Below are positions 1 through 64,000 of a DNA stretch of 64,000 nucleotides, one piece after another. The stretch's first letter is position 1. Every line of letters begins with the position of its first letter. Below the pieces are notes generated by a model. That model was given only the letters and a program-made list of their open reading frames with translations, ran no database searches and was not told the DNA's origin. Source of the DNA: Neofusicoccum parvum (taxonomy: Eukaryota > Ascomycota > Dothideomycetes > Botryosphaeriales > Botryosphaeriaceae); the NCBI GenBank assembly GCA_020912385.1, contig CP087221.1, forward strand, positions 310,001 to 374,000, given 5' to 3'. The position numbers were made by a program, and so were the translations under genes.

Positions 1-367
1 TTCTTTGCGATGCGTTCAGGGATATCATGAGCACTGACGGATGCTCTCTCGAAAAGAACTTTGCGGATTAATGGTAATTGGAGATTGACTAGACAAAAAG
101 CGGGTAGCTTCATGATTTAAAGTTGAGTTTATTGGTAGGGTAAGGGCATTTGTGAACAATTGATTGTAGCCGGAGCTAATCTATTAGTGCTCCGTGGAAT
201 GCTAAATCTAGCTCATCGCTTCCATCGAAGCTAGCCACTTGTAGATCGCTTCGAAGCCGGAATGCTCGTCCTGCGTGCCCTGCACCTCTCGTTCGTTGAT
301 CTTCGTTTTTTGCCTAGACGTTCTTCAAGGGCTTCTCGTTGTTTTCTTGAGAACTGTGAGGCGTTCT
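1..367. other. Gene-free left edge
   Basis: No convincing coding region on either strand. The stretch lies downstream of the minus-strand HAD gene and probably holds its 3' untranslated region. No repeat or RNA gene was recognised. Confidence 0.5.
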
Positions 368-1117
368 TCACTCCGAAAGGCAAGCAACAATCCCGGCAAT
401 GGCGGCGAGCGTGCCGTCCGGATTCTTCACGCGCACCGTCTTCAGGCCGAGCTCCTTCGCGGGATAGTCGTTGCCGCCCGGGAAGATGGCGTCGCCAATG
501 AACATCATCTGCTCGAGCGGAATGCCGCTCGCGTCGCGCAGCTTCTTGAGGCCGTAGCCCTTGTCGACGCCCTTCTGGGTGATGTCGATGGAGGTGGCGC
601 CGCCCATGTTGATGGACAGGTCGGGCAGGCGCGTGCGCAGGTCGGCCTGGATGACCTTGCGCTTGGCGAAGTCGGGGTCCCAAACCTCCTTCGCGGCGAC
701 GGGCGCCTCCTGGCCGAGCGCGGAGAAGGTGATCTGGCTGCCGCGATCCTCGATGCGCTCGCCCCACGTCTGCTCGGGCTTGAAGCCGGTGGCGTCGAGC
801 GAGGCCTCGAAGGCGCGGACGATGTTCTTGCGCTGTTCTTCGCTGAACAGCTCGGCGTAGACGGGCTTCCACTCGGCGCTCCTGTGCGTGTAGAGCTTGG
901 TGCCGGTGGTCGGCATCAGCCACAGCTTCGACAGGTCGGCGCGCGCCGGGAGGCGGCTGGCGACCTGCTTCTGGAACTGGGCCCAGTCGCCGCCCGAGAT
1001 GACGGCGACGTGGGCAACGGCCAGCAGGTCGGCCAGCGCCTCGCCCATTGAGTCCTTCAATGGCTGCTTGCTCTCGGCGAGCGTGCCGTCGAGGTCGAAG
1101 GCGACGAGGGAAATCAT
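368..1117 (-). CDS. HAD-superfamily (type IIB) phosphatase, bacterial-like
   Basis: Single-exon gene of 249 aa starting at the ATG at 1117. Seen: HAD motif I (VAFDLDGTLAES, nucleophile Asp8 and Asp10), motif II (VISGG, about residues 39-43), a lysine in KGYGLKKL as motif III, and motif IV GDAIFPGGND near residue 208. The cap between motifs II and III fits the Cof/phosphomannomutase-like IIB subclass. Family knowledge: these enzymes dephosphorylate sugar phosphates or small phospho-metabolites in the cytosol; the substrate cannot be read from the sequence. The wording around motif I (DGTLAESKQPL) resembles bacterial members of the group more than usual fungal HADs, and there is no intron, so an old transfer from bacteria is possible but unproven. 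It lies tandem, 367 bp downstream of the amidotransferase gene. Confidence 0.85.
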   Translation of the reverse strand: MISLVAFDLDGTLAESKQPLKDSMGEALADLLAVAHVAVISGGDWAQFQKQVASRLPARADLSKLWLMPTTGTKLYTHRSAEWKPVYAELFSEEQRKNIVRAFEASLDATGFKPEQTWGERIEDRGSQITFSALGQEAPVAAKEVWDPDFAKRKVIQADLRTRLPDLSINMGGATSIDITQKGVDKGYGLKKLRDASGIPLEQMMFIGDAIFPGGNDYPAKELGLKTVRVKNPDGTLAAIAGIVACLSE

Positions 1118-1484
1118 TTTGTCAGCAGGAAGGCACGGCGAGAGGAGCTGGAGATGTGGAATACGTTGTACGTGGAAGAACCGCCCGAATGAGAAAAGGC
1201 GCGAGGGAGGGGCAGTGATGGGGAGCCGACGTTTCTCCGCAGCACCCCACCTTCCTCCTGTTTCCCAATCCGTGCAAGATGGGTCTGTTGCTCTGCTTCA
1301 CACGCTGGCCACGTGTTTACCATCGAGAATCCTTCGAGACGGAACCAACGACCAAAAACAATCCGATCCGGAAGCCTTGACAAAGCATTGCATTGAACTC
1401 TTCCCACACGTAATTTGACCTAAAGCTTTATGAACACCGCTGAAGCACCAAAACGCCCGTCCAAACGCAGAATCCCATCTACCA

Positions 1485-2600
1485 TCATACCACCTCCTCC
1501 GGTGGAGTCATCAACCCACCCCTCACCACCGCCTCCCCAACAACCCTGCCCACGCCCAAACCGCGCTCCCTCTCTCCCAGCCCCACGAGAAACGCCACCA
1601 CCACCTCGGCCGCCCAGGCCGCATCGTCGTCCGCGTCGACCTTCTCCAGCGCCTCCCTCAGCGCCTCCTCGCCCCACCCCGCCCCGAAGACCTTGATCGT
1701 CTCGCCGTTGACGAACCGGTCGAACTCAAAGTGGCCCTGCAGCGTCAGCAGCCGCGCGCCGTACACGCCCTGCACCCCGCAGCGCGGCGTGGCGCCCAAG
1801 CCGCACCAGCCGGCGGCGGCCATCTGCGGCACGACGACGTGGTCGGCGTGCACCATCTGCAGGCGCATGGCGGCGGACGCGTCGCCGCGCCTCGGCGGCG
1901 CCGAGGGCAGCGCGGCCACGTCGACCGGGAAGGCCGCCAGGAAGGCCGGCGACAGCGCGACGGGGAGCACGCCCAGCTCCCACCCCGCCGGGTTGCGCGT
2001 CACCACCTGGTGCGCCGCCGACGAGGCTGACGGGGGCGACAGCGCGGAGCAGAGGATCTGGTGCCCGAAGCAGGAGCCGAAGAATTTGAGGCCCGGGTGC
2101 AGGGCGTGGGCGGTGTGCAGCCAGGTGTGGAGGACGGAGATCCAGCTGTGGAGGCGTTAGTTGTGGCCCGGGGGGTTTGGAGGAGGTGTTTCTGGAGGGG
2201 GAGGGGGCGGGGAGTTGGGGCGGTCGTCTGGGAAGGGGAATGGGGTGAGAGACATGTTGAACTCGTCCGGATGAATGGCTCGAAGCTCTATGGCATGAGG
2301 TGGGAGGACGAGCGGTGTGACTCACGGGTCAGAATCGTAGACGGATGCAGCGGAGCCGCTGAGCACAACGGCGTCGAGGGTCGAGAGATCAGAGGGATAG
2401 TCTCCTTCGACAACGTTGTAGACGGACCAGTTCAGTTTGGGTACAGGGCCATTTATGAGACTGGTCTTGGAGATACGGGTGAGGGCTGATTCGAGAAGGG
2501 TTCGGAAGATGGTGCTGTAATACCCGCGGGTGCTGAGCACCGAGGGAACGGGGGTATCGGTGTCGAGGAGTGCGATGTTGATGGTTTGGGAAGCGGCCAT
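1485..2600 (-). CDS. Class I glutamine amidotransferase-like protein
   Basis: Two exons, 2600-2326 and 2145-1485, joined across a 180 nt intron (GTGAGT donor, CCACAG acceptor), giving 311 aa. Seen: the nucleophile elbow FGSCFGHQ with Cys117 and a downstream GHFEF with His230 and Glu232, which together form the GATase1 Cys-His-Glu triad. There is no synthase domain, so this is a stand-alone amidotransferase-fold protein, as is common in fungi under the label GMP synthase-like. Family knowledge: such enzymes hydrolyse glutamine or gamma-glutamyl compounds, with roles from nucleotide synthesis to gamma-glutamyl peptide turnover; the substrate here is unknown. The C-terminal 80 residues are rich in Gly, Ala and Val and poorly conserved-looking. 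Confidence 0.85.
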
Positions 2601-3488
2601 TTCTCTTCTCGGGCTTGTGCGTATCCGTGACTAACAGCGGGGTGGAAAAGCGGACGTTGCAGCAGGGAGAGCGAGGAAAAAGAGGGAGTGAGGTCTGAAG
2701 GGCAAGATGGCGGTGGAAATTGGGGAGAAGCTGAGAAAATTGCAGGAGGGTTCAAATAGAGAGACGTGGGAATGGAGCAAGCGATCTCGGGATGCAGGAC
2801 ATGAGTTGGAGTAGCTCTGCGACACCTATCACCACTATCATTACGTGAGGATATCCATCCGGCCTAGGCCTAATTCTGTAAAACGATCCCGTATCTTCCC
2901 GATGCCCCTTCGAGGCAACTGGGTGGTGTTGCAGCGCTGCTGAGCATCGTTGTCCGTCAGATGCCGTCTGAGAAGAGACTCTGGAGCTCTCGTCGTCTGA
3001 AATCCCCGGGCGTTGCGGTACAGCACGTAGGGGCGGCGGCGGCGTGGCCGAGGATGCTGATAAGAGATGCCGGAGACGGCAGTCCGATGACGGCGCTCCC
3101 GAGCTCGGACGCCAGGCCAACCACCACCGCTTCGCTTCCGAGCCTCACCTCGCCTCGGTCGGTATACGCAAGCAATTTTGGACTTTGATGGAAGGAGAGG
3201 TTCGGTAAGACCGAGAGCTTCGTGTGGCCATGGTGGAGTCTGCGGAGCCGGATATCTGACTCTTGGCTGCATTTTCATTACGTCTGGGGAACCCTCCCAG
3301 CTGGGGAAGGATTGGCGTTTGTCAGTGCTCGGGAGTGCTGCATCAAATAAGAGGTATCATCATTCAAATAGAAACTCTCCAGAGCTACCGAAAAGAGGGG
3401 TATTGATAGCCACCTGACCAATCCGACCCAGCCCATCCGCCCAATTAACCCCCACGTAATGAAAAAGAAAAGGCCCTTTTGCTCTTCA
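2601..3488. promoter_or_regulatory. Intergenic region, upstream of the amidotransferase gene and downstream of the annexin gene
   Basis: Presumed promoter and 5' leader of the minus-strand amidotransferase gene, plus the annexin 3' end. The short overlapping ORFs on both strands show no recognisable domain or consistent codon pattern. Confidence 0.4.
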
Positions 3489-5765
3489 TCACCGCCCCGT
3501 CCCCAATCCGAGGTCGCATAATGCAATGCAGAACTCCCGGAAGTCGCCTTTGGTTGCATCCTCAATGTCGTCCTCGATGTAGCGGCCGTACTTCTCGCGG
3601 TAGTCGAGCTTGACCTTGCGCAGCTGCAGCTTGTCCCAATGCAGCCGCACCAGGCGTGAGATGAGCAACTCGTAGCGATGCTGACGTTCGTGGCGCGATG
3701 AATCCCGATCGCTTCCAGTCTCCATCAAGTCGGTGAGGGCGTGGTGGAGGAGCATGGCGTCGCGGGCGGGCCTGTTGATGACGCCGTTGAGGATGTGCGC
3801 GCAGACTTCGCCCTGGAGACGTGTTAGTTGTCGCCGAGCACATTGAAGACGTAAGTTGATACTAATACGAGCGGAGGGAAGCATGTGAAGAACGAATGCT
3901 GCACTTACCACAAGGTTGTTGCTCTTCCTCAATACGTCCTTGGCGAAGTTGCTCTGGTACTTCCTCTTGTACACTTCCAGGCACTCCCTCAGATGGGCAT
4001 CACTTCGCAAACAGATGATCCTCAGGATATCAGACTCTCCGCCCTCCCTGGCTTTGACGGCGCCGTACATTACATCCACATCCCTGTTTCTGTGCTCCAG
4101 AGACCACACATCACCTTCTTCCTGGCGATTGGCATCAAGCGTCATCAGCACAGCCATGCGGAACTTGTCTTTCTTCAGCTCCGTCTCCATGCAGCGGATC
4201 AAATCATCACCATAGCGCTTGTCCTTGAAGGAGTCGATAATCTCACGTATCTCGTAGTTGGAGCGGCCCATGAGGGACTCAATCAGGAGCTCACGCTTGG
4301 AATTGTTGCCCTGGTACCAGTAATTTGCCCAGTAGGCCTCGCTTTCCCAGCGGCCGAGCGCGGTGATGTGGCAGATTTTGCCAAAGTTGGAGCTGGGCAC
4401 TTTCATCTTGATATGCTTGGCCAGGTTGACGCCACGACCCTGCACCTTGCAGACGCGCTTGTACTCATTGCGCAGCTCCATGAGCTGGTCATGTGAGAGT
4501 GCGGGCAGGATGTCGATCAGGACGTCGGCATCCGGGTCCCGTTGAGCAAGGGCCTTGAGAATGGCGCTTGCGTCCTCCTCCGCATCGTAGATCTTGACAC
4601 GTTTGCTCGCTTTATCCTTCTCCTTCTCCTTCTCACGCCGATCATCGCGGACGCGAGACCGGGACCTTTCTCGGCCCTTCTTAGACGAACTAACGGAGAG
4701 GCTCGAGTTGTGCCCGTGAGACACATTTGACGAACTCCTATGCCTGTGCTTCCTGGGCTTTTTCTCCTCACGCGCATCCAACGGCGGCAGGTCATCGATG
4801 TCGTCATCCAGCGGCCGCATGATAGGGCTCGGCATGGGACTGAGGGACTGGTAAGTTCCATGGTATGCCTCCAACAACGGGCTCGGCGGCGGGAGCCCAC
4901 CTCCAAACCCGCCATCATTTCCTGGAAAAGCCCCCGGCATAATGGGCTGCAGATTAGGCCTGTTCCCGGTCACGGAGAGCCTGTCCATCCGAGGCGTAAG
5001 TCCGGGAGAAGGCGGAGCCCCGAGCCTTCCTCCGCCAGGCTTAACCTCGACTATCCGCGCGTTATCAGCTCCGTAGGCCAGATGTGGGTCGTACTTGTCG
5101 CTCTTCTTCGACGGCGGCGGCCCCGAGGGCGGGGGAGGGAAGTACTGCTGCGGCATTGGCATGGCGGTGACATTGTGAGTGGGCGAAGTGACAGACGAGG
5201 ACGAGTATCTGTGGGAGATGGGAGGCGGCGGAGGGTACTGCTGTCCGGACTGGGACGTTATCGGCTGGGCCGTGTACTTGATCCCTTCTGGCTGCGAGTA
5301 CTGGTAGTTCGCCGACTGCTGCTGCTGCTGGTAGCCTCCTGCCGGAGTCCTGATCGGTTGCTGCGGCGCTTGGCTGTTCACCGGGTTGGGGGTGTAGCTC
5401 CACTGTGGGGGCTGCTGTCCGGTGGGGGACATGTAACCCGGGCGCTCGTGCGGGGGAAGATCCGCGTAGCCTCCCATTGTGTAGCCCTCCATGTCGGCGT
5501 CTGGTCGCTGCTGCTGGTGTCCGGGAGGGCCGCTGAGATATTGAGCACCGGACGCGTAGGACGCGAGGCCCGGCTGCCTGACCTCGTACTGCGGGGTCGC
5601 GGATGACGGTTGGGCCTGGGCATAGCTGGAGGGCGGCAGTCGGGGATCAGTCGCAAAAGCAGGACCCTCGTCGAGGCGGCTGCGCGACCTCGACCGCTCG
5701 CGCGCGCGTCCCGGTGACTTGCTGCGCGAGCGCGAGGAGCGATGGTCGTCGGGGCGCAGCGACAT
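3489..5765 (-). CDS. Annexin with long Arg/Ser- and Pro-rich N-terminus
   Basis: ATG at 5765. Exon 1 is 5765-3909 and exon 2 is 3812-3489; protein 726 aa. The whole span is open because the 96 nt intron (GTAAGT at 3908, CTCCAG ending at 3813, CTAAC branch site) is a multiple of three without stops, so an ORF caller would retain 32 false residues. Residues about 393-726 form the annexin core of helical repeats (for example DADVLIDILPALSHDQL and LGRWESEAYWANYWYQG). Before it lies a disordered half: an RS-rich start (RSRSRSKSP, RSRSRSR), Gln/Pro/Tyr-rich segments, then a second basic RS block near residues 365-385. Family knowledge: annexins bind acidic phospholipids, usually with calcium; canonical type II calcium loops are not obvious here. 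Large fungal annexins with Pro-rich heads are known. The RS blocks are the odd part. Confidence 0.85.
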   Translation of the reverse strand: MSLRPDDHRSSRSRSKSPGRARERSRSRSRLDEGPAFATDPRLPPSSYAQAQPSSATPQYEVRQPGLASYASGAQYLSGPPGHQQQRPDADMEGYTMGGYADLPPHERPGYMSPTGQQPPQWSYTPNPVNSQAPQQPIRTPAGGYQQQQQSANYQYSQPEGIKYTAQPITSQSGQQYPPPPPISHRYSSSSVTSPTHNVTAMPMPQQYFPPPPSGPPPSKKSDKYDPHLAYGADNARIVEVKPGGGRLGAPPSPGLTPRMDRLSVTGNRPNLQPIMPGAFPGNDGGFGGGLPPPSPLLEAYHGTYQSLSPMPSPIMRPLDDDIDDLPPLDAREEKKPRKHRHRSSSNVSHGHNSSLSVSSSKKGRERSRSRVRDDRREKEKEKDKASKRVKIYDAEEDASAILKALAQRDPDADVLIDILPALSHDQLMELRNEYKRVCKVQGRGVNLAKHIKMKVPSSNFGKICHITALGRWESEAYWANYWYQGNNSKRELLIESLMGRSNYEIREIIDSFKDKRYGDDLIRCMETELKKDKFRMAVLMTLDANRQEEGDVWSLEHRNRDVDVMYGAVKAREGGESDILRIICLRSDAHLRECLEVYKRKYQSNFAKDVLRKSNNLVVSAAFVLHMLPSARISINLRLQCARRQLTRLQGEVCAHILNGVINRPARDAMLLHHALTDLMETGSDRDSSRHERQHRYELLISRLVRLHWDKLQLRKVKLDYREKYGRYIEDDIEDATKGDFREFCIALCDLGLGTGR

Positions 5766-7027
5766 CAGCGGCGCGTCGGTGATAGGCGGCGGGGCAGTGA
5801 TGGGCGCGACAGGGCTGTCTGATTCGGGCGAGGGCGATGCACGTCAGCAGCGGGAGCACGAAGGCTGCTTCTCGCGCACGTCTGGGGAGAGCAGCGGTGC
5901 ACGCGGTGCTACGAGACAGATCTACGCGGCCGGAAAATGCGATGGCTGGTGTCAGCCGCCATCACGCGCGGAGCTGAGAGCCGCTTTGGCCCCCATCCTC
6001 GCGCGGCACAGGGCAGGCGCGCCCATGCGGAGGGCAGAGGGAGAGCGGCCGCCGACGGTTACGTAGCGGTGCGAAGCCAATGCGGGGAGAAGCAAGGACC
6101 GCGAGAGATAGGAAAGATGCGCATGCTGGTGTCTTAACCTTGCTGCTGGCTCCCCCACAAGGTCCCCTGGGGCGCAGAGACAGGGCCGTCATCAGGCCAG
6201 CCCGCGCCGCAGCGCACCACTCGCGGCACCGCGGCCTCCACACCCTCGCTGGACGCAGCCCGCCGTGAGCAACAAATGGCGCACGCGATGCCCCGGCGCG
6301 CCAGAGACGGGGTTCGCTCCGGCGGCAGCGCATCGCAGACGCAGAAAAATCGGGCCTTCGTGCCATTCTCACGCGCCGGTGCTTCCCAACGAACTCTGCG
6401 CAGCGCCGGCCCTCACCGCCTGCCTTATCACGCCAACGGGAGCGCTGCGCTTGACGTGGTCGAACGACATTTTCGCGGAGCCGGCTGTCAGCAACCACGC
6501 AGCCCGTCGTTTGAGCGGCCGCCGCGTCGCCGGCCTCAGGGACGCGTTCGCACGGGCGCGGCGTGCCATTCGCCGTCTGGGCGGCCGAGCGGTCGTGTTG
6601 ACGCAGACACTGCTGCATCCGGCATGCGTGTGGTGAGGCATGTGGAGCCAGCCAGCGCGGAACGGGGAGGGATGTGAGATGGGCACCCTGGTCGCCGCCC
6701 TGCAGGACCCTGAAGCTCCCGCGTCGCTACCCGTTGCGTGCCTCCCGCAGCGCCGCCAGCGCCCTTGAAATAAAAAAAGACGCGCCTTGTTGTCCGGCCA
6801 GCTTCACTCCATTTCACACCACCCAGGTACCTGACCCGGCCCCACGTCTCATCCAGAGTGGCGAGGCTCCACGCCGTCCGGCATCCATGTCAAGCTTCAC
6901 ATAAAACCGCGCACTCGTTCCCTTCCCCACGTTCATTGTTTTGTAGAGTCGCCTCTCCTGCAGTCCCAACGCGCTCAGAGGCCCGTCAACCACCAGCACA
7001 AGCAGTCCTCTGCGGACCCAATCCAAC
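5766..7027. promoter_or_regulatory. Divergent promoter region, annexin / 2EXR protein
   Basis: This 1.26 kb GC-rich interval separates two divergently transcribed genes and must carry both promoters. Only short Arg-rich ORFs occur, typical of chance ORFs in GC-rich DNA. No repeat or RNA gene was recognised. Confidence 0.45.
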
Positions 7028-8095
7028 ATGCCAACCACCTTCCTCTCCCTCCCGGGCGAGATCCGCAACCGCATCTACACCTTCGCGCTGACGACCGACT
7101 CGCCCATCACCGACGCCAACTCGCTCGCCACGACCTCGCCCAACACCGCCGCCACCAGACGCAAGCCCTCGTCGCCAGCCGCCTCGCCCTCCGTCGAGAG
7201 GCGCGACCCCCTCGCCGCCGTCAAGACCCCGCTCCCGCAGACGCCCCACCACAGCATCCCAGCGCTGGGCACCGCGCTGCTGCGCACGTCGCGGCTGATC
7301 CACGCCGAGGCCCCCGTCAGCATCCTGTACGCGCGCAACACGTTCCGCTTCACGTCGGTGACGCACTGCCAGACCTTCCTGCTGTCGCTGCCGCCGTGGC
7401 TGCGCGCGCGCGTGCACGACGTCGAGATCGACGTGCGGGACATCTCGCCGTCGCCCCTCCCGGCCCCCGAGGCCCCCGGCGCCGGCATCAACCGCGAGTG
7501 GCCGCAGTACCTGTCCTGGCGCCCCGTCTCGACCGCCCAGCTGGGCTCGCTGAGGGTCGACGCCCCCGGCCTCCGCACCCTGCGCCTCGACTTCAGCGCC
7601 TGGCCGCGCGCCCGCCTGAGCAGGCGCCACCTGTGGGACATACTGCGGCGGCTGCTGCACAACGTGGAGGGCCTGGAGCGTGTTGTGCTGAGGGGCTGCT
7701 ACGCCGCCGGCACGGCCATGGAGCGCCGCGAGCCGTGGGACCCGGCGTACTATGTGGGGACCGACGAGGTGACCACCGAGGGCGTGGTGGAGCGCATGTG
7801 GGGCACGGTGGATGGGGGCAAAGAGGGGGATGGTGGCAAGGTCGTGCGCTGGGAGCGCGACGGCGAGGGCAACATTGCACTGGAAGTCGTGTCGTTGGCT
7901 CATCTGTCTAAGAGAGCGCGGAGCGCCGGTGGAGGCTACTACGGAGAGAAGAAGCTGGAGCTGGTCGCCCGCCAGAAGCCCTCGGACCCGTGGCCCGCCA
8001 ATGGCGCCTGTACGCACGAGGAGTACCTCCGCCGGAAGGATCCCCTGTGGTTCGCCTCGTCCACTCGCCGCCTCAATCCCAACTTCTTCGTATAA
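7028..8095 (+). CDS. 2EXR (F-box-like) domain protein
   Basis: Intronless ORF of 355 aa starting at the ATG at 7028. The N-terminus FLSLPGEIRNRIYTFAL is the hallmark of a large fungal-specific 2EXR/F-box-like family. It is followed by a Ser/Pro-rich linker (about residues 40-75) and a conserved block LLRTSRLIHAEAPVSILYARNTFRF. Members are expanded in filamentous ascomycetes. Most have no experimental function; a ubiquitin-ligase adaptor role is inferred from the F-box resemblance only. The stop codon lies 23 bp inside the convergently transcribed GPI2 coding sequence, so the two coding 3' ends overlap. Confidence 0.8.
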   Translation: MPTTFLSLPGEIRNRIYTFALTTDSPITDANSLATTSPNTAATRRKPSSPAASPSVERRDPLAAVKTPLPQTPHHSIPALGTALLRTSRLIHAEAPVSILYARNTFRFTSVTHCQTFLLSLPPWLRARVHDVEIDVRDISPSPLPAPEAPGAGINREWPQYLSWRPVSTAQLGSLRVDAPGLRTLRLDFSAWPRARLSRRHLWDILRRLLHNVEGLERVVLRGCYAAGTAMERREPWDPAYYVGTDEVTTEGVVERMWGTVDGGKEGDGGKVVRWERDGEGNIALEVVSLAHLSKRARSAGGGYYGEKKLELVARQKPSDPWPANGACTHEEYLRRKDPLWFASSTRRLNPNFFV

Positions 8096-10250
8096 CTGGG
8101 CGGGCCGGGTCCCAGGGCCCGTGGATCTCGTTCTTGTACTTCTGCAGGCCGATGAGCCACCAGCTGCAGATGCCCATGACGAGTCCCGTCAGGATGCTGC
8201 CCAGGATCATCCCACTTATCGCCGCTTTGTACCCTCCGCCCGACACGGCCATGCTGAAGCTCGCGCCTGCGCTCATGACCAGGAATCCCGCGAGGAAGAG
8301 GTGACCGCGCCACGAAACGTGCCGCAGATGCCGTCGGAAGACGGGGAAAAGCCCGAAGACTTCGATGGAGAAGAGCATGAATGAGAAGACGTCGGTCGTC
8401 GATTCGAGCCGTGACGCCAGCACCGTCGCCGCCATGATTGCGGCGTTGGTGGACAGAGAGGCTGGGAATCTGCGAGCGGGTTCGTTAACTCTCGGTGTTC
8501 TTGTACAATTTTCTTTTATACCCGCAGATCAGATATAGACGACGTTATAGACATAGATGACATATTTCGGAATAGACTTAGAGGATTTCGGATTGGAAAT
8601 AGACAAACTTACTTTGCACCAACCCCACCGCCGTAGTCGAAAAAGGAAATGTTGATGATTGTCAGAAAGCTCGTCATAGCCCAGATGGAATCGCTGGTCG
8701 TTGATTTTGTCAATGACTTGAGGATGGGGCTCAACCCGAGCAGCACGCAGTAGATGAGGACTGCAGACTTGATGGTAGCCCAGCGCCTCTGGTTTCGCGG
8801 GGACATGGGTTCTCCATGTGGAGGCTGGTACGCCGTCGCGAACGTTGGGTCGCCTGTGGGATGACCAGTGGAGACAGCCGACACGGCCGAGCCATTCGAG
8901 ACGACGGACGCCAGGCTGCCACCTCTTGAGTGGCCGTTCCTCGCGGAGGGAGCATTCGCATTTGGGAGCAGCAGCCCCAGTCCCGCCGTCCCGGTCCCCG
9001 CGGCAGCCCCAGAGCTCGTGGAACTGGTGCTGCTTGTGCCATCCTCCGCAGGCGTGCCGTCATTTTTCGCCGCCTCCGCCGCTGCCACGGCGTTTGCTGC
9101 CGCAATGGCTACCGTCTCCGCGTCTTCCTCCTTCGAGACCCAGTAGTCCCAGAGCAGCCAGCCCAGAACAGTCGAGGCGCTGCCGGCGCAGACCACCATG
9201 AACGGCGTTACCCGCTCCTGCACAATGCCCGAGAAGCATGATATCCAAATCGCCACGGACATCACGTGTTGAACAATTACGGTCGAGTCGGCGACGAGGG
9301 GCCAGAATTCGTACGGCTGCAGGCGGGGATTGCGCTGGAGATGGTCAAGGAAGGTCTCTTCGTCCGTGTAATTATCCGGATCTGTACGTCTCACATGAAC
9401 GCCATCAGCACCACGTGCTCACCCGAAGACCGGGGGTGCGAAAGGGAGCAGTGAAATCGACGCGTCTAACAGCTATCATACCCCTACGTATCCACGTAGC
9501 ACGGTGATCACAACGGCGGAAGTGCGCACGCACGAACACATGAGCCGCGCAGAGCGAGCCGCACGTGTGCTCCAGGTGCGGCCGGCCGTAGAGGCCGAGT
9601 AGGTCAAAGAAGAGATCTTGATCGAGGTCGAGGTCGTGGTCGGGGGCGGGGACGGTGTTGGGATCGCACTCACACGCCTGCTTCACCCACAGCAGCTTCT
9701 TCCACGCGCCCTTCCCGCGCCTCCTGCTCCCGCTCCTGCCCCGGTCCCTCTCGCGCTGCTTGCGCCGCTGGTGCTCCATGATCCGCCCCGCCGCGGCGCC
9801 CGTCTGCTGCTGCTGCTGCGACGAGGACGACGACATCATGCCATTGGTCGACGCCACGCCCTCGCCGCCCGCGACCGCCGTGCTGCTCGCGTCCGCGACC
9901 GACGGCTCCTCCACCGCCGTCGTCGTGCTCCCGTCCCGCGCCGTGTAGAACGGCTCCGCCAGCTCTCGGCGCGACGCCGCGCGCATTCTCGACGACAGCG
10001 GTGCGGCGGCGGAGAAGATGGCGTCCTCGGGCGCGAGGAGGCGCGACGGGTCGGAGGCGGTGGGCAGCGGTCCTGGCGGCGAGCGACGCGGCTTTGACGA
10101 CGGCCGCACGGTTGCGCTGCTCGAGCTGTGCGTCAGCGACGTGGACGTGGGCGAGGGCTCTCCGCTCAGGCCGAGCGTCGAGGACGCGCCCCCACCGTCG
10201 CCGCCGTCGTCATTCAGAGATGACGACGAGGAGAATGTGGATTGTGGCAT
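8073..10250 (-). CDS. GPI2: GPI-GlcNAc transferase subunit GPI2 (PIG-C)
   Basis: Three exons, 10250-9674, 9381-8613 and 8469-8073, encode 580 aa. The junctions restore the family blocks VKQAYPDNYTDEETFL (across intron 1) and GAKFPASLSTNAAIMAATVL (across intron 2). Phases fit, and donors GTGAGT and GTAAGT are canonical. Family knowledge: GPI2 is a multi-pass ER membrane subunit of the complex that transfers GlcNAc to phosphatidylinositol, the first step of GPI-anchor synthesis. Several hydrophobic segments are visible in exons 2 and 3. The protein is much longer than yeast GPI2 because of a Ser-rich N-terminal extension of about 185 residues and a Ser/Gly/Ala-rich insertion in the middle. Intron 1 (292 nt) is long for a fungus. 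The last 23 bp overlap the end of the convergent 2EXR gene. Confidence 0.92.
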
Positions 10251-11988
10251 TTGCGGGTTGGGGGGTGAAGCGCGGGTGAGGAAAGGGAGCTGCTAGAGGC
10301 GCGGCAGCCGGCGAATGACGTCCATCAGCGAGCTGAGTGGACACACGGGCCAGGCTGGGCGGTTTGCCGCGGAGGCAGGCTGTCTTGCACGCGTGGGTGA
10401 AGGCTGTGGGCCGAACAGGCTTGAGTTGAGGTGAACAGGATGGCCTGAACAGGGCCAGGAAAGGTATGTCATGTCGAGTAGCACGGTTGGGCAGGCAATT
10501 CCGCCGTTGGTGGTTGAACTTTGGTACACTGTCGAGCCGTTAGGTAGCCGCTATGTGGCCGCGGACGCCACACATGCGGCGGCAACGACCTTCGTGATCC
10601 CGCGGCTTTGGGTCAGGGAACTGCGTGGCACCCGAACGAGGCACAATCAACAGCCATCTTCGCACGTCGCAAACATCGTCAACCGGTTCAAGCGCGCGTC
10701 TACAGGGCAGACTCCAGCAAGCGGCCATAACGTAAGACGAGATCGTCCTCAAGACGCGGGAGTGCCCTTCTCCAGGTCGCAATTAATCCTCCAATGGCCT
10801 GTCTGATAACGGGCATGGTCCAAGCGAGATGGCATTTCCTCTCGTATGTAGCGGTTGACCTCCTGCTAGTCTGGCAGGACACAACAGCCATCGAATAGCA
10901 GTGGGCAATGAATGGGGAGCAGAAGCATGTCTTCGAGCAGCCCTTCCCTTTGGTCTCTGTGCACTTCCTCATCCAACAAAATCTCCACCTCCCCCACGTC
11001 CTCGCAAGATCCAGCCATCGCCATCTCAGCCCCACCGTCCGCTGCAGCCGGCACCTGCACAGCTCGCATGCATGCACACGGCCGCAACAGGCAATGCCAG
11101 CACCTCCAACTTCCAACGCCGTAATCATTATAACGAAACAGTACGAGTCCGCAATATCGAAAAGATTCGCACATATAGCAGGTGCGCGTGGGGCCTGCCA
11201 TGCTCATGCTGGCGCTGACTAGCCGAGCTGCGCATCTGAAGCACGCTCTGTAATATATCGCCCTCGCTTGCGGGGAGCCGAGTTCGGGCGGCCAACTGGG
11301 TGACGGACGGCAGCGGAAAAGAAGGCATTATCTCGGCAAGTGGGACGAGAAATGACCCCATCAATATGCAGAGAGCGGATATAGTTCACGCAGTGATGCA
11401 CATCCTTTTCGGAAAGGATAATGCAAAAAATGTGGGTGCAAGTCATGACATGCGTGCATGCGACGCTTGTCTAGACACACGCCCTTTGACGTCAGTCCGA
11501 GGAGACTGCCATATTACAGTAGACGTTGTGTTTGAGGATTGATTAACATTGATTAAAAGCTCGCGTATAATGTCTATGTCCCACCGCGCCAGCCAGCATC
11601 CTCGGAGGGAAACAAAAGCTTCGAAGGACACTCCAGCATTTGGTCAAAAATGTGAAGAAGGTTGGCACGGTGCGTGATGAATGATCTTCCTCCAGTGACA
11701 AACGAGTCTCCCACTGCATTCGAAGGAAGACGACGTATACTGCGGAGGGTGTACGGGTGTAGTAAAACAAGGCGCGTTATGCGCTTTGCACACGTCACGA
11801 ACGGTAGGAGAGGAAAGTGAAATGTGTCACGGCATGGAGGTAGCAACAGAATGGGTGCAAGACTTGTAAGGCCGATGTAGTCTGCGTGCAGGTACACAAA
11901 AATGCCGACCAGAACGCCTGCATGTACATAAGCCTAGCCATGGGAAACACACGCTTCTCACCGAGATGCCTCCTCTTGATTGGCAGCG
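10251..11988. other. 1.7 kb intergenic stretch without recognisable gene
   Basis: Upstream of GPI2 and downstream of the Myb gene, both minus-strand, so it includes the GPI2 promoter. ORFs are short, overlap on both strands and show no domain. The part from about 11100 to 11980 is less GC-rich than the rest. No tRNA-like fold or repeat was recognised. Confidence 0.4.
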
Positions 11989-14232
11989 TCACTCGAACAG
12001 CGGCCTAGAGGGACCATCGTCCCAGAGGAAAGTCGAGCTGTGGCCGTCGTTCCTGCCATCAAGATCTAGACCCATCAGGAGATCAGCAGGGCCAGGTAGG
12101 CTGACGGTTCCCGTGCCGGGGGCCCCGGCTGTGCTTGTGCTTGGGGCAGTGGCCAGACTCCTCGATATAGATGCCGAAGTTGACACCGGCAAAGAACCGG
12201 AGCCTGCATTAGAGGACGAAAGGCCAGCAGTCAAGGGCGCAGAGAGCCAGACAGGCGGCAAGCTTGTGTTCGAATGCGGTGGCTGGGCTGTGCTCGACAT
12301 TCTTGGGATTTTCAGCGTGTCCAACGGATTAATGTGGCTATGATCCGTATGGCCAGTGGCAGACAGGTCGAACGCGGTAGGTTGTCCTTGCGCGTAGGAA
12401 AAGATGTCTCTGCTCAAAATCACCGGGCTACATTCGCCCTCGAACGGGATGTCCGAGGTAAAATCATCATCCGCAGTGAACGGGTCAGGGAATGGATAGT
12501 TCGACAGCAGGGCCTTCAGATCGGGGGCCTTTGGCCTGGCAGTCGAGTTCGGGTTGGAATGCGATGCAGCGTTTGTGGTCGGCGTTGCAGCATCATCTTG
12601 TGAAGCACGCTTTGCAGACGGCGTCTTCTCTTTGGGAGATTCATTCCCGGGAGCGTTGGTGTCTCCGTCATCTTTCTTTTCCTGCTTGTTATCCTTTTCC
12701 TTCAGCTTGATCTTGTACCCCGCCTCCTTATACTTCTCCGGCCATCTATTCCGGAGCCGATCACGCAGATCTGTCGGGTGCCTATGGGTTAGTTCTAAAT
12801 CCGGATCGTTGCGAATGACATGCCAGTGCGGTCCATGCTTCTCGAAACCACGTAGAAGTGCAGCGTCTTCCTGTTCCGTGAATTCCCGTCGTTCCCGTCG
12901 GGATGACTTCATAAACGGTGCCTCGATGCCGATGGAGGCCAGGTCTCGTGAATCCTTTCGGTGCACCTTGGGACCACGTTTTTTCCTCGGAACGAGGTTG
13001 GCCGATCCTGGTAGCAGGATGTTGGACGTAACCAGGCTAGAGACCTGCTTGCCCGAAGCAGCCTCAGCCGTCGAGGGCTCAGCCCCTCCAGACCCGGCGT
13101 TCTTCTCCGCACCAGAAGCCGCGGGCGTCTTCAGCTTCCGGTACTCATCCGGACAGCACGTCCTGAACCGATCTTTCAGGTCGACCGCCGTCCGCCCGTC
13201 GAATGAGAAGTCGGAGCACTCGAGTATCTTCTTCCAGTTGCCGATGCCGAACTTCGCGACGCCCTTCAGCAGGTTCGTGGTCTCCTCCTCCGTCCACTTC
13301 TTCCGCCGCTTGCCCGTCTCGGGCTTCTGCGGCTTCGCCGACGTTTTTGTACCACCATTAGAGGCAGCGCCGGCGGCAGACGCCCTCTCCGTCTCCTTGC
13401 CCGCGTCACGGCCGGGACCCAACCCTTTCGACTTGCTCGGTGCCTTCTCAACAACTTTCGGCTCCACCCGCGGCTCCGTCGTCGTCGTCGACGGCTTGGG
13501 CTTGGACTGAGCCGTCGCGGTCGTTGAGGTGGGCGGTGGCGGAGGCGGTGGAGGAGGGCCCCCCTCCCTCGAGACCCTCTCCCCCGTAATCGGCGGGAAG
13601 AGGCCGGCGTTGGGCGGCGGCTGGTGCAGGCCCTGCAGCAGCGGCGGGATGCGTGGGCGCCGGGTGCCCTTCTTCGGCGGGAGCGTGGGCTTCGGCAGCG
13701 TGAAGATCTGGTCGTTGTGGCCGGCACCGCTGCCGCCGCCGCCGCTGCCGCCCGCGTCGACCTTGCGCCGCTTCTTGGGCGAGCCGCCGGCGTGCCCGTT
13801 GTCGAGCAGCAGCTCGTTGACGGACCCGCTGAAGCCGGACGACGTCTGCTCGCTGTTGTTGTTCAGCACCTCCGCCAGGGGCACCGACTTCGGGGGCCGG
13901 GCTGCCGACGACGAGGACGCGCTGGCGTGGGCGTGCTGGTCGTGCGGCAAGGAGGCCGAGGGGGGTGAGCCCGACGGCCGGGGCCGGGCGGACAGCTGGC
14001 GGCTCGTGAAGGCGGCATGGTGATGCGAGTCCTTTGCAGTCGGACTGTATATGTCGTGGAGGGAGAAGTTGGGAGGGCGGGGAGCGCTGGGCTCTACGGG
14101 GGCGGGCCGTGAGCCATGCTGGTGGTGGTGTGGGGGCTGGCTGTGCTGGGAGAAGGCGCCCAGCGGGAAGGGCAGCTGGTTGTCTATCGCAAAATTGTCG
14201 TCGAGAAGGAGTGACTGGATTCTCGGTTCCAT
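11989..14232 (-). CDS. Double Myb/SANT DNA-binding protein, telomere-binding (Tay1/Teb1-like)
   Basis: Intronless ORF of 747 aa with ATG at 14232. Two Myb/SANT repeats are visible. Repeat 1 spans about residues 308-365 (KKWTEEETTNLLKGVAKFG, then NWKKILE and DLKDRFRTCCPDEYRKL). Repeat 2 spans about 446-505 (REFTEQEDAALLRGFEKHG, then HWHVI and DLRDRLRNRWPEKYKEAG). The spacing of the tryptophans and the VDLKDRFR/TDLRDRLR third helices fit the telobox-type Myb of TRF, TBF1, Yarrowia Tay1 and fission-yeast Teb1, which bind TTAGGG-like double-stranded repeats at telomeres or at promoters. The long N-terminus and the tail are low-complexity and probably disordered, with basic nuclear-localisation-like clusters such as PKKRRKV. 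Whether it works at telomeres or as a gene-specific factor cannot be told. Confidence 0.85.
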   Translation of the reverse strand: MEPRIQSLLLDDNFAIDNQLPFPLGAFSQHSQPPHHHQHGSRPAPVEPSAPRPPNFSLHDIYSPTAKDSHHHAAFTSRQLSARPRPSGSPPSASLPHDQHAHASASSSSAARPPKSVPLAEVLNNNSEQTSSGFSGSVNELLLDNGHAGGSPKKRRKVDAGGSGGGGSGAGHNDQIFTLPKPTLPPKKGTRRPRIPPLLQGLHQPPPNAGLFPPITGERVSREGGPPPPPPPPPTSTTATAQSKPKPSTTTTEPRVEPKVVEKAPSKSKGLGPGRDAGKETERASAAGAASNGGTKTSAKPQKPETGKRRKKWTEEETTNLLKGVAKFGIGNWKKILECSDFSFDGRTAVDLKDRFRTCCPDEYRKLKTPAASGAEKNAGSGGAEPSTAEAASGKQVSSLVTSNILLPGSANLVPRKKRGPKVHRKDSRDLASIGIEAPFMKSSRRERREFTEQEDAALLRGFEKHGPHWHVIRNDPDLELTHRHPTDLRDRLRNRWPEKYKEAGYKIKLKEKDNKQEKKDDGDTNAPGNESPKEKTPSAKRASQDDAATPTTNAASHSNPNSTARPKAPDLKALLSNYPFPDPFTADDDFTSDIPFEGECSPVILSRDIFSYAQGQPTAFDLSATGHTDHSHINPLDTLKIPRMSSTAQPPHSNTSLPPVWLSAPLTAGLSSSNAGSGSLPVSTSASISRSLATAPSTSTAGAPGTGTVSLPGPADLLMGLDLDGRNDGHSSTFLWDDGPSRPLFE

Positions 14233-14905
14233 TTCATTGTGCGAAGGTTAATTTTTAAGTGGGTCGGAGGGGGGCGGTTGAGGTCGTGATAGACTTTGCC
14301 GCCGAAAGGCGAACACCGAGCCTCCGGCCACGCGAACGCGCCTCGTCGCCCGACAATCGGCCCTCGCAGCCCAGCGTGTCTCTGAGCATTGGACAACGCC
14401 TCGATTCGCATGGAACTAGCTTCGTGTCCCGCCGGGCTGGTTTGTATCGCGTCGCCCACGGTGTCGGGAAGGTCTCTGTTGTGCTCAACTTTAATTGATG
14501 CTGGGCCCTGACCCTCAGCTTGCGCTCCCCGCCCTCGTTCCGCATGCACGTTTGCAGGCGCTCACACTATAGCTCGCACCGGCGACGCGCCCTGGGCCGT
14601 ATGCCCGCGTCACTGCAGCCAATCCTCTGAGCACATCAATGTCCGTGCTGCGGCAGGGAGTGCGGTCCGAGAAAACAAAAGTGGTATTGTGGTCTATCTG
14701 TCTACGCAGAAAAGGTATCCGCAGTTAAGAAAACGCATGAGTAGTTCAGGCCGCCCAGAAACCGCAGACGCGTTCCTAAAATCTATGAGAGCCAAAACGC
14801 TGACCACCGGAATGTGTGCCGCCAAATTGACCACAGGCCGAAAGGTCTACCCACGCGCCGTGTCATGCATCATGCACGCATTGCATCTCCGTCCTTTTTG
14901 TTCGT
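14233..14905. promoter_or_regulatory. Promoter region of the Myb gene and 3' flank of the peroxiredoxin gene
   Basis: Between two minus-strand genes. No coding signal beyond short random ORFs and no recognised repeat. Confidence 0.4.
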
Positions 14906-15742
14906 TTACTGGGTCATGGCATCACCGCCGTACTTCTTCTCGAGGTAGGCCTTCTGGCCAACGGGGTCGGCCTTGATGGTCTCCTGGCCGGGGTTCCAGT
15001 TGGCGGGGCAGACCTAGCGTGGGTTAGTCGAAACGCGTCTCCGTTTGGGGTGCGGAGCACAACTCACCTCGCCGTACTTCTCGGTGAACTGGAAGGCATC
15101 GATAAGACGGACGGCCTCGTCGACGCTGCGGCCGACGGGAAGGTCGTTGACGGTGATCTGCAAGGCAAATCGTCAGCTGTGTGCGTCCAGGTGGAACATG
15201 CATCTGCGGTGCAGGACTCGTCCCAGACCGAGCCAATGGCTCCACGTACCTGGCGGACAATGCCCTTGGGGTCGATGATGAAGAGACCGCGGAGAGCGAC
15301 ACCAGCGTCCTCGATCAGGACACCGTAGTCCTTGCTGAGCTTGTGGTTCTTGTCCGAGATCAGGGGGATGTTGATGTGGCCGAGACCGCCGTCCTTGCGG
15401 GCAACGGTGCTCCAGGCGAGCAGGCTGTACTCGGAGTCGGTCGAGGCGAAGGCGACGGAAACGCCGCGCTGGTTGAACTGCTCGACGGCGTCGCTGAAGG
15501 CGATGATCTCAGTGGGGCAGACGAACGTCCAGGCCATGGGGATGAAGGCGAGGATGAGCCATTGGCCCTTGGCGGTGTAGTCGGAGAGGCTGATCTCTGT
15601 GCAGCGGCGGCGGGTCAGCTCGTTGATCGCGTGGGCTGCGGGCGGAGCAGACGCTGGACTCACCCTCGAAGGCACCGTCGACGACGGCGGTGACCTTGAA
15701 GTCGGGAGCGGGGTGCTGGACGCGGGCGTTGCCGGAAGACAT
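14906..15742 (-). CDS. Typical 2-Cys peroxiredoxin (thioredoxin peroxidase, TSA1/AhpC type)
   Basis: Four exons, 15742-15664, 15596-15250, 15157-15068 and 15013-14906, give 207 aa. All junctions are GT-AG and in phase. Seen: the peroxidatic motif TFVCPTE with Cys53, the catalytic Thr/Pro environment just before it, and the resolving motif EVCPANW with Cys174 split off by the last intron. The C-terminal YLEKKYGG tail matches eukaryotic typical 2-Cys enzymes. Family knowledge: a cytosolic homodimer/decamer that reduces hydrogen peroxide and alkyl hydroperoxides with electrons from thioredoxin. Three introns in such a short gene, one leaving a last exon of only 35 sense codons, explain why it appears broken in single-frame ORFs. 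Confidence 0.95.
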
Positions 15743-16916
15743 GGTGGCTGCAGGTGTCGAGTGCTGGGGAGATAGTGGTGTCAAAAAAGTCGGCGGGCTG
15801 CGCGTGGCCAGACAGAGCGTTAGCGGAGTGTTGGAGAGAGCAAGGCAGTGGGCGCTGGGGAGCTGGAAGCGGAAGAGAAGGTGCGGAGCAGAGGGCGCGG
15901 GCTTTGTATCAGCAGATGCTCGCGGCGACGAAACTCGCCAGGGTGCAGCGGTAAAACGTAGCGGATGTGCCTGGGGGATGCTGGCACCAACCTTATGGCA
16001 AAAACTTCCGGGACCGGCAGAATGGCAACAACGGCGTCAATGTGCGTGTGTCTATCTCATCCAGGGCGCCGCTAGCTCCCACGGTGCTCTGCAGTCTATA
16101 TAGCAGCCTCGCAATTCCAGAACATCCGCATTACTTCAGCAGGCCGCGGCCGCCGTAATCGATGCCGATATGTAATTGTGGGTCGGCATTACTGTACAAG
16201 TGGTATCGGCCCGCTTGTTGTCGGGTTTGCCCACCTTTCGCGCACGTATCTCGCCGACTGACGCCTTCGTTCTGGCACCTTCTAACCTTTTGCTGAAGCC
16301 CTCAACACCAGTGCGCGTGCCTGCGGGCGTCATCGCCGCCGGCTTCCGCGATACCGGCTGCAGGCTGACCGAGCGCTCACTCCGCACCGCCGCCCACGGC
16401 GTCCGACTCGCCCGCTAAGCGCACCCACGGAAAGGCTCTTCCGGAGTTGGACGAGGCACTCTGACTCTCTGTGGGCCGCGCCTGGAGCTATGGCCAGTGG
16501 CGCCGTCAGTTGCGACGCGTGCTGCCGACTCGACCTTACGTGCGCGGAGTCGATCGTCGCCTTCCTGGAGCAGCCTGGGGTACCGCATTGCGCCATTGCG
16601 ACGGCTGAGACAGCCTTCATCCGATGGCGGATGCGGCATGTATCACCTCACGAGTCTGTCTGCTTTGTCCATTGGTGCTCGATAAACCCCTCTGATCCCC
16701 TGGCTATGCAGCTAGTTAAGCTTTAAACACGGCTTGATGCTGTTAATCCCGGGGACTCGCGATTGATACCAAGAAAATGTCGACTGATATTCACGGGTCC
16801 TGATACACGGCGATTGCTTCTTGCAGAGGGCAGTCTTTCCCGAAGTCGCGTTCTCGCGAATATATTCCCTTTATAAAGAGGATGTCTATCTAAAAATACA
16901 AAGCCTGGCTTCACCC
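15743..16916. promoter_or_regulatory. Peroxiredoxin promoter region and 3' flank of the acetyl-CoA transporter
   Basis: 1.17 kb without a supported gene. The part next to 15742 should be the peroxiredoxin promoter. No TATA-like element or stress element could be assigned with confidence. Confidence 0.4.
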
Positions 16917-19066
16917 CTAGCTAGCACCCGACAGTCTCCACGCCCTGAGCGGTAGCGCCTGCAGCTTGAGCGCCGCTGGCTTAATAAAGCCCCAGAAAGT
17001 CAGGACGCCGACGATGATGCAGAGTACGTTGACGATGTAGTAGCCGTCATGCTCAATGTTGCACGCACCGCCACCGTCAATGCAGCGGTGCTTGTCAGCT
17101 TCCAATGCGCAAGAGAAGGCCGAAGTGACGAGGTCGCCCTTGAGTTCTGCCGGCGGCTTTGTGGGAGGGACGCATGTTGCGACCGTGAAGAAGTCCACAA
17201 ACTTCAGGATGAAGAAGCGCGGGAACGTGCCACCCAGATTTGAAACACTACATCATTGTTTGATCAGCATGGGACTTCGCGGAGAAGATAAGAGAGGTAA
17301 GCCGGGGTTACTCACGTGGCGAGGAGAGTCATATAAGTGCCACCGATGACCGGATCCGCGATCTTGGCGTGGAAGGCCGATATCGCCACAAACATTACGG
17401 TATTCATGAAGGTCGAGAACACATGCTCCACAATAACGGTAAGCAGATACCATGTTGTCACTCCGTTCTCCGGGAAGATCATGACGACGAACTGCGCGAA
17501 AGCCGCCGCAAACAGACGGCCGACGAACGCCCAGCACCAAAGCTGCATTGGCGGATAGGTTTGTGACCATTTTCCGGCGTAATAGCCTAGGGAAAGTTCA
17601 AAAGGAAAGTCGATCAAGACGGTCAGTGCCATATCTTCCTGACTGAAGCCCTTGTCTAGAAGCTTGAGATTAGTAACTCCGTCGTTTGCCTGGAAGCCGA
17701 TCTTGGCAATCAGGTGGATGACAATGAAGGTCTGGATGTTCTTGAGCTTCAAAATGCCGCCCATGACCTTGTAGACTTCTGAGATTCCGTCATTGTTCCT
17801 TGTTTTCTCTTCGCGCTTCATAAGCGCAAGAGCCAGAGTGACAGCCAAGTATGCCCATCCCCAGAAGGTCAGGTAGCCTCCGAGGGTCATGACGCCTTCT
17901 TCTTTCGGTATTGCGCGGAACCATTTATTAGCAAAGTCGGGAGAGTTGAAGGCAAGGAAAACGGTATAAGACAAGAATTGGCCAGCGGTCAAGCCAACTG
18001 TCTGGGCGGTCGAAGCGTACGCGAGGTTCTCAGAAGAAAGGAGTGTGAGGGCCCAACCTGAAGTCCGTTAGCACCAATCTCAATATCATAAGAAAGCAAG
18101 GCCCGTACCGTCAACAGCAATGTCTTGCGTCGCGCACATGAAGACCAGGAAGAACCACCACCAGGTGAAATTCCAGATTCCTGCGCCTCCATCTGCGCCA
18201 GCATCGATCATCATCTTCTCCGCGCGCGCTCCAAGCCAAAGCATGCCAAAGCCAGACAAGGTCTGGATGGGCAAAATCCAACTCTTTCTCCTGCCAACCT
18301 TCGGGGTCCAGATTGCGTCCACGATAGGGCTCCAGAGGAGTTTGAGAGAGTAAGGGTATGAAGCGAGCGAGAAGACACCGATTTGGCTGTATGAGAGATG
18401 CGCCTTGAGCAGGAACGGCACGGATCCACCAGCAAGACCCATTGGTACACCCTGAAGGAAGTAGAGCAAGACCAAAAGGAGGAAGTTCTTCTGGTCCTTT
18501 TTCGGCAGCTCACTAAAGCCCTTGGACGAGGCCTCCTCGTCGTGGGTCATGGCTTGCATGGGATCATTGTCCAGAGTGAAGCTATCCCTGCTCATCAAGT
18601 GCGACGCCTGCGAAGCCGTCGAAGGGCTATCCGGGCCGCCATGCTTGCGCCTTTGTCCGAGGAGATTGTCCATGGCACCGGTTGCGTGGCCGTTGCTGCG
18701 GGTTGAATCTATGGAATCGCCGCGCACGGCAGCTGCTCGAGGATTCGGCGACCTGCCCTTCCTCTTGGACATTGGAGCTTCGTTGGATGAATCAAGGTCG
18801 GACTCGTCGGACGCAAGGAGAGTGTTGGTTTCAAGGGCGTGGTGGGTGCGGACGCGCGGAACGTGTCTGGTCTGCGCGGAGGCGCTGGAGGAGGGGTTTG
18901 AGGGAAAGTCTTGGAGCTCGAGGCTCTGCTGCGATGGTCCGCGGCGGTGCTTGACGTGCTGCTGATGCTGCTGCTGGTGGGAGGGCAGGACGTTGGCCGT
19001 GTCAGAGATGGAAGGGATCAAGGGAATGCGAGGTGGAGGTCGAGAGTCGCCTGGTGTGGTAGGCAT
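16917..19066 (-). CDS. Acetyl-CoA transporter, SLC33A1/AT-1 family
   Basis: Three exons, 19066-18109, 18057-17316 and 17247-16917, give 676 aa with phases fitting at both introns. Seen: a long Ser/Gln-rich cytosolic N-terminus (about 200 residues), then the family signature FLLLVLLYFLQGVPMGLAGG, the block SYSQIGVFSLASYPYSLKLL, the block TQDIAVDGWAL restored across intron 1, and STAQTVGLTAGQFLSYTVF. Around a dozen hydrophobic segments follow, as in MFS-fold acetyl-CoA transporters. Family knowledge: SLC33A1 imports acetyl-CoA into the ER/Golgi lumen for acetylation of glycans and proteins. In fungi, wall or glycoprotein acetylation is the inferred use. The gene is divergent from the CENP-O gene over a 581 bp shared upstream region. 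Confidence 0.92.
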
Positions 19067-19647
19067 CCATGTAGCGATAATTGGTCAGGTTGGGTGGTGG
19101 GAAATTTAGTGTCGGGACGGCGATGATGTATCCTGAAGCGGAACGTGGCCAGTACGAGGGGCAACTCCGTTGCGGCGGCGCAGGTCACGGAGGTCTGCAC
19201 GCTCTGGCTCTGGCTGCGGCGGCGGACAAGGGTGGCGGTGAACCGTGAGTGCGCTGTTCACCGTCTGTTCAGCGAAAATCGTCAGGAGACTAGTCAGAAA
19301 ACGCAGGATAAAAGGACAGCCATGGGCCCCTCGCGGCGCGCCCGTGAAGCTCGTCGTGAAGTCACCCAAGCGTCCGCAGGCGTCGCGTTTCACTTGCATC
19401 TGGACCTGCCGCTTCCCGCCGGTCGCAGCGCGCCAAGGCCACCGCAAGATGAGCACGGGATTCCGCGACGGCCTGCGCGTCCTCGCCCCGAGCCACTCGC
19501 TCGCGTCGCTGTTTATCGCCGCCATCGCCTGGACCACCTTTCTGTTCTCCGTCGCCGCCTGGGCTGTCAACATCCACCACTTCATCCACAAGGACTCTCT
19601 GACCCAGCTCCTGTACGAAGTCGCCGCCGAGTCGCTCTACCAGCAGC
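19067..19647. promoter_or_regulatory. Bidirectional promoter, acetyl-CoA transporter / CENP-O gene
   Basis: This 581 bp separates two divergent starts at 19066 (minus) and 19648 (plus). A plus-strand open frame across 19245-19688 has a hydrophobic patch but no supported homology, and its end overlaps the CENP-O start, so it is treated as chance. Confidence 0.5.
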
Positions 19648-20593
19648 ATGGCCGCCTCGCCTGTGCCGGATTCCCCGCTCGACAATGAGATCGCGCTAAT
19701 GCGCGAACAAAGTGCGTCTCTCCGCCCGCTCCCCTTTGTACCGGTTCTGACGCGTCGCAGTCGAGTCCCTCGAGCGCCGCCGCTCTGTTCTCTCCTCCAC
19801 GCTTCTTTCTTCCCAAAACACCCTGGCGCGCATCCAACGCGCCAGCGCGAACTCCGATTCCGCCAGCTCCCCCGCAGCCACTGCCTTGACCGTCGCCGAA
19901 AAGCAGCAGAAGCACAACCTGGAAAACCTACACCGCACGTGCGCCGGTGTTACCGCGTTCCGCGTCAAGGACCCCGATCCGTACGCTGTTGACAATGGCA
20001 AGATTCTCGGCGTGCGCATCGAGGTATCCGTGAAGGGACGATTCGCCGCGCCGTACTATCTGTTACTGAACCGGCCTTCTCCGGAAAGCGAGAACCTGCG
20101 CATCCACAAGCACACGATCCCACCATGTATTCCGTTGCAGCCTTTGGCGGCAAAGTACCTCCCCCAGAATCCTGCGCCAGAGGATGATGGATCTGCAAGG
20201 CAAGGCCGTTCACAGGACTTGCACCGGTTGGTACGCGAGTTAAGGCAGCAATTGGTCTCGCATCATTTGCGTTTGGATGTGGTCGCTAAGCTGCGGAGGG
20301 ATGCGGGGTTGCCGGAGGACGTTGAGGATGGTTCTGGAAAGAAGAAACGGGGGAAGGCGGGAATTGCGGGTGTGAGAGCTTTGGACGTAGACGCCAGGGA
20401 GATCGAAATTAGCTGGACAGACTCGACCACGGCGCGGATTCTGCTATCCAAGAGAGGTAATGTTGAAAGAGTCGTGACCAGGAGTGCGGAAGGAAATGCA
20501 CGGAAGAGGGCTGTGGAAAGGGCAATTGTGGCAGGAGACGGCCGTGTGGAGGGGGTAATTGAGCGGTTAATCAATTCGCAAGAGGTGGAGTAA
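19648..20593 (+). CDS. Kinetochore protein CENP-O / Mcm21 (Mal2) family
   Basis: Two exons, 19648-19711 and 19761-20593, joined across a 49 nt intron (GTGCGT donor, TCGCAG acceptor), give 298 aa. Seen: an N-terminal coiled coil (REQIESLERRRSVLSSTLLSS and onward), then the CENP-O core with GKILGVRIEVSVKGRFAAPYYLLLNRP and LRIHKHTIPPCIPLQPLAAKYLP, which match the fission-yeast Mal2/human CENP-O block. Family knowledge: CENP-O is part of the COMA/CCAN inner kinetochore complex that links centromeric chromatin to the outer kinetochore. The very short first exon means a single-frame ORF would start at an internal codon and lose the coiled-coil head. Confidence 0.88.
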
Positions 20594-21073
20594 TCGCGAG
20601 GTGAAGCTGGCGCAAAATTCACGATAAGTAATGAGATATGAGTTCCACGGAAAAGGGTAGTCTAGTGCGTAGTCAAAAAGTATCGGATTTGAACAGAGAC
20701 ACTTTCTAAAGCCTTCATCTGATTGCAAGTGCGCCACAAGGAATACAGGGATATACCAGCAGAAGCTAGGAATGAACAGCACCTCCTTCCATTGATTCTA
20801 GACGTCTAAGTAAAGGTCGAGCTGGATTCGTCCTGAAGCGTCGCGCAGACGTTGAAGTTCCTTCATAAGAGACTCATACTACCCGATTCGGGTGTGTATT
20901 TCAACTCCGTGAACGCACGCCACACGTGCTTACCGGCCTTTAAACTGCATGAGCAGTAGCCAGTCCTCGCATATTGATATTAGTATATTAGTTCTGCATA
21001 GGCCATTCCGTAGCCACAGGGTTTCTCCAAGGTGAACAAGGCGGACGCTCCTCTTGAACGTCACGCTTGCCGA
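20594..21073. promoter_or_regulatory. CENP-O 3' flank and promoter of the F-box/ankyrin gene
   Basis: 480 bp between two plus-strand genes, with no coding signal seen. Confidence 0.4.
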
Positions 21074-22603
21074 ATGGGTCAAGCGCGGACGCGCTTGCCA
21101 CCCAGCAGCAGCGATCGAGTAACGCGACAAAACGGCGAAGCCACCTTTGCTCAGCCCGTTGAAATCGGCACATCTGCCGCACTCTCACCTGCGTCAAATG
21201 GACAGGCCACGTTTTCCCAGCCTGTCGCCGTCCATGGTGTCTCACACTCGTCGAAGCCAAGCCGGCCACCTCGTTCATCTCACTTTAGGCTTACAGAGCT
21301 ACCATTGGAGCTGTTAGCAAGGGTTCTCATGTGGGTAGCTCAGAGTGCATACTCATGTCCTATTCAAAAGGTCGTTGATCTGCGCCTCGTATGCAGTAAG
21401 TTCATCAGACCCACGTCGCCAGCTAGCTAAGCTGATATCCATTCAGAGGTCTTCGACAGCGAGGTTATCCGTGCCATCTGTGGGCTCAAGCCAATCAACA
21501 CCTGTCCGGAAGGCCACTCTTCTCTCAACCGCTTACTCCTTCCCCGTCGTCTTCTCCGCAGGGTCATCACCGACAAAGTCTTCAGCAATTCAAACAATGA
21601 AGGCGGCGCTATCAGAGCGATACGCGAGGTCACCGACGCACTTTACGTCGCCTCAGTTAGACCAGAGAAGCACTTCAAACATCACACGATGACGTATTTG
21701 GTGCACCTTTGCGTTCAATGGTGCCGCTCACGCCGCTGTTTATCCGAGATCACTGGGAGAACTGATAAGACGCTCCATCTGACTGCCGACGAAGATTTTA
21801 TCAGAAGCTGCATGGTAGCGGCTGCTTGTCTGGGCAGTATCGAGCTTTTCGACCAATTCAGGATGAGGACCAAAGGATACGTCAACATGCGAACCAATTT
21901 CCTGGGAACACCTGGCTGGGCCGCACTGGTTTATGATCAGCTCGACATGGCGGCTCATCTGTTGACACTGGGAGCAGTTCTCGAAGGGCGTTGGCTATGT
22001 GAACTCTTTCTGCACGCGTGCAAGAAGGGTCACGAGGAAGTAGTCCAACTTGTGCTCGACAATAACGTTAATCTCGGGAAATTTTACACAACTGGGTTCG
22101 AACGCGCAGCCAGGTACGGCCACATCAACGTCGCAGACAAAATCAATCAGACTCGAAATTTTTCGCAACATGCACTGGCTCAAATCATGTTACACAGCTG
22201 CTCTAGGCCTAATCGCGAGCCGATCATCCGTTACCTCTATCAGATCGGTATTCGCTCCGGCTCGGATTGGCCGGAAGGCTTGATCAGAACAGCAATAAAA
22301 TTCAGGCAAGCACAAAATTTGCAGGTGCTTCTTGACCTAGGAGAAGACCCGAACCAGGAGTTATCCGGTGGAAGCACGATACATTTCGCAGCGACATCTG
22401 GCGATGTAGAGGTGACGCGGGTGCTTGTCTCGCATGGGGCGCGGCCTCCTGATGATAAGCGTACTCAACGCACTCTCATGCGCGGCGCTATCAAAGAACA
22501 GAACGTGGACATGGTCAACCTTCTGGCTGAATTTGGAATTGAGAAGCCGGGGTATTTTGACAAAATGGCATCGAAGTGGGCGGAGGATGAGATGGCTGGC
22601 TAA
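21074..22603 (+). CDS. F-box / ankyrin-repeat protein
   Basis: Two exons, 21074-21395 and 21447-22603 (GTAAGT donor, CATTCAG acceptor), encode 492 aa. The ATG at 21074 is the first in frame. Residues about 72-115 read like an F-box (FRLTELPLELLARVLMWV, then VDLRLVCKVFDSEV across the intron). The C-terminal 300 residues contain degenerate ankyrin-type helical pairs; the clearest is STIHFAATSGDVEVTRVLVSHGA. Family knowledge: F-box/ankyrin proteins are common and variable in filamentous ascomycetes and are presumed substrate adaptors of SCF ubiquitin ligases; the target is unknown. Codon usage is less GC-biased than in neighbouring housekeeping genes, as often seen in fast-evolving lineage-specific families. 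Confidence 0.78.
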
Positions 22604-23142
22604 GTTACCGCGCGGGCGTTCATTGCTGGCTTTACTACCCCTCATGGTCTCTATTTATTCGATATCTGGGCTTTCCCGGTACCAGAGTTATAGGGAATGG
22701 TACTGTGGTATGGAGACTTTATAGTTAGGGGTCTTGATGGCTAGCGAAGCTTGGCCATCGTCCATCGATGTGCAGGACTTTCTCTGAACCATGGGACTGA
22801 AAAACACACAAGGAACGATTGGTTTAACCTTTCGAAATTGTGGGAGGGGAGCTAAATAATAGATATCACGGTCTATAAGCGGGGGAAAGTAGCGAAAGTC
22901 GATGAATTACTATCTCAATTACCTCCTTATCATCCCTTGTAATATCGTGCACACATGCAACTCGTGGATACAAAAAACCACATTCCAACAAACTCAATTC
23001 AATCCTCGAATGAAAGACGAACACACATGCGAGCCGCAGCTAGCTGCGCTTGGTATCATAAGTGGACGCCAAAGCAGAACGTTGGTATCCAGCACGTTTG
23101 AGCAAGGGTATCCTTTTGCTTTTGATCTTTTCGGCAGCAAAT
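22604..23142. other. Convergent intergenic region
   Basis: 3' flanks of the ankyrin gene (plus) and carO (minus). AT-richer than the surroundings; no gene or terminator structure was recognised. Confidence 0.4.
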
Positions 23143-24162
23143 TTAGACAGTCGTCGTCGCCGTACCCTCGGGTTGAGTGCCATTGGTGGCAGTGGCAGTC
23201 GTGGTAGTGGTGGCACCTGCACCATTCGTACCGTTCGTCGCACCGTGACCGTTCCTCTTCTCGTGGCCCAGGACACCACCGACGACAGCTGGATCCTCAT
23301 CGTAGTCACGGATGCGCAGACCGAGGCGGGTGGGGTCAATGTTGCGGTGGCCAAAGATAAGCATTGCGCCGAAGACAGGCTTGGCGAGCAGGTCGAGGAT
23401 GCCATAGAAGACGGCTTCGGAGTCTGGTGCGATGATGTTGCCGCCCTCGGCGACGCCCCAGGCGATGGGGTACACGATCCAGAGGACGGTAGTGAGAGAA
23501 CCGCACATCAAGAAGACACGGCCAACGTCCTTGCCCAAGTGGTTGGCGTGGATGCGTGCCTCCCAGGCGAGCTGGTAGACAATGTAGACGAGAGCGGCGC
23601 AACCTAGGAGATGTCAGTGAATATGCAAAGTCACGGGGAGTCAGTGAGACGTACCGAACGCAAAGTAACCCCACTTGTACGAACTCCGGACGAGGGCGCC
23701 GACAAGACCAGTGATGATCATGACCCAATCAACGAAGATCACCCAGAGGAGCGTGGGCCACGGCATGCCAGCAGTGAGGAGCAAGTCCATGAGCAGGAGA
23801 GGGGTGGTGATGAACCAGTCGATGTAGCGGACATAGAAGATTTCACGGTTGATACCGCTGACCCGGGAGTCGCTACGGCGGAACTCGACGTCGATAGGGG
23901 TCCAGCCGAGGTTGGATGCCATGGAGAAGTAGGCAATGGCAGCAGTCATGGTAACGGCGGCAGTGATGTAGTGGAAAATGCGGTGCTGGCGGGGCTTGGT
24001 GAGCGCCAGACCGGCAAAGGCGAAGGTCGCGACGGTCATCACAGCAGTGACAGCCCAGTACCAATCCGAACCGCGGACGGTAATGGCAATGTCGGCACTC
24101 TTGCCATTGACCGAGTTGGGGTTGACGTTCAGGGCGTCATTGCGACGCGTGAACTGATTCAT
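23143..24162 (-). CDS. carO: Fungal microbial-type rhodopsin (CarO/LR-like proton pump)
   Basis: Two exons, 24162-23655 and 23603-23143, encode 322 aa. The GTACGT donor and CTCCTAG acceptor are in phase and rebuild the helix-E/F region. Seven hydrophobic helices are visible. Helix C reads VRYIDWFITTPLLLMDLLL, giving Arg112, Asp115 (equivalent of bacteriorhodopsin Asp85, proton acceptor) and Asp126 (equivalent of Asp96, proton donor). Helix G reads YGILDLLAKPVFGAM with the retinal Schiff-base Lys244. Both pump carboxylates are present, so active light-driven outward proton transport is expected, unlike the sensory-type NOP-1. The Gly/Thr/Asn-rich tail (about 45 residues) is poorly conserved. 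It shares a locus with carB, carRA and carX, which supply its retinal. The symbol follows the Fusarium cluster. Confidence 0.95.
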
Positions 24163-24981
24163 TGTGGAAAATGGAGGGCGGGAACGCTTCAGGTGCACAG
24201 CGAGGTATCACTGGAGGAGGGGGGAAAGCAGAGCGGGTGAAGGTGGGCGGCGAGGTGACAACGAAGCTACAGAGCGCGGTTATAAGAGAATGGGCTGGGG
24301 ACGGCAGATCGGTTGGCGCCTCAGACACTGAGAGTATGACGTGCCATGGCCGCTTTAACGGCTGCGCGTCAGATGGCGAGGCCCATGTCGACGTGCGCTC
24401 GGTCGACCAGCGCCGAAGCACCGGCGAGTTCGGCAGCGCTGAGCATCACCTGCAGCACCAGCCTGGCAGAGGGTGTGGACAGTGCCTGGTGACGGCAGCT
24501 CGCAAGCATGGCCCTAGTCGCCAGGCCGCGGGCAGGCTGGTCTCGCCCGTGGGCGCAGGGCGGAATGGACAGCCGAGCAGCGGACACACGAATGGCGAGA
24601 CTGGTGGTGATGAGCCGTGGGTGATGCAAGGCGGTGGTTGCTGGCGAGGGCCGTCCGGGGCGGCGCTAGACCGGGGGAGCTGCCGCACGGACGCCGCGAC
24701 GCTTAAGCTTCGCAGATCGACGCGCTGGGCCGCGAGTCAGTGCTTGTCAACGCCGCGAGCCCTGCGCGCTGCCATCGCGTGACGCCCGCGACCACCGAAT
24801 CGAAACCTGCCCGGCGATCGTGCGCCCTAGCGCCCAGCACTACGACGCCTGCGGTGCTTGATGACGCTGCCTGTGAAGACAGCTGCTCCCGCTTGCTGGG
24901 GAATTGTCCTCGCCGGAAATTGAGGTGCGTGGCCTGGCCTGCCGTCGGGGGCAATAGAGCGTGCAAGCGTGCAATGCCGGC

Positions 24982-25020
24982 ATCATCGCTCTCATCGCCC
25001 TCATCGCTCTCATCGCTCTC
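24982..25020. repeat. Short 9 bp tandem repeat
   Basis: About four near-perfect copies of a TCATCGCTC-type unit in the carO-carB interval. On the minus strand an open frame through it would read repeated Met-Arg-Ala units, but no gene model supports this. Confidence 0.7.
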
Positions 25021-25982
25021 ACCACTCACATGTCCTGACTCATAGCAAGTCGCGATGACCAAGACTCCATGGTGCGGCTGCCGGCAGGAGTTTCCAGCAC
25101 GCCAGTTGCGGCAATGCTCTCGCCGGCCGTGTCGCAGTCGGGCCAAAGACAACGTGCAGCCATCGCGCAGCCGCAATTCGCCTGAGCCCGATCGACAGCC
25201 ACCGCATCTGTCGCCCTGCACATCCCCGCCCCGTGCCGTGCTCCGCCAGCCGCGCGCTCGGCTGCCTCGCCCGACACCGCCGCCCGAGCGCCGAAGCAGC
25301 ACCTACGAGTACGCTGTCGACGAGGCCACGCATCACACCACGGAATCAGCATCACGAGATGGAGTCTCCGCAGCCAATCCACGCTCGGCTTTCCCTTCGA
25401 GGCAGCCCTATCACAGTTTGCGTCGCAAACTTCATCTTCCTCGCCATCAACTCGACACAAGCCCGAGCCACACCCGAGATTTACTGCGCCAACTGGCTTT
25501 TCCCCAGAAAATGTAAATGTGCACTCGACCAACCACATCCATTCCAGCCTAGGCATCTTAAGGAACATCCCGGCGGCATACAGTCCCGTGAGACTGGCCA
25601 GCCTAACAGTGAAACCCAGTAGTTTTTCAGGAAGAGGCAGCACAACCAGCACATCAGTAGCGGTCAAACCTTTTTGCAATGCTGGAACACCACCTCCTCT
25701 TTTTCCCCGCTCACACTATTCCAAACTCCACCGCCTCGGTGTTCTTAATCTCCACCGCTGTTGCCGCCTGATCTGATGAACACTTGCCGCGAGATCTCCA
25801 CGCCCAATGCAACGCCGCAAGCAGGAGAGAAAACCAGCATTGGAGATCTCGAGATTCGCAACGACGACTCTTTCCAAGAGCGTCGATATTGGCGTTACGC
25901 TTTTCCTTGGCGATGGCTGCCGCTACTCCTCCCTGCATGACCGCCAAGAAGAGGGGGGGAGGAAAAGCCGTGCGACAGCGCA

Positions 25983-25997
25983 CCCCCCCCCCCCCCC
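25983..25997 (+). repeat. Homopolymer run of 15 C
   Basis: Direct reading of the sequence. Such runs are prone to assembly and length errors. Confidence 0.9.
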
Positions 25998-26829
25998 ATG
26001 TGGCTTTCCCGCATATGCACGTCTAAACGTGCGTCCGCCCAACGGTACACGCACGGCGGCTACACGGCAAATGCCAAGCTCTCACTAAGCCGTAAAGGAA
26101 GCATCTTCTCACCCCCGACCCCGACCTTAACCTTCCTGGGCGACGCGGTTCGGTGTCAGCAGACAATATCATCGCATCGTCCAACATTCGCCGCACAGTC
26201 CCGAGCTTCTGGCTCCTTCTAGCCACACACTCGTACGAGGGTGAGGAAAAGAAAAAAAAAACGAATAAGATGAGCGGATTATGTACCAGCCCTGGCCGCT
26301 TCGCTTACATCGAGATCTTCAGCTTTCCCCCCGAGATGCCAGCGTTCTCTCGATCGAGACGGCTAGAGTCTCCGCAGGTGACGAAATAGAATGCCAGTGA
26401 TCTGAGAAATCATTTTCGTCCGGTGAAGGGGCGAAGGCTGCAGTGGAGAGAAGTGTAGAAAACTTTGTGGTTTCTGTAGGGGCCTGGCAGCACTTTGGCG
26501 TGACTTTGTGCTGTGGTTCGGCTGGTGGGCCGTTGTGCCGTTGTGTCTGCCGGACTTGCATGGTTCTTGGCCGCGGCCAGAGTAATTGGGGTCACCTTGA
26601 GTCGGTTTCCCATTTGGGATGGAGTAACCACTGCTGAACACTGATGTAAGAGAATCAAGGAGCGAGTGTAGACCAGAGTGAACCACTCTAATTAGCTCAA
26701 TCAGCACCGCGTACCTACATACATGCCGCATCGCACTGCACGCATAATGGGAAAATAGACAGACAAACCTACCACCATACGGCACCAAGAAGACCAAATA
26801 AAGTTAAAAGAAGAGCATTAACACCACCA

Positions 26830-28817
26830 TCACCAATCCCCTCCTAGATCCAACCCACCACCGCTCCCACCCGGTCCCTTACAGCTTCCCGCATCTTCCC
26901 TGCCCACCATCAACCCACCCAGCCCCTTCCCCTCCGCGTCGCCCAACCCCATCCCCAAAGCAACGGCAACCAGCACCGCCAAAAGCAGCACCAGCACCTG
27001 CGCCCACGACGCCCCACCCCCCTCGACGCGATCAATGCCCTCCCGCTCCCGCTTCTTCCCCGTCCCCCCGTGCCCCCACACCACCGCCTCTCCTCCACCA
27101 TCGCCCACGACCTGCTCCACCGTGACCTTGCTCCCGGCCAGGCAGATGGGCACGCCGGTGCCCGGGTGGGTGCTCGCGCCGACGAAGTACAGCCCCCGGA
27201 TGGACGGGTGGCGGGTCTTGGGGCGGAAGGACAGGACGTTGAAGAAGTCGTGGCTGAGGCCGAGGATGGCGCCCCTGTCGAGGTTGAAGGCGTCGCGCCA
27301 GGCGGCCGGGTCGTTGACGCGCTCGTGCCGGATGAGGGGCGCGAGGTCGGCGCCGGTGCGCGCGCGGATGGTGTCGAGGACGGTGGCCCGCGCGAGGGCG
27401 CGCATGCGCTGCCAGTCCTGCCCGGCTGCGGTCGAGGCCGAGGAGGTCGATGGTGTTGTGGAGACGAGGTGGCCGACCGGGACGAGCACCACGACGGCGT
27501 CGTGGCCGGGAGGGGCGGCCGAGGCGTCGATGCGAGAGGGAACGTTGACGTAGAAGGAGGGCTCGGCTGGGATCTGCTGGTGCTTGAAGATGCTGTCGAA
27601 GCTGGTGCGGTACGAGTCGGCGAGGAAGATGTTGTGGGCGCGGAGCTCGGGCACGGTGCGCGAGAGCGACCAGTAGAAGGAGATGCTGCTGCAGGAGGCG
27701 GGCTTGCGGGTGAGCGAGCGCGCGTACGGCGTCTGCGGGAGGAGGTTGTTGTAGGCGTAGACCAGGTCCGAATTGTTGACCACAACGTCGGCGTGGAGGG
27801 TTTCGCCGGAGGCCAGGACGACGCCGGTTGCTCGGCGTTGGTCGGGGGAGAGGGCGATGTGGGAGACGGGTGTTGACAGGCGGTATTCCACGCCCAGTCT
27901 TTGCCCGACCTTTACAAGCGCGTCGACTACCTTGGAGTTGTCAGCACAGTGGTTGTGAACGTACGACTAAGGGTGTAGCAGACCTTGTGAAAGCCTCCTT
28001 CCGGATACCAAATGCCTTCTGCAAGCTCCGTATACTGTAGTAGACTGTACGTGCCCGGGGCGTCAAACGGACTCATGCCCATGTACATGCTCCCAAACGT
28101 GAAGACCCGCCTCAATCTCTCGGTCCAAAAATACTTCGAGGCTCTACTGTAAATGCTCTCAAACGGATGCAGCTCAAGCAAGTGCTTCAGAAAGCTCCAC
28201 CTCGCCATGCTCAGCAGCGTTGTGAAGTTGCGCTTCAGCACATGGGTGACGCTGAGCTCGTAATGGCGGTGGGCCTCCTGAAGGAAGCGCAGGTAGCGCT
28301 CGAAGCCGTCCTTGCCCTCCCACCTCTCAATCTCCCGCTTCATGCGGGCCAGGTCGGTGGACAGCTCGAAGCTGTGGCCGTCGCCGAACCACAGGTTGTA
28401 GTTGGGCTCGCATTTCAGCAGGTGCACGCCCTCAGCCTCGAGGGAGGTGCCCAGGTCGTGGAAGGCCTCGGCGAAGAGGTTTGGCAGAAGGAGCAACGAG
28501 GGGCCTTGGTCGAATCGCTGGGGAGCACGTGGGCGTGTTAGTGCGGCGGTCTTGGTCTGAGACGGAGCATGCGATTGGGCCGTACGAAGCCGTTGTGCTC
28601 GATCAGCGAGCACCGCCCGCCGGTGAAGTCGTTCTTCTCAACAACGGTGACCTGATAGCCGGCCTTCGCGAGACGCGCAGCGGTTGCGACGCCGCCAACG
28701 CCGGCGCCTGAGTCATGTCCGCCAGTCAGTGGCCGGCAGCAAGGCATTGAGCAGCGGGGCAGCTGGGGGGCACGAACCGATGACTACTGCCGTCTTCTGG
28801 CGGGCCTTCTCGTCCAT
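26830..28817 (-). CDS. carB: Phytoene desaturase (carotenoid 1-4/5-step dehydrogenase)
   Basis: Four exons, 28817-28778, 28707-28586, 28517-27984 and 27930-26830, encode 598 aa; all phases fit. Seen: an N-terminal FAD/NAD dinucleotide fold rebuilt across intron 1 (VVIGAGVGGVATAARLAKAG), RFDQGPSLLLLP at the start of exon 3, GGFHKVVDALVKVGQ across intron 3, and the C-terminal carotenoid-dehydrogenase signature GLYFVGASTHPGTGVPICLAG. A hydrophobic segment near residues 540-560 probably anchors it to the membrane. Family knowledge: fungal CarB/AL-1 desaturates phytoene to lycopene and further to 3,4-didehydrolycopene. Intron 3 has a weak donor (GTCTGC) with a good CTGAC branch site and AAG acceptor; homology makes the junction likely. 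The gene lies tandem, 317 bp downstream of carRA. Confidence 0.93.
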
Positions 28818-29134
28818 CGCGGACAATTTGGGGGTGCTGGAGGGACGGGAATGCACAGCATCTGGGGCGTTCTGGCGTATAGTGCGTGACGTGACGTCTG
28901 GGAATGCGCGCTGGGCCGGCGGGAGCCGACCATGTCCATCGCCCAAGAGCACAGACTCCGCCGCCGACCCACAGCCCGGCGATCGCTGCAGGGGTCGTGC
29001 CACGACGCCCACCAGGCGGCACTGCAATGAACATTGTTGCACGATCAAAGCATTTGGATGATGTGGACACTCGTCCAGCGACCTGGGTATCTGCGAGCCG
29101 ATGCAAATCTACACACTACACATTACCCGCACCG
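28818..29134. promoter_or_regulatory. carB promoter / carRA 3' flank
   Basis: 317 bp between two co-oriented genes. It holds a palindromic GCGATCGC at 28979-28986 about 165 bp upstream of the carB ATG. A GATCG core also occurs upstream of carO and carRA. White-collar light-response elements are GATC-type, so this is a candidate site, not a proven one. Confidence 0.4.
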
Positions 29135-31174
29135 TCAACCCCTGCTCCTGCTGAGCGCCCGCCACGCAACAACTATCCTCCTCCGCTTGGGCACAGTTGC
29201 CCTGCCTTCGCGAACCCTGTATCCTTCCTCTCTGATGACCCGCCCGATTTCCATGTAGCTCTCAACCGCTACGCGCATTGGCCCCACGGCCTCCTCAGGA
29301 AGCTCTCCAATCGCGTCCTTTGCTTCGCTGTAGATGTAGAATGCGCGGTTGAGCAGTCTGAGCCTCAAGTCCTCCACTCGCGTACCCTGTGGGTTCTTGA
29401 TGACGGCCGCAGGCGTGAGCTCTTTCTCGCCCAGCCAGTCGACTGGGATGTACACTCGTTGAATCTGCGCATCAACTGCAATATCCCGAGAGATGTTGAC
29501 GTATTGCAGCGCTACACCCATGCGAGACCCTGCTTCAATCAGCCGCTGCCTGGTCGTGCCGGGTGCACCAGTCGGCAGGTGGTGGAAAACCATCTCCAGG
29601 ATTGAGTGAGCCACAGTCCCCGCAACGCGTTCCCCATACAAGTCCAAGTCCGACACATTCTGGATTGGGTAGCGGGAAGGATCGTTGTCGACCGAAGTAA
29701 AAGCGATATCCATCTCAAACCCGTCGAGCATATCATACAATGGTTTGCTGGAGAGATACGACGTCGGGAGGAACCTGAGCGCTGATTGCGCCTCGGGTGG
29801 GAATTTGATCTCAACATAGTCTTGCAGCAAGGTACCTTCTTCCGAACCCTTGTATGAGAGATCAAGGTACATGCGGAGTTTGCGTATCCACTCTCGAGCC
29901 TCTTTACAATCGGAAGCGTTGTCGATTAGGTCATCCGCGACACGGCAGAACGAGTACCTACAGAGAAGTTAGGGGGTGCTTCAACCGCATGGGCATACGG
30001 GCTTACAATAGAATTAGATCGATCCGCAACCTCCCTTGGAATGTACCACTGGCCAGGTAAAAGCTCCGGCTCTTTCGCCTCAGGCGATCGACCGCCTCCT
30101 GGAGTGCATGGATGTAGGATTCGTCGTAGGTAGATGCAGGCTTAAGCAGAGCGCGAACAAGCAATGCCGGGGAAGGCAATGCTGCAACAACGGGGAATGA
30201 CTGCTGACATGTGTACAGGATGGTCAATGCATTGTCAAATGCAATCAAACCGAAAACGATCAAGGTATTCGTGACGAGGAAGAAAAAAGCCTCCCTAATA
30301 TCTTGTCAGAGACGTCCTTCAGCAGCATTGGGCTCATGCGTACTCTATCTCCAAACCGGGCCACAAATGAATGCCCAGCTTGGTGCCAGCCTCGATGACC
30401 CACGTGCCGCGTCTCAAGGCCAAGGTATCAACAATCCAGAGATACAGCGTAGGTACAACAATGGGCCATGTGGAACTGGACCTGGGAATGGCGAGTATAA
30501 ACTGGTATGCGAGACTCCTGTCTCCAGTTAGTTCCGCAACAAGTAGCCAGGAGCTTGCAGCAACGCACCATAGAAGCAGTAGGAACGGAAATGCCCAGAG
30601 TATGATCAATCCGATATATGTACCGCGTCCTCCAACCTGAACCATGCGCAGACTCAACCCAATGCCCAGTGCCAACACCGCCTGGCCAGTCCACTGGTAT
30701 TTCCTCCATGATGGCTTTCTCCCTTGCAGCGCATTGCTTTTGCCACCCTCGGCGCGTAGATATACGGGGAAGAAGACGGGTTTGCTGAGTAGGAGATACA
30801 GCAGCGAGGTGTTGTAGGTCTGTATGACAAAAAAGAAAAGCTCCTCGGCGGGGATATCGAACAGCGTCGGACCCAGGATAACGTAGGCAGGATAGGTCCA
30901 AACTCGGGTGCGGATGAGGTACGAGTCCCAGGGAATGGTGGAGACAACGGCAATCTGGTTGGGTCAGAGGCGACGGGGCAATGGCTCAGGGCGCATACTG
31001 ACAGTCACCAGGAAGAGTATCTTGTACACGTCGAGCCGGGTAAGTAGCGGGCGGTAGAGCAGAGTGAGGGCTAGGGCGGGAGGAACGGTGTATTTGAGAT
31101 GTCTGTTCACATGTGAGACGAGCGTGAGCTAGAGACAGGCACCAGACTCACACAAGCGCATAGTCGTAACCCAT
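29135..31174 (-). CDS. carRA: Bifunctional lycopene cyclase / phytoene synthase
   Basis: Six exons, 31174-31152, 31102-31003, 30954-30569, 30517-30344, 30294-30007 and 29957-29135, encode 556 aa. Each junction restores a conserved block. The N-terminal part (about 1-240) is the fungal lycopene cyclase with the paired acidic signatures IPAEELFFFVIQTYNT and LEIEEAFFFLVTN and several membrane helices. The C-terminal part is a trans-isoprenyl diphosphate (squalene/phytoene) synthase with aspartate-rich motifs in CRVADDLIDNASD and QYVNISRDIAVDA. Family knowledge: CarRA/AL-2 condenses two GGPP to phytoene and cyclises lycopene to beta-carotene. The third intron (30568-30518, 51 nt) has no stop and is a multiple of three, so a naive ORF runs through it. 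The gene is divergent from carX across 692 bp. Confidence 0.93.
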
Positions 31175-31866
31175 TGCTTGCGGTTGAGGCGGGCGGCGGT
31201 GCTACCGGGCCATTACCCGGAGGGTGTGGGACTCAAGAGGACGCAGGAACGAAAGGCAAAGTTACGCTTCGTATAGGGCCGGGGCTGGAGGGCGGAGGGC
31301 GGTGCGAAAGCCAATTGCAAGCGGAGCGGCAGGGCACGGCGAGGGCTCAACGATCGCCATGGTGTTGAGGGCGCGAGGAAACGGCGGCGGCTCTCTGGGC
31401 CGGGGCGGCGTCCGGCGGAGACGGCGGCACACGTCAGGACGAGGCAAAAGCGGCGATGGATTGCTGGCAGGGGCCTCGTGCGGGCGGCAGGGAAGGAGCT
31501 TCGGCGCGACACGCACTGACATCACCACCGCGCCCGATGCATCGCCCCGCCAGTCTGCCGCTGCGCCCGCGGAATGCCAAATTGCGCCGTCCAAATCGAG
31601 ATGTTGCAACCGGCTTTCACATGGCCATGTGCCCCGGCGCCCAGCCGCGTCTTCTCCGCTCGATGCCGCCGACGCCTGCATGCCGCGCACCGCGCTTGCC
31701 GTCATGCTGCCCGCTCTGCCCGCCTGCCCGCCTGCCCGCGCTCTGCCCAGCCAGACGCAACATCACGTTGCTGTAACACCACCAGCATGTGCGCTCGTCT
31801 CGCCGTCACCCGCTGAAGTATCCCCGCGCTGCTGCTGCTGCTTTGCTCTCGCACCCAGCTGCGACC
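31175..31866. promoter_or_regulatory. Shared carRA/carX divergent promoter
   Basis: 692 bp between the carRA ATG (31174, minus) and the carX ATG (31867, plus). It contains a palindromic CGATCG at 31351-31356, 177 bp from the carRA start. The arrangement suggests joint, probably light-induced, control of beta-carotene formation and cleavage. No TATA box could be assigned. Confidence 0.55.
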
Positions 31867-34080
31867 ATGCCTCAGCTTGCTGGCCAAAAGCGCAAGAGAG
31901 CCGACCAGAAGCACCCGTAAGCTTGTGCCTGTCCTGCTCCAATGCCCAATTGCTGACGAGAACAAAGCTATCTTGCAGGCAACTATGCACCGGCCACACG
32001 GACGCGAGAGTTGACGCCATGCACCTACACGGGATCCATTCCTGAAGAGCTCGTCGGCGGCCAGTATGTTCGCAATGGAGGCAACCCCATCTCCAATGAA
32101 GACCTGGGCCGCGACGCTCACTGGTTTGACGGAGACGGCATGCTCGCCGGCGTCCTGTTCAAGCGTGGCGACGATGGCGAAATCCGTCCAGAGTTTGTGG
32201 CCCAGTTCATTCTGACAGATCTACTTCTATCGTCACTCTCGAACCGGTCCTTGAGGTTTCCAATTCTGCCAAGCATCGCAACGCTCGTCGACCCGCTCTC
32301 TTCGCTCTTGGCCATCATGCTACGGATCATGAGGACTGTGTTCCTTGTCATACTCTCGCATCTGCCGGGTTCTCGCCAGCCCATTAAGAAGATCAGCGTG
32401 GCAAACACAGGAGTCTACTATCACGACGGTCGCGCACTAGCCACGTGCGAGAGCGGGCCTCCTATCAGGGTCTCTCTGCCCACACTGGAAACCATTGGCT
32501 GGTTCAATGGCAGTACTGCAGAAGGAGAGCCCGCCAGGAGAAGTGACGAGGCCAGATTTGGAGGCACGAGATTGTTGGGTTTCATGAAAGAATGGACTAC
32601 GGGCCACCCAAAGGTCGATCCTGAGACCAACGAGATGATCCTGTACCACTGTACCTTTGCTCCTCCATATATCCACTACTCGATACTTCCGGCCACGAAC
32701 AATGCCGCACGCAACACAGCGCCTCTCCCGAAATTAATTAACCAGCCGGTCTCTGGAGTTTCTGGCGGCAATATGATGCATGATTTCGGCGTATCGCGGA
32801 AGCATACCATTATCATGGATCTCCCTCTCACCTTGGATCCTCTTAACCTCGTCAAGAACAAGCCAATTGTATCATACGACCCTTCTGCACCATCCCGGTT
32901 TGGCGTGTTCCCGCGCAGGAACCCTTCTCGCGTTCATTGGTTCGAAACATCAGCATGCTGTATCTTCCACACAGCCAACGCCTGGGACGATGAAGACAAG
33001 TCGGGTCATGTTACTTCTGTCAACCTCCTAGCCTGCAGGCTCACTTCTGCGACGCTGGTCTATAGTGCTGGTAATGTTGCGGTGCCTAAACTGCCCAAGA
33101 GGTCCCCGGATGACGACAGACCTATCTCCTTTTTCGATAAATACGACTTCGACGACACGGATACTGCTGCCGGTGAGATTTCCTTCCCCGAATCTGGAGG
33201 GTTCGACGCTGCGCCAGATCTTGAGTCACCTCGCCGGGATACAGCACCCCTCCAACCGCTCACGCATATTGATCCCGAACCTGACACGGAATCCATCCCC
33301 GAGCAAAACGCTTGCTCCTCACTGGACGAAGAAGAGCAATGCCGCCTCTACTACTACTCGTTCACTCTCCCGTCCGCTACTTCTGCCCTGCAGATCGCAA
33401 CCCAACACGCTCTATCTGCCATTCCTTTCGAGTTCCCCACCGTCAACCCTGCCTTCTCCATGCGCTTTGCGCGCTATATCTATGGCTGCAGCACCAGCAG
33501 CTCCTCCTTCGGAGCCGCCCTCGGCAAAGCCGCCAAGGTCGACGTCCTAGCCAAACTCGACACCCAGACTCTCATTGTCCGCGGCCAAGTGTACCCACCT
33601 CACCCAGTCACCGGCTGCGTCGATACTCGCTCGGTGTCGGAAGTTCTGGCGCAGCAGGCTAAACTGGACGATCAGGACGATCCGGTGCGCTGCTTCAGGA
33701 TGCCGGACGGTTGGTATGCGCAGGAAGCGCGGTTCGTTTCGCGAAGGGGTGCTGCAAAAGAAGATGATGGGTATTTGCTATTCTACGCGTTTGATGAGAG
33801 TCAGCTGGACAAGGACGGCGAGGCACGACCGGAGGCTGTGAGTGAGCTATGGATCTTGGATGCAAAGACCATGCGGGATGTGTTTGCAAGGGTGCGGCTG
33901 CCGCAGCGTGTACCGTATGGGTTGCACGGTGAGTGGTTTGAGGAGAGGCAGATCAGAGAGCAGCGGCCGTTCGAGAAGATGAGGACGGTGGAAGATGTGC
34001 TGAGGAAAGAAGGAGAAGAGAAGGGCTTGTGGCGGGCGTGGATGGGGACGAGGAGAACACTTGAGCGGTGGTTGGCGTGA
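31867..34080 (+). CDS. carX: Carotenoid cleavage oxygenase, CarX type (retinal-forming)
   Basis: Exon 1 is 31867-31916 and exon 2 is 31968-34080; protein 720 aa. The 51 nt intron has a GTAAGC donor, a TGCTGAC branch site and an AAAG acceptor. This choice restores the family start KHPYLAGNYAPA, whereas the nearby TTGCAG would shift the frame. Seen: four predicted iron-ligand histidines, His230 (TTGHPKVD), His278 (NMMHDFG), His341 (CCIFHTANAW) and His670 (PYGLHGEWF), plus GGQYVRNGGNP and DAHWFDGDGM. Family knowledge: Fusarium CarX splits beta-carotene symmetrically into two retinal molecules. Length and the internal insertion (RFPILPSIATLVDPL region) favour CarX over the torulene-cleaving CarT/CAO-2. 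Position beside carRA supports this. A variable acidic segment (about residues 370-450) interrupts the propeller. Confidence 0.92.
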
Positions 34081-34225
34081 TATTGAGACTCGCTAATGAT
34101 GTGGTTGATGCATACTGGCGTCTTGGAGGCGGGACATGGGCGTAATGATACCTTCAACATGCAAATTCGGCGTCTAAGCATTCTATACACAGCCTCGTCT
34201 AGGTCAGTAATCGTAATCTCCTCAT

Positions 34226-35724
34226 TCACCGCATCCAACATGCTTGCTCTCTCCGAACGTCTCTAATTGAATCCGCAATCCTCCTCACCCCTTCTGCCAA
34301 CTCTTCCTCTTCATGCCACGCCCAGCACAGCCTTATTCCCATCTCAAACCCACCCTTCTCTTTAGCCCTATCCGCACTGCCCGGATCACCCTCAATCCTG
34401 AACATATCGCCGAAAGCGAACTTGACCTTGTGCTTCTCTCGAGCAACCGCTGCCAGCTTCCCGGCTGGTGGCAAGTCGGGCGGGAGCATCAAGTACGTGA
34501 AAAAGCCGCCAGCGGAATCCGGCTGTTTGGAGACTGCGTTTGAGGCTTGGGAGTTGGACGAAAGACTGGTTTCGTAGGGCTTCCCGGTGTCGATTACGAC
34601 ACCGAGCGGAACTAGGTGATCCTTGATGGCCTTGAGGAGGGCGTGGTAGCGACGCTGGTAGGTTGGAACCAAGACGGTGGAAATGTGCTTCTGGAGGGCG
34701 CCGGTGGAGATGAGCTGGTGGATGAACATGGAGCTGAAGTGGGCCGGATTGCCACCGGAGCGGGTGGAGCCTCTGTGTAGGATGGTCAGAATCTCCCCAA
34801 AATGCTCTAGACAAACGTGCAAACTCACATAATCATCAACCTGTCCACCACCGCCTCCGTGCTCTCCACCCAGCTCACCCTCACGCCCGGCGCGACGATC
34901 TTCGAGAAACTCCCATTGCTCAACGCATTCCCCCACCCGTCCTTCACGCCCCCATCCAGCACCCTATCCACATCCACAATCCTGGGCGGCAGCGGTCCCA
35001 GCGCCTCGACACCGACGCCCTCCTCCACCGGCCACCGCAGCACATCATACACATCATCCGTCACGACCAGCACGTCCAGCTCCCGCGCCAACCGCACCAC
35101 CTCCTCCCTCCGCCGCAAGCTCATCGTCTTCGCGCTCGGGTTCGACCACGTCGGCACCATGTACAGCACATGGCGATAGACCCGGCACGGCCCCAGCCCC
35201 TTCCGCTCGGGCTCCTCCGACCGCAGGCCCAGGCGGCCCCACTCGCCGGTGCCGGCGGCCACCTCGCGCTCGACGCGCTCGACGGCGGCGCGCAGGAAGG
35301 CGAGGTCGATGCCCTCGGCGTCCTCGGGCACGCCGCGCAGGCGGCCCTCGAAGCCGGCGTCGGCGAAGATGGGGCTGGCGAGGAAGTAGGTCGGCTCGAC
35401 CATCCACACGCACCGCGTGTAGCGCGCGTCGGCGAAGCGCAGCGCCGCGCTCAGCAGCGTGGCCGACGCGCCGTTGCCGACCAGGACGCGCGACGCCGGG
35501 ATCGCGTACGCCGCGCCCGACGCCGTGGCCGGCGCGTAGGCCGACGTCAGCCAGCGGGCGATGGCGGCGCGCAGGGGCTCGTGGCCGTGGCCCGGGCCGT
35601 AGTTGAGGGCGGCGGCGCTGGTGGTGGGGGAGCTGAGGATGGCCGGGGCGGCGGCGAGGAGCGGCGCGGTGGGGTGGAGGGTTGTGGAGGGCCAGCCGAG
35701 CTGGAGGTCGATGGGGGCGCGCAT
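34226..35724 (-). CDS. PLP-dependent aminotransferase class I/II (fold type I)
   Basis: Two exons, 35724-34829 and 34772-34226 (GTGAGT donor, CACAG acceptor), encode 480 aa. Seen: LNYGPGHGHEPLRAAIARWL near the start, VLVGNGASATLLSAALRF, the PLP-phenol segment YMVPTWSNPSAKTMSLRRRE, VVTDDVYDVLRW (Asp of the pyridine-nitrogen contact), the Schiff-base lysine in GSFSKIVAPGVR (Lys275), and IGSTRSGGNPAH across the intron. These fit the 2-aminoadipate/valine-pyruvate-type subgroup also common in fungal secondary metabolism. The substrate is unknown. It converges on carX with 145 bp between stops; there is no evidence it takes part in carotenoid metabolism. Confidence 0.85.
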
Positions 35725-36134
35725 GGCTGGTGGTTGTGGTGGCTGCGGTGGGCGGATCGCCGGGGAAGAGGGTGGTGGGTTGTGTTGGGCGACGGGGCGC
35801 GGCTTGGTGTTGGTGTTGCCCGGATCAGTGTCACATGCTTTGGCTGGAGGCTGCTATCGAGCTGCTGGGTGGGGTGAGCTTATGGCGAGGTGTGAGGTGC
35901 GCGGGTAGAGCGGAGGGGTCGCGCTCGCACGTCATTGCCGGCGGTTGGTGGCCGATGTCGCCCACTCTTGGCGCCCCGAACATGCTTCCTATTTGGGTAG
36001 TCGCTTCACGGAACATTGTGCAGCGCGCATGGGGAGTTGGAGCATCGTTTTTCACGCCTCTCCTTCTGCGCTGTCGCGTCTGCGTGAATGCTTCAACCCC
36101 CAATGAATAATCTCTCCATATCTGAACATTGAAC
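35725..36134. promoter_or_regulatory. Aminotransferase promoter and 3' flank of the upstream gene
   Basis: 410 bp between two minus-strand genes, with no coding signal recognised. An open frame continuing from the upstream gene through this stretch is read-through of an intron and 3' flank, not coding. Confidence 0.4.
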
Positions 36135-37096
36135 TTAGTGCAAGCGAACCTCCTCGACACCCTGCGCCACCTCGTCGACCGCCATATCGCCAACCTGAGC
36201 CTCCACGACACAAACCATGCCGTCGTCCTGGCTATCTTCCGGCGCAAGATCACCAGCGGGGCCGGCCGCGCCGTCCATGACAAGGTCCTTTCACGAAACT
36301 TGTCAGTAGCACCCGTTGACTTCCTGTTGATGGGAACAATGTTGGCCAAGCGTACCTGGACATCGCCGTCCTTGACCTCCCTCAGGTCCTGCGCCAGCTC
36401 GTCGATGCTGGCCTCCAGCTCGTCAACAACGCAGGACACCACCGCATCGTCCAGCTCGTAGTTGATGAGCTGGATGTCGCGGCGACTCTTGCGGAACGAC
36501 TCAACCGCAAGAGGGCACCACTGCTGGAGTTTGCGGATGCGGCGAGCGTGGACGCCGTCGCCCATGCCATCCGTCTCAATCGACCTGAGGATCATGGGGA
36601 TCCTCTTCTCCGAGTCCAGCATGTCCTGGATGGTGCGTGCGCAGAAGTTGTCGATGAAGCGGAAGTGTTCGACAGGGGTGGAGGCGGCGGAAACCTTCTT
36701 GAGAGCATCCACGATGACGTCACGGAAGCCATCGACAACGTTGCGGCATTCGGCGTGAATGGCGTTGAAGAGCCCCAAGTGGCCGGCCGCCAATGCGGCA
36801 GGCGTGCCGAAGCGCGCGTGCCGAAGCGCGTCCGTGGGGCCGTACAGGCCGCTAGCGATCAAGTCTTCGTGGGTTGGAATGAGGGAGCTGTCTGGCATCT
36901 CGTAGTCGTCGTAGTGCGGCTCGATATCGCCGCTCTCCAGGCCCGCGTCGGCCATCTCCTGGAGCATCTGGGCGATCTCGCGGCGCATCTCGGGAGTACC
37001 GGGCGGAGAGGAAGGTGGGAATGGCAGAGCATCGATTTCGTCGTTGCGAGAGCGCGTGTCTGGAGTCGCGTCCATCGCGTCTTGGAAGTTGTCCAT
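36135..37096 (-). CDS. Unrecognised acidic helical protein
   Basis: Two exons, 37096-36356 and 36287-36135, joined across a 69 nt intron (GTACGC donor, GCTACTGAC branch site, GAAAG acceptor), give 297 aa. Retaining the intron gives a longer frame whose tail turns Arg/Trp-rich, unlike the rest. The spliced tail (DLVMDGAAGPAGDLAPEDSQ and onward) is acidic like the body, which supports the splice. Seen: an acidic N-terminus (PHYDDYEMPDSSLIPTHEDL), a mostly alpha-helical centre, and no signal peptide, membrane segment or familiar motif. I do not recognise the family. It starts 885 bp from, and is divergent to, the Argonaute-like gene. Confidence 0.68.
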
Positions 37097-37981
37097 GCTG
37101 AAAGGGGCTCTGATATTTATGGGTGAAAACGTGGTGCTGGACCGTTGGGCAGAGTACGTATTTAGAGGGTTTGTTGTGCGGGCTGTCGTCGCGAGAGTTT
37201 GGACAGGTGGTGGCGTCGAGGTGTGGAAAGCAGTAGAGCAGCCGAAACTTTTGTGGACGCGCCCTCACCGCACCACGTGTAAGCGAGTCACATGGCTGGG
37301 CAGGGCAGTGAATGCTTCCATGGCCTGTTTCAGTGCCTTGTTGGCACGGTGGCATACCCTGTTTCACCGCCTCCACAAAGAGAGTAACTCGCAGCCTCTT
37401 CGTTCCTCCACATTGCAAAATATAATTAAGTCCACTTAAGAGCCAAAAGATCCAAGGGCAGCCTGAGAGAAAACGCTGGAAACTGGGGCCAGTTCTTCCA
37501 TAGAAGCTGGTCGGCCTGAGAATTTTGTGAAGGCGTTAGCAGCTCCGTGCATCTCGGTGGGCCAATCTGCGTGATCAAAGTCAGTCCTGCCGGAAGCAAA
37601 CTTAATCTGTAGGCTGGAATCTAGCAAGGGCGGTGAAGAAACCCACCAGGATAGCCAATCTCAGGCGAAGTTTTCACAGGCATATGTTGTGTTCTACAAG
37701 TCTGGCGCCCATCAAAGATTGCTTTGAATTGGGCAAACCTACAAGGCTACAATCAATCGACCCTGTCATCCGCCGTGGGAAGCACCTCGTTTGTGGCTTG
37801 CCAACCATGCTCCTGACTGCCGCGGAATCAGAATTAGTACCAGCAACACGACTATTTAAGCGCCTGAGACGGACGCCCACTCCCGCAGCACCAGACAGCT
37901 TCGTGAGCTGCTTTGATCAAGAGTTTCTGAAGACTTTTTGAGCCTGTCGGTACGCTAACGCCAGCTCCTGCTTTCTTTAAC
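37097..37981. promoter_or_regulatory. Divergent upstream region of the Argonaute-like gene and its neighbour
   Basis: 885 bp between divergent starts. A TATTTAA element at 37853-37859 lies about 125 bp upstream of the Argonaute-like ATG at 37982. Composition becomes visibly less GC-rich from about 37100 onward. No repeat was recognised. Confidence 0.45.
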
Positions 37982-40900
37982 ATGGCCTCTCCCAGTACAC
38001 CTGTGGAAACCCCGAAGAGGCATAGCAAGGGTCCAGTGAGTTGTGGTTCTCCAGGAGGCATGAATGGAATTGGAGATGTCGTGGCCTCGAAGAAGGGGCA
38101 TACTAAGACGATTTCCAACTACAACATTCCGGAGCAGGACACTAAGCCTTCACGTTCACACTCTCGGACAGCCAGCGGTACCCATTACGACGCAGCGGAA
38201 GATCAACAAGCAGAATTCCTGGAAGTCAGCTCGGAATCCTACTATGGACCTGTCACCACAATCAATTCAACAGTTGGCAAGTTTTTCGAAGTTGTAGGTA
38301 CTCCTGCGAGGCTCTGTCAGCATACAGTCTCGTTTTTCTCTACGGAACCGAAGAGGAAGGAGGTCAGCCTCAAGTCTTTGAGGCGTGTACTTCTGAGGGA
38401 ACTCGTGAATGAAAAGCTGAGCAAGCCTGGTATTCCTCCTCCTGTGCATCATGGAGCCGAGAAAATCTACTCCATGAAACCTCTACACGACGAGCTAAAG
38501 GCAACTCCATCAGAGAAGCTCTACGACATTGATTATCCAGACCCCAAACAGCCTGGTACACACACTCGCTACGAGGCCAAGATTCGCCGCCTTCCAGACG
38601 TCAAATTCGAGAATGTGCGAGGATGCACGAAAGGCTCTAAATGTGGAGGTTGCGACGATTGCCCGGTTAAAGAATGCCTGAATGCTCTGAATGCCTTGCT
38701 ACAATCGGTTCTGAAGACAAAAGCGGGACAGGAAGGCTGGGTACCCGTCAACGACACATTGTACATGCCCAAAGAACCCGAGGAACTCCAAGAACCCAAG
38801 GTGCCTAAGGCGCCCACGGAATCTGAGAAAGTGATGGTAGATGACCTGATGGGTCTGCGTCGGGCCATTAATTTCTCCATCAACCTCTTGGGAGAGAATT
38901 GTCGTTCCGCGGGTCGATCTGAGAAGACACCTCACAAGCTGGTACTGTCCGTTGGTGTTCACCCGATGCCGCTCATCAAGGCAGGGAATCTGGGAACAAT
39001 CTACAGGAGGTACTTAGAAGAAATCCCGGCTAACGCCAGAGAGACCAAGCAGCGGAGGCAGAATGCTCTTGATGCTTTTTTTAAGAGACTGAAAGTCCAT
39101 CTCACTTATTCATCATCTGGAAAGTCGAAGGAGGGAAACTCACCTGGAAAACTGGTAAAAGTCAGTGATCCGGACGACATTGTCAGCGGCCGAGCACATC
39201 GTATTGCCTCTTTTGGCTTGAGTGCCGACAAGCAAATGTTCTACTACCGACCAAAAGGAACAGAAATTTCGGTAGAGCAGTATTACAAGACTGGTAAGTA
39301 ACTGATTAATCAAATGGAGAAAGCCAGACTTAACCAATTTGTTTCCATAGAACGCGAATACACTCTCAATACTCCGAGTCAACCGGTAGCAAATGTTGGA
39401 AGCATCACGAGACCGACATGGGTACCTCTCGAACTCCTTTGGGTACAGGAACAACCGTGCTTCAAATACCCTCCAATTCGTGACCTCAACATATTCAAGT
39501 CAGTGTTGGGAGAACGCGAAAAGATGATCCGAGGTTTCGATATCAACCTTATGAGATCGGAAGACGAGGTCGTCAGGCTTCTGGGTAGGAACGAGCTGAA
39601 GGTATGTAAAATGTGTTACAGAAGAAGCAATGGAGAAAGAACATTGCTGAAAAATCAGGAATCCTTCTTTATTCGTTTCAAGCCTGAGGCAGAGACTTTT
39701 CGGGGACGACTCCTGGCAAACGGGTCGGATGAAGAACTCACGCAGAGACTGGGCGACGCCCGCCCAGACAAAATAATTACGCCAAACTTCAAGAACTCAC
39801 CGAAGAAGATTATCTTCTTGGCGATTAAATGTGGGTCAGAGAAAGACTCTCATGAAAAGGAGCTGTTCAAGGACAACTGCACCTTGTTTTTCAAATACCT
39901 TCAGGACAATGGTAACCTGAGCTCGAACCCAGACGTACAATTCGAGTACCACTCAGCCAATGAGGTTCAGGTGAGTGTGAAGGACCGGAAAGAGTTGTTG
40001 AAGAATCCCATATGCAGCGACAGCCTTGTTTTTATCGGACTGGAAGGCACAGCCCAAGAGCGAAAAGAAATTCATGCAGAGATCAGGCTTTGGAGCGATA
40101 CAGTCAGTGGCCAGCCAACGGTCTTTTTCGATACCTTGAATTTCAACAAGGTCATGCTAAATTGGCACGAGCCTATCCACAAGAAAGAAAAGAGAACGGC
40201 GATTGGCCTCGCCAGAGCTCTTTTGACGAAGGCTATCCACAGGTTCGAAGGCCATACTAAGCCTAGTACTACTCTCAAAGATCTTGCAAAGCCAGGGTAT
40301 ATTCTGGAGAAGACGATGGTGATTGGAGCTTCGCTGGTCCCTGGCGAGATAGATTCGTTCAAAAATCTTCCGTCAATCTCTACAATTGCTACCAGCACCG
40401 ATAAGACATTCACGCAGTACCGAGGGTTCATGCGGCCTCAAGAAGCAGGAGGAAAGGTAAGTTGTATTCAGTTCCTGGTATTGCGCCGTTTGACTGATTG
40501 CGCAAGACCATCGTACACCTTGGCGATATGGTGAAAGAAGCGTTGAAGGCATACTTCGAAGAGAACGAGAACTTGCCGGAATCTATTCTGTACTTCCGTA
40601 ACTGTGTCGGAGAAGACGATTTTGATATCATCAAAAGTGCGGAGACACTTCGGATTGCGGACGCCTTCAACGAAGTTCTGGATGAAAAATTCCCAGAGCC
40701 TAAGCCTAGCCAGAGGACGGACGGGAAGAACTTGAGGACGGTGTTCCCGAATGATGTGCCTAGGATCTGCATCGTAGCCTTGTCTAAAGGCACCAGCACA
40801 AGGTTCTTCTCCGATGGAAGCAGTGTTGGAGGAGATTTCGCCAAGAACCTGAAGGGAGGTGTCGTTGTCGACGCCAAAGAATTCCAGAAAACCAGCGCCA

Positions 40901-41310
40901 AAGCCAGAGAGTTCGATTTCCATCTCCAGTCGTACACCAATCTCTGCAAGTCCATGGATCAGCTCGGGTTTGCCTCAAATACTCACTATTTCGTGCTGAA
41001 GAACGAGCCGCACTGGAAGCGCGAGGATATTGAGCAGGTGGTAAGTAATTATTCTGTCATGTCGATTTTTATCGACGCTAAGAAGTTGTAGACGAACAGG
41101 CTTTGCCTTGTCAATGCCGTCGAAGCGGCTACATCTTACGTCACGCCAGTCTGCTACTCAAGAAAGATCTGCGAAAGAGGTCGTGATTACCTTCGGAGTG
41201 TTGTCGGTGATAATCCAAACAAATACGTTGGTTTGACACCCGAACAAGCAATTGAGGAAGTCAAGAAAGTCACGCTTGTGTTGCCTGACAAGCCGATGTT
41301 CTGGCTGTAG
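37982..41310 (+). CDS. Highly divergent, catalytically inactive-looking Argonaute-like protein
   Basis: Four exons, 37982-39293, 39351-40456, 40507-41040 and 41092-41310, encode 1056 aa; phases are consistent and introns are 50-57 nt. Architecture by eye: a Ser/Thr/Lys-rich head, a Cys cluster (C215, C221, C224, C227, C232), N/L1 region (NALDAFFKRLKVHLTY near residue 365), PAZ (about 400-475: HRIASFG, ISVEQYYK, VPLELLWVQEQ), MID (about 580-745) and PIWI (about 755-1050: EKTMVIGASLVPG, PSISTIATSTD, LPESILYFRNCVGEDDF). At the DEDH slicer positions it has Ser765 for Asp, Lys806/Thr807 for Glu, Asn838 for Asp and Arg1008 for His. MID keeps basic residues but apparently not the Tyr and Gln of the 5'-phosphate pocket. 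Inference: a non-slicing Argonaute relative. It is unlike QDE-2 or SMS-2 in length and detail. Confidence 0.82.
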
Positions 41311-42231
41311 AGCTCTGTCGATTGAAGCACAGCAGCTGCTTCGTCCGGAAACCTGGCCATTCCAGCTATGGCACACTCGAAATTTGGGTTTTCGCTCGCG
41401 ATTCAGACTTTTCAAAAGAATTTCCGTTCATTCTGCACCCTGGTCTGTTTTTCTTTCTTTCTTCTTTGGGTTATCCCTGATTTCTGGTTTTTGGCGTATG
41501 GGTTTGTGGTTTTACTGGTTATGCTTGAATCTGCTTGATTTGATTTCGGCGTTCGGGTTACGGTCTGATCTTAGGGCATTTGCGAAATTCGGTTTCTGTT
41601 TCGGGATTTGGCGTTCGGCGTTCCGTTTTGACATTTCCTTAAAGGCTTCTTTTTGCTTGCTTTCGATTTTGGGTTCCAATGTTACTAGCTTCAGTCGCTC
41701 ATTACGATGCATCGAACCGGAATCAAATTGAGAATCAGACGTGTGAAAACGAATCAAACGTGATCTGTGGCAGTGTTATTAGTATAGTGAGAAGTGTGAA
41801 AACTTAGGAACCAAGCGCGGGCTGTTAAAATTCAAATAGAGATTGAAGTCAATGGTTTGGGCCATATCTGACGCTGGAGCGCGCAATGTAATAATGCGAC
41901 AGCAGGAGCAGTGAGGCCAGATGTGGCGATGTGATGCACTCGTGGTCAACACATAACGTCGATGTGGAAAATGATGGTGTTGTGGAGAAGGAACGGTTGC
42001 GGCGGCGCACGGTGTCGATAAAGTGGCGGCACGTGACGGACTCTGGGCTCTGACGAGGCGGGAGCTCCATCGGCGCGCATCACAACGTAGCTCCGACAGC
42101 AACCTCAGCTTCGCATCGACCCTCAACGCCTCGCCATCCCCATCACCCTCCCAACACCGGCCTCGCACTCCGTCGGACCGTGCTGATTCCCTCCCATACC
42201 CTCACAACTTTCCACCCTCACGTCCGCAACC
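41311..42231. other. T-rich intergenic stretch, Argonaute-like 3' flank and RPN5 promoter
   Basis: From about 41400 to 41760 the plus strand is strongly T-rich with TTTC-type runs and short imperfect repeats. An open frame of about 160 codons there is rich in Phe, Leu and Ser, as expected from composition alone. The part from about 41850 to 42231 should hold the RPN5 promoter. Confidence 0.45.
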
Positions 42232-43911
42232 ATGTCGGGTGAGGTCCTCAAGGCCGACAAGGACTTCACCAAGGAAGCCGACAAGGCGATCCCAGAGGCG
42301 GAGGCCCTTGCCAAGGTACTTTCGCTTGCTGCTACCCCGCGATGCAACTGCTGACGCCTTCTCCAGAGTAATCTCCAAGCCGCCATCGAAAAGCTCCTTG
42401 CGCTCGAGAAGCAGACCCGCCAAGTACGTCTCGCGGAGATGGCGCCTCACATCTAAGTCCGCTGACAGCTCCTAGGCATCCGACCTCGCCTCAACGTCCC
42501 GCCTCATCGTCACCATCGTCACATTATGCAAAGATAAGGCAGAATGGGGTCTGTTGAACGAGCAGGTGCTCCTGCTCTCCAAGAAGCACGGCCAGCTTAA
42601 GCAGGCTATCACCAGGATGGTTCAGGTCGTTATGGGCTTCTTGGATGGCACTCCGAACTTGGATACCAAGTTGTCCATCATCGAAACCCTGAGGACTGTC
42701 ACTGAGGGCAAGGTGCGTATCCCTGCTCTTCCCTGGAGTCCAAGCGCTGATAGCAGGCATAGATCTTCGTCGAAGTCGAGCGCGCGCGCGTTACACGTAT
42801 CCTGTCGAACATCAAGAAGCAACAAGGAGATGTCAAGTCAGCCTGTGACATTCTGTGCGAGCTCCAAGTCGAGACTTTCGGATCTATGACCCGCCGAGAG
42901 AAGACGGAGTTCATTCTGGAGCAGGTGGCGCTGTGCATAGAGAAGGGTGACTGGACCTCGGCCGGTATTCTGAGCCGGAAGATCAGCACAAGATACTTTG
43001 CGAGGAAGCCCAAGAAGACCCCGGAGCAGCTGGAGAAGGAGAGGAAGGAGCGCGAGGAGGCCGAGAAGAACCGGAGTGCGGATGATCCTCCGATCGAGCC
43101 GGAGGATGATGTCACCGACCTTAAGCTGCGTTACTACGAGCAGCAGATTCTCCTTGCGAAGCACGACGACAAGTATTTGGATGTCTGCAAGCACTACCGG
43201 CAAGTTCTGGACACCGAGGCTGTTGAGGAGGATTCGGAGAAGCTCAAGGCGGTATGTAGACTCCATTTCCTCCCGATATCCTTGTGCTAATCGTCCCAGG
43301 TCCTACAACGCGTCATCTACTTCGTCATTCTCGCACCTCACGACAACGAGCAGTCCGACCTTCTCCACCGCATCCACCGTGATACCCGCAATGCGCAAAT
43401 ACCCGTGGAAGCACAGCTCCTCAAGCTCTTCACCATCCCGGAACTCATGAGGTGGCCCGTCATCTCCAAGCAATTCGGCCAGCAGTTGTGCGCGACCGAC
43501 ATCTTCGACGCCGAGCCTGGCCAGTCGAGCGATGCCAAGGCACACCAGCGCTGGCAGGATCTGCGCAAGCGTGTCATCGAGCACAACGTGAGGGTCGTTG
43601 CGAAATACTACACGCGCATCCAGATTCCGCGCCTCACGCAGCTCCTTGATCTCTCGGAGGATGAGACGGAGAAGTACATCGCCGAGCTTGTCACGGCGAA
43701 GACCATTTACGCCAAGATCGACCGTCCCGCGAAGATTGTCAATTTTGCCAAGCCTCGTGATGCCGATGACGTCCTGAATGAGTGGAGCGGCAACATGAAG
43801 AGTCTCTTGGGACTGCTGGAGCGTATTGACCACTTGATCACCAAGGAAGAGATGATGGCTAGGATCCAGCCGACGAAGGTGGAGAAGGGGAAATCGGGCA
43901 AGGTTCATTGA
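42232..43911 (+). CDS. RPN5: 26S proteasome regulatory subunit RPN5 (PSMD12)
   Basis: Five exons, 42232-42315, 42367-42423, 42476-42712, 42763-43251 and 43300-43911, all phase 0, encode 492 aa. Seen: N-terminal TPR-like helices, a Lys/Glu-rich linker (TPEQLEKERKEREEAEKN), and a C-terminal PCI domain (about 300-450) ending with HLITKEEMMARIQPTK. The block RWQDLRKRVIEHNVRVVAKYY is characteristic of RPN5. Family knowledge: a stoichiometric scaffold of the proteasome lid that contacts RPN11 and the alpha ring; essential in yeast. Four short introns cluster in the first two thirds, typical of conserved genes in this group. Confidence 0.95.
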
Positions 43912-44140
43912 GCGGGTTGATGGGAGGGCTCTGACCGTATGCTTTGATGAACCATATCGGAGTTCCGGTGGTTACATTACGTCTAGACGTTAACGGACCG
44001 TCCATATCTATGGGACGCGCTCCGCCAAAAGCGCGGAGTTGTAATATACTTCTAGAATCCACCAATGCGAAAACCATGAAGTCGAGACCTCTAACACTCT
44101 GTCCGTGAGACAAACCTCTAGATCTATCAACTGTGATGTC

Positions 44141-45097
44141 TCAAAACGGCACGTCCATATCCTCTACGCTTTCCTCTTTCTTCCCAAGCCCCTCAGCTTC
44201 AACAAGAATCTGTCTTATGAATCCCACCAGAGCACTGACATACTGCTTTTGGCTGCTGGGCAAGAAATGGCCTCCTGGATGATACACGATTCTTCCTTCG
44301 TGCTGTTCGCACGCATGTGCCAGCCTCAAACTTCTCGACTCCTCCACCACCGTGTCCACGCTACCGAGAAAGTGCAGCATTGGCGTTTTGATCTTGGGGT
44401 CGTAGAAAGCGCCATACAGAGCATTCTTCGCGGGCGCAAAGCCAGAGTACGACACGGCAAACTTCAACGGGGGGTGCACGTCGCCCTCAAAGCTCTTCGG
44501 GAACGGCATGCCGCCTTTCGCGGCGGCCGTCTCGAAAGCCTCCTTCCTGCCGGGCTCCAGCAAGCTCGCCACCATACCCGCAGCCGCGCCTCCCTGCGAG
44601 AAACCGATGACGCCGTCGAACGGCCCCTCCTCCTTCAACACCTGCGCCACCTTGTCCATGCCGGTGTCGATGCCCTCGTACACGAAGCCCTCGCCCTCGA
44701 TGGGCACCTTGTCGCTCTCGACCTTGTCCTTGCGCGTCCACCAGCCGTACGCCTCAGGCTCCTCCTCGTCCTCGGCCGTGTCTTCCTTCTTGACGCCGTC
44801 CGTATCCCACGACGGGATTTGCGCGCGCGACAGGCGGATCGGGGCGGTGGGGTAGCTGAGCGTGACGCCGGCGGGGAAGGCTTTGGCGAGGTTCTTCTCG
44901 AGGGCGCGCGTCTTGTTGCGGAAGAGGGGCCCGGTCTGCGTGTAGCCGTGCAGCATCAGGATCTTGATGGGCTTGGTGGGGTTCTGGGCGGCCATGACGA
45001 CGGCGGTGCAGTGGAAGCGGTGGGTGGGCCGAGAGAGGCGGGTGACTGTGGTTAAATTGATGGAGAACAGTGGTCGGATCAGGGTATCATGGCGCAT
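44141..45097 (-). CDS. FSH1-family serine hydrolase
   Basis: Intronless, 318 aa from the ATG at 45097; a second in-frame ATG at 44995 (MAAQNPTKPIKILMLHG) would give 284 aa. Seen: KILMLHGYTQTG at the start of an alpha/beta-hydrolase fold, nucleophile elbow GVIGFSQGGAAA, an Asp in HFLGSVDTVV and a His in HPGGHFLP, giving a complete Ser-Asp-His triad. Family knowledge: FSH hydrolases (yeast FSH1-3, human OVCA2) are esterases of uncertain substrate. The 34-residue extension of the longer form is basic and hydroxylated with no acidic residue after Asp4, and looks like a mitochondrial presequence. The shorter form would be cytosolic. It starts 261 bp from the divergent IPI3 gene. Confidence 0.88.
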   Translation of the reverse strand: MRHDTLIRPLFSINLTTVTRLSRPTHRFHCTAVVMAAQNPTKPIKILMLHGYTQTGPLFRNKTRALEKNLAKAFPAGVTLSYPTAPIRLSRAQIPSWDTDGVKKEDTAEDEEEPEAYGWWTRKDKVESDKVPIEGEGFVYEGIDTGMDKVAQVLKEEGPFDGVIGFSQGGAAAGMVASLLEPGRKEAFETAAAKGGMPFPKSFEGDVHPPLKFAVSYSGFAPAKNALYGAFYDPKIKTPMLHFLGSVDTVVEESRSLRLAHACEQHEGRIVYHPGGHFLPSSQKQYVSALVGFIRQILVEAEGLGKKEESVEDMDVPF

Positions 45098-45358
45098 AGC
45101 AGGAGGAAACAGAAGAAGGAGAGAGAGAAAAAAGAGCGTTGAGTCAGTGCAGGTGGGCTGCTGGTGGGCTGCCAGGCTCTCCTCCGACCCGCCGCCGACG
45201 GTGTCCGAGACGGGTGGCCGACGAGCTCACTGTAGGGCTGAGGGCGGTGGGCCGGGGCAGAACAGCGCTCCGCCGAAATTTCCCAAGCTTTGCCAGGCTG
45301 CGACTTGCAAAGCTACGATACCCCGCGCAGGTGCACTCGGCGCACAAGATCCGACGAG
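45098..45358. promoter_or_regulatory. Compact divergent promoter, FSH1-like / IPI3
   Basis: Only 261 bp separate the divergent ATGs at 45097 and 45359, so the promoters must overlap. No TATA box is seen. Confidence 0.5.
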
Positions 45359-47065
45359 ATGTTGACTGAGCACTTTCTTGCCTCGATTGGCACCACTACT
45401 AGGAAACCGGACACCTCCTCCGCCACCAAGGACGCCGGGATCTTCCTCCACGAACACCAGCCACTCCTCGCGCAACGCCATGCTTTCAAGAAGAGCGCTT
45501 CCGCCCCGAAGTGTGTCGCAGTCAGCCGGTCGCATGTATTTGCTGCCCAGATAGACAAGGCGGTTGTGCATGTGTACAGCAGAGAAAGAGGGAATCAGGA
45601 AGCCACAGTGCCCTTCCCGGAGAGAATCACAAGCCTTGCGCTTGCGCTTGATGAGACGGTGCTGGTGCTGGGAACTGAGGGTGGAAGAATAATACTTTGG
45701 GAGGTATGTAGTGATTTGGAGGCTCTATCCTGGAGGTGAGGGCTGACCTGCTGCTAGGTATGCACCGGTCGCTCGTTAACAGGCCCACAATCCCACCTCC
45801 AATCCGTCACCGTCCTCGCCGTCGACCCGAATTCGCAGTTTCTCCTCAGTGGTTCCGCAGACTCCAACATCCACATATGGTCATTACCGTCACTCTTATC
45901 CTTCACCGCACCGGCAAATCCAACCCCGCTACACACTCTCTCCAACCACCGAGGAGGCATCACTGCCTTGGCTGTTGGCCACAGCAGCTCTGCCGCAAAT
46001 GTGGTGGTTTCGGCGTCCAAAGATAATACTGCCATCGTCTGGGACTACCGGCAAAACAATCTTCTTGCAACCTACCTTCTCGGAGACACACCTCTTTCTC
46101 TTGTTCTCGACCCTGCGGACCGCGGGTTCTACACGACATACGAGGATGGCAGTGTTCAGTACATCGACTTCTACACCTCCGGCGACTCGGAAGAACAAGC
46201 TCCCTTAGACTCCCTCCGTGACCCAGACACTTCCTACACCCCGATCACACCCGCCTCCGCGACCCGTTGGCGCCCCTTAAATCAGGAACTCGGTGCAGGT
46301 CTCAGCATAACGCTTAGCTGGGACGGCACAACGATACTGACAGGTCACTCCACCGGGAAGATCGCAGCGTGGTCTCCGGTCTCGTCCACTCACCTCAAGA
46401 CCGTCCTCAACACCCTCCCGGGCCCTATCACCAACCTCTCATTCCTCCCACCAACCGGCTTTCCGACCTCCACTAACGAGTCCAAGTACAAGATACATGC
46501 AATCGTCAAGCCGCGCCTCGATCTGAAGGCGCACGTCAGCGACGGTGAAGTTTCGAGCCCTGTGCCAGCCGCCTACTCATTCAACGCCCAGCTCGTCGGG
46601 TCCATAGCCAGACCGTCCGTCTCTGCATTTGAACCACGAAGGAAAAGCAGAAAGAGCGCGTTCGAGGAGGCGCTGACGCACACCAGCTTCCCTTCTGATA
46701 TGCTGGAGCGGAGTCTTGCAGAGCTGAAAGCCTCTACTGGATCTGGACAAATCCCTGCTACTCCCACAGCCACGGTTGCAATTGAAGCAGATGGTGACTA
46801 CATGGCTTTGGATATGGAGGAAGATGCGGATGCGGATACGAAGGCGAGCTTGGAGCGGGAAAACAAGGAGTTGCGGGAGCAAGTGGAGGCGCTGCAGCGT
46901 GTGCAGAAGGCTACATTCAAGCAGCTGGCAGAGCTGAAGGAGGAGAAGAAGAAATCGAAGGGCGCGGCGGGAGCGGGTGGAATGGAGGACAAGGAAGATG
47001 AGAAGAGTGAGAAAGAGCGGAGAAGTGCGAGGCTACGGAAGGTTATGAAGGGATTGGGCGAATAA
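45359..47065 (+). CDS. IPI3: Pre-rRNA processing WD40 protein IPI3 (WDR18)
   Basis: Two exons, 45359-45703 and 45758-47065, joined across a 54 nt intron (GTATGT donor, CTGCTAG acceptor), give 550 aa. Seen: WD-type blades including VTVLAVDPNSQFLLSGSADSNIHIW, NVVVSASKDNTAIVWDY and ITLSWDGTTILTGHSTGKIAAW, then a C-terminal coiled coil (about residues 480-545, ENKELREQVEALQRVQ) ending in a basic tail. Family knowledge: Ipi3 forms the Rix1 complex with Ipi1 and Rix1, acts in the nucleolus on ITS2 removal and 60S subunit maturation, and has been linked to DNA replication licensing. Domain order and length fit fungal Ipi3. Confidence 0.9.
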
Positions 47066-48174
47066 AGAAAGAGCAAAAGCAGAGAAAAAATATCATGCGA
47101 ATTGAAAGGACCATCCTCCATAGGAGCAATTGGAACAGAAGACGCGGCACCCAGCATGCGACAGGGGGGTGGTGCAGTGGACGGCCAGCGCGAAGACGCT
47201 CTCAACGTCTATCACTGCACGGGGAGCTGAAGTATTGATGCGGACTCGGAGGTTCCTCTTAACTTCCATCCGGATGAATGCATCCACCCCCCACAGCTAG
47301 ACAGGACCACGGTTTGGGGCGACCTCTTATTTGCGCTAGCAGTCGGCTGCGACACCCCGCTGTAGCATGAGTAAGTCGATCCGCCAACACAAGAAAGCTT
47401 TTACGAGAATGCACGACCAGCAGAATCAGCAATCGATGCCAAGTGCAGGGAAGAAGTCACGGCAATTGTTCAAGCCGGGACAAGAACGCCGGCCGATGCG
47501 CCACAATGCTTCGACTCTCTCGCTGTGCAGCGGAGAACCCCGGCCGTGCAACCCCAGATAATGGCCCGGCGACTCATGTTGGGCGGCGATTCTGCGATAG
47601 CACGAGGTCGTGCTGAGGATCTCTGCGCCCGGAAACGCCTCAGCCCCAAGGAACACTGCCGTCTATGGAGGAGCGCAGAACGTCAAGGCCTTCTAGACTG
47701 CTGCAGAGAAGCATGTAAGCAACCGCGGCAGGAGCATGAAGCGCCGCCTTTGCCGTGGGCGCGTGGGCGTATCTCTGTCGCCGCCGGTCGGCTCGCCCGC
47801 TGCGACTGCCGATCGGCACGCAGCCAATGAGGGCCAGCCACCCCGCGGCGCCGCATGCCTTGTCAGGCAAGTCAAGCTCATGTCCTTATCACTCAAGCCT
47901 TCGCCGCGAATGCAACCGTACGCTCGAGCATGCGCGTCGCCGTTGCAATGGCGGCTTATCTGCGTCTCCCCATGAAGGTCCTTGCGATGTCCGGGCCCTC
48001 GACGCGCTCCCCAGTAGCGCGGTGCCTCGGCCATGGAGTATATGATGCGCGCGCTCTCCCGGTCGCTGCTTTTGCCTTCTGCAGGGCTGTTTTGCGAGCG
48101 TCCCAAGGCGTTTCACCACAGCGGGCCCGACCAGCGCTTGAGCTCTTTGCCTCTGCGCAAGACTGGTGAGCAAC
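47066..48174. promoter_or_regulatory. IPI3 3' flank and OPT transporter promoter
   Basis: 1.1 kb without a supported gene. ORFs on both strands are short and Arg-rich. The last few hundred bases should hold the transporter promoter. Confidence 0.4.
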
Positions 48175-50617
48175 ATGGCATCGTCGATCAGCGACGCCGA
48201 GCGCCCGAGTGCGGTGGACGAGAAGAAAGAGCCCGTCATTGCGGGCCAGGATGTCGAGCCCGGCCATTTGCAGGAGCTGGAAGTCGACATCGCGGAGGCT
48301 CTGAATGAAGGCGGCAAGGAGTTTGACCTGGATGCCGACCACTCGCCGTATCCGGAAGGTACGCTTCTTACTGTCTCTCCCGTCGCTAGTCTACTCCGCG
48401 AGGACTGATCAGTTGTAGTGCGTGCCGTTGTCCCGGAAGTCGATGACCCGGCAATTCCCGTCAACACCCTCCGCATGTGGATTATTGGGTTCGCCTTCAC
48501 CATGATCGGCTCCGGAGTCAACAACTTCTTCTCCCTGCGTTATCCGTCTGTCCACATTGTTGCCCTGGTTGCCGAGCTCCTGGCATACCCATGCGGCATC
48601 TTTCTGGCACACATCCTGCCGATATGGACGCTAAACCTTGGACCGATGGGCAAATGGTGCATCAACCCGGACCGCCACTTCAACATCAAGGAACACACAG
48701 TCATCACCATCATGTCGAACGTCTCCATCGGCTTCGGTAGTGCGGATGCCACCAGCATTATCCAGGCCGCCAGCAAGTTCTATGGCTTTCCCATGCGCGC
48801 CGGTTTCAACGTCCTGCTGGTTCTGTGTTGCCAGCTTCTCGGCTTCGGTGTTGCAGGTCTCTCGGCCCCGTGGTTGGTCGAGCCGGCAAACATCATCTGG
48901 CCAGGCACTCTTTCCATTTGTGCCTTGCTTAGCACCCTCCACTCGCGTGCCAATGCTATGGCTAATGGGTGGAGCATCACCCGTCTGCGCTTCTTCATGT
49001 ACGCCATGGCAGGTGCCTTTGTGTTCTGGTGGTTCCCGGGCTTGATGTTCGTAGCTCTTTCTTACTTTACCTGGGTCTGCTGGATTGCCCCCAAGAATCG
49101 CGTCGTCAACCAGCTCTTCGGAATGCAGACGGGACTAGGCTTGAGTCCAATCACCTTCGACTGGACGCAGATTGCCTACAACACTAACCCGCTTCTGTCT
49201 CCTTCCTGGGCTGCCCTGAATGTCTTCTTTGGCTTCGTTGGAGCTTTCTGGATCGTTGTGCCGGCCATCTACTACACAAACACCTGGTGGACGGGCTATC
49301 TGCCGCTCATGACTGCCGACGTCTATGATCGGACTGGCGCCGCGTACAATGTTACGCAGCTGCTCAACGACGATGGCTCTTTCAATGCGGAGAAGTACGC
49401 TGGTTACTCGCCACCATACCTTGGGGCGTCTTTCGCCTTCGTCTACGGCCTCTCCTTTGCCTCGATTACTTCGGTCCTTGTGCACGTTGGCCTGTGGCAC
49501 GGCAAGGATATCTGGCAGACTCTTCGGGTTGGCCAAAAACTCGACATCCACGGCCGCCTCATGCAGTCGTACAGGAAGACTCCGTGGTGGTGGTACGCAG
49601 TCGTCACCGTCGCGACCGTGGCGCTGTCTATCGCTATGGTCGAGGTCTACGACACGCTCCTCCCTGTCTACGGCGTCTTCCTCGGGCTCCTCATCCCGGC
49701 CATATACATGATCCCGTGCGGCATCATCCAGGGTATCACCAACGTTGACGCACAGCAGATCAACGTCCTCAGCGAGTTCATCGGCGGTTACATGTTTCAG
49801 GGTAAGCCGCTCGCCAACATGATTTTCAAGGTCCTCTCCCAGGATGTCGTCCAGCAGGGCATCTTCTTCGCCCAGGACATGAAGCTCGGCCACTACATGA
49901 AGGTCTCTCCGCGCCTGGTCTTCGCGGCCCAGGGTAGCGCAACCGTTCTCGGGGCGCTGACGCAGGTCGGCGTCACGACCTGGATGTTAGGAAATATCGA
50001 TGATATTTGCTCTTCGGATCAATCTAGCGGATTCACCTGTCCGAATGGCCGGACAGTTTTCTCATCGTCGGTCATTTGGGGTTTGGTTGGCCCGGCACGG
50101 TTGTACAGCGTGGGCAAGATTTACTCGAAGCTCTTGCATTTCTTCTGGATCGGAGCACTGATGCCGTTGCTTACGTGGGCGGCGTGGAAGTACACGAAAA
50201 AGGACTACTTGAAGAAGGTCAACTGGCCACTGGTAAGTACTCGAAACAAACACAACCTTCTACAAAGTCTCGACACTAACACGCATGTAGATCTTTGTCG
50301 GCACATACAATGTTCCGCCGGCTACAGGTATCAACTACTCCAGCTGGGCTGTCGTCAACTACATCTTCAACCACTGGCTCAAGCGCAAGTTCTTCGCTTG
50401 GTGGACAAAGTACAACTACGTCCTCGCCGCCGCTCTCGACACGGGCACGGCGCTCGCCGGCATCATCATCTTCTTCTGCGTTACGTACCCAGGCGGTGTA
50501 TTCCCCGATTGGTGGGGCAACACGGTGTATCTGAACACAGCGGATGCGGATGGCGTGCCGTATCTGGACATGCCGGCGCAGGGGTGGTTTGGGTATGCGA
50601 ACGGGACGTGGTCGTAG
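48175..50617 (+). CDS. Oligopeptide transporter, OPT family
   Basis: Three exons, 48175-48358, 48419-50232 and 50291-50617, encode 774 aa. The ATG at 48175 is the first true ATG in frame. Seen: an acidic cytosolic N-terminus, then the OPT start VDDPAIPVNTLRMWIIG, many membrane helices, NPDRHFNIKEHTVITIMSNV, the SDQSSGFTCPNG loop, and the C-terminal FVGTYNVPPATGINYSSWAVVNYIFN block placed in exon 3. Family knowledge: proton-coupled plasma-membrane symporters of tetra/pentapeptides or glutathione (OPT/PT clade rather than the YSL metal-chelate clade, judged from the NPG/HT motifs). The substrate is not readable from sequence. Single-frame reading runs through intron 2 and gives a false His/Arg-rich tail instead of the last helices. 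Confidence 0.93.
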
Positions 50618-51018
50618 TTATAAGATGTTATGAAGAGTTAGAGCATCTGTTCGGATGAGGTCTGCATTTTTTCTTGGACTTGTGCGTGTAGAATGACATT
50701 GTGAAGAGGCTACTTCAACGGCGCCACATGGGGAGCTAAGGCACTCATCCGGGTGGAAAAAGGATGTAAGTAACAAGCCAAACTGTCCGGATAGATACCT
50801 CGACTGCACATGAAAAACGGCATGTATCCATTTGTAAGGGTGTATTCTTGAGTTAATGTAAGCACGGATAATGATCGAAATCATTGTCAGCTAGTTGGGC
50901 AGCTTGTGCATGCTATCATCGCCCGTTGAAGCTACCACCTAAAAGAAGTCCCCGCCGGCTTCGTGTACTTGCCAGCTCGTCCATGCACACCAAACCTCCT
51001 ACGTGAATGAGCCACCAC
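50618..51018. other. Convergent intergenic region
   Basis: 401 bp of 3' flanks of the OPT gene (plus) and the coiled-coil gene (minus). No gene seen. Confidence 0.4.
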
Positions 51019-52474
51019 CTAGAAGGTGCAGTCGATCCTCTCAGTCAATAACTTGTTCAGCAGCCTCTGGTTCTGAAGTGCCGCCTCGGCGCGCAAGGCC
51101 CTGTTCCTCCAGTTTCCGTTCTTCTCGTCGCGCTCCTTGCGCATGAGGGCGCGGAGAACCTCCAGGCGCTTCGTGTGGGCAAGCCACTCCATGTGGTTGC
51201 TGACGTGGAGGCCGTCCTCTGGCCAGTTGCGAGCCTGCTCGGCCAGGGTGTTGGCGGGCGAGTGGCGGGCGCTGTTGTCGTCGTCGTCGTTTGCAGCGTC
51301 GCCGCGGACGGGCTCCTTGGCCTTGCTGTCGAGGGACTGCTGCGACTTCTCGATGCGGACCTTGGCGATTTCGTACTTGAGGCGCGCAATCTCGACGTCG
51401 CGCTCCAGCGCCTCGCGGTAGGCCTCCAGCTTGTAGGCGGACGGGAAGATGGTGTAGCCGGAGGGGGTCGAGCGGGTGCCGTACTGGACTGAGGCAGCGC
51501 CGGCGGCCGGGTCGGGCACGGGGCCACTCGCGCCGGGGACGGGCGGGACGCAGGAGGGCCGAGGAGGCAGCAACGGGTTGAGGAGGCCCTTGTGCGCCTT
51601 GACGAGCTCGCCGCGGAGGCGCTCGACCTCGTCCACCTGGCCAGGGTCGTCGGTGGTGCGGAGAGCCTTGGCGATCTCCTCTTGCAGGCAGCGGAGACGG
51701 GAGTCGGCGCGGTGGAGGGCGCACTTGAACCTGAGACTACTTTAATAAAGCGCTGGGCGGGATGGCTGCGCCTGGGATGGGGTGGGATGGGCTGAACTTA
51801 CACCCTCAGAGTGCGCTCAGTCGGCCACTTCTGGCCCTCGGAGGCCCACTGCTGGCGGGACTTGGGGTCTTTGAGGACCTTGGCCATGTTACCGGCGTGT
51901 GCGGCGATGATGGGGTCGCCGTTGGAGATGGGGTGCATGTTGTGCTTGAGGAGGAACTGCTCGGTGTCCTCGCAGCGGTCGCGGAGCATGGCCAGTCTCA
52001 CTGGCACGGTGAGCACATCGCCTGCGCATGGTCAGAATCAGGAGGCTCGGATGTGCATGGGTGAGGGAGGAACTTGCCGATGATGCTGTCCAGGCGATCG
52101 GCGGCAGAGGCAGCGTACATGAGGTCCTCCGGGTACAAGGGGGGGCCGTCGCTCGGAGGCTCCTCGTCCTGGGCCTCGCTGTCGGCCTTGGCCTGCATGG
52201 CTGCGCGAATGCAGCTTGCGCTGACGATGACTCCGCCGCATTCACTGTCAGATGCATCGGATCCGTCGTGCTTGTCAACGAGGCTCCAGTCCTCTTCAGC
52301 GGTGATGTCGGCGTCGGCGTCGGCGTCGTTGCCGTCGACAGGAGCGGTGCTGCCAGTGTGATCGTCCATCGTCTTGCGAATGGTGCTGTCCACGGCCATG
52401 TTTGCCTTCCTGATAGACTCTTGAGCTTGAGCGAGGAAGTCCTCGAGGATCTTGGGCGGCAGGGGTTGTGGCAT
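51019..52474 (-). CDS. Unrecognised coiled-coil protein with a GC-AG intron
   Basis: Three exons, 52474-52078, 52021-51802 and 51730-51019, encode 442 aa; phases fit. Intron 1 (52077-52022) begins GCAAGT rather than GT, has a CTGAC branch site and ends GCGCAG. Joining there gives DSIIGDVLTVPVRLAML. Intron 2 is GTAAGT/TCTCAG. Seen: an acidic first exon with a repeated Asp-Ala run, a helical middle (RLAMLRDRCEDTEQFLLKHN), and long coiled coils at about residues 205-245, 290-335 and 385-435, separated by a Pro-rich stretch. No catalytic motif, signal peptide or membrane segment. I do not recognise the family; a cytoskeletal or scaffold role would be a guess. Confidence 0.7.
52022..52077 (-). other. 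GC-AG intron
   Basis: Donor G|GCAAGT, branch CTGAC, acceptor CGCAG. The upstream exon leaves one base and the downstream exon supplies two, keeping the frame open on both sides. No GT donor that preserves the frame was seen nearby. Confidence 0.65.
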
Positions 52475-55400
52475 TGAAGCTTCGCGTCGCGATGGCGCAG
52501 CGTGTAGGGAGACGGCGTGTTGCTCAAAGTTGGGCGGAAGAACCGCGTCGAGAGCTTGAGGTAGGGCTTGAAGCAAACGAGCGGCCGGTTGCCATGGAAG
52601 AGCGCCGAAATGGCGAGAATGCGCATGCAGGTGAAGCTGCTGCGGCGATCACGTGCACCGGGCTCTCTTCTGCGTGCCTCGACGGACACGACCGGCCTTC
52701 TCGTCGTCTTTGCAAAACCGGAGTGCCAGTCAAAACGCGATGGTTCCTTTCCTGCTTGAGGGCAACCGGTGAGTCTTCAAAGCGCCATATCCAGGTGGTG
52801 GCATCTGCGCCTGTACTGGACGAAGCTTACGTGACTGGCATTGCAGCTTACGAGTATCACGTCTTCCCGCTCCGCTGTGACATCCTCGGCGTTTGTTATC
52901 CACTTCCGCCGGCTTCTCAATCAAAACACTGCGACTTATCCCACGTCTCGTCGCGGCTTGTTCACATCCCTAATATCTCACAACCCTACTACTCCACGTC
53001 CAAACACTTCCTCTCAATTTCTTTCTTCCGCATCTATGGTCGAACTTTTGTTGAGTCAGAACATATCGCTCGTGGAACTTGTGGAAGATCCTCGCCAAGG
53101 TGGACACTTTCGAAAATCGACAGTGAAGCTCTCCACCAGAAGCTCAGGCTTTTCAATGCGGTACTCAATGGCTTGGATCTGTCCGCTCCGAGCGGCAGAC
53201 CAGCCGGAGTAGTCAATGCGAGGTCTTTATGAGTATTTAAACAGAATCTGAACCCACGGTGAACATAGTAAGTAGAGGTAAGTGTTCGTGGAAGATTGAA
53301 GAGAAGAAGAGTCTGCTGTAATTAGCATCTATTACGGCCGTAGAGTGAGCGCTCTTAGTAATTTTCTCGGTTTTTAGTACGTACTCAACGGGTTTAGGAG
53401 GTAGTCCCTGCCATCGCCATATCTCGTATAATATCATTGCCTGCGGCAAAGTGTAGAAATCCCTTTCGCCAGAAACTGGCGACAGTTGAAGTATCAGGAG
53501 CGATCCACCCTTCTAGTATCAAAGTAGGTATATTAATGAGGGGCATGGGCGTGTTCGAATTCCGACTATACCAGAAACGGAGCTGCCGCACTTCTGGTAA
53601 TGGTCCCAATTCTACTCTCCGCGTGTCCTCCTCCACACAAGACTGGCGCTGTGGTATGCTGTGATAGATGTCCCATTTTGCCGCCTTCCCCAGGATACAT
53701 TGACCTTGTTACATGCAATGGCTTGTCCAGAAGCGGTCCTGTGGGACGAACTGTAGTGTCAATATCTTTGTTGTCTTGCGGGCAGACATGTGTGGGGAAA
53801 AACACACCAGGCTGAGTCTCCACTCGGTAGCCGATGCGAACTGTTCCGTCTCAAACGCATAGGCTCTCTAAACGTCAGAGGTGTCTGCAACATGTGAGAC
53901 AAAATAATTTCCGCGAGCATTCGTCCGAAAGACAGTCTTACTATTTGTGTGTCATACGCAGCGTTCAATCTTTAATGCTGGTGTCTTGCTAATATGCCAT
54001 ACTTCTTCGTTCACTGTGCCTAGTTCTCGCTTAATTAGGTGTGCGAAAGTGCATGCTGCTCGGCTGAGGAAGCCGGTGGAAATCCAAAGCACTTTCCGCA
54101 GTCTTCCAGCTCAGTAACGTTTGCAATCGACCAGTCCAGACAAGAAAATGATCCGCCCCTTGCAATCTCGGTCACCGGTCTCTCCGGAAAGTCCGTACGA
54201 AGGAACAAGGCTCACAGAGAGCCTTCGTCGGGAAGCTTTCCGGGGCGGGACGACCACGAGGACAACCACAACCGCCCGCGCTCCAGGTTACCATGCCGAA
54301 TCTTATGCACCTCCATAGGAGTAGGCTCCCTCGGATAGCAATAAAATCAGAATAGCACACCAGGAAGAAGACGGTCGGTGAGCGGAGCGTGACTCCCCGT
54401 GTCGACGCTCCCGCTCCTCAGTGGTGATGTTGCACCTTTGATGACCAATCCCCTCACTTTTACTTCATGAGACGCAGCGGGATCGCTTGGACCTGAAATG
54501 TTTGGTGTCTTTGTCCGCGGAGTAGGTGATAGTTCCCGGAAGCATGTTGGCAGAAAGAGCCTTTTGCGATCTCAGATTCAACTTTCCGGCAGATTGTGAA
54601 TCGGCCTGAGCAACTCGGATTCCGCCTCAAATTGCTGTCCGGGGAATTTTCAGGCGCAGGAAAAACACGGGAGGAAACCAGTAGTGGCCACGCCTTGCGA
54701 GGCGCCGCTGAGATTTCTTGTTGCGTTGTCGAGATATTTTTGGTGGCCAGGGCGCGGCACGGCAGAAAGCCGCGCTCACCAAGGTCGACGGGGTTTCTTG
54801 TCTCCGCGCGAATGGTTCCTAATGCATGCCGATGGGAAGCATGATTCGCCTATGCGTCAGAGCTACCGTTCCTAGCATGGGGTAGCAGCAAAGAAGAGAA
54901 GGAGAAAAAACAGGATAGCCACGGTCTCAACGTCTTCGCATTCGTCTTCTTCTCGCTCTCGGCAAAGGCCGCAGCAGCTCGGATTCTTCTTAGGTTCGGC
55001 CCATCGCTGCCTAAGTTTGCAAGCGTCAGAGGACGCCAAAGTCATTCTGCGCGCCAAGCCGCGCATCTGTTTGGGGTGATGGCTGATCGCGAATTACCGC
55101 TTCGGGCAAGGCGTGATAGCCTATGCTGGCTTGACAGCTCAGCCACCCGTGCGTCCCTATTCGCACAAGCGGTTTGTTTTGGCGTTTAAGCTTCTGTGGC
55201 AGCCTGGACCCCGCAGAACATGCGAGTATTTGGCAGGCATGGCCAATCCCGAGGTCCCAAAATAGGTTAGACAAATAGGAAGGCTGCGGGAACGGCGTCC
55301 CGCCTAGACGCCGACAAAAGCCAACAGGCAAAACGACGGGAAAGAAGAGGAGCTGCCAAGGGCGGAGCGGGGCGCGGTGCAAGTTCCTGACAGCTGAGCA

Positions 55401-55828
55401 GATGAACCCAACTCCTTGGCCGGAGTCCGACGGGAAGCCAAATCGCGGTGGAGGAGCAGGTTGTTGTTGCTGGAGATCGACCCATTGTCGTTCTTGGGAG
55501 CTCGTATTTTGGCTTATCGCTGGGCCCTGCGGGGATCTTGGTATGCGGGCAGATGTGGTGGAATCGGCTTGTTTGCATCGTCAACCACGATGGCAACCAT
55601 GTTCGTCGTCCGTCGGGAGAGGTTTGATCAGGGCGCAGCCGCTCAGATGCTTTGGCTCTCTGGCCACGCGAAGGAGCCTCAGGATCCGTCGAGAGGGTAT
55701 ATAAGTCCGTCGTCGTTTGCGCTTTCAGACTCAGCAGTCCAGAGCAATCTGCACTCCTCCAGAGTCCTCTCTTCAGTCCAAACCCAGCTCTTTCCATCAT
55801 CTCCCCATAACTTCCCACCACTTCCACC
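52475..55828. other. Gene-poor 3.3 kb region
   Basis: No supported gene on either strand. The segment from about 53200 to 54100 is the most AT-rich part of the interval. An 80-codon minus-strand frame near 53394-53636 has protein-like composition but no start context, splice partner or recognisable domain, so a gene relic is possible but unproven. The last 200 bp form the promoter of the secreted-protein gene. Confidence 0.45.
55698..55704 (+). promoter_or_regulatory. TATA box of the secreted-protein gene
   Basis: TATATAA 125 bp upstream of the ATG at 55829, followed by a pyrimidine-rich CTCC/CTTC leader. This is the layout of a strongly expressed fungal gene. Confidence 0.7.
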
Positions 55829-56548
55829 ATGCGCTTCGACGCCACCCTCCTAGTCCTCCTCGCCGCCGCGGTCTCGGCGGCCCCAGCACCCGCCCCGGAG
55901 GCGGAGGCAGAGCCAGAGGCCAACGCTCCTGATCCGAAGGGCAATTTCTACGGTGGCCGGTGGCCGGGCAACCCAGGAGCGCGCCTGTTCGGAGTGCCGA
56001 ATCAATGGGGAGGCCCCGCGGCCTTCAACAACCGACTCTACGGCAGGCCTCTTCAGTACGACAACAGATTTTTCCCCAACACCTTCGACCGCGATCCATG
56101 GACTCCCGGCATCCAAAAGCGCTCCGCCGACCCGGAGGCCGCCCCCGAAGCCGAAGCCGCGGCCGCGGCGCCCGACGCCCAAGCCGTCCCGGACGCCAAG
56201 GGAGGCCCGGACCAGAAGTTCTGGGGGGGTCCGGGGCCCGGGTTTGGGTTTGGGTTCGGGTTGCCGCCGCAGGCACGGCCGCTCCGCCCCGTGTGGCGCA
56301 ACCCGGCCCTGTACGCGCCCCGCCGCCCCTTTGGCTACGACGACCGCTGGGACTTGGACTACTGGGATGGTCCGTATAACAAGCGCCGCATGTCCAAGCG
56401 GGGCGAGCCGGATGCGAAGGCCGTGGGCGCCAAGTGTCCGACCTGGCCGTACTGTGGCGGCAATCGGTACCCTGCGTGGGGCCTTAATGATTACGATGAT
56501 GATGATGATTTATTCGAAAAGTTTTTCGATGACGGTTGGGATGATTAG
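55829..56548 (+). CDS. Secreted Kex2-processed precursor protein
   Basis: Intronless, 239 aa. Seen: a clear signal peptide (MRFDATLLVLLAAAVSAAPA, cleavage near residue 18), an Ala/Glu/Pro dipeptide spacer (APAPAPEAEAEPEA) like those trimmed by dipeptidyl aminopeptidase, Kex2 sites at QKR, NKR and SKR, a second acidic spacer (ADPEAAPEAEAAAAAPDA), Gly/Phe/Trp-rich segments and a last fragment GEPDAKAVGAKCPTWPYCGG with the only two Cys, followed by an acidic Asp-rich tail. Spacer plus KR layout resembles alpha-type mating pheromone and other peptide precursors. However, there is one copy only, and five residues lie between the cysteines instead of the usual six, so pheromone identity is not supported. 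A wall or surface protein is equally possible. Confidence 0.75.
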   Translation: MRFDATLLVLLAAAVSAAPAPAPEAEAEPEANAPDPKGNFYGGRWPGNPGARLFGVPNQWGGPAAFNNRLYGRPLQYDNRFFPNTFDRDPWTPGIQKRSADPEAAPEAEAAAAAPDAQAVPDAKGGPDQKFWGGPGPGFGFGFGLPPQARPLRPVWRNPALYAPRRPFGYDDRWDLDYWDGPYNKRRMSKRGEPDAKAVGAKCPTWPYCGGNRYPAWGLNDYDDDDDLFEKFFDDGWDD

Positions 56549-56859
56549 GAAAAGTGGTATGTCATCTCGTGGGGCGTTGATCTGCGGGTGGATGAAATAC
56601 TGACTCGTCAAAGGCTGAACTAAGATGTGGGACACTTCCACTGCGGTGATGGCTGACGCCAGTGTGATCGTGGTTCAACAGGAGACTTGGTCAGGGAGGC
56701 AATGTTATTGAAGGGGATGCTTTAAAAATTCTTTCTTCTGAATCTGGGATTCTCACTACCCACTGTAGTCATTCATTACATAGTGGCAATTGACGAGGTG
56801 TACGGCCTGGCCTTTGGTTTTGTCGTGCTTGTGAGAACATAGCGTGAGAGTGTGTGTGT

Positions 56860-56912
<53 letters not shown>

Positions 56913-56987
56913 CTTACCATTAAAACGCCTCCAATGATACATTATGCAGTCGTAATCGTCTATAACCATTAATTCCATCAATCATCA
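56549..56987. other. Convergent intergenic region with microsatellite
   Basis: 3' flanks of the secreted-protein gene (plus) and the GH16 gene (minus). It contains the TG/GA repeat tract listed separately and nothing else recognised. Confidence 0.5.
56849..56909 (+). repeat. (TG)n-(GA)n microsatellite
   Basis: A short TG run is followed by more than 20 GA units, directly read. It lies just beyond the 3' end of the minus-strand GH16 gene and may be in its 3' untranslated region. Confidence 0.95.
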
Positions 56988-58053
56988 TCAACCCATAACC
57001 AACCCGAGTGCCAACCCAAAGGCTACCATCATACATCTCCAGCCTCCTGCTCTGCCTGCCAAACTCGCTCCTGATGCCGTTCTGACAGCGTTGGCACTCG
57101 CAGTCCACCACATGCCCGACCTGGTTGTGGTGGTGGCCGTCGTGCCCGACGTGGCAGTGGCGACGCCTCCCTCGTTCGAATTCACTGAGCCGCCATCCAC
57201 TTCGATACTGGACCAACTGCCGGTAGTATCGCCATACTTGTAACTCGTTGCCGGCGAGTAGTTGACGATGGAGACGCTCTGGACGTAGAAGGTGAAGGGG
57301 CCATCCGAGTAGTCAGTGGTGCCACCCGCCCAGCCAATAGTGCCGGCGTCGTTGTTGCTGTCGCCGCCAGCCCAAATGCCGAGCTTCAACTTCATGGGTG
57401 TCTGCGGGTAGTTGGTGCCACCAACAGCATCAGCATAGTTGAGAGTGCGGACGGCAACGCTGTCGATGAACCAGGTTGTGTACTCGGAGGTCCATAGCAC
57501 GGTGTAGTTGTGGACATTGGCCTGAGTGTCTGGTGCCACCGAGTGGTAGACAGCGCGGTCGTAGCTGGTGGTGTTGCCTTTGCCGAAGTAGTTGCTCTCG
57601 ACCTGGGCGCTGTTTCCGCCCAGCCATTCCCAGTCGATCTCGTCCAGGTCGTCCGACTCCAGCACGACGCTGCTGACGATGCCGGTTCCAGGAGCGGAAC
57701 GCAGGAGAACCTCTATCTGGCCGAAGAGGAAATAAAAGGAGGTCTCGATGGTGGGTGCGTCGCCGGATTGTTTGATTGTAAACTCGGCGCCATCGCTACC
57801 GTAGTTGACGGTCCCGGCGGTGGTGGTCCACTGATCGTTTTCACCTTGGGTGAAGTCGACGGTGTAGGAGCCCGACGAGAGGGCGGTATCGGTCGGACAG
57901 GACGCTGTAGGAGTCAGCGACATGTGACGTCGTGCTGGTGCTGAGGCTTGGCATACTACTCTCGAGCGGGTTGCAGTCGGTGGATGTCTGCGCCAAGGCC
58001 ACGGGTAATGCAAGCGCCCAAAATGCGGTGACGGGGTGCTGAAGATAACGCAT
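56988..58053 (-). CDS. GPI-anchored Crh-type glycoside hydrolase family 16 (wall transglycosylase)
   Basis: Two exons, 58053-57957 and 57904-56988 (GTATGC donor, CTGAC branch site, CTACAG acceptor), encode 337 aa. Seen: a signal peptide (HPVTAFWALALPVALAQ), a short Cys-containing start (STDCNPLESTSCPTDTAL) across the intron, the GH16 catalytic motif DEIDWEWLGG with nucleophile Glu121, Asp123 and acid/base Glu125, NYFGKGNTTSYDR, and a C-terminal Ser/Thr stretch plus hydrophobic tail (MMVAFGLALGLVMG) typical of a GPI anchor. Family knowledge: Crh1/Utr2 enzymes link chitin to beta-1,6/1,3-glucan in the fungal wall. The GPI2 gene in this window belongs to the pathway that would anchor it. There is no separate chitin-binding module. 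Confidence 0.93.
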
Positions 58054-59285
58054 GCTAAGGGAAAACACGGAGCGGAGAAGCGAGAAGCTCACGCGGTGCG
58101 TGAGAATAGCAGAGAGATGTCGACGGCTCAGGGAAACGCAGTACAGAAAGAGACCAGGGTGGGTATATGCACAATGCAGCGGCGGCTTGGATGGCAGCAA
58201 GAGCCTCAAGAGCCAGGGTCGGGGAGCTCATTATGAGGCGGAATATGGGGAGGCTGGGACGCCATTTGCAGGTGGCCGTGATACGCTGGCCCGCTGCAGG
58301 TCCAGCGCGATGCCTGCGTGGGATCATGCGCGGCGGCGACGGCCAACCGCAACAGGAAGGCTGCCGGCTGCTAGCGAGACGGCGCGGCCAATCAGTCCTG
58401 GAGCAGGGCGAGGCAGTCGTCTGGCACGAAAAGGCGTGGCTGGGGAAGGGCCCATTTAAAAGCAGGGCCGCCGTGGGTGACGCGCGGTGGGGCGTTTGTC
58501 GTCGTCAGCGCCCGGACGCGCACGGATTCGACCACCAGGCCCCCTCTCGGCCCGCTGCCGATCGACCGCCCGCGGGCCTGCTGTGCCACTGCTCTTTCGC
58601 CGATGAGTGCTGGAGTGAGGTCGACGGCGGGCGGCGGTGGGCGGCGACGGAAGAGCAGCAGCGTGGCAAACGCGCCCGGTCCGCGACCACGCAAACCTCT
58701 GGTCTGCTGAAGCTTGTCAGCCTGACACCTGTCCGACAAGGGACACAGCAAGGAGACCGGGGCACGTGTCTCATCCAGAGGAGCAATGTGAGGGCGGGCG
58801 CGGATTCCAGGCCGGCGGCATGGCGGCGACGTGGCCACGGCGAGGCGCGCTGCTCGCTCCGCATCGTCTGCGGCGGGCGTGCACGCGGCAGACGAGGGCA
58901 GAGGGAGCAGCGACGTCGCCGGAGACGCTGGTGCTGGGGCAGCATTTCACGGCCGACGTCAGACACGGCAGCGGCCACGGCCCGTGGGGAGGTGGCAAAG
59001 GCGAATTGAGGCCCAAGTGCAGCCAGGCCCAGTGCCAGCGCCGCGGCCGCTGCTGTGCCTGTCGCTCCCCTCCTCCAGCGCTCCATCATGGCCCACTGCG
59101 AGCAGGTACGTCCGCTGAGCTGCGGTGACGGCGACGACGTCGTCGTGCTGCCGGGCGACGGGCCAGGCGCCTCTCGGGTCGGGCCGGCCTGCGCGCTGCT
59201 CCAAATGCCGCCCGCTGCGTCGGCCTCTGCCCCGCGCCCGCGCGACACCACCTCCATCACCTCGTGCTGACCACCGCGCCCCAAG
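58054..59285. promoter_or_regulatory. Divergent promoter region, GH16 / gluconolactonase-like
   Basis: 1.23 kb GC-rich interval between divergent starts. Several ORFs above 150 codons exist on both strands, but they are Arg/Ala/Pro-rich and mutually overlapping, as expected by chance. No domain recognised. Confidence 0.45.
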
Positions 59286-60328
59286 ATGCCTGATCTCTCG
59301 AGCTTTTCCGTGCACGACGACGCCTTCGCCGCCGTCCTGGGCCCCGAGCCCAAGCTGGAGCTGCTGCTCGAGGACGACCGCTACCCCTTCGCCCACGAGG
59401 CCGGCGTGTTCATCCCCGACGCCAACGAGCTCTTCGTCACCAGCAACCGCTTCCAGGATGGCTCGGGCCTGGAGCGGGTCCAGATATCCAAAGTCGTCCT
59501 CAGCGGTGCATCGGGACGAGTGGAGCGCGAGGAAATCCCCGCCGGCCGCATTGTCATGGCCAATGGCGGCGTCAACTACAACGGCGGCATCCTCTTCTGC
59601 AGCCAGGGCTCGCCCACCCAGCCTGCCGGTCTCCATGAAATGTCTGCCTCTCCTCCCTACGCCTCCAACCTGGTGGTAGACAACTTCCACGGCCGGCCGT
59701 TCAATTCTGCCAACGACGTCGTCGTGCACTCCGACGGATCCATCTGGTTCACCGATCCCATCTACGGCTTCGAGCAAGGCTACCGCCCGACGCCGCAGCT
59801 TCCCAACCAAGTCTACAGATACGACCCGGCCACGAAAGGCATCCGCGCCATGGCCGACGGGTTCGGCCGTCCGAATGGCATCTGCTTCTCTCCGGACGAA
59901 AAGATTGTCTACATCACTGACACTGATTGGATCCATGGCGATGGCACCACGGACAACACGAGGCCTTCATCCATGTAAGTCTGCCCCGGACATCGAGAGT
60001 CCCTCGTTTAATGTGGAGAAGCTATGCCTTCGATGTGGCGCACTATTCTGGTCAGCCGTTCCTGATCAACCGCCGGCTTTTTGCCTTCGCCGACCGCGGA
60101 ATACCCGATGGCATCAAGGTCGACACGAATGGAAACGTCTACAGTGGCTGCGGAGATGGCCTCAATGTCTGGTCCCCCGGTGGAGTCCTGCTTGGGAGGA
60201 TCTTGGTCGACGGCGGAGTCGCCAACTTCTGCTTTGGCCGGAGGGGTGAGGTGTTCCTGCTAAACGAGCACAGGCTTTGGAGGGCGCAGCTGGCGGAAGC
60301 CGTGCGGGGAGATCTCCTGAAGCTTTGA
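59286..60328 (+). CDS. SMP-30/gluconolactonase-like beta-propeller hydrolase
   Basis: Two exons, 59286-59974 and 60022-60328 (GTAAGT donor, GAGAAG acceptor), encode 331 aa. Seen: EAGVFIPDANELFVTSNR near the start, the signature GRPFNSANDVVVHSDGSIWF with FTDPIYGFEQGYRP, FGRPNGICFSPDEKIVYITDTD, IYAFDV across the intron and IPDGIKVDTNGNVYSGCGDG. These supply the Glu, Asn and Asp ligands expected of the divalent-metal site of the six-bladed propeller. Family knowledge: lactonases of sugar or other lactones; fungal cytosolic members act in sugar-acid catabolism or detoxification. There is no signal peptide, so it is probably intracellular. The substrate is unknown. Confidence 0.9.
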
Positions 60329-60647
60329 GTTCCTTCCGGGCGGGCCCGAACGACCTCTAGACAACACCGTAGAAGCACTTCACTCCTGTTTCTTACCCCA
60401 TTCCACAGCATCGCTGTAGCATCATCGTTGCTCCAGTGCGGCGACATAACCGATCTCGATGTTAAATATCTACGTCTTCTGCTCTCTCGCGCGGAGCTCC
60501 GACAGCCCTGGGAAAGAATCCGGAAACAAGGGTCAACTGACAAGAAGGTAACATTACATCAGATAATGACTGGCTGAGCGTTGAAGAGCACGCAATTAAA
60601 AGTATAAGCTTAGTGACCGGTTCACAACCTCTCTCAACCTCGTCTCC
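60329..60647. other. Convergent intergenic region
   Basis: 319 bp between the lactonase-like and laccase stop codons. Nothing recognised. Confidence 0.4.
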
Positions 60648-63475
60648 TTACACTCCAGAGTCATCCTGCATAACCGAATTGGCCGACACGTACGAGTCCC
60701 AGGCCTGGCAGTTGTCATTCAACGTGTCGTAGTCAATCAGCGGGGAAATCTCATCCCAGCGCTCCAGGATCTGGATCGCAAAGCCTTCAGACGTGTGCCA
60801 GCCGATGTGACAGTGCATGAGCCCTGCCAAAACATTCGCGGTCAGCTGGATGTGTCCATTCGGATACGACGGCCAAGATTCAGGCTGCAAGGGGAATGGC
60901 ACTTACAGGCTCCGGGGTTGTCTGTGGCGAAGGCCAGCACGAGGTAGCCAGCCGCAGGCAGGAGCGCGACGTCACGACGCGGCGGGTTGTCCAGGTTCAG
61001 CGTCACGGACGAGTCGTACGTCCCGGTTCCCTGGGCGAGGATGTTGAACTGATATAAGAAACACAACTGTCAGCCAGGATAACCTTGTCGAACTCTCATC
61101 GAAACATGACCAGGACACCGGGTCTTCGGGCACGGGAACGCCACAGCCCCGAGAATTGGTCATCCGGCGACGGAGCGGAAGCAGAGGGAAAGGCCGAGAA
61201 AAAAAAAACTCACGTCGTGCCCATGGAGATGGATGGGATGCGGGATCGGGAGGGTGGTGTCGATGACGAAGACGGCCCACTCGTCGGCCGTGTCCAGCCG
61301 CACCACGCCGCTCGTGTCGGTGAAGGTAGTGTCGTTGTTGTACACCTGCAGCAGCGACGGGTCGTTCCACTCGACCACCATGGACGTGGCGTTCATGTAC
61401 CACCGGTTCAGGTTGTCCGAGTTGCGGCCCAGCGTCACCGCCTCGAGCAACGACGTCCCCGACGCCGCGTTCTTAGCCACCCATGGCACGAGGTCGCCGA
61501 CGCTCTCATCGACGCACTCGTTGGTGTAGTCATAGCCTGTCGTGCTGGGGTCGGAGGTCGAGGTGCTGGTGCTGTAGCGGACGATGCCCTTGATGTTGTC
61601 GGGGCTGTCGTTGTTGGAACACGCCGTCTGCGGGATGGCGCGCATCCAGAAGTCGGTGGCGACGGCACCTTGGTCTGCCGTGACGATGACGTCGTAGCGT
61701 TGGCCTGGTTCGCGGTGTCAGCTTGATGGCTTCCCTTCCCTGGCGATGTACTCACCCATTCCAATGTTCAGCACCGTGGTGTTGTAAGGGACTATGGGGA
61801 CCAAGTCGTTCGCAATGACCTGCATGGTGTGGTTGTCTATGGAGAACTTGAAGTGCGTATCGATGGCCCCGCTGACCAACCGAAGCCTGTGCGACTGACC
61901 AACCTCAAAGGTCGTCTCGAAGCGGGAGCCAGTGACCGTGCCGGAGTTGTTGTACACATTTGTTCCGTTGATGAGACCGTTCTCGAGGGTTGGCGGGCCG
62001 TTCAGCTCAGACTGGATCTCGAGAGAGCTGGACGTCTCGTGGCTCCAATCGTTGAGGAAGACGTGGCCGACATCGATGTCGTAGTTTGCCGTTGCCGGAC
62101 CGTTGATCTTGATTCCTGCAGCAAGTGGTCTGAGAAACGTGCTTGAGGGGCTAAAGGGCTTGTGAACTCACCACCAAAAACACCCTCCCATGCTTGCAGG
62201 GCGAAGTGAGAGTGATACCTGTTTGCCTTCAGCATTTTGCAGATCCAGACTGTGTGAATGTGCCTACCAAGTTGTTCCATATGCTTCCGCGCGCCAAGTG
62301 TAGGTGTAGTTCTCCCCTGGAGCGGTAGGGCACTGCGTGATAGAAACAACTCCATCGTTCTGATTCGTATAGTTTTGACGAATACCGTGGAAGTGTATGC
62401 TGGTACCGTTCTGGTTCGACGTCAAGCTGTTCGTGACGTGCACGACGACAGTGTCACCCCAGTCAGCCTCAATGGTTGGCCCAGGAATGCTACCGTTGAC
62501 GGTCATTGCCGTCCTTTCTATGCCATCAGGGGCAACAGTGACTTCGATAAGATCAAACCAGTACTCTCGCTTGACCCCAGTGTCAGGAACGATATTGTAG
62601 TAGTCGTCGTTGATCGAGTAGTCGCACCAGGCGGTCCTTGAAGCCGCGGTATTTCCTGCACAGGGGGTGCCAGTCGCAGTCGTGGTCGTTGAGGATGCAG
62701 ATTGAGTGAGTGAAGAGCCAGACGATGAGGCCCAGCTGACAGAGGCTGTGCTGGAAGATGCCGTGCTGGACGAGGCCGCGCTGGACGAGACCGAGCTGGA
62801 CGAAGCCGAAATGGTTGAGGTGGCAGAGCTGACCGAAGTCGAGATTGAAGAAGTGAGGGTCGGCATGGATGTGGCAGATGAAGAGGTCAACAAAGATGAG
62901 GAGCTCGTAGAGGACACGCTCTTTGCTAAGGAGGAGGAAATTGGTGAGGAACTGGTTCCGGGGGTAGAGCTGGAGGTAGAAACCCTCGACGAAGAAGGAG
63001 AGGGAGAAGCTGTACTTGATGAAGTACGAGTAACAGTGGACAATGTCGAGGACTTTCCGGTAGTCGTTGTAGTCTTCTTAAAAGTGGAACCGGTTGACTT
63101 TGTCTTCGGCTGCTGTACAGTCTGCGTAGTAGGGGGGTGTCCGCTTGATTTGACCACGAGATATGTCGTCGAGGCATGAGGCGTAGTAGCCAAGCTGTAT
63201 GCCGTACCAGCAATGGTAATGGCGGGCCCACCAACAAAGAGCGTTTTGTGGTTGTAAACGTATGTCCCCTTGGAGGCCGTGATGACGCTACCAGCGACCG
63301 TGATGGAGGGCGAAGGGGCAGAAGTGACGGCCATGTTGTGCACCGCAGCTCCTCCTCCTCGGCCAGAGTCTCCGTGTCCTGCTTGGCCTGGAGCTCCAGG
63401 TTGCCCGAAACTCCCCGGCTGATGCCCTCCCCCAGAAAACTGGAGGGCATGGAGCATATTCGGCAACCAGACCAT
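60648..63475 (-). CDS. Laccase (multicopper oxidase) with Ser/Thr-rich N-terminal extension
   Basis: Six exons, 63475-62268, 62218-62172, 62115-61756, 61704-61214, 61048-60907 and 60823-60648, encode 807 aa; all phases fit. The laccase part begins near residue 269. Copper motifs: SIHFHG (His361, His363), WYHSH (His405, His407), HPIHLHGH (His694, His697, His699) and HCHIGWHTSEGF (Cys754 with flanking His). The protein ends in DSGV, the usual ascomycete laccase C-terminal plug. Before it lie a Gly-rich start, one copy of the fungal surface motif around GGPAITIAGTAYSL (about residues 45-95) and some 170 residues of nearly pure Ser/Thr. No ordinary signal peptide is seen at the ATG at 63475, so an upstream exon may be missing or export may be unconventional. 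Typical ascomycete laccases have about 560-620 aa. Confidence 0.88.
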
Positions 63476-64000
63476 AATGAAGGTTTGAATTCTAAATGAA
63501 AAAAAATTTAAAGGGGAAAACACGACAATGAGTGCTTCAGGAACGAGTCCCCAGAACGAATTGCGGAAAGAAATTTCTGAAAGAATGACAAAATCGAAGT
63601 GAGTGGTGATGGGCAGTCCGCAATGGATACCTGCTACTCTTTTAAGTTGGCTTCATTCTGGGTGTCAAGTGCCCAGGAGACTGCTGTCTTCATGGCTGAC
63701 GTAGCCCCGATACAGACGAAGGTCGGAATACTACCCCGAAGGCTGAGAACGGCTCCATTCTAGACTCGGAAAACGCACACTAAGGCCATCGTGAAGGAGG
63801 TAGGAGCCGCGAAATAACGACTTCTGCACGCTAGCGTTCTCCAGAGCCTCCCATCAGAGTTTCCGGGATACGAAGCCAATTCGTTCGGCTCATACAAGAG
63901 CGGTGATAGTTCAGGAACGCGCGGCTTCAGCTGCCGTCGGAAAGCGCCGTGTGGACAGTCAAGACGCGGCTCTGGCGCGAGAGAACGGACGCCGGTACAC
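63476..64000. promoter_or_regulatory. Laccase upstream region, right edge
   Basis: Presumed laccase promoter on the minus strand. A TTTCATTTAG just upstream of the ATG looks like a 3' splice site, leaving room for an unseen 5' exon. No other gene recognised. Confidence 0.4.

Follow-up and report, generated by a model that had tools for sequence, protein, structure and literature searches.

The Argonaute gene that we name AGO_E has almost certainly lost slicing, judging by what stands at its catalytic positions. It lies on the plus strand at positions 37982-41310 of the window, the 64,000-nucleotide stretch of Neofusicoccum parvum DNA that was analyzed, and is a paralogue in this plant-associated Botryosphaeriaceae fungus that probably shares its origin with another Argonaute of the same genome, AGO_D. 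We give roughly even chances to AGO_E being a modulator of RNA silencing that is derived from an Argonaute, does not slice, and would compete with or regulate the four slicer-intact Argonautes of the genome.

All gene models, for AGO_E and for its paralogues AGO_A to AGO_D, were predicted from the sequence of the source assembly (44.0 Mb, 18 contigs) alone, and the paralogue models are uncertain at their very N-terminal ends. AGO_E is predicted as a single gene of five exons and 1037 codons. Exon 1 (37982-39293) encodes the N-terminal half and most of the PAZ domain, including a Cys-rich insert, and exon 2 (39351-39601) encodes the end of PAZ and the start of linker 2. Linker 2, the MID domain and the first PIWI strands follow in exon 3 (39659-40456), which carries the 5'-phosphate pocket residues H660, R664, K712 and R716 and also S746. 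Exon 4 (40507-41040) encodes the PIWI core and contains the Pfam Piwi match, and exon 5 (41092-41310) encodes the PIWI C terminus, R989, R994 (the equivalent of R812, which is kept) and the stop codon. Intron 1 (39294-39350, 57 bp, GTAAGT...TAG) is in phase 1, and intron 2 (39602-39658, 57 bp, GTATGT...CAG), intron 3 (40457-40506, 50 bp, GTAAGT...AAG) and intron 4 (41041-41091, 51 bp, GTAAGT...TAG) are in phase 0. Seven of the eight splice sites have the usual form, the AAG acceptor of intron 3 being the sole exception. The first-pass annotation had the coordinates, the frame and the PAZ, MID and PIWI order right, but its four exons and 1056 codons do not stand, as it retained the 57 in-frame base pairs at 39602-39658 as coding. 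We assign these to an intron because of their GTATGT...CAG ends, their low G+C content (33%) and the presence of introns at the same site and phase in the AGO_C and AGO_D models. Exon 4 matches two public N. parvum proteins, records P0005 and P0006, at 99%, and both agree with the predicted exon; intron 4 is removed in P0006 and read through in P0005. Both records are titled 'hypothetical protein GTA08_BOTSDO02155 [Neofusicoccum parvum]' and annotate the gene as a truncated hypothetical protein of 203 or 243 aa. We flag AGO_E as a gene that both of the public models retrieved break into fragments. The GTA08_BOTSDO tag is presumably that of Botryosphaeria dothidea, and its occurrence in the record names suggests an AGO_E homologue in that species.

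A probable carotenoid gene cluster occupies window positions 26833-34077, with matches to squalene/phytoene synthase (1.9e-49), an RPE65-family carotenoid oxygenase (2.5e-112), a flavin amine oxidoreductase that is likely a phytoene desaturase (4.9e-5) and a sub-threshold lycopene cyclase (0.009). The right flank of AGO_E resembles ordinary core genome, with a PSMD12/CSN4-type N terminus (4.6e-27) and a WD40 protein (42476-42889, 45758-47062). Genome-wide, the integrase-core (rve) profile gave 45 matches at E<=0.001, several of them long open frames with identical scores (C16:480346, C16:680443); these are probably LTR retrotransposons of recent origin, and the genome retains RNAi genes.

Examination of AGO_E with Pfam, as the first-pass annotation had proposed, gave matches to both PIWI and PAZ. 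The PIWI match is strong (PF02171, E 2.3e-24, 86.6 bits against a cut-off of 28.9), and the PAZ match passes narrowly (PF02170, 29.6 bits against 28.8). ArgoN and ArgoL1, the profiles for the N and linker-1 domains, are absent from the Pfam listing at E<=1. A predicted structure model compared by Foldseek has the MID fold, with unrelated folds such as caspase-6 close behind in the list; the PIWI model was of too poor quality for use. Sequence matches in the PDB were best for KpAGO and AGO2 (2.8e-9 to 6.2e-8), followed by Piwi-A (1e-4) and Siwi (5.8e-3), so that by these matches AGO_E is not nearer to the PIWI clade than to the AGO clade; the tree described below held no PIWI protein. Of 7976 candidates scored in a protein search with residues 450-1037, none matched at E<=0.001. 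The same kind of search with an alignment of the four paralogues retrieved four Schistosoma proteins among 7994 candidates, and therefore absence from this search says little about fungi. Only the search with exon 4 (229 candidates) retrieved P0005 and P0006.

Argonautes slice by a metal-dependent mechanism that employs acidic residues. Alignment of AGO_E with its paralogues, QDE-2 and human AGO2 places S746 (codon 40331-40333, exon 3), K787 (40454-40456), N819 (40600-40602, exon 4) and R989 (41161-41163, exon 5) in the columns that hold D-E-D-D in AGO_A, AGO_C, AGO_D and QDE-2 and D-E-D-H in AGO_B. Summed over the four side chains, the formal charge thereby goes from -4 to +2. Neighbors of the tetrad have changed as well, at the positions of human AGO2 V598, H600, P601, G670, S672 and Q675. 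Because all four positions are without an acidic residue, two of them are basic, and the mechanism depends on metal, we consider the loss of slicing near certain. This agrees with the earlier proposal of a non-cleaving, fast-evolving paralogue that had lost all four slicer positions. The residues named then (Ser765, Lys806/Thr807, Asn838 and Arg1008) are retained under new numbers, S746, K787 (T788), N819 and R989, except that the choice between Lys and Thr now falls on Lys. K787 occupies the glutamate-finger position (E637 of human AGO2) and is the last codon before intron 3; the gapless match to AGO2 and the intron shared with AGO_D at this point support Lys and rule out T788. An accompanying statement, that fungal Argonautes of the QDE-2/SMS-2 type generally have DEDH, was inaccurate, since the fourth residue of fungal Argonautes is mostly D, as in QDE-2, in KpAGO, in three of the paralogues and in the fungal patterns given in PMC4290597. 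Two trivial explanations for the missing tetrad were rejected. Alternative splicing would not restore it, as three of the four codons are internal to exons and the only GT[AG][AT]G donor at the K787 junction gives Lys. Sequencing error is contradicted by the recurrence of K787 and N819 in P0005 and of N819 and R989 in P0006; S746 lies outside the coverage of these records and is read from the present assembly alone.

To place these changes in context, we compared 47 MID-PIWI columns that are invariant in six sequences (human AGO2, QDE-2 and AGO_A to AGO_D), with AGO2 read from chain 8d6j, whose PIWI loop is engineered. AGO_E keeps 24 of the columns and is the lone departure at 23; by the same count, lone departures number 3 in AGO2, 2 in QDE-2, 1 in AGO_A, 8 in AGO_B, 0 in AGO_C and 3 in AGO_D. 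In AGO2 numbering, AGO_E retains K566, K709, R714, S798, R812 and R814, shows the like-for-like changes K533R and K570R, and has the unlike changes Y529H, R710G, H753Y, R792A and Y804C. H712S, Q757L and R761S are also changed, in columns that vary among the other sequences. The 5'-phosphate pocket (Y529, K533, K566, K570 and R812) thus reads H, R, K, R and R, with its charges kept and its stacking Tyr replaced. In the PIWI seed contacts, R710, R792, S798 and Y804 correspond to G882, A974, S980 and C986, one of the four being kept. The QDE-2 protein of Neurospora crassa (2yha, 2yhb, 2xdy) combines D-E-D-D with R710, R792, S798 and Y804, whereas AGO_E keeps only S798 of these. With a guide-contact list taken from Elkayam et al., as quoted in a passage of PMC4504477, plus E637, AGO_E keeps 3/12 contact or catalytic columns and 21/35 of the remainder (P 0.038). 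This difference depends on the list. Four residues originally counted with the remainder, K709, R714, H753 and R814, are ones that we take to be nucleic-acid contacts, and moving them gives 6/16 against 18/31 (P 0.15). Because the wider list weakens the P value, the apparent lean of the erosion toward nucleic-acid handling is not firm.

The combination of basic 5'-phosphate residues kept and seed contacts lost suggests that AGO_E may still hold an RNA 5' end or Argonaute partners. Under the modulator reading, replacement of the metal-binding acidic tetrad by S-K-N-R would have abolished slicing, and the Argonaute scaffold and the positively charged pocket would have been retained while several guide-seed-holding residues went. 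AGO_E might then bind the 5' ends of small RNAs, or proteins that partner Argonautes, while neither slicing nor properly presenting a guide, and it would in this way compete with or regulate the four slicer-intact Argonautes; competition, guide binding and expression are all presumed here. The earlier idea of a guide-binding or decoy factor accordingly survives in part, favored by the positive charges of the pocket and weakened by the loss of several seed-contact residues. The same pocket, together with the RdRP genes present in the genome, could instead point to a guide-loaded protein that, like the WAGO proteins of C. elegans in principle, loads one class of small RNAs, perhaps RdRP products with unusual 5' ends, and silences through recruited partners. 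This analogy is possible but on balance rather unlikely, as the seed-holding R710, R792, Y804 and H753 have all been replaced.

A guide-free scaffold with a new protein-protein or metal-binding role would account for losses at nucleic-acid positions, to the extent that the 3/12 versus 21/35 contrast withstands the wider list, and might act through the Cys-rich insert. The insert, C215-x5-C-x2-C-x2-C-x4-C232 at 38624-38677, places five Cys in 18 residues, was not seen in any of AGO_A to AGO_D, and is possibly a metal site. Shuffling gave five Cys in 18 residues in 21/20000 cases and four Cys in 17 residues in 146/5000, both tests being post hoc, after the cluster had been noticed. However, the positions of K533, K566, K570 and R812 are all still K or R and the PAZ match is above its cut-off, if narrowly, and we regard a guide-free role as decidedly unlikely.

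Four further Argonaute loci are found in the genome, AGO_A (C5), AGO_B (C4), AGO_C (C2) and AGO_D (C3, modeled at G000:C3:1212648-1215801, L030). AGO_E and AGO_D have four introns in common by site and phase, the fourth (intron 4) on the condition that the AGO_D acceptor sits six bases upstream of the predicted one. Introns 1 and 2 also occur in AGO_C, whereas the other two are confined to the AGO_D and AGO_E models; intron 3, directly after the glutamate-finger codon, is missing from the models of AGO_A, AGO_B and AGO_C. Under random placement two such coincidences would have a probability of ~5e-6, and the shared sites and phases therefore indicate common descent of the two gene structures, although ancestral introns lost from AGO_A, AGO_B and AGO_C would yield the same pattern. 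Sequence identity speaks against a special link of the two. Over the whole protein AGO_E is 22.6% identical to AGO_C, 22.0% to AGO_A, 20.8% to AGO_D and 16.8% to AGO_B, and a genome search with AGO_E ranked AGO_C first among the paralogues, then AGO_A; only the exon-4 PIWI piece is nearest to AGO_D (33% versus 27, 27 and 30% for the other three). In a maximum-likelihood tree of 8 rows the AGO_E branch is 6.94 changes per column and the others 0.67-2.33. The tree supports fast evolution and leaves AGO_E unplaced, with a clade of AGO_D and AGO_E not rejected (p-AU 0.345). We consider kinship of the two likely. AGO_D nevertheless differs from AGO_E in its intact D-E-D-D tetrad, in keeping R710, H712, H753, R792 and Y804, in its detectable ArgoL1 and in having no Cys-rich insert. 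The AGO_D PIWI domain also has a charged, low-complexity insertion of ~60 residues just before the glutamate finger (L030:4774-4956).

Decay is a further reading of AGO_E. Its GC3 is the lowest of the five (0.56, compared with 0.59 for AGO_D and 0.69-0.78 for AGO_A to AGO_C). Repeat-induced point mutation (RIP) was rejected as the source of the low G+C, as the coding indices of AGO_E (0.65 and 1.17) differ little from the values in AGO_A to AGO_D (0.37-0.63 and 1.14-1.34), with its first index the highest of the five by a small margin. The frame runs over 1037 codons with no stop or frameshift (P of no stop 6e-24 by composition alone), and that no stop has arisen along a branch of ~6.9 changes per site makes an old pseudogene unlikely. 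The stop-free frame, the mostly consensus splice sites and the near-identical N. parvum protein pieces all favor an intact gene, as had been thought at the outset. A loosening of constraint after function was recently lost would fit the very long branch, the GC3 (although slicer-intact AGO_D is also low), the fragmentary public models and the one aberrant acceptor of eight splice sites, but it is very unlikely beside the open frame, the 24 of 47 invariant columns kept, many of them structural, and the mere two differing residues (M937 and V985) from the N. parvum records over residues 779-1037.

An Argonaute without catalytic activity is in itself no novelty. Passages of PMC10101689 describe the tetrad as present in relatively few AGOs, and non-slicing Argonautes are common outside fungi according to the same source. 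Among these, the passages concerned report or class the WAGOs of C. elegans (PMC10101689) and the long-B prokaryotic Argonautes (PMC12477606) as devoid of a functional tetrad, like AGO_E; compared by description, both are separate lineages in the literature. The first three tetrad positions are classed there as universal, though diverged in long-B proteins (PMC12477606). Fungi appear more conservative in the part of PMC4290597 that treats motifs: DD[DEK] is found in the majority of fungal Argonautes, with good conservation of the first two DDH residues, and departures from it are far more frequent in animals, C. elegans in particular. No fungal Argonaute lacking all four tetrad residues is described in the passages cited here or in the titles and abstract openings of the best-ranked matches in the open-licence literature, and the motif table and figure of PMC4290597 may hold cases. 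Closer to N. parvum, excerpts report four AGOs in Lasiodiplodia theobromae (PMC12415416), four Argonautes in Zymoseptoria tritici, where the alleles of three differ strongly from one another (PMC8303167), and two Dicers, three RdRPs and four Argonautes in B. dothidea, where expression of BdDicer, BdAgo and BdRdRp genes is somewhat raised by mycoviruses (PMC7325678). In the portion of PMC7325678 on domains, the B. dothidea Argonaute GME8235_g has only PAZ and Piwi recognized, as in AGO_E, and BdAgo4 forms a separate group. From list order BdAgo4 is probably GME8235_g, and it may be the AGO_E orthologue, a guess from domain content compared by description only. The first-pass description of an undescribed system was thus too strong for a protein that derives from within the Argonaute family, with non-slicers common outside fungi (PMC10101689) and a possible B. 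dothidea orthologue (PMC7325678), so far as these sources extend.

A bolder version of the modulator reading is that AGO_E is a fungal 'anti-Argonaute', with a basic active site, a seed grip largely lost and a 5'-phosphate pocket still charged, which would be devoted to competing with or regulating the fungus's own slicers and would evolve fast as in conflict with viruses or transposons. We think this unlikely. With a dead AGO_E beside four slicer-intact Argonautes in one genome, the idea of a decoy or regulator is one that removal of the gene could test.
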